From positions 1 through 36,666 of the forward strand of contig JADFPD010000009.1 in assembly GCA_022562475.1 (NCBI GenBank): a stretch of DNA of 36,666 bases, given 5' to 3'. Below the pieces are notes generated by a model. The model had not been told where the DNA came from. It was given only the letters and a program-made list of their open reading frames with translations, and did no database searches. Origin of the DNA: Chloroflexota bacterium (GTDB lineage Bacteria > Chloroflexota > Dehalococcoidia > Lucifugimonadales > UBA3495). Every line of letters begins with the position of its first letter. Position 1 is the stretch's first letter. This document shows positions 1 through 36,666 of the stretch, one piece after another. A program made the translations under genes and the position numbers.

Positions 1-1084
1 AGGGCCGTTCGTTCAAGGGGTAAAGGGTCGAGCGCAATTCATGGAACAGGACCCCGCCGTAGGACGGGGAGCCGTAGGAATAATCGCGGTCGATGACCGC
101 CACCGCCTTGGCTCCGCCCAGCGCCTGCTGGACCTCTTCGGTGGCGAAGGGCCGGAAGAACTTGATGCGCAGGAACCCGACCTTCTTGCCGGCCTCGCGC
201 ATGCGGCGGACCGCCACCCGGGCCGGCATGGCGAGGGTGCCCATCCCCACCAGTATAATCTCCGCGTCCTCGCACATGAACTCTTCGATGAACGGGCTGG
301 GGTCGCCCCGGCCGAATATCTCTCTGAACTCCTCATGGGCCTCGACGATCACACTCGACGTTCGGCGCATGGCTTCGTCGGTCTGTTTTCGGATCTCCAT
401 CAGCCAGTCTTCGTTCACCTGCGGGGCCACGGTGATCGGGTTGTCGGGGTGTAATTGCAGCGTGCCCCGTTGGTAATCGGGCAGGAACTTTTTCACCAGG
501 TCTTGGGCGGGCACCTGCACGATCGCCTGCGAGTGGGTTAGGAAAGACCCGTCGCAGCTCAGGGCGAAGGGCAGCAGGACCCGGGGGTCCTCCGCTACCT
601 TCCACGCCATCAGCGCCATGTCCAACGCCTCTTGAGCGGTCGCAACCCAGTAGAGGTGCCAGCCCAGGTCCCGGACCGCCATCGCATCGTTGTGCTCCAC
701 GCCGAAAGCGCCGGGGTCGTCCAACGCCCGGTTGCCAACCATGGCCACCACGGGCATCCGGAGCCCGGCGGTGACGGTGATGGCCTCGAAGGCGTAGAAC
801 CAGCCCACGCCGCTGGAACCGGTGAAGGTCCGGGCGCCCACGGCGGAGGCATGCTTCACTATCTCAAACTGGGAATGCTCGCTCTCGGCGACGATGAAAT
901 CGCAGTCGAAAGCGCCGTCCGCCTTGAGCTTGGACACGTATTGCATCACCGTGTCGTAGGGCCGGATGGGATATGCGGTGATAACGTCGACGTCGGCGAG
1001 GGCGCAGGCGATGCCGATGGCCTCACTGCCGCTGATCAATTCCTCGGTGGACTCTTGAAAGAGCGCCGCCTGTGCGGTGGCCAT
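1..1084 (-). CDS. 2-oxoacid:ferredoxin oxidoreductase alpha subunit (probable oxalate oxidoreductase), 3' end outside window
   Basis: An open frame starts at an ATG at 1084 and runs off the left edge without a stop, giving about 361 residues. It is the pyrimidine-binding/transketolase-like alpha subunit of a 2-oxoacid:ferredoxin oxidoreductase (2-oxoacid + CoA or oxalate + oxidised ferredoxin giving CO2 + reduced ferredoxin, cytoplasm). Near residue 38 it has AYPIRPYD where pyruvate enzymes have YPITP; the Thr-to-Arg change is what I recall for Moorella oxalate oxidoreductase (Tyr28/Arg31). An Arg and an Asp (R119, D122, in NRALDD) sit at the spacing I recall for that enzyme's Arg109/Asp112. 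The start overlaps the stop of the preceding subunit by one base (TAATG) and has GGAGGA six bases upstream, so translation is probably coupled. The beta subunit would be expected just left of the window. Family call is strong; oxalate specificity is inferred. Confidence 0.85.
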   Translation of the reverse strand, partial: MATAQAALFQESTEELISGSEAIGIACALADVDVITAYPIRPYDTVMQYVSKLKADGAFDCDFIVAESEHSQFEIVKHASAVGARTFTGSSGVGWFYAFEAITVTAGLRMPVVAMVGNRALDDPGAFGVEHNDAMAVRDLGWHLYWVATAQEALDMALMAWKVAEDPRVLLPFALSCDGSFLTHSQAIVQVPAQDLVKKFLPDYQRGTLQLHPDNPITVAPQVNEDWLMEIRKQTDEAMRRTSSVIVEAHEEFREIFGRGDPSPFIEEFMCEDAEIILVGMGTLAMPARVAVRRMREAGKKVGFLRIKFFRPFATEEVQQALGGAKAVAVIDRDYSYGSPSYGGVLFHELRSTLYPLNERP

Positions 1085-2235
1085 TAGGCTTCCTCCAATG
1101 CGTTGATATCGTCAGCGTATCCGCCGACGTGGTGGAAACCGTGGGTCCTAGTCTCGTCTTTCTGCTTTTCCACTAGGACCGTCATCCACTTGTTGTAGCC
1201 GTCTTTGTCGGCCGTCCAGGCGTCCCATTGGCTGTCGTTGCCGGTGAACTCGGCCTCGCTCACCATGGTCACGCAGTCGGGCACGGGGCAAACGGCCTCG
1301 CAGACCCCGCAGCCGCAGCATGATTCCATGTTGGCGTCATACAGGCCGTCGGAGGTCACGTCGAAGCAGGTGTCGGGACATTGCAGCCAGCAGAGGGTGC
1401 ACTTGATGCAGGTGTCGAAGTTGATGACCGGCCGCATCGAGCGGGTGCTCCACTTCTTGAAGACCTCGCTTCGGCCGGGGGTGTAGCCCTCTTCGCCGCC
1501 CCTGAAACCGGTCCCCGCGGCGAGGCCGCGTATCACCAATCCCTCTTCCATGGTCTTCCAACCGGGAAGATCGAAACTGAAGGGGGTCTCGCTGTTGCCC
1601 TCGCCGGGCTCCACGGGACGGCCGGTGGTCCGGTCGTGCGCCCGCTGGACAGAGGAAACCTTGGCGTCGTCGCCCGTCTGTTCCTTGATGGACTCCAGCA
1701 TGGCATCAAGACTGACCAACTCGGGGCAGACCTTGCACAGCGCGCCCAGGGCCCGCATGTCGGTGTGGTCGTCTTTGTAGACCCAAAGACCGGAGAAACT
1801 CACGGTGCTGGGGATGATTGCCAGGTTGTAGGGCGTGTCCTTCTGGTGGATATCTTCCAGCAGAGAGTCGGCGTCTTGGCGGGAGGTCACGATCAGGGTG
1901 CCTCCCGGCTTGGTCAATTCATTGATCGGCTGCAGGCCGTACCATGCCCAGGACTCGATGCCCTTGCACATGGTGTCGTCCACGTTGATGGTCACATCCA
2001 CCGTGGTGGCCTCGTAAACGGCCAGGCTCTCCTCAAGTTCCAGGGGCGTATCGGCCACGATGGCGAATTGCTTGGCCGGGATGCCATTCCTTTCCGGAGA
2101 GTCGCCGTAACGGCCGAAAGCCGTGCCAATCTTGCCGTCTTTCCGGGCGGCGAAAACGATGTTTCGGACGATGTTCCGGGCTAGCGTCCGCTGAAATATG
2201 CCCCGGTACACCACCTCCACAGCTAGGGTAGCCAT
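1084..2235 (-). CDS. 2-oxoacid:ferredoxin oxidoreductase gamma-delta fusion subunit
   Basis: 383 residues. The N-terminal ~200 residues resemble the gamma (PorC-type) subunit, beginning VEVVYRGIFQRT and followed by a Rossmann-like core. The C-terminal part is a two-cluster ferredoxin (delta) domain: C276, C279, C282, C286 with C290, then C306, C309, C312, C316 with C321, enough for two [4Fe-4S] clusters passing electrons to ferredoxin. A gamma-delta fusion next to alpha is the arrangement I recall for Moorella oxalate oxidoreductase. The ATG at 2235 has an AGGAGGA Shine-Dalgarno at proper spacing. It is the second gene of the operon, 49 bases after the GntR-type regulator, and shares TAATG with the alpha subunit gene. 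Confidence 0.88.
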   Translation of the reverse strand: MATLAVEVVYRGIFQRTLARNIVRNIVFAARKDGKIGTAFGRYGDSPERNGIPAKQFAIVADTPLELEESLAVYEATTVDVTINVDDTMCKGIESWAWYGLQPINELTKPGGTLIVTSRQDADSLLEDIHQKDTPYNLAIIPSTVSFSGLWVYKDDHTDMRALGALCKVCPELVSLDAMLESIKEQTGDDAKVSSVQRAHDRTTGRPVEPGEGNSETPFSFDLPGWKTMEEGLVIRGLAAGTGFRGGEEGYTPGRSEVFKKWSTRSMRPVINFDTCIKCTLCWLQCPDTCFDVTSDGLYDANMESCCGCGVCEAVCPVPDCVTMVSEAEFTGNDSQWDAWTADKDGYNKWMTVLVEKQKDETRTHGFHHVGGYADDINALEEA

Positions 2236-2284
2236 AGGTATCCTCCTCAGCTTTTGGGTAGCAGTTGTCTTCTATAACTATGTT

Positions 2285-2998
2285 TTATTTGTTTATGGCC
2301 CCGTTTGGGTAGACCACGGAAGGCTCCACCACCGTCAGATGGTGTTCCATGGCCGACTGTGCGCCCAGGTGGTCTCCCGCCTGGATCATTTCAAGGATCT
2401 GGTGATGGGAGTCCAAGGACCTCTGGGGTCTGCCCGGCTCCTGCAATGATTGGTCCCTGGACTGCCGCAACACGTCCTCAACCGCGCTCACCACTTTTAC
2501 CAGCGCCGCGTTATGCGTGGCGGTAGCCAGGGCGAAGTGGAATTCGGTGTCGGCGTCAACGCCGGTCTCACCCTCCATGATCTGGCGCTGTTGTTCAACT
2601 AAGATGGCGGACAGCCGTTCCACGTCTTCAGGGGTGGCTCGTTGCGCCGCCAAAGCCGCCAGCTGCGGTTCAAGGAGGTGACGGACCTCGAATATGTCAT
2701 GAAGTTGGGTTTCACCCACCCCGAGCGACGAGGCCATCAACGTGGCCACGGCGTCCAGGCTTTGCGTATTTACGAAGGTCCCGGACCCGTGCTTGGTCAC
2801 CACAAGTCCTTGGAGTTCCAGAGTCCTGATGGCCTCCCTGACAGAACTTCGGCTCACCTTCAACTGCTCGGCCAGCACCCTCTCCGCGGGCAGCTTGGCG
2901 CCATGCTTCAGGGCCCCCTGCTTGATCAACGCGTGGAACCGCTCGACTATCGACTCGTGAAGTCGCTGGCCTTGAAGGTTAGGTAATTCTGCCTGCAT
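2285..2998 (-). CDS. FadR-subfamily GntR transcriptional regulator
   Basis: 237 residues. Residues about 14-75 form the GntR winged helix (LPAERVLAEQLKVSR, then SSVREAIRTLELQGLV and a KHGSGTFV wing). Residues about 98-225 form an all-helical FCD ligand domain whose likely metal ligands are D150, H154, H198/H199 and H219/H220. FadR-type regulators usually bind a carboxylate effector and repress neighbouring catabolic genes. It is the first gene of the oxidoreductase operon, downstream of a consensus promoter and a palindromic site of the FadR/PdhR/LldR type, so autoregulation and control of the oxidoreductase are likely. The effector (oxalate, glycolate, pyruvate or other) cannot be read from sequence. 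Confidence 0.88.
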   Translation of the reverse strand: MQAELPNLQGQRLHESIVERFHALIKQGALKHGAKLPAERVLAEQLKVSRSSVREAIRTLELQGLVVTKHGSGTFVNTQSLDAVATLMASSLGVGETQLHDIFEVRHLLEPQLAALAAQRATPEDVERLSAILVEQQRQIMEGETGVDADTEFHFALATATHNAALVKVVSAVEDVLRQSRDQSLQEPGRPQRSLDSHHQILEMIQAGDHLGAQSAMEHHLTVVEPSVVYPNGAINK

Positions 2999-3028
2999 GG
3001 GTCCGGATAGACACCTGTAATTTCAAAG

Positions 3029-3039
3029 TGGTCTGACCA
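3029..3039. promoter_or_regulatory. Candidate GntR/FadR-type operator
   Basis: Perfect inverted repeat TGGTC-T-GACCA. TGGTnnnACCA is the core known for FadR/PdhR/LldR-type GntR regulators. It lies about 10-20 bases after the predicted start site of the leftward promoter and upstream of the GntR gene itself. A second inverted repeat, AATTTC...GAAATT, spans 3039-3058 beside it. Confidence 0.65.
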
Positions 3040-3055
3040 ATTTCCGTTTGGCGAA

Positions 3056-3083
3056 ATTATACACTGGGTCCAAGCGTTGTCAA
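3056..3083 (-). promoter_or_regulatory. Sigma-70-type promoter of the GntR/oxidoreductase operon
   Basis: On the minus strand a perfect -35 TTGACA (3078-3083) and a perfect -10 TATAAT (3056-3061) are separated by 16 bases. The predicted start near 3049 gives an approximately 50-base leader containing the TGGTCTGACCA palindrome before the GntR ATG at 2998. Confidence 0.75.
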
Positions 3084-3164
3084 GGCGTGAAATCCTGTCC
3101 GGACCGTCCGGTTGCCGGCCGGCGCTAGGTTTACAATAACCGCCGAACTGGCCCGTCACATTGT

Positions 3165-3194
3165 TTGGCCCGAAGTATAGCCTGGGAGTATAAT
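3165..3194 (+). promoter_or_regulatory. Possible promoter of the geranylgeranyl-reductase-like gene
   Basis: A -10 TATAAT at 3189-3194 lies 18 bases after a weak -35 TTGGCC (3165-3170). It points toward the gene at 3241, whose TTG start has GAGG at 3227-3230. Confidence 0.45.
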
Positions 3195-3240
3195 TGCCGA
3201 GTAGCAACCGGCCCTGGGGCCATTTTGAGGTACGCACAAT

Positions 3241-4485
3241 TTGCAGGACGTGATAGTGGTGGGCGCCGGCCCGGCCGGCAATAACGCCGCCCTCTCTCTG
3301 GCGTCACAGGGTTACGGCGTTACCGTGATCGACTCCAGGGAAAACATCGGCGAGAAACTTTGCACCGGTCTGGTGGGCGAAGAATGCTTTCGCCGTTACC
3401 CCATCGACCCCGCTCTGGTCTACCGCGAGATCAGCGCGGCCAGTGTGATCGCCCCTTCCAACGATGTAGTTAGGTTCCAAACGCAGTATCCGGTGGCCCG
3501 GGTGGTAAACCGCGTGGCCTACGTAAAGTCATTTGCCGACAAAGCGAGGGAAGCAGGCGCCCAATATCTTCTTGGCCGCCGAGTGGTCCGCCTGGAGCAG
3601 CAGAATGACCGGGTCTCGGTGGTCACCGATGATGGAACAACCGAAGCCAGGTCATTAGTCTTGGCCGCCGGGTTCGGCTCCCAATTGAACCGGCAATTGG
3701 GACTGGGCGAACCGTCCGACTATGTGGTGGGCGTCCAGTCGCTGGTTGAGACCGAGGGCGTTGACGAAGTTGAAGTGTATCTGGGCCGCGATGTGGCTCC
3801 CGGTTTCTTTGCCTGGTTGGTCCCGACCCAACCCGGATACGCACTAGCCGGTTTGTTGGTGCGCAAGAACGCGCCGGAACGGTTTGCCGATTTTGTCTCT
3901 GCCAGGCAGGCGGAAGGGAAGATCACGGGACCGGTGGACAAACCGGTATGTTGGGGCATCCCCCTGCGGCCGCTGCGTAAGACCTACACGGACCGCGTAG
4001 TGGTGGTAGGCGACGCCGCCGGACAGGTAAAACCGACCACTGGAGGCGGGATATTCTACTCCCTTCTAGCCAGCGAAATCGCCTCAGGCGCCCTGCACAA
4101 GGCCCTGCGCGAAGATAAGCTGTCCGCCAACCATTTGGGGGACTATCAGAAGCAATGGAAGAGCTTATTATCCAATGAATTGGAAGTGGGCTACTCCGCC
4201 CGCCGTGTTTTTGAGTATCTGAGTGACAGTCACATCAGTTCTCTTATCGACCAGGCCGGCAAGAATGGGTTCGTTTCAGAGTTGGCCGCTTCCCCGGATG
4301 TGTCCTTCGATTGGCATAGCTCAATGATCGGCAAGATAATGGGCCACCCGACTTTGGGCGGCGTGTTAAGACTGGTGAACCCGCTGCTGGCGCGGATGGC
4401 AAAGCCGCCGGAGCCGGGGGAGTTCTTCCCGCCCGAGGCATCTTCGCCCGAAGCGTCCATGGCTGAAACCGGCACTCCCGTCTAA
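3241..4485 (+). CDS. Geranylgeranyl reductase family FAD-dependent oxidoreductase
   Basis: 414 residues. An N-terminal FAD-binding Rossmann motif GAGPAG (8-13) is followed by NAALSLASQGYGVTVID. The second conserved flavin segment GDAAGQVKPTTGGG starts near residue 257 and is typical of the geranylgeranyl reductase/digeranylgeranylglycerophospholipid reductase group. Members reduce double bonds of isoprenoid chains in lipids, quinones or chlorophyll precursors, using FAD. Which isoprenoid is reduced here is unknown. The chosen start is TTG with GAGG ten bases upstream; the Rossmann strand begins immediately, leaving no room for a much later start. It is divergent from the GntR gene and 47 bases upstream of the NfeD gene. 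The C-terminal ~25 residues (proline- and glutamate-rich) look disordered. Confidence 0.85.
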   Translation: MQDVIVVGAGPAGNNAALSLASQGYGVTVIDSRENIGEKLCTGLVGEECFRRYPIDPALVYREISAASVIAPSNDVVRFQTQYPVARVVNRVAYVKSFADKAREAGAQYLLGRRVVRLEQQNDRVSVVTDDGTTEARSLVLAAGFGSQLNRQLGLGEPSDYVVGVQSLVETEGVDEVEVYLGRDVAPGFFAWLVPTQPGYALAGLLVRKNAPERFADFVSARQAEGKITGPVDKPVCWGIPLRPLRKTYTDRVVVVGDAAGQVKPTTGGGIFYSLLASEIASGALHKALREDKLSANHLGDYQKQWKSLLSNELEVGYSARRVFEYLSDSHISSLIDQAGKNGFVSELAASPDVSFDWHSSMIGKIMGHPTLGGVLRLVNPLLARMAKPPEPGEFFPPEASSPEASMAETGTPV

Positions 4486-4532
4486 CCCGGACTTGTTAGC
4501 GCGCATCATATAGAGGGCCTCGAACCCAGACG

Positions 4533-5912
4533 GTGGATCTTATGACCCAGCGGCTCCGAATGATCCGTCTCTCCTTGGTATTCCTGTTCTTGGGCATGCT
4601 GATCACCGGCATGCTAGGACCGGTGTTAGCCCGCGCCCAGGCGCCGGATTCTCCCCATGCCTTGGTGATGACCGTCGATGGAATCATTAACCAGGTGAAA
4701 GAGGGATTCATCTCACGAGCCATCGACCAAGCCGAGGAAGACGGGGCGACTCTTCTGATCATCAAACTGGACACGCCGGGGGGACTCCTTAGTTCCACTA
4801 GGGACATAGTTGAACTGCTGCTGGAGTCGCCGGTCCCAGTGGCGGTCTTCGTTTCGCCCAGGGGCGCCAGAGCCGGATCAGCGGGAACGTTCATCACGGC
4901 GGCGGGGAACTTCGCGGTGATGGCCCCGGGAACCAACATCGGCGCCGCCACGCCCATCTCCGCCACCGGTGAAGATTTGGAAGACACCCTGGCCAGCAAG
5001 GTGGAGAACGACGCCGCGGCATTGATCAGAAGCATCGCCCAAACGCGGGGCCGCAACCAAGACAAACTAGAGGAGACTGTCCGGTCCGCGGCTTCTTATA
5101 CAGCCCAGGAAGCGTTGGCCGACAACGTGGTGGACCTGATAGCCGACGACCTGGACGACCTGTTGGCCAAGCTGGACGGCCGCACCGCGGAAACTTCCTT
5201 GGGCACGGTTGTGCTTGAGACCGAAGGGTTGGAGATTCGCTCCTTTGAAAAGAATATCCTGGAGCATTTTTTGGAGTTCATCTCCGATCCCAATGTTTCC
5301 TTCATCCTGTTGACTGTGGGCGGCCTGGGTATCGTGGTGGAGATGTTCAACCCGGGACTGATCGCCCCTGGAGTCGTAGGGGTGATCTGCCTGTTGTTGG
5401 CGTTCTTGGCCCTGGGCAACCTGCCAGTCAATTGGGCCGGGGTGGTTTTCATCGTCTTGGCCTCGGTGCTGATAGTGCTGGAAGTGGCGGTGGCAGGGTT
5501 CGGTATTTTGGGCGTGGGAGCCATCGTCAGTCTTATGGTCGGTGGCCTGCTTCTGTTCACCCAGTTCGGAGACTCATCGCCAACCTTGCCTTCGATCAGT
5601 GTGAGCCGTTGGCTATTATCGGGCACCGGCGGTGTTATCGGCTTGGCGTTGGTGTATGTCGTTGGGATGGCTTATCAGTCTCGGAAGCAGGGCCCTCCGG
5701 AGAAATTGTCGTTACTAACGGGCATGCTAGGCAGGGTCACCGGCGAACTTGCGCCCAGGGGAATCGTACTGGTGGGCAACGAAACCTGGACAGCAATAAG
5801 TGAAGATGATAGTGTGATTCAAATCGGTGAGCCAGTTGAAGTCAGAAAGGTGGACGGCCTGATCTTGACGGTTTTCCGGCAGAATGATCCAGAATCCCAA
5901 GAAAATCCGTAA
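4533..5912 (+). CDS. nfeD: NfeD/ClpP-class membrane serine protease
   Basis: 459 residues. A hydrophobic N-terminus (about 10-35) is followed by a ClpP/SppA-like protease domain with KLDTPGG near 78-84, the nucleophile S116 in RAGSAGTF and the probable base K156. The 40-residue Ser-Lys spacing fits the known NfeD dyad (Ser97/Lys138 in the archaeal PH1510 protein, from memory). Residues ~255-385 hold several membrane segments, and ~395-450 are the soluble NfeD OB-fold domain. NfeD proteins work with SPFH/stomatin partners in membrane quality control, and a slipin gene follows 54 bases downstream. The start shown is a GTG; an ATG three codons later (4542) is equally possible because neither has a clean Shine-Dalgarno. 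Confidence 0.88.
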   Translation: MDLMTQRLRMIRLSLVFLFLGMLITGMLGPVLARAQAPDSPHALVMTVDGIINQVKEGFISRAIDQAEEDGATLLIIKLDTPGGLLSSTRDIVELLLESPVPVAVFVSPRGARAGSAGTFITAAGNFAVMAPGTNIGAATPISATGEDLEDTLASKVENDAAALIRSIAQTRGRNQDKLEETVRSAASYTAQEALADNVVDLIADDLDDLLAKLDGRTAETSLGTVVLETEGLEIRSFEKNILEHFLEFISDPNVSFILLTVGGLGIVVEMFNPGLIAPGVVGVICLLLAFLALGNLPVNWAGVVFIVLASVLIVLEVAVAGFGILGVGAIVSLMVGGLLLFTQFGDSSPTLPSISVSRWLLSGTGGVIGLALVYVVGMAYQSRKQGPPEKLSLLTGMLGRVTGELAPRGIVLVGNETWTAISEDDSVIQIGEPVEVRKVDGLILTVFRQNDPESQENP

Positions 5913-5966
5913 TACATAAGGGCAACTCGTAGCCCATTCCAACACCCGGCATATAGGGAGGAGAAC

Positions 5967-6833
5967 ATGGCAGTTGGACTTGTACTGGTACAGCAATACC
6001 AACGGATGATCGTGCAAAAGTTTGGTACTTACGTCGGCACCCGGCGGTCTGGGTTGCATTTCCTTATTCCCTTTGTCTACTCCGGGACCAAGGTTGACCT
6101 GAGGGAACGGGTGAGACAGGTGCCAACCCAGAAATACATCACCGCCGACAACGTGGTGGTGGACATGGACTTTGTCATCTACTACCGGATAATGGAGGAG
6201 TACGCGGAGCGCGCGGTCCTGGAGATCCAGAATTTCGAGTTGGCCGTGGTGAACCTGGCCTTCGCCACCTTGAGGGCGGTGATCGGCTCCACCACGCTGT
6301 CCGAGGCCCTGGTGGAAAGGGAGCGCATCCGGGACGCCCTCCAGGTGCGGATGGACGAGGTCACCGAGCGTTGGGGGGTTAAGATTTCCCAGGTGGAGAT
6401 CAACGAGATCGACCCTCCTCCCGGCGTGAAGGCGGCCATGGAGCGGGAGAAATCGGCGGAAGCCATCAAAACAGCCGACATCACCGAGTCCGAGGGTGCC
6501 AGGCAGTCTCAGATCAATATCGCCGAGGGCGAGAAACGTGCGGCCATCCTGACGGCCGAAGGCGCGCGCCAGGCGGAGATTCTTAATGCCGAGGGCGATC
6601 AGCAGGCTGCCGTACTCAGGGCTCAGGGATTCAGCGAAGCCCTGGAACGCATCAACGAGGCTGCCAGCAAAGCCGACGGCCGGACCATGAGCCTCCAGTA
6701 TTTTGAGACACTGAAATCACTGGGCGAGAGCCCGTCCACCAAATGGATCTTCCCCATGGAGTTCACCTCCATGTTGGGCAATTTCCTGGGCATGGGCAGC
6801 AATCAAAGCGACGGAGACAGCAAGTCAAAATAG
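5967..6833 (+). CDS. Slipin / SPFH (stomatin-like) protein, NfeD partner
   Basis: 288 residues. An SPFH domain (about 8-165) carries the stomatin signature QQYQRMIVQKFGTYV and GLHFLIPFV. It is followed by a coiled-coil region (about 165-235) with repeated EGARQ/AEGEKRAA/AEGARQAE segments typical of slipins and flotillins. Such proteins oligomerise on the membrane and associate with NfeD proteases. GGGAGGAG sits a few bases before the ATG, so the start is well supported. The usual N-terminal hydrophobic anchor is missing: the protein begins almost at the SPFH domain, so attachment may depend on NfeD or on the SPFH domain itself. The gene closes the rightward unit and is followed by a strong hairpin. 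Confidence 0.88.
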   Translation: MAVGLVLVQQYQRMIVQKFGTYVGTRRSGLHFLIPFVYSGTKVDLRERVRQVPTQKYITADNVVVDMDFVIYYRIMEEYAERAVLEIQNFELAVVNLAFATLRAVIGSTTLSEALVERERIRDALQVRMDEVTERWGVKISQVEINEIDPPPGVKAAMEREKSAEAIKTADITESEGARQSQINIAEGEKRAAILTAEGARQAEILNAEGDQQAAVLRAQGFSEALERINEAASKADGRTMSLQYFETLKSLGESPSTKWIFPMEFTSMLGNFLGMGSNQSDGDSKSK

Positions 6834-6867
6834 CGCTGAGCCGTTTAGCGAGCGGTAACTAAGGTAT

Positions 6868-6909
6868 AGATAAGCCCATCCTTCCCGCATGGGAAGGATG
6901 GGCTTATCT
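6868..6909. terminator. Bidirectional intrinsic terminator between convergent genes
   Basis: A 19-bp perfect inverted repeat (left arm 6868-6886, loop GCAT 6887-6890, right arm 6891-6909) sits between the stop of the slipin gene (6833) and the stop of the leftward hibernation factor gene (6924). T-rich bases follow on the + strand (TTGTGCTT). It can serve both transcripts. Confidence 0.8.
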
Positions 6910-6923
6910 TGTGCTTATCAGGT

Positions 6924-7523
6924 CTACTTGGGCTGGATCAGTCCGTAATTCCCATCCCCCCGCAGATATATAACACTGTGCTTGTCCGATTCGGAGTCCA
7001 AGAACATAAAAAAATCGTGGCCTAGATACTGCATCTGAGCGGCCGCCTCATCCACGCTCGTAGGCTCCATGTCATACTCTTTCACCCGGACCAATTGCCC
7101 ACTGGCGAATACTCCGCTGGGCGCCTTTGCGCCACCGTCGGAGACATCGCCGGGCTCTCTGTCGCCGGAGTACGCCACCTCATCTCCCTCTTTGGCGTCG
7201 CGGCCCGCCAGACGGCCCCGCTCACTGCGGTAGGTCTGGCTTTTGAAGCGTTTGATCTGCTGGTCCAAAGCTTTGGCCACCGAGTTTACCGCCGTCTTGG
7301 TGTTGGCGGCCCGCTGCTGGGCCCGGAGCAAGGTCCGGCCCACATGCAGGGTCACCTGGGCCACGATCCGGTCGTTGTGCGACCGGGTTGCCTCGAAGGC
7401 CAACTCCACCGTAGCATTCGAGATTCCAGGCAGGTGGCGGTCGATCTGGCCGAGTTTGCTCTCGATGTGCTCCCGGGTCTCAGCGTCAATCTCCAGATTG
7501 CGCCCATATATGTGCAACTCCAA
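6924..7523 (-). CDS. hpf: Ribosome hibernation promoting factor, long form
   Basis: 199 residues. The N-terminal ~100 residues are the RaiA/HPF fold (MELHIYGRNLEI, then IESKLGQIDRHLP and NDRIVAQVTLHV). A variable linker (~103-140) leads to the C-terminal dimerisation domain (~142-199; VRVKEYDMEPTSVDEAAAQM, then FFMFLDSES). This is the long-HPF architecture that makes 100S ribosome dimers in stationary phase, in the cytoplasm. The start is TTG at 7523, with a consensus AAGGAGG eight bases upstream. It is monocistronic: a promoter-like sequence at 7582-7610 precedes it and the shared hairpin at 6868-6909 follows. Confidence 0.92.
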   Translation of the reverse strand: MELHIYGRNLEIDAETREHIESKLGQIDRHLPGISNATVELAFEATRSHNDRIVAQVTLHVGRTLLRAQQRAANTKTAVNSVAKALDQQIKRFKSQTYRSERGRLAGRDAKEGDEVAYSGDREPGDVSDGGAKAPSGVFASGQLVRVKEYDMEPTSVDEAAAQMQYLGHDFFMFLDSESDKHSVIYLRGDGNYGLIQPK

Positions 7524-7581
7524 AGGTCACACCTCCTTGGTCTGGTAATTGGCCCTCTCCATCGGCTCCTACGGCAAAACC

Positions 7582-7610
7582 ACCATAGGCGGGCCTTTTT
7601 GGAGAGACAA
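7582..7610 (-). promoter_or_regulatory. Possible promoter of hpf
   Basis: On the minus strand TTGTCT (7605-7610) and TATGGT (7582-7587) are separated by 17 bases, about 60 bases upstream of the hpf start. The match to sigma-70 consensus is moderate. Confidence 0.4.
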
Positions 7611-7654
7611 GCCGCAATCTACCCAGCAACGCAGATTCGATGGACCGAATAGAT

Positions 7655-7696
7655 AGAGGCCCAAGGCCGGATTTGGCGATCCGGTGTTGGGCCTCT
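7655..7696. terminator. Hairpin terminator after the DUF429 gene
   Basis: Arms at 7655-7672 and 7679-7696 pair over 10 bp (AGAGGCCCAA/TTGGGCCTCT), then a two-base mismatch, then 6 bp (CCGGAT/ATCCGG), with a 6-base loop. It sits 31 bases after the stop of the leftward DUF429 gene and upstream of the hpf promoter. The following T-tract is weak on the minus strand. Confidence 0.6.
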
Positions 7697-7727
7697 TGGC
7701 TGGCCTTTCGGGGTCCGGCTCCCCGTC

Positions 7728-8366
7728 TTATTTCGGGAGTTTGGGCAGGACCAGGATACCCTCCTCCGGGTCGCCTAAGACGTCGGTTTTGGACTGGGCG
7801 TGTAACTGTCCGGTGTAGGCGTTGATTATCGCGTCGCAACTGTTCCGGTCCAGGTCGTCGGCGTGTTTTTCCATGCCGGAGACCAGGGGCGCCAGATGGT
7901 CGATCATGTAGCTGACGCTGATGGCGCTATTCTTTGGCGGCAACTTGTCGCCGAATAGCAGCATCTTGGTGGCGTGGGGATACACTTCGATCACGTTATG
8001 GCCTGCTTCCCGGAGAGTATTGCTCAAAAGAATCCCACGGTAGATCAGGTCCCTGATGATCGAACCCTTGTTGGTGTAGAAACAGCTGATCCCCATCTTG
8101 GCCAGTTCAAGCTCAAGTAGGCGGCCCTTTCTGTCGGGCACCGAAAACCGGCAATCGCAGGACTGGTCCAAGCAACAAAAACCCGAAGGCAGATTCAAAG
8201 GGGCGCCGATGGCCACCAGGTCTGGCTGGAGGTCGTCCACCAATTTGATCAGCTCGCTATTTTCGTAGAAACTGCCAAGCTCGGACAGATGGGACTGGGA
8301 GTCCAATACGGCTATCGAGGAGGGCTTTTTGTGTGAGGCCCTTAAATCAACACCTAGAACTGACAT
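7728..8366 (-). CDS. DUF429 family protein (predicted RNase H-fold nuclease)
   Basis: 212 residues. The N-terminus GVDLRASHKKPSSIAVLD is the first acidic strand of an RNase H-like fold. DLVAIGAPLNLP, the RGILLSNTLREAGHNVIEVYPHATK stretch and a C-terminal CDAIINAYTG (acidic residue on the last helix) match the DUF429 family, a predicted nuclease whose role is largely unproven. A cysteine-rich insert GFCCLDQSCDC (about 63-73) is probably a metal site. The ATG at 8366 has GGAGA about six bases upstream. It stands alone, ending in its own hairpin. Family confidence is good; function is unknown. Confidence 0.75.
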   Translation of the reverse strand: MSVLGVDLRASHKKPSSIAVLDSQSHLSELGSFYENSELIKLVDDLQPDLVAIGAPLNLPSGFCCLDQSCDCRFSVPDRKGRLLELELAKMGISCFYTNKGSIIRDLIYRGILLSNTLREAGHNVIEVYPHATKMLLFGDKLPPKNSAISVSYMIDHLAPLVSGMEKHADDLDRNSCDAIINAYTGQLHAQSKTDVLGDPEEGILVLPKLPK

Positions 8367-8514
8367 TACGATTCTCCACGTCCGTGAATCGGATAGATTA
8401 GTCTCCCCGGCCCCGCTGCAGGGGCGAGTTTTCTCAGGGAAGGTCCAGTGGAGTTGCCCGGCCGCGCCGGCGTATGCCCGCTTGTCATCAAAAGCCCACG
8501 TGCGGGGAATACGG

Positions 8515-9480
8515 CTATGGTGCGTTAAGCCAGTCTGCCGAAAAAAGAGAGGATTCCAGGTACTCCAAGGCTGCGGAATACGGGTCCGTCTCTTTCGCCG
8601 CTACCTGCTCCAAAGTAGCATTAAGGTCTGGGTCGTTTTCCACCTTTTTGCGAAGACGTTGCGCCAACACCTCTTCCACCGCCTCCAAGAATTCCCTTTT
8701 GCGCTGTCTTCCACGGCGGACTTCAAGGTCGCCGCTGGCGGTTTGAAACTTTCGGTGGTCCTGGATCTTCCCCCAGAGATCCTCGATGCCCTCTCCGGTA
8801 TGCGCCGTTGTCAGCAATACCGGTGGGCTCCACCTGGGACTGACTGCGGATAAATGGAGCATTCCCGTGATAGCCGCTGCCATCCGGTCTGCCCCCTCCC
8901 GGTCCGCCTTGTTTACCAGGAAAATGTCGGCGATCTCCATCACCCCAGCTTTCAATGTCTGAATCGCGTCCCCCGATTCCGGGTTCATCGCTACTAAGAC
9001 AGTGTCCGCCACACTGATGATGCCCAGTTCGGACTGCCCGACGCCCACGGTTTCGACCAGTATCAGGTCGGTTCCGGCGGCATCAAGCGCCCGGACCATG
9101 CTTTTGACGACTCGGGGCAACCCGCCAGTTTGACCTCTGGTGGCCACGCTACGGATAAAGACCCCGGGGTCCAGGTAGTGGCGTTGCATCCGAATGCGGT
9201 CGCCCAATAGGGCGCCACCACTAAAAGGGCTGGTGGGATCGACAGCTATGATGCCCACTGTTGAGCCTGTCGCCCGCACCAACTGCGTCAGTTGGTCCAC
9301 GATTGTGCTCTTTCCCGCGCCGGGAGGGCCGGTGACTCCCACCGTGTAAGCCCTTCCGGTATGCCCATCAACCGCCTTCATTGCCACGGCGGCTGCCGGG
9401 TCACCCCGTTCCAACAAGGTGATCAACCTTGATAGCGCCCTTTGGTCGCCGGCCAATAGTCTTTCGGCAATCTCGGACAT
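8515..9480 (-). CDS. meaB: MeaB/ArgK-type G3E GTPase (methylmalonyl-CoA mutase chaperone)
   Basis: 321 residues, full length. Walker A GPPGAGKST (51-59), the switch segment AVDPTSPFSGGALLGDRIRM (79-98), ETVGVGQSE and NKADREG are all diagnostic of MeaB. MeaB protects and reloads adenosylcobalamin-dependent acyl-CoA mutases using GTP. No mutase subunit is visible in this window, so its client is encoded elsewhere. The ATG at 9480 lies three bases after the stop of a 13-codon upstream ORF that has the best Shine-Dalgarno in the area. The gene's own site is only a distant GGAG, so translational coupling to the upstream ORF is plausible. Confidence 0.92.
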   Translation of the reverse strand: MSEIAERLLAGDQRALSRLITLLERGDPAAAVAMKAVDGHTGRAYTVGVTGPPGAGKSTIVDQLTQLVRATGSTVGIIAVDPTSPFSGGALLGDRIRMQRHYLDPGVFIRSVATRGQTGGLPRVVKSMVRALDAAGTDLILVETVGVGQSELGIISVADTVLVAMNPESGDAIQTLKAGVMEIADIFLVNKADREGADRMAAAITGMLHLSAVSPRWSPPVLLTTAHTGEGIEDLWGKIQDHRKFQTASGDLEVRRGRQRKREFLEAVEEVLAQRLRKKVENDPDLNATLEQVAAKETDPYSAALEYLESSLFSADWLNAP

Positions 9481-9483
9481 TGG

Positions 9484-9525
9484 TCAGGCGCTCCACCGGG
9501 CGGCGCCAGGGGGCGGAAATTTCAC
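9484..9525 (-). CDS. 13-codon upstream ORF (possible leader peptide) before meaB
   Basis: A GTG at 9525 preceded by a strong GAGGAGG (9533-9539, spacing 7) opens a 13-codon frame (VKFPPPGAARWSA) that ends in TGA, three bases before the meaB ATG. The strong ribosome site placed on this mini-ORF rather than on meaB suggests a coupled leader. It is proline-rich (PPP), which could slow ribosomes. It could also be a remnant of an older N-terminus. Confidence 0.45.
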   Translation of the reverse strand: MKFPPPGAARWSA

Positions 9526-9889
9526 TGTTGGACCTCCTCGGAATCTAGCACCCGCTAGGCACAGCGTCAAGGCTGAGATTTGGATAATGAATGATGAGGA
9601 ATATCGCATGTCAAAGATGGAATCGCGGTCCTTGATGACAGTTCATTTTGGCCAGCGAATCGAAGTTGCCAAACCGAATCCGTGAACGGCGATGCGTATT
9701 CGTTATGTAAAGTATCGCCGAACCGGAGAAATAAGTGTGTCTGGTCCGATGACGTCCTGGGTGGAATTATGAAGTTTCCCGGGTCGATTCGGATTTCCTT
9801 GGACGGTGCCGAGGGATCGCGGGGCGGGAAAACGGATGAGGCGGCGCCGGAAACCGATGGAATGACCCGGCGGGCCTGTTCTGACCGGC
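9526..9889. other. Gene-free spacer between cysS-glycosyltransferase and meaB
   Basis: About 360 bases with no credible gene on either strand; the short open frames here lack family signatures and ribosome sites. Moderately AT-rich around 9585-9660. It should contain the meaB promoter (minus strand) and the 3' untranslated region of the cysS fusion. No clear terminator hairpin was seen. Confidence 0.6.
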
Positions 9890-12106
9890 TTAATGATGAA
9901 ATTGCTCGTGGCCTTCAAACCCGACGGCGTCGGCGGCGATCAGCAGGTCTGGCCGGTTGCCCCAGCGCTTCAGGAACCGCCCGAAGTTCTTCCTGCTCAA
10001 TTCGTCGCGTTGGTTGTCGTCCAACTCCGTCCACTGGCGGTGTTCGTGGCGGACCAGGGGCAGGCTGGAGTCCGCCACCACCCGGAGACCCTTGTCCTTG
10101 AACTGGAAGCAATAATCGATGTCCAAGTTCCGGTAGAAACGGAAGCACTCACGCATCAGCCCGACGTTGTTGACCTCTGCCCGGCGGAAGGCCATGCAAT
10201 AGGCCTGCATGGCGTCGGCGTCTCCGCTCTCAACCTCTTCGTGGAAATGCTGCATGTCGGGGGTGCTGAGTCCCCAGGGGCCGAAGATACCCACCGTAGG
10301 GTCGCTCAGTTTCTCGGCGATGGAGTCCAGGATATTCCCTGTGATCTCCGCTGAACCGTCCAAGACCACGATGTTGCGGCCGCGGCTCTGCTTGAGGCCG
10401 ATGTTCTTGCTGGCAGCGTCGCCGATAACGTGATCGCAGTGGACCACACGGAGTTCCGGGTACTCAATTAACATCTCCTCCAGGAGTTCCCCGGTGCCGT
10501 CCGTAGAGCCATTGTCGATGACGATGGCCTCAACGGAGTGGCTACCGGAGTGTTGGAGCATCCCGTTGATGCAGCGCCTGACGTCGCTGGGATATCCGTA
10601 TGCGTTCAAAACGAAAGTGAAGTCGAGCTCGGAGGGCAGGTCCAAGTAGGACTCAACCTCCCTCGACGACGACACTGAGGCCCACTTTTCTTGCCGCAGT
10701 TCCAATGGCGTCTTGGGCCGGGCCCGCGTGCCGGCTGCGGTGTCTTGCACGATATAGCCATCCGAGACGAGTTGGCCCCGCAGGGAGTCCGCGGTGGCGT
10801 AGTCGGACCGTTCGCGGTGTCCCCCCCTGATTTTGAGTGTGGCGGCGACTTCGTTGTCCACGGTGTTCTCGGTTGGGGCCTTGTCCAAGTCCAGGCCGAA
10901 GATCTCGTCAAATTCCAGCAGGAGGTCCATCTTGACGCGGCCCGGCAGTTCAGACCGGACCATCGCCCAGGTCAAGGCCAGCGCGCCCGGAAGGTCCAGG
11001 TCCGATTCGACGGCCTCCCAGAACCGGCGCCGGTATTCCTCGGTCTCGCCTGCGTGTTTGGCGGCCTGTCCGTTGGCATCCGGTTCTTGGCTCCAGAGCC
11101 ACACCCGCTGCCGCAGGCCGGTCAGAGCCTTCTCCGCGGCCTTCAAAGATGTGAAGGTGAAGTTCATGCGGTGGCGGTACAGGATGGTCATGCACAAATA
11201 GCGGAAGGAGAGGGGAGAGAAACCGCGCTCGATCAGTTCTTCGATGAGGAAAACATTGCCGGCGGACTTGGCCATCTTGGCGCCGTCGGCCAATAGATGT
11301 TGGGCGTGGACCCAGTAGTTGACGTGTTGGTGGCCGAAAGCGCCCTCGCTCTGGGCGATCTCGTCTTCGTGGTGGGGAAATACGTTGTCGACGCCACCCG
11401 TGTGGATGTCGAAACTCTCTCCCAGGTATTTGGAAGCCATGGCTGAACACTCGATGTGCCAGCCGGGGAATCCGGCGCCCCAGGGGCTGTCCCATTTCAC
11501 GTCTCGGCCCGGCTCCGCAGCCTTCCAGAGGGTGAAATCTCTGGGGTCGCGCTTCAGCGGATCGACCTCGGAACGAACGCCTTCCAACAGGTCGCCGCCG
11601 ATGTTGTTGGAGAGCTTGCCGTAGCCCTTGAATGACGGCACATCGAAGTACAGGTTGCCGCCCTTCTCGTAGGCATGTCCCTTGGCCAGCAGGGCTTCGT
11701 TTATGGCGATCATCTCTGGGATGTGGTCGCTGGCCCAGGGAAACACCGTAGCCTCCATGATGTTGAGGCGGGCTTCGTCCCGGTGGAACCGTCCGGCATA
11801 GACGCTGGCGATCTCTTGAATCGTCTTGCCCTCTGCCAGCGCGGCATTGATCATCTTGTCGCCGCCGGTCTCGGCCATCTCTCGGCGCATGTGGCCGACG
11901 TCCGTGATGTTCTTGACGTGCGTTACTTGCATGCCACTGTGAATCAGCGAACGACGGACCCAGTCGGCCATGAGGTAGGTACGCAGGTTCCCGATATGGG
12001 CGTCGCGGTATACGGTGGGACCGCAGGTGTACATTTGGATGATCCCCGGCGTAGTAGGGCGAATTTCTTCAACCCGTTTTGCCAGGGTGTTGTAGATGCG
12101 GAGCAA
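9890..12106 (-). CDS. cysS: Cysteinyl-tRNA synthetase fused to a family-2 glycosyltransferase
   Basis: 738 residues. Residues 1-~475 form a complete class I CysRS: zinc ligand C28 in TCGPTVY, HIGH motif as HIGN (37-40), NITDVGH, second zinc region GWHIEC (C220) and HHEDE (245-249), KMSKS as KMAKS (277-281), and the usual C-terminal SDYATADSLRGQL helix. Residues ~495-738 are a GT2-type domain beginning FTFVLNAYGYPSDV, with DNGSTDGTGE (531-540), VVLDGSAEITGN, CMAFRRAEV and FYRNLDIDYCFQ, resembling rhamnosyltransferase-like GT2 proteins. The frame is continuous with no internal stop, and the linker (~475-495) is short. The start is TTG with AGAGGT upstream. The first half charges tRNA-Cys; the second probably transfers a sugar to an unknown acceptor. 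CysRS is normally ~450-500 residues, so the fusion is unusual. Confidence 0.88.
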   Translation of the reverse strand: MLRIYNTLAKRVEEIRPTTPGIIQMYTCGPTVYRDAHIGNLRTYLMADWVRRSLIHSGMQVTHVKNITDVGHMRREMAETGGDKMINAALAEGKTIQEIASVYAGRFHRDEARLNIMEATVFPWASDHIPEMIAINEALLAKGHAYEKGGNLYFDVPSFKGYGKLSNNIGGDLLEGVRSEVDPLKRDPRDFTLWKAAEPGRDVKWDSPWGAGFPGWHIECSAMASKYLGESFDIHTGGVDNVFPHHEDEIAQSEGAFGHQHVNYWVHAQHLLADGAKMAKSAGNVFLIEELIERGFSPLSFRYLCMTILYRHRMNFTFTSLKAAEKALTGLRQRVWLWSQEPDANGQAAKHAGETEEYRRRFWEAVESDLDLPGALALTWAMVRSELPGRVKMDLLLEFDEIFGLDLDKAPTENTVDNEVAATLKIRGGHRERSDYATADSLRGQLVSDGYIVQDTAAGTRARPKTPLELRQEKWASVSSSREVESYLDLPSELDFTFVLNAYGYPSDVRRCINGMLQHSGSHSVEAIVIDNGSTDGTGELLEEMLIEYPELRVVHCDHVIGDAASKNIGLKQSRGRNIVVLDGSAEITGNILDSIAEKLSDPTVGIFGPWGLSTPDMQHFHEEVESGDADAMQAYCMAFRRAEVNNVGLMRECFRFYRNLDIDYCFQFKDKGLRVVADSSLPLVRHEHRQWTELDDNQRDELSRKNFGRFLKRWGNRPDLLIAADAVGFEGHEQFHH

Positions 12107-12287
12107 AGAGACCTCTTCTACCTGAGGTTACACGCTCGGGGTTGCGTGTTGGGCCAGTTTAGCACGTTCCACGGCTGTCTGCCATACGGAATCCTGTCAT
12201 CCTGCCACCGTATGCCCGAGGCGGCGGGATGGGCCGGTCAATCTACCGGGAAACCAGCGCCGGTTTCACGCCAGCGAAGTCACTAAG

Positions 12288-12743
12288 CTATAGCCATCCG
12301 GGGAACGCGTTTACGTGGGCAGTTAGGCCGTCCAATTCGATCCGGCCGTCGTCCACGCAATCCGCCAAGGACGCCATTCCCATCCAGACTTTGTGGATGG
12401 CGATGGTGTCAGCGGTTACGAATAGGTCAACATCGAGTCCCGGGTCCTGCATGCAGACAGAAGGTCCAGGACGCTCCAGGACCAGCCAATAGTCCCCCTT
12501 GGCGGCGCCAATAAAGCTAAATTGCACCACTACCCTTTCCGGTGGTAAAGCGTCGATGTTTACCCTCCGGTGCATGTCCCACACCAGTAATGCTGGGTCT
12601 ACGTCCTCCGGTCCGATATCGTGGTTGATCCATTTTTGGCCCCATGCACCAAGACCGCGCACGACATCTAGGAGGTCGGCGCCGGCTTCGGTCAGGTGGT
12701 ACTCCGCCCGTTTGCTGCTTCCATCGGCCTTCCGCGTCAACAC
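12288..12743 (-). pseudogene. N-terminally truncated HxlR-type regulator with SCP2-like C-terminal domain
   Basis: 151 residues from a GTG, with an in-frame TGA two codons upstream. The first ~40 residues (LTRKADGSSKRAEYHLTEAG, then ADLLDVVRGLGAWGQKW) match the wing and last helix of HxlR winged-helix regulators. The ~60 residues that normally precede them, including the recognition helix, are absent and do not reappear convincingly in another frame. The remainder (~50-151) looks like the SCP2/sterol-carrier-like domain fused to some HxlR proteins. Only about 70 bases separate its start from the terminator hairpin at 12813-12847. I read it as a deletion remnant; a functional SCP2-like protein is possible but less likely. 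Confidence 0.6.
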
Positions 12744-12812
12744 ACCGGTTCAGCGGCCGGATAGCCCTCGGCTTGGACCCCATCGGTTAGACCTCGGAAT
12801 TCGAACCAACGC

Positions 12813-12847
12813 AAGAGGCCCAGTCTTCGGAAAAGACCGGGCCTCTT
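12813..12847. terminator. Hairpin terminator after the tandem CoA-transferase gene
   Basis: Arms 12813-12827 and 12833-12847 pair at 14 of 15 positions (AAGAGGCCC core), with a 5-base loop. It lies 25 bases after the stop of the leftward CoA-transferase gene; a TTTT run follows on the + strand. It shares the GAGGCCC core with the hairpin at 7655-7696. Confidence 0.65.
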
Positions 12848-12871
12848 TTCATGTGCGGTAAAACTTGCGTT

Positions 12872-15178
12872 CTATCGTTGGTGCTGGACCACCGCTCCTG
12901 ACAGTTTCAGTGATTCGATCTGCTCCCCGGTATACCCAGCCTCGCTGAGGATCTCGTCGGTCTCCGCTCCCAGTAACGGAGTGGGCCGGCCGATCTGCAT
13001 CGGAGTCTCGGAGAGTTTGGCGACGGTGCCCAGGTGGTCGGCTTGGCCGAATCCGGGATGGTCCCGGCCGACGATGAGCCCAGCCTTGCGGATGTCGGCG
13101 TCGTCTCGGAAATCCTCCACCATCCGGTTGGCGATCACGCTGACCCCGGTGGGGTTTATGAGCATCTCCCATTCCGCCCTTGGCTTTCCGGCCAAAACTT
13201 GAGCCAGCGACTGAGCCAGGGCTTCGTCGTCGCCATCTGCCAGTTCCGAAAATTCAGATAGCGCGGCGAGCCGCTTCCAGGCCTCGTCGCTGGGACAGTG
13301 GAAGTACATCCAGCCGTCGGATGCGGCATAGAGGCGGGACTTGGCGGAGAGCCCGCGCACGCCCAGACCCTCTGGTTCGTCTCTTTCGTAGCCGTCGTAG
13401 TCCAGGAAGAATGGTGATTGCAGCAGACCGGCGGTCAATGCCAGCCCACTGTCCACGGACTGTCCCTTGCCGGTGCGGTTGCGCTCGTGGACGGCCAGGG
13501 CCACGGCGTAGGCGCCCATCAGCCCGGTGCCGTAGTCGTTCATGGGGTAGGGCAGCAGTTTGGGGGCCGAATCGCGGCCGCCGCGCCGTACCTGGATGCC
13601 GCTGGTGGCCTGGGCCAACTGCTCCCAGCCGGGGCGCTCAGCCCAAGGGCCGTCGTAGCCAAAGGCGTTCAGCGACGCGAGGATGATGTCGGGCTTTCGT
13701 TTCTTCATCTCTTCGTAGCTGATGCCCAACCGGGCCAGGCTGCTCTTCCGGTTGTTCTCCACCACCACATCGGCGGTTTCCAGGAGCTTATAGAAAACTT
13801 CCAGCCCCTCTTTTGTCTTGAGGTTGATCTGGATGCTGCGCTTGCCCCGGTTAACGTCGGTGTTTCCGGCGATGTCGTAGGGACGGGATGGGTCGTCGAT
13901 CTTGATGATATCCGCGCCGAATTCGCCCAATGTGCGTCCGCAGGTGGGCCCCGCCAGGACGATACAGAGGTCAAGCACCCGGATGCCTTCCAAGGCGCTC
14001 ATGATGTTTTCCTCGCCGTCCGGGTAGGTCACGGGCCGCCCTGGGGCGTTATCCACCTCGTCCAAAATCTCTGAAGTGTGCTCTCCCAGCTTTGGGGCCC
14101 GCCCTTGGATGGCGCCGGGCGTCCCGCGTAGACGCACTTGGACTCCCGGTTGTTTCATCCGGCCGTATTGGGCGTCGTCGACCTCGGTCACCATCTTTCC
14201 GGCGATGGCATGCTCGTGGACGAGCCATTCGTCAACGGTCTTACAGATCGTGCCGACGCCGTCGGACTCTGCGATCGCGTCCTCCCATTCCTTGGCGGTC
14301 CGCTCCAGGAACATTTTCTCGAACCGGTCTTTCCACATGGCCACGGTCTCCGGCGCAACCTCCGCCCCGTAGAGGTCCTCCAGGTCTTCGATCCATTCGG
14401 GACGGTTGGCGGCGGCCATCAATTGGCTCACGAACCGCTGGTACATGCCGTGGGACTGGAAGTAACGGCCGTCGGCACACATGTACTGGTGGGACATGAC
14501 GTTCCGGGGCAGGTCGAACATGTCAGGCGGGTTGATGTCGTACAACTTGACCAGGTGCCGCCCGATGGCCGAGAACATGGCGCTGTGCATGGGCACTTCG
14601 ATGCGCTGGCCCTTGCCGGTCCTGTCGCGGGCCACCAGAGCCATGGTCACCGATACCGAGGCCACGATGGCGGCGAAGGTGCTGGCCGCCGGCAGCGGCA
14701 GGAACAACGGCTCGTCCGCTCCGTCGACATGCTGGTAAACACCGGTAGAGGCGGAGACGATGCCCTCCCAGCCGCGTTCGTTGCGGTGGGGGCTGTCTTC
14801 GCCGAAACCGGGGATCGAGCAATAGAGCAGCCTGGGATTGTCTTTGGACAGGGCTGAGTAGCCGATTCCTAATCGGTCGGCCACGCCGGGCCGGTAATTC
14901 TCGATAACGATGTCTGACTTCTTGGCCAGCGCTTGGGCGGCGGCCTGACCCTCGGGCGTTTTCAGGTCGAGGACTACCGAGCGCTTGCCCCGGTTCCAGG
15001 TGGCGAAGGCCGGTTCGCTCCGGGCAGGGTCGCCGCCGGGACGCTCCACCTTGATCACGTCAGCGCCCTGGTCGCTCAGCAGCATCCCCAACATGGGTCC
15101 AGGGATGTACTGGCCGAAATCCAAGACCTGCACGCCACGCAACGCGCCTTGCGCCTGGGTCCGATCTGTGGTCGTCAT
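12872..15178 (-). CDS. Tandem-domain class III (CaiB/BaiF-type) CoA-transferase
   Basis: 768 residues from the ATG at 15178, chosen because GAGGAC lies about seven bases upstream; an earlier in-frame start at 15247 adds 23 residues with no homology signal. Two full CaiB/BaiF domains lie in tandem. The first (~12-370) begins GVQVLDFGQYIPGPMLG and the second (~395-768) begins GIRVLDLCIVLAGPTCG; both carry NRGKRS and RTGKGQ. The catalytic aspartate of class III transferases (the GDxxxG position) is present in the C-terminal half (MNDYGTG, D548) but replaced in the N-terminal half (LPAASTF). This one-active-half layout resembles DddD (DMSP CoA-transferase/lyase). It would move CoA between an acyl-CoA and a carboxylate; substrate unknown. 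It precedes its own hairpin. Confidence 0.85.
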   Translation of the reverse strand: MTTTDRTQAQGALRGVQVLDFGQYIPGPMLGMLLSDQGADVIKVERPGGDPARSEPAFATWNRGKRSVVLDLKTPEGQAAAQALAKKSDIVIENYRPGVADRLGIGYSALSKDNPRLLYCSIPGFGEDSPHRNERGWEGIVSASTGVYQHVDGADEPLFLPLPAASTFAAIVASVSVTMALVARDRTGKGQRIEVPMHSAMFSAIGRHLVKLYDINPPDMFDLPRNVMSHQYMCADGRYFQSHGMYQRFVSQLMAAANRPEWIEDLEDLYGAEVAPETVAMWKDRFEKMFLERTAKEWEDAIAESDGVGTICKTVDEWLVHEHAIAGKMVTEVDDAQYGRMKQPGVQVRLRGTPGAIQGRAPKLGEHTSEILDEVDNAPGRPVTYPDGEENIMSALEGIRVLDLCIVLAGPTCGRTLGEFGADIIKIDDPSRPYDIAGNTDVNRGKRSIQINLKTKEGLEVFYKLLETADVVVENNRKSSLARLGISYEEMKKRKPDIILASLNAFGYDGPWAERPGWEQLAQATSGIQVRRGGRDSAPKLLPYPMNDYGTGLMGAYAVALAVHERNRTGKGQSVDSGLALTAGLLQSPFFLDYDGYERDEPEGLGVRGLSAKSRLYAASDGWMYFHCPSDEAWKRLAALSEFSELADGDDEALAQSLAQVLAGKPRAEWEMLINPTGVSVIANRMVEDFRDDADIRKAGLIVGRDHPGFGQADHLGTVAKLSETPMQIGRPTPLLGAETDEILSEAGYTGEQIESLKLSGAVVQHQR

Positions 15179-15266
15179 ATAAAATGTCCTCAAATTCTTC
15201 GCTGTGATAGGCGTGAGAATCGTAGCAACGGCCCCGCCGACCGTCAACCTCCGGCCACCGGCAGGC

Positions 15267-16310
15267 CTAATTCACTTCCAGATGCTCAATCTTGACCGCC
15301 CGCCCGGTCTTGGCCGACTGAATGACCGCTGAGTTGATCTCCGTTGACCTCAGGCCGTCGATGCCGGTGGCGGCGGGCTCCCGGTCCTCTTTCAATGCGG
15401 CGTGGAAATCGGTCAGTTCGGCGACGAAGTTGGCCAGGTAGTCGTACTCCCAGCTTTCGGTGTGGTTCACCGTCTCGCTTACCACCTGCACCTCGCCCAT
15501 GCGGGCCTCCCAAAGGGTGGCCGTGCCGGTGAAGCGGCCGTCGGTGCCGTAGACGGTGAAGTTGTTCAACGTGTCGGGCAGCATCCTGCCGCAACTGACG
15601 TTGGCGATGGTCCCGTCTTCCAGGCGCAGGGACATGCTGGCGATGTGCTCCAGCGGTTGGGCGTCGGTCTGGCCGTCGGTCATGGCCGTAACCTCTATGA
15701 TCTCCTGGCCCATGACGAACCGCACCAGGTCGAACACGTGGACACCAAGGCCCATGATCACCGAGCCGCCGCCCATGGCCTCGGGGTCTTCCCACCAGGC
15801 ACGAAGGCCGGACCGTGGCCGGTGTTCCGGTTCCCCGCGCTCGCCGCGCCCCCAATGGCCCTGGAGTAGCCGGATGCGGCCCAACTTGCCTTGGGACACC
15901 AAATCTCTGGCCAGCCAGTGGGCCGGATGGAAGCGCAGTTCAAAGCCCAGGCCCAGCTTCACGCCGTTGGCCTGACACGCTTGGACCATGGCCAGAGCGT
16001 CATCCACCGAAGTGGCCATGGGTTTCTCCGACAGCACGTGCTTCCCGGCCTTGGCGGCCTGGGCGGTGTGACCCGCGTGCAGGGCGTTGGGCGAGGCCAC
16101 GAATACGGCGTCGATTCGAGAATCGGCCAGTAAGTCGTCCATGTTGGAATACCCAACCTGCGCCCCGTGGGTCTCGGCGAAGGCGTCGGCCCGGCCCTGG
16201 TCCCGGCTCAAGACTGCGATCAACTCGGAGTCCGGAGTTAGCCCGATGGCCGGCGCCAACTTCTGGTGTGGGTGCATCCCCGCGCCGATGATCGCCCAAC
16301 CTAACGGCAC
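15267..16310 (-). CDS. Gfo/Idh/MocA family NAD(P)-dependent oxidoreductase
   Basis: 347 residues from a GTG at 16310, preferred because AGGAGG stands six bases before it; an upstream GTG at 16358 would add 16 residues without a ribosome site. The N-terminal Rossmann domain starts GWAIIGAG and carries the family's SEKPMA motif (EKP at 95-97). The C-terminal alpha/beta domain includes GGGSVIMGLGVHVFDLVRFV, whose histidine is the usual catalytic or metal position (GxxxDxGxHxxDL in relatives). Members oxidise or reduce sugars, inositols and related polyols in the cytoplasm; the substrate is not evident. It is leftward and divergent from the maleylpyruvate-isomerase-like gene. Confidence 0.88.
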   Translation of the reverse strand: MPLGWAIIGAGMHPHQKLAPAIGLTPDSELIAVLSRDQGRADAFAETHGAQVGYSNMDDLLADSRIDAVFVASPNALHAGHTAQAAKAGKHVLSEKPMATSVDDALAMVQACQANGVKLGLGFELRFHPAHWLARDLVSQGKLGRIRLLQGHWGRGERGEPEHRPRSGLRAWWEDPEAMGGGSVIMGLGVHVFDLVRFVMGQEIIEVTAMTDGQTDAQPLEHIASMSLRLEDGTIANVSCGRMLPDTLNNFTVYGTDGRFTGTATLWEARMGEVQVVSETVNHTESWEYDYLANFVAELTDFHAALKEDREPAATGIDGLRSTEINSAVIQSAKTGRAVKIEHLEVN

Positions 16311-16336
16311 CGCGGGCCTCCTGTGCGAATCTGGGA

Positions 16337-16364
16337 TTGTATAAAGCTGGAAGGCCACTATAAT
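16337..16364 (+). promoter_or_regulatory. Possible promoter of the maleylpyruvate-isomerase-like gene
   Basis: TTGTAT (16337-16342) and a perfect TATAAT (16359-16364) are 16 bases apart, about 60 bases upstream of the ATG at 16423, which has GAGAGGGG just before it. If the leftward gene starts at 16310 the promoter is intergenic. Confidence 0.5.
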
Positions 16365-16422
16365 ACCGCCAACGCAGAGGACATCACAGCGGGAAATCAG
16401 GGGCTACCAAAGAGAGGGGATA

Positions 16423-17253
16423 ATGGGTTCGGTATTCGAGAAGGTCCTGTTGGTCAAAGATGAATCGGCGCGGATCGGGAATTACTTGAAAACCCTGAAG
16501 CCCAAGGCATGGGCAACCCAGAGTGCCTGTGACGCCTGGCAGGTCGCGGACGTTGTAGCCCATCTGACCGGCGCCGTCGATAGGTTTGGGCCCAATATAA
16601 TCAGGGGAATCGAGGGAGACAGTTCTGCTCCGGAGGGCTCTCCTCCGGCGGGCGAGGGCGATTTGGCGGCCCGGTTGAGGGCCAACGCCCAGGTGGCGAT
16701 AGATTTTAAGAACAGTCTGGGCGCCGAATTACTAAATACCTACAACGACAGCCGGTTGAGGTTTGACGCGGTATTCGCCGAATTGAAGGAAGAGGACCGG
16801 GACAAACCCTGCTACCACGCCGCCGGCACCATCTCGGTGGAGACCTACCTGAACCTGCGCCTCACCGAGTTGATCGTCCACGAGTGGGACATCCGTTCCA
16901 GACTGGAGGTGGCGCCGGTGATGTCACCAGAGAGTCTGCCGTCGATAATAGAGATGTTCCCGGTGTTCGTGGTCGGGCGGTTATTCGACCCTGGCTCCAG
17001 TATGCCGGCCTCCGCGCGGTTCAGGTTCGAACTGACGGGCCCGGTCGCGGGCAGCTACGACATCGTCGCCGGCGGGGGCCAAAAGGCCCTGATGGAGTCG
17101 GCCAGCGAGAAACGCCCCGACGCCATCTTCGGCTGCGATTCCCAGACTTTCGTCCTCCTGGTTTACGGCCGCCTCAGCCTTGAGAAAGCGATTGCGGACG
17201 GCCATATTGTCGTTACGGGGGACACCAGCCTGATAGCCAATTTCGGGCGCTAG
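16423..17253 (+). CDS. Maleylpyruvate isomerase / DinB-like family protein with SCP2-like C-terminus
   Basis: 276 residues. A four-helix DinB-like metal domain is suggested by W39-ADVVAHL (H47) and LTELIVHEWDIR (E149, H153). The H, E...H arrangement with a four-residue E-H spacing matches mycothiol-dependent maleylpyruvate isomerase. The C-terminal ~90 residues (FELTGPVAGSY onward, ending GRLSLEKAIADGHI) resemble an SCP2-like domain found in this superfamily. The thiol cofactor and substrate are unknown, and many members have no assigned function. The ATG has GAGAGGGG at close spacing. It stands alone, convergent with the flavoprotein gene at 17324. Confidence 0.75.
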   Translation: MGSVFEKVLLVKDESARIGNYLKTLKPKAWATQSACDAWQVADVVAHLTGAVDRFGPNIIRGIEGDSSAPEGSPPAGEGDLAARLRANAQVAIDFKNSLGAELLNTYNDSRLRFDAVFAELKEEDRDKPCYHAAGTISVETYLNLRLTELIVHEWDIRSRLEVAPVMSPESLPSIIEMFPVFVVGRLFDPGSSMPASARFRFELTGPVAGSYDIVAGGGQKALMESASEKRPDAIFGCDSQTFVLLVYGRLSLEKAIADGHIVVTGDTSLIANFGR

Positions 17254-17292
17254 ACTCGCAATGAGATAAAGCGTGTTCACCACGAACGGACC

Positions 17293-17320
17293 CACTGATC
17301 GTGTGTCTCCACAATCGGTG
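17293..17320. terminator. Weak hairpin between convergent genes
   Basis: Arms 17293-17303 (CACTGATCGTG) and 17310-17320 (CACAATCGGTG) pair at 9 of 11 positions with one further G-T wobble and a 6-base loop, between two convergent stops (17253 and 17324). There is no T-tract, so it is only a tentative terminator. Confidence 0.3.
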
Positions 17321-17323
17321 ATA

Positions 17324-18448
17324 TCAGTCCAGTTGCGTTGCGAACCGGTCAGGTGAGTAGCCTTGGATCGAAAGAGTGGTCTCGCCGGTGGTCATCAGGT
17401 CGGCGATGGACCGGCCGATGCCGGTGGCCAGCAGGATGCCCTTCTTTCCCGCTCCGGTGGCCAGATAGACGTTCTCCCAGCCCGGCGCCCGGCCCAATAC
17501 CGGCAACCAGTCGGGTGTAACAGGCCGCAGGCAGGCGGTGTGCTTCACTATCTTGGCGTTGGCCAAGTCGGGGACCAGCCGGACCACCCGCTCCCTGATC
17601 TCGTGGGCGACCTGCGGGGAGGGTTCCCGGTCGAAGCCCTTCCAGTCCTCGGTGGTGCCGCACCAATTCAGGCCGTCCAGCTTGGGGTAGATGGTGCCTC
17701 CTCCTCCGGCAAGGTCATGTTTGAATGGCTCGCTGTTGTTCTCCAAGCGGATTATCTCGCCCTTCAAGGGGTCGACGGGAATGTACACGCCGAGCCAAGA
17801 TTCCGCCCGACGTGACCAAGGCCCCATGGCCATCACCACTTGACCGCAGGAGATCTCTCCGTCGGAAAGTATGACACGGTCTATCTTGCCGCCGCTGCCC
17901 TCCAGGTTTTGGACGTTTCCGGCTCGTACCGTGGCGCCCATCTTCTCCGCTGCCGAGGCAAAGGCCTGGGTGAGCATATGGCTGTCGACCGCGTTATTGC
18001 CGTAGTCGTAAAGGCCGCCGAGGACGTTGGGCGTGATACGGGGCTCCAACTTGGCGATCTCCTCAGGTCCCAGCCACCGCGCGTTGAAGCCGTCGACGCC
18101 TTGGAACAGCTCGACCATCGCTTGCAGGTCCGGCACATCGGACTCCTCCAATGCCAGGTCAATCTTGGCCACCGTGCGTTGCTGATAGTCGATGCCGGTC
18201 TGGTCCTTGAGGCTGCCGTACAGGTCCATGTGTAGCTGGAAGCACTCCCAGCCGAAGGCGCCGAGGGGACCGGGGATACCGATGCCGGTCAGGGGGTTTA
18301 GGCCGCCGGCAGAATAGCCGGAGGCCTGGTTTCCGATACCTTCCCGCTCGATGATGGTCGACTTCACTCCGGACTGGGCCAGGTAGTAGGCCACGGCGCA
18401 ACCGGCCGCGCCTCCTCCGATTATTGCAACGTCTGTGGTTTCAGCCAT
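17324..18448 (-). CDS. DAO-family FAD-dependent amino acid/amine oxidoreductase
   Basis: 374 residues. The N-terminal Rossmann motif IIGGGAAGCAVAYYLAQSG binds FAD. The body and the C-terminal LATGAGKKGILLATGIGRSI segment match D-amino-acid oxidase/glycine oxidase/sarcosine oxidase-like proteins. Such enzymes oxidise amino acids or secondary amines to imines; the substrate is not evident. No signal peptide, so cytoplasmic. The ATG at 18448 has GGAGT six bases upstream. It is divergent from the FmdB-type zinc ribbon gene and not clearly in an operon. Confidence 0.85.
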   Translation of the reverse strand: MAETTDVAIIGGGAAGCAVAYYLAQSGVKSTIIEREGIGNQASGYSAGGLNPLTGIGIPGPLGAFGWECFQLHMDLYGSLKDQTGIDYQQRTVAKIDLALEESDVPDLQAMVELFQGVDGFNARWLGPEEIAKLEPRITPNVLGGLYDYGNNAVDSHMLTQAFASAAEKMGATVRAGNVQNLEGSGGKIDRVILSDGEISCGQVVMAMGPWSRRAESWLGVYIPVDPLKGEIIRLENNSEPFKHDLAGGGGTIYPKLDGLNWCGTTEDWKGFDREPSPQVAHEIRERVVRLVPDLANAKIVKHTACLRPVTPDWLPVLGRAPGWENVYLATGAGKKGILLATGIGRSIADLMTTGETTLSIQGYSPDRFATQLD

Positions 18449-18568
18449 GATTACTCCGCTATTGTCTGAGTATTTTGCTCCCTCTGCCGAACCGGAGGAG
18501 GGTTGGGGTGGGGGCGTATCCCTTGCGGCTCAGTCAGACTTCACCGCGCGTTTCTCCTCCATCCTAGA

Positions 18569-18598
18569 CCTTCCCCCTCTAGGGAGAAGGGACTTTTT
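18569..18598 (+). terminator. Hairpin with T-tract upstream of the zinc-ribbon gene
   Basis: CCTTCCCCCT/AGGGAGAAGG arms (18569-18578 and 18581-18590; one mismatch, very tight loop) are followed by TTTTT at 18594-18598. No rightward gene ends here, so it may be part of a degenerate CCCTCTC-type intergenic repeat (GGAGGAGGGTTGGGGTGG also occurs at 18495-18512) rather than a functional terminator. Confidence 0.3.
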
Positions 18599-18664
18599 CT
18601 TGCCGATGGCCGTGGCAGCCATCTTTCGAGTGGTCTAAAATGGACTGAGGTTCAGGAGGTTTCG

Positions 18665-18895
18665 ATGCCCATCTATGAGTATTACTGTGCCGGGTGCGGA
18701 CACGATTTTGAAGTAATGCGCCCGGTTTCCCAGTCCGGAGAACCGGTCAATTGCGAGAAATGCGGCAAACCAGCCGAACGGCAGCTATCTAACTTCGCCT
18801 TCAAGTCCAACACCTTCACATCCCCAAAATTCAAAGCTTCTCTGGAGAAACCCATGCGCCACAGAGATAACAGACCGGCCAAGGACTCCGGCTAG
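18665..18895 (+). CDS. FmdB family zinc ribbon protein
   Basis: 76 residues. It begins MPIYEYYCAGCGHDFEVM, the FmdB/CxxC_CxxC_SSSS signature, with zinc-ribbon cysteines C8, C11, C30 and C33; the tail is basic and disordered. Members are small putative regulatory or zinc-storage proteins of unproven function. A longer open frame begins at 18503, but the AGGAGG five bases before this ATG and the family N-terminus fix the start at 18665. It is convergent with the DUF971 gene, only 3 bases between stops. Confidence 0.85.
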   Translation: MPIYEYYCAGCGHDFEVMRPVSQSGEPVNCEKCGKPAERQLSNFAFKSNTFTSPKFKASLEKPMRHRDNRPAKDSG

Positions 18896-18898
18896 ACG

Positions 18899-19282
18899 CT
18901 AATCGTTGTCAGTGCTTTCGCCTGAATTTTCCTTCGGCACATCGATCGAGATTCCAGCCTGGGCCCGGGCCTCGCCGCAGATGATGCAGGGGCAGGCCGC
19001 CCGCAACACCTTAAAGGTGTAGATGCCGGTGTAATGGGCGTCGCTCCAAAGGAATTGCACACCGTATTTCCCAACTGGCATCTGGTCCACCGCCTTCACG
19101 TCTTGGGGCACGGTGTCCGGGTCCAGCGTCCGCTTGCCGCTCATCTCGTCGATGCAGTTCGCGCAAGGGCAACGTAGGCGCAGGTAGCGGTGGGGAAAGG
19201 GACTGCGGTGGGCGTCTTCCCACAGGATCACGACCGCATCGTCTTCCAGATTTATGGCGTCGGGCAGGATCAATTGTTCCAT
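18899..19282 (-). CDS. DUF971 / gamma-butyrobetaine hydroxylase N-terminal-like protein
   Basis: 127 residues. The stretch RYLRLRCPCANCIDEMSG and the later FLWSDAHYTGIYTFKVLRAACPC are typical of DUF971 (the zinc-binding N-terminal domain of gamma-butyrobetaine dioxygenase found as a stand-alone protein). Two Cys clusters, CPCANC (about 38-43) and CPCIIC (about 97-102), probably bind zinc or an Fe-S cluster. The role of stand-alone DUF971 proteins is unclear. It follows the TPP enzyme gene by 43 bases on the same strand and could be co-transcribed with it. Confidence 0.75.
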   Translation of the reverse strand: MEQLILPDAINLEDDAVVILWEDAHRSPFPHRYLRLRCPCANCIDEMSGKRTLDPDTVPQDVKAVDQMPVGKYGVQFLWSDAHYTGIYTFKVLRAACPCIICGEARAQAGISIDVPKENSGESTDND

Positions 19283-19325
19283 TTTTATCTCTAATCAAGC
19301 ATTGGTGGCGGATTGACTGCCGGTA

Positions 19326-21020
19326 CTATTCCTGAGGCGGGGCCTGGACCTCAGCCAGTCTGGCGGGGCGCGGCATCTCGTCGGGGTCGATGGGTATCTC
19401 GATGATGCTGGGTTTGCCGCAGTTCAGGGCTTCGACCAGGGCATCGCCGATGTCCTCGGGCCGTTCAACGTAGAACCCGATGCCACCGAATATCTCCGCG
19501 TATTTGTCGAACCGCGGATTGACCACGTCGGCGCCGACGTAGCGGCCATCGAATGCATAACGCTGGTAAGCCTTCTCCGAGCCCCAGATGCCGTTGTTCA
19601 TGATGACGGTGACCAGGGGCAGGTTGTATTGCACCGCGGTGGAGAACTCCTGGGCATTGAACAAGAACCCGCCGTCGCCGTTGAAGTTGATCACCGGCCG
19701 GTTGGGGGCGGCGAACTTGGCGCCGATGGCAGCCGGAAAGCTGAACCCCAGGCCGCCCAGGTCCAGGGAGGTTAAGAGGCTTCGAGGCTCATAGTAATTC
19801 AGCCGGTCCTGCCCATAGTTGGGGGCCAGTCCGGCGTCCAGGGCCACGATGGCGTCCCGGGGCATGACCTTTCTCAATTCCGCATAGACCCGCTGGGGCT
19901 TTATCGGCGAGCCGGACAGTTTCTCCTCGTCCTGCAGCCGCGATGCCCGGCGTGACGTCCAATCACCGATCTCAGAGATCCATTGCTGGTTTGGCTGGGG
20001 CTCGCGCTCCCGGACCTTTTCCAGCAGACCGCCCATCACCGCTTTGGCGTCGCCTTCGATGCCCACGGTCACCGGGTAGTTGCGCCCGATCTCCTGGGGG
20101 TCGATCTCGATCTGGATGATCTTGGCGTCTGCGGGGATGAATCGGTTGTCGTAGAAGGTGGTCGACTGGCTGAGCCGGGTGCCCACGGCCAAGATGGTGT
20201 CGGCTTGCCGCATAGCTTCGATGCCTTCAAGTGAGCCCAGGCGGCCCAGGTGGCCCAGGTAGTTGGGGTGGTCGTTGGGCACGGCGTCGGCTCGGCCGTA
20301 AGACGTGACGATGGCGGCTCCGGTCAGTTCCGCCATGCGGCAGACTTCGTCGCCGGCGTTGCTCCACTGCACCCCGCCGCCGGCCAGGATCACGGGACGT
20401 TGTGCGGCGCACAATACAGCGGCGGCTTTGTCGATCAGACCTTGGTCCCCCCTGGAACGGGTCTGGCCGGGGCGGTAGGCGTCGGGGGACAGCAGGTCCA
20501 GCTCGATCTCGGCGCCGGGCAGCAGGTCCCGGGGTATGTCGATCATGACCGGTCCCATCTTGCCCGAGGTGGCGACACGGAAGGCGTGCCGCAGGGCGTC
20601 GGGCAGCACCTCTATCTTGTTGATGGAGAACGCTGCTTTGGTGATCGGCTTGAAGAGGGCAACTTGGTCGAACTCCTGGGTGGAGTCGCGGTTCTGGTGG
20701 TTCCTGGATGTGGAGGGCGCCAGCACGACCACCGGCGAGTGGGCCACGTAGGCCGAGGCGATGCCGTAGGTCAGGTTCAAGACTCCGGGACCGTTGGTCA
20801 CCAGACAAACGCTGGGAGCGCCGGAGATGCGGCTGTAGCCGTCGGCCATCAGGGCCGCGCCCTGCTCGTGGCGGACGCCGATGAACCGGATGTCATCCCG
20901 GTCGTAAAGGGGGTCCAGGATGTCCAGGAAGGACGAGCCCACGATGCCGAAAATGTGGGAGACCCCTTCCTGCCGCAGCATCTCAATCACTGCTTCGCCG
21001 GCCTTCATCTTCTGAGCCAA
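19326..21020 (-). CDS. Thiamine-pyrophosphate-dependent enzyme (acetolactate synthase / sulfoacetaldehyde acetyltransferase-like)
   Basis: 564 residues with the three-domain POX/ALS architecture. The N-terminal pyrimidine domain has the catalytic glutamate E52 in RHEQGAALMADGYSR. A central domain (~190-330) follows, then the PP domain with NGDGGFLFNAQEF and a closing NN in VIMNNGIW, the Mg/TPP motif. It belongs to the group including acetolactate synthase, sulfoacetaldehyde acetyltransferase and oxalyl-CoA decarboxylase; a small regulatory IlvN subunit is not adjacent, which argues against biosynthetic acetolactate synthase. Exact substrate unknown. The start is TTG at 21020 with GGAGGA seven bases upstream. 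DUF971 follows downstream. Confidence 0.8.
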   Translation of the reverse strand: MAQKMKAGEAVIEMLRQEGVSHIFGIVGSSFLDILDPLYDRDDIRFIGVRHEQGAALMADGYSRISGAPSVCLVTNGPGVLNLTYGIASAYVAHSPVVVLAPSTSRNHQNRDSTQEFDQVALFKPITKAAFSINKIEVLPDALRHAFRVATSGKMGPVMIDIPRDLLPGAEIELDLLSPDAYRPGQTRSRGDQGLIDKAAAVLCAAQRPVILAGGGVQWSNAGDEVCRMAELTGAAIVTSYGRADAVPNDHPNYLGHLGRLGSLEGIEAMRQADTILAVGTRLSQSTTFYDNRFIPADAKIIQIEIDPQEIGRNYPVTVGIEGDAKAVMGGLLEKVREREPQPNQQWISEIGDWTSRRASRLQDEEKLSGSPIKPQRVYAELRKVMPRDAIVALDAGLAPNYGQDRLNYYEPRSLLTSLDLGGLGFSFPAAIGAKFAAPNRPVINFNGDGGFLFNAQEFSTAVQYNLPLVTVIMNNGIWGSEKAYQRYAFDGRYVGADVVNPRFDKYAEIFGGIGFYVERPEDIGDALVEALNCGKPSIIEIPIDPDEMPRPARLAEVQAPPQE

Positions 21021-21069
21021 TTCGATATCCTCCGAGGTACGGTGGTGTCATCGACGTCGATCAAGGCAC

Positions 21070-21102
21070 GCCTGAGCGTCGCCTGACCGTCGCCTGAGCG
21101 TC
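21070..21102. repeat. 11-bp tandem repeat, three copies
   Basis: GCCTGAGCGTC, GCCTGACCGTC and GCCTGAGCGTC stand head to tail, followed by a degenerate fourth unit (GATTGAAGTC). It lies just upstream of the TPP enzyme's start region. No function visible. Confidence 0.6.
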
Positions 21103-21237
21103 GATTGAAGTCTACCATAAGCAGGACGGCCTTCAGCCCAAATTGACTGACCGTCACCCTAACCGTAGAATCTGATTGCAACCCATAATTTTGAATCATC
21201 CCTTGTACCGCGACGGGGCCTTCCCTCAGATGTGTCG

Positions 21238-21265
21238 TTCTGAGGAGTGAAGCGACGAAGAATCT
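21238..21265. repeat. Dispersed intergenic repeat (copy 1)
   Basis: A 28-bp sequence starting TTCTGAGGAGTGAAGC is repeated exactly, in inverted orientation, at 27288-27315. Its ends (TTCT...AGAA) can pair as short hairpin arms, like REP-type intergenic repeats. Confidence 0.75.
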
Positions 21266-21442
21266 CGTTGCTAACATACCAGCACCGACCGAGAGCAACG
21301 AGACCCCTTGGTGCGCACGGGGTGGCGGCGGGAAATTGGCATGGAGCTACGATGGAACGGGGGACAGAGGCCATCTTGATCATTATCGAGGCAACAGCGC
21401 TGAGATAGGGCCGAATAGGGAATGTTGGATAGGAGTGAACAC

Positions 21443-22213
21443 ATGGCTTACGAAAACATCTTGGTGGAGAACGAAGAGGGCGTGGCGGTGATCACCATGG
21501 ACCGCCCAGAGGTCCTGAATGCCATGAACCACACCGTGAACACCGAACTCCACGACGCGGTGGTGGCGGCCAACGCAGACGAGAGCATCGGCTGCATCGT
21601 GATCACCGGCAGCGGCAATAAGGCCTTCTCCGCCGGTGGCGACATCCACGAGCAGCGGGAGGACGCCCGAAACCGCACCGAAGAGGAACGGGACACACGT
21701 CAAGGGGAACACTCGCGGTGGATGTACGAGCTCTCGGCCTCGCCCAAGCCGGTCATCGGCATGATGAATGGTTTGGCCTACGGCGGCGGCGCGGTGTTGG
21801 CGTCCTGTCTCGATATCCGGGTCGGCTGTGAGAACACCAAGTTCCGGTTCCTGGCCGTGGCCTATGGCCGCATCAACTGCACCTGGACCTTGACCAACCA
21901 GGTGGGCTGGCCCAAGGCCAAGGAATTGCTGTTCACGGCACGAATCGTTGAAGCAGAAGAGGCTTTCCAGATCGGCCTGTTGAACCACCTGGTGCCGGCG
22001 GACCAACTGCGGGCCAAGACCATGGAGATCGCAACTCTGATCGCCAAGAACAACCATACGTCGGTGATGGGCATCAAGCAGATACTGCTCAAGGATATGA
22101 CCGCCGACCTGCAAGGCATGTGGCAGAACGAAAAAGACTTCACCAATGTGGTCAAAGGCTACGGAGTTGAAGAAGCCTTCCCCGAATTCATAGCCAGGAA
22201 GGGCCGGGGGTAG
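21443..22213 (+). CDS. Crotonase (enoyl-CoA hydratase/isomerase) superfamily protein lacking both catalytic glutamates
   Basis: 256 residues from the ATG at 21443, which has GGAG in the expected place; the frame opens earlier (21422) but without support. The crotonase fold is clear: VITMDRPEVLNAMN, oxyanion-hole segment AFSAGGD (61-67), and GLAYGGG (110-116). In a by-eye alignment with enoyl-CoA hydratase, the Glu144 position (GGGxE) is Val118 and the Glu164 position (PE) is Ala138, so a classical hydratase mechanism is unlikely. It may be an isomerase, lyase or another acyl-CoA enzyme that uses different residues. It is on the opposite strand to its neighbours. Confidence 0.82.
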   Translation: MAYENILVENEEGVAVITMDRPEVLNAMNHTVNTELHDAVVAANADESIGCIVITGSGNKAFSAGGDIHEQREDARNRTEEERDTRQGEHSRWMYELSASPKPVIGMMNGLAYGGGAVLASCLDIRVGCENTKFRFLAVAYGRINCTWTLTNQVGWPKAKELLFTARIVEAEEAFQIGLLNHLVPADQLRAKTMEIATLIAKNNHTSVMGIKQILLKDMTADLQGMWQNEKDFTNVVKGYGVEEAFPEFIARKGRG

Positions 22214-22592
22214 TAGCAGAGAATCCGCAGAATCCCCTTCCCCTGGTTCGTTGCGTTGCCTCAAAAGTAGAACGGGAAGTGGTCCTGCTCCATTTATGGC
22301 CCACTGTGTCACCCTGGGTTGAGCGAACGCCACCGACATACACGTTAGCCTCAGCGATTGTCGTCTTAGAATTCGGCGATTGGCTCAAACGGCTTGGCGA
22401 TGCAGCATAATGCCAAATTATGATGGAGTGTTGGCTCTTCCCCGATTCCACCAAGCCTACACTAGAATCCACGTGCATTGGCGAGAATTTATGACCATCC
22501 TTAATGACGTGAACTAAACACCCAACATTGCTGCTCGACACGATTCCCTGATGGCCCACGTGGGCATCGTTCTAGTGATGCTGACAACGCCT
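22214..22592. other. Gene-free spacer between convergent genes
   Basis: About 380 bases between the stops of the crotonase-like gene and the leftward surface-protein gene. It is AT-richer than its surroundings and contains no credible ORF. A 12-bp palindrome GCCCACGTGGGC at 22554-22565 is the only structure seen; no hairpin with a T-tract was found. Confidence 0.55.
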
Positions 22593-25500
22593 TTATCCAG
22601 TTTCGTCTACCGCGTCGGGCAAGGGATCCCGTCTTACGCGTCGGGCCAGACCGACGCTTATTACAATGGAGGCCAGTGCCGACACAAAGGCAGCAACCAC
22701 GATCCACAGCCATATTGGTTGACCGTCTGGCTCGATAGGATTTAGAGACATAACTCTCTCTTCGTCAAACGTACCGTCGCCATCGTGGTCTATTCGCAAG
22801 ATTATTTGTCCGTGGCGTGAATCCGAGGCAGGCGCACCCAGGTTATATTCATGAACAGTTCCCGCTAATATGTCCAGGTTGGTCATCTCAAGTATTTCGG
22901 CTCCCAGTCTCGAGCGGCGGCGGATAACAATTCCGTATTCCCCATCAGTTTCTCCAACAACGGTTATATTGTATGCGGCGGAACCCGTCTCCTGCCGATT
23001 CGAAATTATGGTTACGGTTTCGTCGAAGTAGGAAGACCCAAGTATTTGTCTTTTGATCTCGCCGTTCACTATACCGGTAATGAGTCCACCTTCATCAACA
23101 ACGCGTAATTCAACGGGGCTCTGAATCTGAACCGTCATCACATCAACGGCAGGAAAAACGATTTTAGCCGCGTCCCATCGGGGCGCTAATTGTTGAACAC
23201 CGCTCAGTGTTCGGGAAACGTCCACCACTGGCAGAATAGCAACTATCCTACCAGGCGAGGAATCAAACACGTCAACTCGGATAAAGACCTGACCGCTCCC
23301 TTTTGAATAGTCGATTGTGATTTCAGATTCGCCCGGAGTATGGAGCCTGACGGTACCCAAGTCCCCAAGTTCCATCTTCTCAGCCACCACCGGAATTACT
23401 AGTGGGATTGCCTCTACTACGAATATTACGCCTTCACATAGAGCACCTGGCAAACCCAACAAGGCAAATAGCGGCAGGCATAAGGAATGGACCGTAGCAC
23501 CAATGATCATATCGGATGCGACGTCAGAGATGTAATCTCGTTTGGTCTTCCCAGTTACGAAGTTGTAATTCAACCACGAGTCACTGTTCTCAATTCTGGC
23601 CCCTAGAGCTTCTGCTACATCTAGCAAGTGAAGTTTTTCCTCAGACATTTCACGGGTTCTCTGGCCTATAGACAGTAAAGTGACCAGCCGCCCAAGCTCT
23701 CGAAGCTCCCAATCCGCCAGATTCGCATACTGAATTACATCATCCATGCTCTTTGGGACGAAGACGGCAATGCCAGTCAGATTTGAATTGATTGTGACGA
23801 TTCCTGGGTTCTTGGACCCCTTCAGATCGCCGGACCAGTGACTAAAGACGTAACCCTGTTCCGGATTTGCTTCCAACGTTACGATGCTTCCGCCAACATA
23901 TCTGTTTTGAGCAATGAGTTGACCGGCCGGATCAACGATTTCACCTTTTCCTTGGCTGACAAACATAACTGTGTACGTCTGGATCGGGGAAAGCCCTTCG
24001 GCTGTTTCTGGGCAGGCTCCTTGTTTTTTTAGTGATTCGAGCAAAGCTGTATTTTGTGAGGACGACCCCACGTATGCGGTCGCATTCCCCAGACCAAACG
24101 CCTCGTACATTCCGCCTCTAGCGGACAATGGAGGCTGCGAGGATCCACGACATGCCATGTAGTACTCGAACAGGGTATTTGCGCTACTGGCCGTCGGGTT
24201 CAGGGGGGCCGAGGGCACGGTGACCGCCGCCACTGGGGTGCCGCTGGCCTCGTTCGAAAGCGGGCCTTCACCCACGCTATTTACCGCCGCCACTTTGTAG
24301 TAGTAGGTCGTCCCGCTGCCGACGTTGGCGGTGTTGTCGAAGATGGTAAAACTGCTGGAGATCGTGGTGTAAAAACTCTCGCCTCCCGAGAACGTGCCTC
24401 GGTAGATCCGGTAGTTGGTTACCGCCGAACCACCGTTGCTGGAAGGTGCGTTCCAGGAGAGGAAGACCGACGTTGTCCCCGCAGTGGCCGTCAGTCCTTG
24501 AGGAGCCGAAGGTACTGTGACCGCCAGCTGAGGCTTGGCGTTTACCCCACTGGAAAGGGCCCCGGTGCCGGCGCTATTTACCGCCGCCACCTTGTAGTAA
24601 TAGGTGGTCCCGCTGCTGACGTTGGCGGTGTTGTCGAAGGTGGTCCCGGCGCTGGAGATCGTGGTGTAGAGGCTCTCACCCCCCGAGAACGTGCCCCGGT
24701 AGATCCGGTAGTTGGTCACAGTGGCGCCGCCGTTGCTGGAGGGCGCGCTCCAAGACAGAGCGACCGATGCTGTCCCGGCGGTGGCCGTCAGGTTCAGAGG
24801 AGCCGAGGGCACGGTGACCGCCACCTGGGGTGTGGCGTTTACCCCACTGGAAAGGGCCCCGGTGCCGGCGCTATTTACCGCCGCCACTTTGTAGTAATAG
24901 GTGGTGCCGCTGCTGACGTTGGCGGTGTTGTCGAAGGTCGTAAAACTGCTGGATATGGTGGTGTAGAGACTCTCGCCCCCCGAGAACGTGCCCCGGTAGA
25001 TCCGGTAGTTGGTCACCGTGGCGCCGCCGTTGCTGGAAGGCGCGTTCCAGGAGAGGAAGACCGATGCGGTCCCCGCAGTGGCCGTTAAGTTAAGGGGGGC
25101 CGAGGGCACGACGACCAAGCTGATCAGGAACGCGGTATTTGTCCCGGTGGAGGTGATGCCCTCGGACCAGGTTTTGATCAAGTAGCCGCTCTTGGCTGCG
25201 GTGAAGCTCCAGGTCCCCGGCGCGCCGGTGATAGTCACGTAGCCGCTGAAATTGGTGGGCTGGTTGAAGGATGAGCCATTCGCGTCTTGGCCCGTTACCA
25301 GAGCCCCGACGATAACTGGACCGGTGGTGCTCCCATCGCGTACGAATAGGGTGAGGGTGACGGAGTCCAATATAGCCGTCACCTTGACTGCGGTACCCTG
25401 GGGAGCCCAGTTTCCGGCATTGTTCACCGCATGGATGCCATACCAGTAGCCGCCGACCGAGGAGAGGGAATCGACGAAGGAGCCGGAGGAGCTACTACCG

Positions 25501-26981
25501 GAGGCGGTCTTGGTGTCTACCTTGACCCAGATACCAGGACTGCCCCCGTTGTCTGGGGCTCGCCACAGCTCCACCTGTTTTAGCCCCGAGCCGCCCGTAT
25601 CAGAGACGGAGTAAAAGATGGTGACGGAGTTGCCTACGGACACCGAGCCGGAAGAGACGGACAGGGAGTCCACTACTGGAATTTGGGAATCCACCACGAG
25701 CGGAGAGCTTACCTCGTTATCGGTCTCATCGGACTCTGAGACCTGATCACCCGAGTCCACCTCCACGATGATCTGATAGCTCCCGGGCGACAGGTCGGCA
25801 GGCAGGGTGCCGGAGGCGTTGTGCTGGTGAGTGGTCCCGTTGGTAGATAGGGAGGAATTGGAGTGGGAGAATAGGACCAGGTCCACCCCTTGGCCCACCA
25901 GGCGGATGGTATTTGATGAGGACGGAGCAGAGCTGGAGCCGTCGTTGCGCACCGTCCATCCAAGCGAGATAGTCTCCCCCGGCTTAGCGGAAGAGGGCGC
26001 GCTCAACCCAAACGGGACCAGGTTGGGAAGAGCAACTGCCCCAGTGGTGAAGCTGCGCTGGGCCGAGTACTGGCCCTGCTGGACCGGGCTCACGCTGTCG
26101 TTGAAGGACTGCACCTGCCAGTAGTAGGTGGTGTTGTGGGCCAGGGCCGAGGAATGGGTGTAGCTGGTGGCGGAGACGTTCGCACTCACCGAGCATCCCG
26201 GACAGGAGCTGGCGTTAGGGTCCGTGGGCAGGGTCCCCGCACTGGTGGCCACCGTCAGCCAGTACTTGTTGGCCCCACTCACCGCTGTCCAGGCGAAGAG
26301 CGGTGTGTTGGAAACCCCCGTTTGCCCGCTGAAAGGTGAACTCAGGGTGGGCGCCGACAGCAGGGGCGGGGCCTGCGTTGCCACCACCACGCTGGCGCCT
26401 ACGGAGCCCGTCAGGCCTTGATTGTCGGTGACGGTGAGGAATATCTGGTGGGTGCCGGCTACCAGGGGGAAGTTAAAGGTCTGAGAAGTGCTCTTCTGGG
26501 ACCCGTTGATCTTCCAGGAATACGCGGAGATGGCGCCGTCGGGGTCGAAGCTATTGGCGGCGGAGAAGCTGACCGTGACCACTCCTCCTGAGAGGACTAC
26601 CAGGTTGAGGATCTGGTTCTCCTGGGCGCTCTGCCCCCCCGAGGTCATGGTGAGGCGGGCCACGGGAGGGGTCTGGGTTTTCCTCAGCCAATTCTCCGCG
26701 GACCAACCAACTAAACCATCACTCCATTGGACCCTCCAGCGGTTAAAGTTGGAGCAGAAAACCGGCCCGTCAATAACAGTGCCCGTGGCTCCGTCGAATT
26801 TGCCACCTGTTTGCAGATCACAAGGGCTGGGGCCGCGCACGACCAGCCCACTGGAGGCGGTATTGAACACTTCAACGGTGTCACCGATGCCAAACCCGGC
26901 TGCCGCGGCGCCACTACCGCCCGTTAATTGGGCAGTGGAAAGAACGACTAGAATCAGGGCTACCAAACCGTGTTTGAACAC
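22593..26981 (-). CDS. Large multidomain secreted, C-terminally anchored surface protein (SH3-like, PKD, CARDB, FN3 repeats)
   Basis: 1462 residues. A signal peptide (~1-28) is followed by an SH3-like segment (~30-100), a PKD-like domain (~108-205; SFDPDGAISAYSWKING), an Ig/FN3-like domain (~210-318) and a CARDB-like domain (~320-435; LGWTVRNDGSSS). An Ig-like domain (~440-545), a carboxypeptidase-regulatory-like domain (~550-630) and three near-identical FN3 domains (~627-923) come next. After a linker there is an InlB-type beta repeat (~990-1060; GYVFSHWSGDL). The C-terminal third is AT-richer and unrecognised, with a hydrophobic stretch (~1150-1195), and ends in a transmembrane helix (~1423-1444) followed by RRVRRDP. 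This predicts an extracellular protein held by its C-terminus, probably for adhesion or polymer binding. The GTG start lacks an obvious Shine-Dalgarno. Confidence 0.82.
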   Translation of the reverse strand: MFKHGLVALILVVLSTAQLTGGSGAAAAGFGIGDTVEVFNTASSGLVVRGPSPCDLQTGGKFDGATGTVIDGPVFCSNFNRWRVQWSDGLVGWSAENWLRKTQTPPVARLTMTSGGQSAQENQILNLVVLSGGVVTVSFSAANSFDPDGAISAYSWKINGSQKSTSQTFNFPLVAGTHQIFLTVTDNQGLTGSVGASVVVATQAPPLLSAPTLSSPFSGQTGVSNTPLFAWTAVSGANKYWLTVATSAGTLPTDPNASSCPGCSVSANVSATSYTHSSALAHNTTYYWQVQSFNDSVSPVQQGQYSAQRSFTTGAVALPNLVPFGLSAPSSAKPGETISLGWTVRNDGSSSAPSSSNTIRLVGQGVDLVLFSHSNSSLSTNGTTHQHNASGTLPADLSPGSYQIIVEVDSGDQVSESDETDNEVSSPLVVDSQIPVVDSLSVSSGSVSVGNSVTIFYSVSDTGGSGLKQVELWRAPDNGGSPGIWVKVDTKTASGSSSSGSFVDSLSSVGGYWYGIHAVNNAGNWAPQGTAVKVTAILDSVTLTLFVRDGSTTGPVIVGALVTGQDANGSSFNQPTNFSGYVTITGAPGTWSFTAAKSGYLIKTWSEGITSTGTNTAFLISLVVVPSAPLNLTATAGTASVFLSWNAPSSNGGATVTNYRIYRGTFSGGESLYTTISSSFTTFDNTANVSSGTTYYYKVAAVNSAGTGALSSGVNATPQVAVTVPSAPLNLTATAGTASVALSWSAPSSNGGATVTNYRIYRGTFSGGESLYTTISSAGTTFDNTANVSSGTTYYYKVAAVNSAGTGALSSGVNAKPQLAVTVPSAPQGLTATAGTTSVFLSWNAPSSNGGSAVTNYRIYRGTFSGGESFYTTISSSFTIFDNTANVGSGTTYYYKVAAVNSVGEGPLSNEASGTPVAAVTVPSAPLNPTASSANTLFEYYMACRGSSQPPLSARGGMYEAFGLGNATAYVGSSSQNTALLESLKKQGACPETAEGLSPIQTYTVMFVSQGKGEIVDPAGQLIAQNRYVGGSIVTLEANPEQGYVFSHWSGDLKGSKNPGIVTINSNLTGIAVFVPKSMDDVIQYANLADWELRELGRLVTLLSIGQRTREMSEEKLHLLDVAEALGARIENSDSWLNYNFVTGKTKRDYISDVASDMIIGATVHSLCLPLFALLGLPGALCEGVIFVVEAIPLVIPVVAEKMELGDLGTVRLHTPGESEITIDYSKGSGQVFIRVDVFDSSPGRIVAILPVVDVSRTLSGVQQLAPRWDAAKIVFPAVDVMTVQIQSPVELRVVDEGGLITGIVNGEIKRQILGSSYFDETVTIISNRQETGSAAYNITVVGETDGEYGIVIRRRSRLGAEILEMTNLDILAGTVHEYNLGAPASDSRHGQIILRIDHDGDGTFDEERVMSLNPIEPDGQPIWLWIVVAAFVSALASIVISVGLARRVRRDPLPDAVDETG
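24211..25100. repeat. Three tandem ~297-bp repeats encoding FN3 domains
   Basis: Units begin near 24211, 24508 and 24802, with a fourth junction near 25100, each marked by a GCCGAGGGCACG-like sequence. The DNA, not only the protein, is nearly identical, so the array is recent or being homogenised and could vary in copy number. Confidence 0.8.
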
Positions 26982-27060
26982 GCGCGACGACCCGCTCGAT
27001 CGGTAATTTAGTTCGCCGTTCGTCTACTAAACGTCGTTTTAAATCGGATGAATCTCAATA

Positions 27061-27107
27061 CGATTCGGTAAAGATAGATCTATTACAATCCAACCGAATC
27101 GATTATA
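27061..27107 (-). promoter_or_regulatory. Inverted repeat and -10 box upstream of the surface-protein gene
   Basis: CGATTCGGT (27061-27069) and ACCGAATCG (27093-27101) form 9-bp perfect arms around a central palindrome TAGATCTA (27075-27082). A minus-strand TATAAT lies immediately upstream (27102-27107), so the repeat would overlap the transcription start. This is a plausible operator; no clear -35 box was seen. Confidence 0.45.
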
Positions 27108-27245
27108 CATCCAAATTGGAGGTGAAGGTTTCGAATGATATCTGGAGGCTAATAGCTCAGGTGTCCGTCAAACCCAGGCCCCAGTACGCGCCTTTATTTA
27201 CCTACAGCATTGGGAAAGAAAACCGATATGTGGGTGGCAAGTGCT

Positions 27246-27270
27246 CACCCTGAGCGAAGCGAAGGGTCTG
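27246..27270. repeat. REP-like intergenic repeat, variant unit
   Basis: ACCCTGAGCGAAGCGAAGGGT (within 27246-27270) has 5-bp complementary ends and shares the TGAG...GAAGCGA core with the 28-bp repeat next to it, so both look like members of one dispersed family. Confidence 0.5.
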
Positions 27271-27287
27271 TCAAGGATTGGATTAGA

Positions 27288-27315
27288 AGATTCTTCGTCG
27301 CTTCACTCCTCAGAA
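27288..27315. repeat. Dispersed intergenic repeat (copy 2, inverted)
   Basis: Exact reverse complement of 21238-21265 over 28 bp. The two copies bracket the crotonase-like and surface-protein genes. Confidence 0.75.
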
Positions 27316-27417
27316 TGACAGTTTTGAAGAGGGGGAAGGTTATGCCCGACGCAGTTGTGACTCTCGACAAAGTCGGAGACGGAGGCAAATCCATTCCAGA
27401 TATCCACCGCTCGGGAT

Positions 27418-27508
27418 CCTACCCGCTGAGCGTCCCTTTGGTGCTGGGGATCTGGGTTGGGGCGCGGGGGTCGGGCTCCAGGGCGTCGCGCAGGGCGCGG
27501 TCCAGGGC
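27418..27508 (-). repeat. Displaced copy of the hisB 3' end (left end of the island)
   Basis: 91 bp matching 32804-32894 at 87 positions in direct orientation. Read on the minus strand it encodes the last 29 codons and TAG stop of hisB (ALDRALRDALEPDPRAP, then TQIPSTKGTLSG). Three of the four differences are silent third-position changes (27437, 27452, 27488); the fourth (27501) changes Ala to Asp. It lies 28 bases beyond the stop of the FeoB-like gene. Expected for an attachment-site duplication after integration at the 3' end of hisB. Confidence 0.85.
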
Positions 27509-27536
27509 GATTTTCGGTCAAATCACTTGATGTTGT

Positions 27537-29246
27537 TCATCCTGAAATCCACGAAACCACGCGGGCCAGGACCCAGCCAGATACAAGCGCCACAGAAAAC
27601 TGGCGGGCGGCCGACTTACCTGCGAAAGACAATCCCAGCTCTCGGCGCACGGTCCAGAGCGTTACCAAACAGGCGGTCAGCGTAGAGGCAATGTATACCC
27701 CTACGAAAAGTTGACCCGTGGTGAACGCAGATAGCACTTCGCCTTCTTGGAATAGCAAAATACCGTCCTTCCTGATGGTGGACATTATGATCGGCATTGC
27801 GGCCTCGGTCGGCAACCCAACAACCGCGACGACCGGCTCAAAAATTCGGGATAACCATTCGATGATTCCCAATAGCGATAAGACGCTGGCGACGACGCAA
27901 ATCGCATAGAAAATCGGCAGCGCCGAATACACGAATTGGTGGACCATCGCTTTTGTTCGGGTCGTGACCGCCCGCATACTGGGGCGTTGGAAAAAGGCAC
28001 GGTCCGACAAGACCCGGTTCTCTAAGATGTTAGGCCCTTGCGAAAATAGGCGAGTGTAGATCGCACCAACGATGAATAGGACAAATATATATGGCAGAAA
28101 TAACCAAGGATGGCCGGTCGCGTTAAAGACAGATAAGGTCGCACCGATCTGATATGAACAAGCTGACGCGAAGGTGATCATCGTGACGCAGTTACGACGG
28201 TTACAAGAGCTACACGACCGGCTCTGGACCACGGCCACAACATTGCAGCCAAACCCTGTTATCACTGGGACCAGATCACGTCCCGAAAGCCCGATTCGTC
28301 TCATTGGCTTGTCCACTGCCGCGGTGATCCGGTCCTTAAGTCCAGTCTCATCTGCCAAAGCGACTGACAAACCAATGAACAACACCACCGGAAACGCCCA
28401 TAAGAGGCTGTACCAACCGAGTGTCAACAACCCAAATCGACCGATCATTATTGTTGAAACCACGTGAGGAGCGTCTTCGAATGCCGCTTCAAACCGGACG
28501 ATCAAGAAGGCATCGAGTAGCGGTTCAAGCAGGCTGGACAACGTGAACGCGATATAAACGGGCAAGGCAAACATCCCAAAGAGCGCGATGATCGCCAATC
28601 CGGGACCAACATATGGCATCTCGAAAACTGAAGCCTTCGCTACGATGACTGGCGCGGTCCCGATCGGAACGCCCATGGGTTTGCTTAATGGTCGAGCTGA
28701 ACTGATACCGTCTAAGATCTTTTGTTGATCGATCGCTGAGAGTCGCCTGGAATTCGTAAGCACCGTAGGAACACCGTAGAGCTTACGGAATGCCGATGCG
28801 AGGCGAGCGCCAACCGCAGGCGATACTTTGTCAGCGAATGTCAAAACCACGAGGGCACGGCGGCCAACCAGTTGCAGTCCATCCAACAGATGATTCATCT
28901 GAGTCATCGAGTTGGTGGCCTGGACCACGACAGCAACAACGTCCGCGTTCTCCAGTTTGGCCAATGCAGCTTGCGTGGTTTCAGTGTCCGCGGATAGACG
29001 GATACCTGGTGTATCCCACAGGTCCCAGTCGCCGACGCCGCCGCGTCTCGCCGTTACGGACGATCCACGGAAATTCGACTCGTCGGCATTCGAATGCCCG
29101 GTTAGTCCTCTGAAGATTGCCGACTTCCCAGTTGATTCTAGCCCAACCAAAACCACCGATAGATTATTCGTTTGCGCACGGTCGTCCGATTGGTTTTCGC
29201 TGCTGATTCTCCCGAACCCAAATAACCGGAATGGCGAAAGATGCAT
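27537..29246 (-). CDS. FeoB-like GTPase/membrane transporter with cysteine-rich gate
   Basis: 569 residues, shorter than typical FeoB (~700 or more). The N-terminal G domain has a P-loop GLESTGKS (35-42), the DTPG motif (78-81), and FADK (137-140) where NxxD would be expected, so guanine specificity may be altered. Membrane segments start near 215. The FeoB gate motif is recognisable as GFGCNVVAVVQSRS (331-344; C334), followed by C345, C348, C353 and C363 in SCSSCNRRNC and SACSYQ; ordinary FeoB has few cysteines here. The second gate half is near 430-540 (ALPIFYAICVVASVLSLLG, LPTEAAMPIIM). Probably moves Fe2+ or another soft metal across the inner membrane. It follows the reductase gene by 23 bases and is last in the island operon. 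Confidence 0.78.
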   Translation of the reverse strand: MHLSPFRLFGFGRISSENQSDDRAQTNNLSVVLVGLESTGKSAIFRGLTGHSNADESNFRGSSVTARRGGVGDWDLWDTPGIRLSADTETTQAALAKLENADVVAVVVQATNSMTQMNHLLDGLQLVGRRALVVLTFADKVSPAVGARLASAFRKLYGVPTVLTNSRRLSAIDQQKILDGISSARPLSKPMGVPIGTAPVIVAKASVFEMPYVGPGLAIIALFGMFALPVYIAFTLSSLLEPLLDAFLIVRFEAAFEDAPHVVSTIMIGRFGLLTLGWYSLLWAFPVVLFIGLSVALADETGLKDRITAAVDKPMRRIGLSGRDLVPVITGFGCNVVAVVQSRSCSSCNRRNCVTMITFASACSYQIGATLSVFNATGHPWLFLPYIFVLFIVGAIYTRLFSQGPNILENRVLSDRAFFQRPSMRAVTTRTKAMVHQFVYSALPIFYAICVVASVLSLLGIIEWLSRIFEPVVAVVGLPTEAAMPIIMSTIRKDGILLFQEGEVLSAFTTGQLFVGVYIASTLTACLVTLWTVRRELGLSFAGKSAARQFSVALVSGWVLARVVSWISG

Positions 29247-29269
29247 AGAGAGCTCTATATGGATTTTTC

Positions 29270-30289
29270 TTAATCGCGGTCGTGGGCGAGGATCTCAAGC
29301 GGCCGAGGAGAAACCGCGTGCTTGAGAGAGATTTTTTCGATAGCTTTTACGAACTCTATGGACGGTCGACCGACTGAGTGTTCCCTGATACCTTCCCGCG
29401 CAAATAAATAGGTCTCAGCTAAACACGCAAAAGTGTCAGATGCCGGGAGGCCTAAATCGTAAGTGCAATTGTATGAAGGGATCTGTACGATGCCTCCGGC
29501 TACTACCGACACTCCACGCTGCTGGAAACGGACATGGGATGAACGGGCGATGTTTGGCGGTTGGGCGAAATCGATAACTACTGTTCCCGGCCGCAGAATT
29601 TCCGGACTCATCCGTGCCGACGGGGCGCTGGTTAGTAGAACTACGATGTCACATTCGTTTACGGCGCTTAGGTTCTCGGCGAAGGTGGCCTGAGGGGCTA
29701 GTCCACCGAACAAATGCCGGACCCGTTCCACACTTCGGCCAACTAAGACAAGGTTGAATCCGGCGTCCGCCAGCAAATGACAGGCGGGAACTCCTACCGA
29801 CCCGGTGCATCCGACGAGCCCTACTCGGGCTTTGTCACCCAATCCAATGAATTTGGTGGCCTCACTCACGTTTTGCCGGACGACCGATGCGGTGTATGCA
29901 CTCCCGTTGGTTAGAGTCACCTGAGGCGCGAGATTCCGCCTCAGCGTTAGGCCACCGCCGGTGACAGAAGAGGTTAAGGCGCCTAGGCCAACTACCTGCG
30001 CACCCCTGCTCGCCGCCAATGAAACAGCTTTAGCTGTTGCTCCCTTTCCTTGGGCGCCTTGCATCTCTTCGGGCATCAGCATCGCCGAAATAATTTCGCC
30101 CCATATAGGAGCGTAGCCGAACAATACTTCGCCTACCATCTGCGGCTGAAGGGTGCAAGCCTTCCTCAAAGCCTCAGCTTCGCTTGAGCTATGTCTCCTT
30201 AGAAAATCGAAGGACCCAGAGCGGCGAAGATCATCAACATCGCGAGGATGATTCAGGAAGCAGAACCAGGGCTCCGAAAGTCTGGACAT
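29270..30289 (-). CDS. Acyl-ACP reductase-like NAD(P)-dependent dehydrogenase
   Basis: 339 residues from the ATG at 30289 (a TTG five codons upstream at 30304 is an alternative; neither has a strong Shine-Dalgarno). The order of motifs matches the cyanobacterial aldehyde-forming fatty acyl-ACP reductase family (AAR; COG5322-like). It shows FLNHPRDVDDL at the start, VVGLGALTSSV, a TNGSAYTASVVRQ segment, the NADP-binding VGLVGCTGSVGVPACHLLADAG, AGGIVQIPSYNC, and DTFACLAETYLFA, whose Cys (289; 294 from the TTG) aligns with the acyl-enzyme cysteine of AAR. It would reduce an acyl thioester to an aldehyde; no aldehyde-deformylating oxygenase is nearby. Located between the interrupted unknown gene and the FeoB-like gene. 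Confidence 0.7.
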   Translation of the reverse strand: MSRLSEPWFCFLNHPRDVDDLRRSGSFDFLRRHSSSEAEALRKACTLQPQMVGEVLFGYAPIWGEIISAMLMPEEMQGAQGKGATAKAVSLAASRGAQVVGLGALTSSVTGGGLTLRRNLAPQVTLTNGSAYTASVVRQNVSEATKFIGLGDKARVGLVGCTGSVGVPACHLLADAGFNLVLVGRSVERVRHLFGGLAPQATFAENLSAVNECDIVVLLTSAPSARMSPEILRPGTVVIDFAQPPNIARSSHVRFQQRGVSVVAGGIVQIPSYNCTYDLGLPASDTFACLAETYLFAREGIREHSVGRPSIEFVKAIEKISLKHAVSPRPLEILAHDRD

Positions 30290-30387
30290 CAGTCTGGCTC
30301 TCAATGATGGAATGGTTAATGACGATTGACTGGTGTCCGTAACTGACCGGTCAGTTGCCTTTCCCGTTGCATCTGGGTCTCATTTTC

Positions 30388-30567
30388 CTAATCTGTCGCC
30401 AGGAGAGGCACCAATTTCATACTGCCTTCAAATTCAATCTCTACGTGTCCACCCCCCAACTGCTCTGGCCAGTTAATCAGGAACCGTGTGCCGTACAGCA
30501 CCTGTACCGGCTGCGCCTGTTTCAGTACATCTAGGCTAGCCCCCACACTGGAGGTGATGCGGCCGTC
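30388..30567 (-). other. In-frame open extension after the TGA of the unknown gene
   Basis: Directly after the TGA at 30568-30570 the same frame stays open for 59 codons to a TAG at 30388-30390. Its translation is protein-like (GRITSSVGASLDVLKQAQPV, then a hydrophilic C-terminus ending LVPLLATD). This suggests the original protein was about 210 residues and that the TGA is either a nonsense mutation or a read-through stop (UGA followed by C). There is no selenoprotein-type Sec insertion structure that I can identify. Confidence 0.55.
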
Positions 30568-31023
30568 TCAACCTCCAGTGGCGCCGGACCATATCGAACC
30601 TGGCAGGAAATCGAGACACCCCTCAGCGTGCCAACCTGATCGGTCCGGCGTCAGGGTACAGACGTCAGTTGCAACGACGCGCACTGGATTTAGCAGCATG
30701 GGGTCAAAATTGCCCGAGGTGATGGTCTGGTATAGACCCGGAAACACGATCTGCGCCCCGTAGGAGACGACTAGTTTCGAGCGGGCGTAATCGATCGTGC
30801 CGATATTCTTGGACGGCCCCGCCTCCGGGTCAGCGGTCAAACAGATCTGTCCGGAATCGACGAATTCGTCCTTGCTCAACGGCAGACGAACACTCTTGGT
30901 GCTTAGACCATAAAGTGAAGTTACTTGAAACATCACGTGATTGGCGGATGGTTGGGACGACCGCATGTCCGCGATCTTTCGTGGCGAAAGTTCAATTTGA
31001 ATATCGCCTGTTGCTCGCGCCAT
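30568..31023 (-). CDS. Unrecognised island protein, interrupted by an in-frame TGA
   Basis: 151 residues from the ATG at 31023 to TGA at 30568. I chose this start because AAGGAG lies nine bases before it; an ATG at 31044 adds seven residues without a site. No family recognised. It looks beta-rich and soluble (IQIELSPRKIADM, VMFQVTSLYGL, VRLPLSKDEFVDSG, KLVVSYGAQIVFPG), has no signal peptide, and contains three cysteines, two late (VCTLTPDRSGWHAEGC). The same frame continues for 59 codons after the stop, so the native product may be ~210 residues. It lies between the five-Cys peptide gene and the reductase gene on the same strand, so it probably belongs to their operon. Confidence 0.55.
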   Translation of the reverse strand: MARATGDIQIELSPRKIADMRSSQPSANHVMFQVTSLYGLSTKSVRLPLSKDEFVDSGQICLTADPEAGPSKNIGTIDYARSKLVVSYGAQIVFPGLYQTITSGNFDPMLLNPVRVVATDVCTLTPDRSGWHAEGCLDFLPGSIWSGATGG

Positions 31024-31290
31024 AATCGTTAACTCCTTCCGCATGGAAATAATACGGGCGCTTGGTCAATCACCAAGATCACCCGCGCCAACGCTCCGAA
31101 ATTTGACAAATGAAACCCCATCGGCCGCGTATACGACCCCCGGCGCTTTTAATGCCAGGATCAACATCGGCGAATACGTGACACGCACCCAACGTTGCTT
31201 CCGGTTACGAACTCCCACCGAGTCAGGTGGCAGCGATCAATCGCGGTAGACTTTCATCACGTCCCGTATCATCGGGCCGTGATCGTTGCG

Positions 31291-31527
31291 TTATTTCTCC
31301 AGAACACCTGCCTGTGGGCTGACGAGACAGGTCGAAAGCACCTGCTGGCATTTCTGTGACAAAACGCCCCGTTCAACCATGTCGCAATCACCACTCGAGG
31401 CACATATTTCCATCGCTGTTAAGCAGTCGTGAACGATGAATGGCCTCGCAGCCTTGGCGATGCCACCGGATAGATGAATCACAAGACCCTCGCCTGTTTC
31501 TTGCATCTTGATCGACTCTCGTGGCAT
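31291..31527 (-). CDS. Small five-cysteine peptide of the island
   Basis: 78 residues. The ATG at 31527 has a strong Shine-Dalgarno (GGAGG, seven bases upstream), which supports real expression. The N-terminal ~30 residues (MQETGEGLVIHLSGGIAKAA) contain no Cys; the rest has C35, C42, C48, C60 and C67 (HDCLTAMEICASSGDCDM, QKCQQVLSTCLV). There is no signal peptide and no transmembrane segment. A leader-plus-Cys-core layout could mean a modified peptide precursor or a small metal- or redox-binding protein, but no known precursor family is recognised. It sits between the LuxR-type HTH gene and the unknown gene. Confidence 0.6.
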   Translation of the reverse strand: MPRESIKMQETGEGLVIHLSGGIAKAARPFIVHDCLTAMEICASSGDCDMVERGVLSQKCQQVLSTCLVSPQAGVLEK

Positions 31528-31562
31528 GGTATTTCCTCCGTCCGTTATATTTAGGAAGCGGT

Positions 31563-31573
31563 CCCGATTCGGG
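31563..31573. promoter_or_regulatory. Palindrome upstream of the five-Cys peptide gene
   Basis: CCCGA-T-TCGGG, an 11-base perfect inverted repeat, lies 36 bases before the peptide's ATG; a TATAAC-like -10 box (minus strand, about 31541-31546) lies between. A LuxR-type HTH gene is next upstream, so it is a candidate operator. Confidence 0.4.
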
Positions 31574-31744
31574 TTGGGTGGACTTTGATCTAGAGGAGCA
31601 AAGTATTATCACCAGCAATGTCTCGGTGGTCAGAACCTGAGCCGCGACATTAAATCGGCATGTTTGAATATATCGCGCGCGCTCTACGCCGCATAGATTG
31701 CAAAGGTACCTCTGTGAGGCACGATTAATGCGGAACGGCTTTTT

Positions 31745-31978
31745 TTAAAGGAGAATTCGGCGGTGCTGCTGCCTGCGGACCACGACGATCCGGGCCAGGA
31801 GGTCCGTGCGGTTCCGGGCTTCATATTTGAGGATGAGGTTGCTGATGTAGTTCCGGACTGTTAGCGGACTCAGATGCAACGCCTCGCCCATTTCCCGGTT
31901 CGAATAACCGTCGAACAGTAAGCGCACGATGTCCTGCTCCCGCGGCGTCAGCTTTGACCTTTTAAACGGCTGTCTCAT
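31745..31978 (-). CDS. LuxR/GerE-type helix-turn-helix protein (DNA-binding domain only)
   Basis: 77 residues from the ATG at 31978 (86 if a TTG at 32005 is used); neither start has a clear ribosome site. The whole protein is one LuxR HTH: LTPREQDIVRLLFDGYSNRE, then MGEALHLSPLTVRNYISNLI and a KYEARNRTDLLARI end. There is no receiver, autoinducer or other sensory domain, as in GerE-type regulators or in the C-terminal fragment of a broken larger regulator; in-frame upstream sequence closes at a stop a few codons before the TTG. It is the most upstream gene of the island and may control it. Confidence 0.72.
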   Translation of the reverse strand: MRQPFKRSKLTPREQDIVRLLFDGYSNREMGEALHLSPLTVRNYISNLILKYEARNRTDLLARIVVVRRQQHRRILL

Positions 31979-32005
31979 GCGTAAATATCGCGCCCGCCGG
32001 TTCAA

Positions 32006-32803
32006 GTGAAATGTGGCCAGGTATTAGACCGGGCGTTATCACCCTACCCGGAAGATTGCGTCTCGTGGGTAAATCCGCAAGCCTCGGAATCATTACGCTG
32101 CAGCTCAACACGGATTCCCTGATATCCCATCTGTCGCATGATCGAGAGGGATGGCAGGTGATTCCGGATTTTTAGATAGGGTAGGAAGGATTCTGGTCTC
32201 CAAGGTATTCGGATTCAGACGGAGGAGGCGCCAATTTTATTCTGGCGCGTTTGCAAAAGGTTAAAGAGTAAGAAGTTTGTTTAAGAAAAGACTGCGGACC
32301 GGTCTGTCGACGGCTTCGAGACGCCAATCAGGAATGCGTTCGGTAGGCCGGAGATTTCGAAACACCGGCTAGTTGATGGCCTTCACCAAGGTAAGATCCT
32401 ATCCACAAACACGGCGGTCGGATCTATATCGAAGCCCTTTAGAAATTTGGCCTAAGTATAGTAATACTATCTAATATGGTCAAGTAAATTATAACTTCAA
32501 GCTTAATAGATGCCTGATACGGAGATACCGTGATACGCGAAAAATGGTAAGGGTAGTGATTTCTCAGCTTAATGCGAAGGACCAAGATGGGGGTGATAAC
32601 TAAAAACAGGTTCGAAAGAATACCAGGTATGCCGGCGATTTAAAAACGCCGTGGTGGAAGAGGCGCCGGGTCATTCATCCCGTTCACGTTCACCCAGGCG
32701 GTCCAAGGTCCAACCAACTACTAGATGCAGTTAGGCGGACGTAGCGGGCGCATTCCCCATCGTCATAAACGATGGAGAAGAACCCGTGCCAACGACGAAA
32801 TCC
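32006..32803. other. Gene-free, AT-richer segment of the island next to hisB
   Basis: About 800 bases with no credible ORF on either strand and no recognisable integrase remnant. It contains a 13-bp perfect palindrome ATAGTA-A-TACTAT at 32458-32470 in a very AT-rich stretch, a short hairpin GCGCCA/TGGCGC at 32228-32248, and another CGGCG/CGCCG at 32633-32651. It could hold a promoter region for the island, a recombination site, or decayed genes. Confidence 0.55.
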
Positions 32804-32894
32804 CCTACCCGCTGAGCGTCCCCTTGGTGCTGGGGATTTGGGTTGGGGCGCGGGGGTCGGGCTCCAGGGCGTCACGCAGGGCGCGGGCCAGGGC
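32804..32894 (-). repeat. Right copy of the 91-bp direct repeat (functional hisB 3' end)
   Basis: Last 30 codons of hisB including the TAG stop; matches 27418-27508 at 87 of 91 positions. Similarity ends two bases after the stop and at codon 30 from the end, with no similarity outside. Confidence 0.85.
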
Positions 32895-33434
32895 TTTGCA
32901 AAGGGCTTCGGCCTTGTGGTGCGGGCTGACTCCCGCCAAGATCTTGGCGTGGAGGTTTATCTTGCCCTCCAAGGCAAAGGACTCGAAGAAGTGCTTCACC
33001 AAGGCGCCGGGCAGCGTCTCCACCATGGTGTCGTCCAAGGTCGTTTCGATCTCTGCGTACCCACGGCCACTGCAGTCGAGCGCCACCATGGCCAGAGTCT
33101 CGTCAAGCGGCACGATGGCGTGGCCCATGCGGCGGATGCCTCGGCCGTCGCCCAGCGCCTCGTTGAACGCCCGGCCCAGGGTGATCGCTACATCTTCCAC
33201 CAAGTGGTGCCAGCCGGTGTGGATGTCCCCTTTGGCGTGCAGTGTAATGTCGATCAGTCCGTGCCGGGAGATCTGGCTGACCATGTGGTCCAAGAACCCG
33301 TTGCCGGTGTCCACGTCATAGACGCCGGTGCCGTCAAGATTCAGCGTCAGTGAAATCTCGGTCTCGCCGGTCTTGCGTTCTATGGTCGCAGTCCGGTCAT
33401 TTCCCTTAGTCGTTGCCGGTTTTCTAGGCGGCAT
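32805..33434 (-). CDS. hisB: Imidazoleglycerol-phosphate dehydratase
   Basis: 209 residues, the normal monofunctional length. It catalyses the dehydration of imidazoleglycerol phosphate in histidine biosynthesis. Diagnostic motifs: NGFLDHM, the metal-binding HHLVEDVAITLG and RMGHAIVPLDE, a later HFFESFA, and the conserved C-terminus IPSTKG. The ATG at 33434 has GAGGA seven bases upstream; an earlier TTG (33461) lacks this. It is the last gene of hisD-hisC-hisB. Its final 30 codons are duplicated at 27418-27508, so its 3' end may have been donated by an integrated element. Confidence 0.95.
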   Translation of the reverse strand: MPPRKPATTKGNDRTATIERKTGETEISLTLNLDGTGVYDVDTGNGFLDHMVSQISRHGLIDITLHAKGDIHTGWHHLVEDVAITLGRAFNEALGDGRGIRRMGHAIVPLDETLAMVALDCSGRGYAEIETTLDDTMVETLPGALVKHFFESFALEGKINLHAKILAGVSPHHKAEALCKALARALRDALEPDPRAPTQIPSTKGTLSG

Positions 33435-33476
33435 CACTTCTTCCTCACGATTCATTCCCAAGTTCTGGCACGAGAT

Positions 33477-34568
33477 TTAGGCACACAACTCCGTGAAAGC
33501 CTTTACGACCGCATCGGTCTCATGGGGCAGGCCGATACTGGTCCTGATGAAGTTCTTCAATCGCCCGCCGCTCCAGTAGCGCAGGAATATTCCCCGGTTG
33601 CACAGGCCATCAAAAATCTCTTGGCCCCGCCCATCGGGCACCTGGCAAAGGATGAAGTTGGCCCGGGACGGCCAGGGCGTCAGGTTGGGTATCTTTTGCA
33701 GCATTTCCATCATCCGGTCACGTTCGTCAACTATCTGCTTCACCCGCTCCAACAACCCAGGCGTGTCCTCAAGTGAAGTGGTCAGGGCCACCTCGGCCGC
33801 CAGATTGACGTTGTAGGGCGGCTTCATGGCCATCATGGTGGCGGCCAGGTCAGGGTCCATGGCGCCCACGCCGATGCGCAGCCCCGCCAGGCCCGCCCAT
33901 TTGCTGAAGGTCCGCAGCACCACCAAGTTCGGGTACTCGGACAGCAGGGGAATGGCTGTTTCGCCGCAGAACTCGAAATAGGCCTCATCCATGACCACCA
34001 GCAGCCCAGTGTCCAGCAGGGCGCGGGTCTGGGACTCAGGGACGATGTTCCCGGTGGGGTTGTTGGGCGAGGTCAAGAAGATGATCTTGCTCTTGGCGGT
34101 GATCGCCGACTTCATGGCCTCTAGGTCTATCTCAAACCGGTCGTCCCGCTCAACGGAGATGGCCTCGCCGCCGCAGATTCCGGCCGAGAAGGAATACATG
34201 CCGAATGTTGGCGAAGGGATGACCACGTTGTCGCCGACGCCCACGTACATGCGGAGCAACAGGTCGATCAGTTCATCGCTGCCGTTGCCCGCCACGATGC
34301 GTTCCGGCTCCACTTTCAGGTAGCCTGACAGGACCCGGCGCAGGTTGCGCTGTCCAGGGTCCGGATAATAGTTGAAATTTTCATAGCCGCCCAGGGCCGC
34401 CGCCACTTTGGGCGAAGGACCGTAGGGGTTCTCATTGCCGTTCAGGCGGATGATCTTCTCTGGGGGGATACCGGCCCGCTCAGCCATGACCTCCATGGGA
34501 TCGACGCCCTCATAAGTCTCCAGCGCCTGGATGTGGGGCAGCATCGACGGCATGTTCTGTTTAGTCAT
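33477..34568 (-). CDS. hisC: Histidinol-phosphate aminotransferase
   Basis: 363 residues from the ATG at 34568, which lies one base after the hisD stop (TGATATG); a longer frame reaching 34640 would overlap hisD with no homology. Fold-type I PLP aminotransferase: NENPYGPSP, YPDPGQRNLRR, GNGSDELIDLL, SPNNPTGN, VMDEAYFEF, and the PLP lysine in TFSKWAGLAGLRIG. It transaminates imidazole-acetol phosphate with glutamate in histidine synthesis. The near-contiguous stop/start indicates translational coupling with hisD; hisB follows after 42 bases. Confidence 0.95.
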   Translation of the reverse strand: MTKQNMPSMLPHIQALETYEGVDPMEVMAERAGIPPEKIIRLNGNENPYGPSPKVAAALGGYENFNYYPDPGQRNLRRVLSGYLKVEPERIVAGNGSDELIDLLLRMYVGVGDNVVIPSPTFGMYSFSAGICGGEAISVERDDRFEIDLEAMKSAITAKSKIIFLTSPNNPTGNIVPESQTRALLDTGLLVVMDEAYFEFCGETAIPLLSEYPNLVVLRTFSKWAGLAGLRIGVGAMDPDLAATMMAMKPPYNVNLAAEVALTTSLEDTPGLLERVKQIVDERDRMMEMLQKIPNLTPWPSRANFILCQVPDGRGQEIFDGLCNRGIFLRYWSGGRLKNFIRTSIGLPHETDAVVKAFTELCA

Positions 34569-34569
34569 A

Positions 34570-35910
34570 TCAGGCGCCCTTGGCCAGGGAATCGAGCCTG
34601 ATCTGGATGGCGCTGGCGTGTCCCGAAAGCCCTTCAGCATCCGCGATGTGGACCGCCGCCTGGCCCAGTTTCTGGAACTCCGCGGGGCTGAGGCCGACCA
34701 CCGGCATGGTGCGCAGGAAATGGTGCACGCTCAAGGCGGAACTGAACCTGGCCGTGCCTCCGGTGGGCATCACGTGACTGGGACCGGCGATGTAGTCTCC
34801 CATGACCTCGGGGGAATACTCACCCAGGAACAGTCCGCCGACGTGCTTGATCTTGTCGACCCAGGACCAAGGGTCGTCCAACAGCAGGCAAAGGTGCTCC
34901 GGAGCGATGCGGTTCACCAGGTCCACCGCCTCCTCCAGGGAATCGACCAACACCACCCGTCCTTGGCGGTCCAGCGCCGCTTTGGCGATGTCGCCCCGGG
35001 GTTGAGTGGCCAGCATGCGGTCCACCTCGGAATCAACTTGGCCGATCAATTCCTCGCTGTTAGTGATCAATATGGCGGTTGCCAGCGGGTCGTGCTCCGC
35101 CTGGGCGATGAGGTCGGCGGCGCAGAAGCTGGCGTTGGCGGTCTTGTCGGCCAGCACGATGGTCTCGGTGGGACCGAAAACGCCGTCGATGTCCACCTGA
35201 CCCTGGACCAGCTTTTTGGCGTAGGAAACGAAGATGTTTCCGGGGCCGCAGATCTTGTCCACCTTGGGCACCGATTCTGTCCCGTAGGCCATGGCCGCGA
35301 TGGCTGGCACTCCGCCCACTTGGTATAGGGCGTCCACTCCGGCTATCTCCGCCGCGACTATCACGGCCGGGTTCAACGCCTCTCCCCGTTGGGGCGGCGT
35401 GCAGAGGATGACCTCACGGACGCCGGCCACCCGGGCCGGAACAGCCGTCATCAGAACAGTCGATGGGTAGGCGGCGCTGCCGCCGGGAGCGTATAGCCCC
35501 ACCCGGTCCAGGGGCCTGATCAGTTCGCCCAGGCCCCGTTCGCGGTCGATCCAGTCGCTGGGCATGGTTGCTTCGTGGAAACTGCGCACCCGCTCGGCGG
35601 CGAGTTCCAGTGACTCCCTTAGTTCCTTGCTAACTGCGTTCCTTGCTTCGGTCATTTGACCTTCGGTGACCCGGAAATCTTCCAGGTCCGAATCGTCCAA
35701 GAGCTTGGCATAGCGCCGCACGGCGGCGTCGCCGTCGCGGCGGACGTCGTCCAGCATCTGATGCACCGACTGCAACGGCGTCACGCCCTTGCCGAAGGCC
35801 TCTTCGGTCCGGGCCAATACAGGCTCCGGCAGCGAGTCCAGGTCCAGGGGGTCGATGCGGACCAGAACGTTCTCGGCGTTCTGGACACCGTTTATCACAT
35901 TAAGTGCCAA
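34570..35910 (-). CDS. hisD: Histidinol dehydrogenase
   Basis: 446 residues. It oxidises histidinol to histidine in two NAD-dependent steps and needs zinc. Motifs: LYAPGGSAAYPSTVLM, VDKICGPGNIFVSYAKKLV, AQAEHDPLATAILIT, the catalytic APEHL, and GPSHVMPTGGTARFSS. The start is TTG at 35910 with GGAG about eight bases upstream (TGGAGAATCC). It heads the visible his operon; a zinc-phospholipase-like gene lies 37 bases upstream on the same strand and may be co-transcribed. Confidence 0.95.
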   Translation of the reverse strand: MALNVINGVQNAENVLVRIDPLDLDSLPEPVLARTEEAFGKGVTPLQSVHQMLDDVRRDGDAAVRRYAKLLDDSDLEDFRVTEGQMTEARNAVSKELRESLELAAERVRSFHEATMPSDWIDRERGLGELIRPLDRVGLYAPGGSAAYPSTVLMTAVPARVAGVREVILCTPPQRGEALNPAVIVAAEIAGVDALYQVGGVPAIAAMAYGTESVPKVDKICGPGNIFVSYAKKLVQGQVDIDGVFGPTETIVLADKTANASFCAADLIAQAEHDPLATAILITNSEELIGQVDSEVDRMLATQPRGDIAKAALDRQGRVVLVDSLEEAVDLVNRIAPEHLCLLLDDPWSWVDKIKHVGGLFLGEYSPEVMGDYIAGPSHVMPTGGTARFSSALSVHHFLRTMPVVGLSPAEFQKLGQAAVHIADAEGLSGHASAIQIRLDSLAKGA

Positions 35911-35947
35911 CAGGATTCTCCATTTTATTGCCGTGCTTTATAACTTT

Positions 35948-36666
35948 TTAGTCCGGAACGAATTCCCGGACTTGCTCGATGGTTGCGGCCAGGGCACGCT
36001 GCTGGTAGGCCGAAACTTCAGCCTCGGGGACTTTCTCGTGGACCTGCTCGAGACTGCGGGGCATCGCCTCCAGGAACCGGTCCACGTTCCGCTGCACATC
36101 CTCATCATCACGATACAACCGGTTCAGGGCCCGTTTCAACCGGTCCCACTCGAACTCCCAGCCCATGAGCCGCCCCACCCAGTCCTTCCATTCGGCCAGC
36201 AGGCCTTCTTCAAGAAAGGGTATCGCAACATCTTGGTCGGAACAGGCCAGCAGTTCTTGTTGGTTGGTCTCGGCGTTTAGTTGGGGCAGGGTCTGCCGGT
36301 CCATGTCCAGTTGCAATGCCCGGTCCCAGATGTTGGCCTCAATCTGGTCGCCGGTGACCCGGCTTTCCGGCAGGGAGGTGTCGAAATGGGGCCGGAACAC
36401 GCTGGTGATCCAGACTTCGTCCGCCGCCAGATGGCAGATGTATCCGGCCAGAAAAGCCTGCGAGGCGGGCGACATGTCCTCGGACAACTCGGGATGCATC
36501 CCGAACATGGTCCTGGTTCCGGTGCCGACCGTGTCCACCGAGAGGGGCGCGAAGTGGGTCTGCTCCCTGGGCGCCTTGGTCATCACCCGGATGTCCGGGG
36601 TGTTTGAACCCAGGAAATAGCTGCCCAGATTGTCGAAGACGTAGCTGCGGTCCAGCTCCTCGGCAG
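35948..36666 (-). CDS. Zinc-dependent phospholipase C-like domain protein, 5' end outside window
   Basis: The frame is open to the right edge (at least 239 codons), so the start is not in this window; in-frame codons before the internal GTG at 36586 read LGSNTPDIRVMTK, clearly coding. FLAGYICHLAADEVW is the metal-binding helix of the Zn-dependent PLC/S1-P1 nuclease-like family, and LGSNTPD and REQTHF are in the expected order. The C-terminal half is helical (EWDRLKRALNRLYRDDEDV). Such proteins are usually annotated as hypothetical 'zinc dependent phospholipase C' and their substrate is not established. It precedes hisD on the same strand. Confidence 0.72.
   Translation of the reverse strand, partial: AEELDRSYVFDNLGSYFLGSNTPDIRVMTKAPREQTHFAPLSVDTVGTGTRTMFGMHPELSEDMSPASQAFLAGYICHLAADEVWITSVFRPHFDTSLPESRVTGDQIEANIWDRALQLDMDRQTLPQLNAETNQQELLACSDQDVAIPFLEEGLLAEWKDWVGRLMGWEFEWDRLKRALNRLYRDDEDVQRNVDRFLEAMPRSLEQVHEKVPEAEVSAYQQRALAATIEQVREFVPD

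Follow-up and report, generated by a model that had tools for sequence, protein, structure and literature searches.

One end of hisB, the gene for imidazoleglycerol-phosphate dehydratase, is found twice in the same orientation in the DNA analyzed here, on either side of a group of foreign genes. How did the end of a housekeeping gene come to lie 5.3 kb from the gene itself, and does the arrangement mark an integrative element or a different kind of recombination? The initial annotation read it as an element that had inserted at hisB and supplied a replacement terminus. The displaced hisB end and the acquired nature of the cargo held up in our analysis; insertion of an element at hisB did not.

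The window, i.e., the whole stretch of 36,666 nucleotides, is an entire contig (C140) of a marine SAR202 (Dehalococcoidia) metagenome-assembled genome of 2.96 Mb, in 166 contigs, with 78% completeness and 5% contamination. The named relatives are likewise metagenome genomes of SAR202/Dehalococcoidia. The features of the locus are listed in Table 1.

Table 1 Features of the ECH-hisB region in the window
Feature	Position	Strand	Evidence or remark
Enoyl-CoA hydratase (ECH)	21422..22213	+	Convergent neighbor of hisB, conserved across SAR202
FN3/CARDB/PKD secreted protein, 1462 aa	22593..26981	-	Inside the ECH-hisB gap
Dispersed intergenic repeats adjoining the relic	27245..27386		About 45 matches in the genome
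Relic hisB 3′ end (repeat copy L)	27418..27508	-	29 codons, stop, and 1 nt; a single missense change, at an invariant position
Cassette gene 1: FeoB-like GTPase/Gate-domain transporter, 569 aa	27537..29246	-	Pfam Gate, FeoB_N
Cassette gene 2: long-chain acyl-ACP reductase-like protein, 344 aa	29270..30304	-	NCBIfam TIGR04058, 1e-21; PigE N-terminal region, 2e-25; PDB 6jzq, 3e-19
Cassette gene 3: frame of about 218 aa with in-frame TGA at 30568-30570 (158 + 59 codons)	30388..31044	-	Six-frame translation
Cassette ORF 4: small cysteine-containing protein, 78 aa	31291..31527	-
Cassette gene 5: LuxR-type HTH regulator, HTH domain only	31745..32005	-	Pfam GerE, 8e-14
Cassette noncoding stretch, GC 49%	32006..32728		Without coding signs
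Genus-native hisB 3′ flank, cassette side	32729..32783	-	In-register match (38/55) with the DNA following hisB in congener G002
hisB 3′ end (repeat copy R, working end)	32804..32894	-
hisB, imidazoleglycerol-phosphate dehydratase, working copy	32805..33461	-	Pfam IGPD, 4.3e-54; 87-92% aa identity to congeners

The repeat contains a relic of a hisB 3′ end

Alignment and a repeat search both reproduced exactly the direct repeat that had been reported, with 87 of 91 positions identical and the copies 5,386 bp apart, so that 5,295 bp lie between them (positions 27509 to 32803). In a BLAST search of the whole genome, the E value of the repeat was 1.8e-36. Within hisB, the repeat spans 29 sense codons, the TAG stop codon, and 1 nt past it. 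It was also correct that copy L keeps the stop codon and that three of the four differences between the copies are silent; the fourth replaces Ala with Asp in copy L. As the nucleotide concerned is invariant in 20 of the 20 relatives aligned, copy L represents an unselected relic and copy R the working end, and the missense change would fit relaxed selection on the former. This supports the proposal that copy L was formerly the coding 3′ end of a hisB gene and has been displaced; the frame of the working hisB is intact.

The two copies differ from each other at 4 of 91 positions, versus at least 12 of 90 for any congener, values that would fit two near-conspecific haplotypes. Copy R is slightly nearer than the relic to most congeners. 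No further second hisB end was detected in the genome, and none was present in the 49 other genomes of the family.

The flank of the working hisB resembles that of a congener

On the cassette side, the DNA located 21 to 76 nt past the hisB stop codon shows in-register homology to the DNA that follows hisB in one congener, G002. Its score of 21 exceeded the maximum of 15 obtained with shuffled sequences, and none of the 5,000 shuffles reached it. The match was significant in this in-register test alone, as unrestricted alignment did not make it so; it concerns a single congener and 55 nt at 69% identity, and no other of the 47 loci was close. This in-register match indicates that the working hisB came with genus-native 3′ DNA rather than with DNA of an element.

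The outer flank of the relic matched no relative's hisB flank. It consists largely of a dispersed repeat, and the resident's original downstream DNA is therefore unrecognizable. An empty site, i.e., a relative in which the sequence outside the relic directly follows the only hisB end, had been predicted, but none of the relatives, which are not conspecific, has that arrangement. The dispersed intergenic repeat, of the CCCTGAGCGAAGCGAAGGGT... type, is present in congeners too.

The cassette carries acquired genes

The cassette genes have a GC content of 53 to 55%, compared with 60 to 62% for the flanking host genes. The FeoB-like gene is absent from 11 of 11 congeners and the reductase gene from the sampled Dehalococcoidia, the matches of the reductase being limited to other classes of Chloroflexota (28 to 37%). 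The lower GC content and these two absences indicate that the cargo was acquired. A relative of the FeoB-like gene is found in a plasmid operon of a soil Paenibacillus, together with genes for a GTP-binding (CobW-like) protein and for S14 and L33 paralogues, an operon that looks like a set of zinc-starvation functions. Other relatives are carried by Klebsiella plasmids, some of which may be virulence plasmids. We considered whether the cassette might be a conserved operon elsewhere and rejected this, since FeoB-like and reductase homologues are not adjacent in other Chloroflexota. Close homologues of the cassette were found neither in genome contigs nor in viral contigs.

The frame of cassette gene 3 is interrupted by a single TGA codon, probably a recent nonsense mutation, and this interruption suggests that the cassette is decaying. 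The 158-aa part of its product had no match in family searches, nor did any of the six frames of the noncoding stretch. The 78-aa ORF product has five cysteines in its C-terminal half. This ORF is near the acyl-reductase-like gene and might encode a small peptide that is secreted or serves as a precursor. A transposon or insertion sequence was rejected as the vehicle: the cassette contains no transposase gene and no inverted repeats of at least 18 nt, and a repeat of 91 bp exceeds the length of a target duplication.

The gap between ECH and hisB holds different genes in different relatives

ECH and hisB are convergent neighbors in 42 related contigs, where 4 to 2,844 bp separate them. In the window, the distance is 10.6 kb (positions 22214 to 32804). 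Relative to these genomes, the insertion is this entire interval, including the gene for the FN3 protein and the cassette. The size of 5.3 kb given earlier thus holds for the DNA between the repeat copies, and the real insertion is larger. In congeners, the gap contains a methyltransferase/spermidine-synthase-like gene (five genomes), a LicD-like gene (two genomes), or a sulfite-oxidase-like gene (one genome), and toxin-antitoxin-like genes occupy it in other genera of the family, all these names having been assigned by inspection. Its gene content changes from congener to congener, which makes the gap between ECH and hisB a variable-gene spot, and judging from these contents SAR202 genomes appear to tolerate the landing of variable genes there. 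The FN3-protein gene was rejected as a member of a shared island, because relatives gave only weak domain matches to it; it contains internal repeats of about 300 bp that are 85% identical (positions 24188 to 25116).

A second gene-end relic is found in the gap of congener G011 (SAR202 Casp-Chloro-G2). A decayed second copy of the 3′ part of ECH is located there just upstream of the spermidine-synthase-like gene (locus L099, positions 11340 to 11728; MUCI01000009.1), and an extra gene for a 402-aa secreted protein lies between the decayed piece and the intact ECH. This would be gene-end displacement without hisB, which points to a general process at the gap rather than to a hisB-specific attachment site.

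Elsewhere in the window, a 738-aa ORF (positions 9890 to 12106, minus strand) appears to combine a cysteinyl-tRNA synthetase with a family 2 glycosyltransferase domain, an unusual fusion (Pfam tRNA-synt_1e, 3e-95, residues 17 to 325; Glycos_transf_2, 1e-12, residues 499 to 609).

Proposed displacement of the resident hisB end by incoming DNA

The explanation that we favor, with about an even balance of belief and doubt, is that incoming DNA carrying hisB and cargo displaced the relic when it recombined, through homology at one end and illegitimately at the other. The donor DNA would have come from a close relative and carried its own hisB, the native 3′ flank, and the cassette of lower-GC genes. 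On the his-operon side, it would have paired with the resident DNA by homology, and on the far side an illegitimate joint would have formed inside the resident hisB, 90 bp before its end. The incoming hisB would thereby have taken over as the working gene, leaving the terminal 91 bp of the resident copy as a relic 5.3 kb away.

From this arrangement we infer a donor, an order of events, and, as the mechanism, homology-facilitated illegitimate recombination (HFIR). HFIR is known from bacteria capable of transformation and from conjugation in E. coli (PMC3240628). In line with it, the locus has a truncated resident end together with an intact hisB, and a native flank on the incoming side that is matched in one congener only. 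The genome encodes ComEC, so that DNA uptake is possible. Against this explanation, HFIR events are infrequent and as a rule remove DNA from the recipient, whereas here a 91-bp duplication would have been left, and the presumed donor arrangement, in which the cassette adjoins the only hisB end, was found in no genome.

By analogy, the relic fits a pattern described for the type VI secretion clusters (T6SS) of V. cholerae, where displaced 3′ ends of genes were proposed to result from HFIR (PMC5361080). In the T6SS effector arrays, and in rhs C-terminal displacement, a working gene is likewise followed by new cargo with the old 3′ end beyond it, no integrase is involved, and homology is one-sided (PMC5361080, PMC3240628). 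In contrast to those systems, the end displaced here is that of a housekeeping gene, the cargo has no relation to hisB, and the mechanism would be deduced from one case.

Alternative explanations

The same repeat would arise by site-specific integration if a small element without an integrase had been moved in trans by a tyrosine recombinase of the genome, with the 3′ end of hisB as attB, the gene end restored upon insertion, and the 91-bp copies as left and right attachment sites. We regard this as unlikely. A long direct repeat at both ends of the cassette that stops 1 nt past the stop codon, mostly silent differences, and an intact hisB frame are the signature of gene-end integration; the cargo is foreign, and the suggested search for a tyrosine recombinase yielded eight PF00589 matches. 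However, all eight are on other contigs of the genome and none is in the cassette, which in its 5.3 kb holds neither an integrase gene nor a remnant. The initial annotation had correctly seen none, and we rejected a degenerate integrase in the noncoding stretch of about 800 bp next to hisB, as the six frames of positions 32006 to 32803 contain none. A tblastn search of the 47 related hisB loci found nothing similar to the genome's own integrases, although several queries were short or badly extracted and a distant integrase could escape it. Among 2.9 million viral contigs there was no matching contig, and words from the hisB end were absent. Islands of tyrosine recombinases in protein-coding genes, such as e14 and phage 21 at icd, also have a gene-end direct repeat around foreign DNA and an intact gene, but the locus studied here differs from them in lacking an integrase, recurring use of the site in the family, and an empty site in relatives, and in having native chromosomal flank on the element side. 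Islands at dusA use the 5′ end of that gene (PMC4482086). Under integration, the working hisB end should adjoin DNA of the element, and native hisB downstream DNA should lie outside the relic; the reverse was seen, which weakens this model. The match to G002 is short and from one genome, and an element that had captured hisB and its flank would show the same match. The wider notion that SAR202 bacteria host satellite elements without an integrase, which attach at the 3′ end of hisB, are mobilized in trans, and bring genes for acyl reductases and FeoB-like transporters, is very improbable.

A gene-end direct repeat without an integrase is also expected from Campbell-type homologous insertion of a circle containing a hisB 3′ fragment, or from repair at the far end of the cassette in which hisB served as the template for a filler copy, and the native flank next to the working gene fits copying from the local hisB. 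Yet a filler copy would start out identical to its template, and only chance could have made it end 1 nt past the stop codon; moreover, 91 bp is short for a RecA-mediated crossover. This pair of routes seems rather doubtful. The repeat might finally be a chimera assembled from two strains co-occurring in the metagenome. The source is indeed a metagenome-assembled genome with the fragmentation, completeness, and contamination given above, and the copies differ by about 4%, as strains might. Arguing against a chimera, the window contains no N and has host genes on both sides, and at the joint between 27508 and 27509 there is no visible word shared with hisB that could have misled the assembler, the copies diverging at once; we consider it improbable.

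Meaning of the locus

Displacement of the resident hisB end thus remains our preferred reading, and the relic is most likely the scar of ordinary gene exchange at a variable spot, not the mark of a new kind of mobile element. Like other variable-gene spots between convergent core genes, this one has fixed borders, ECH and hisB, and a cargo that differs by species; it differs from them in that a recognizable gene-end relic remains. A displacement scar can mimic the textbook signature of an attachment site, a direct repeat of a gene end around foreign DNA, and comparison of the flanks with those of congeners helps to separate the two. The locus offers a worked case of gene flux at the conserved hisB-ECH spot in uncultured SAR202, a group in which the routes of gene transfer are little known.
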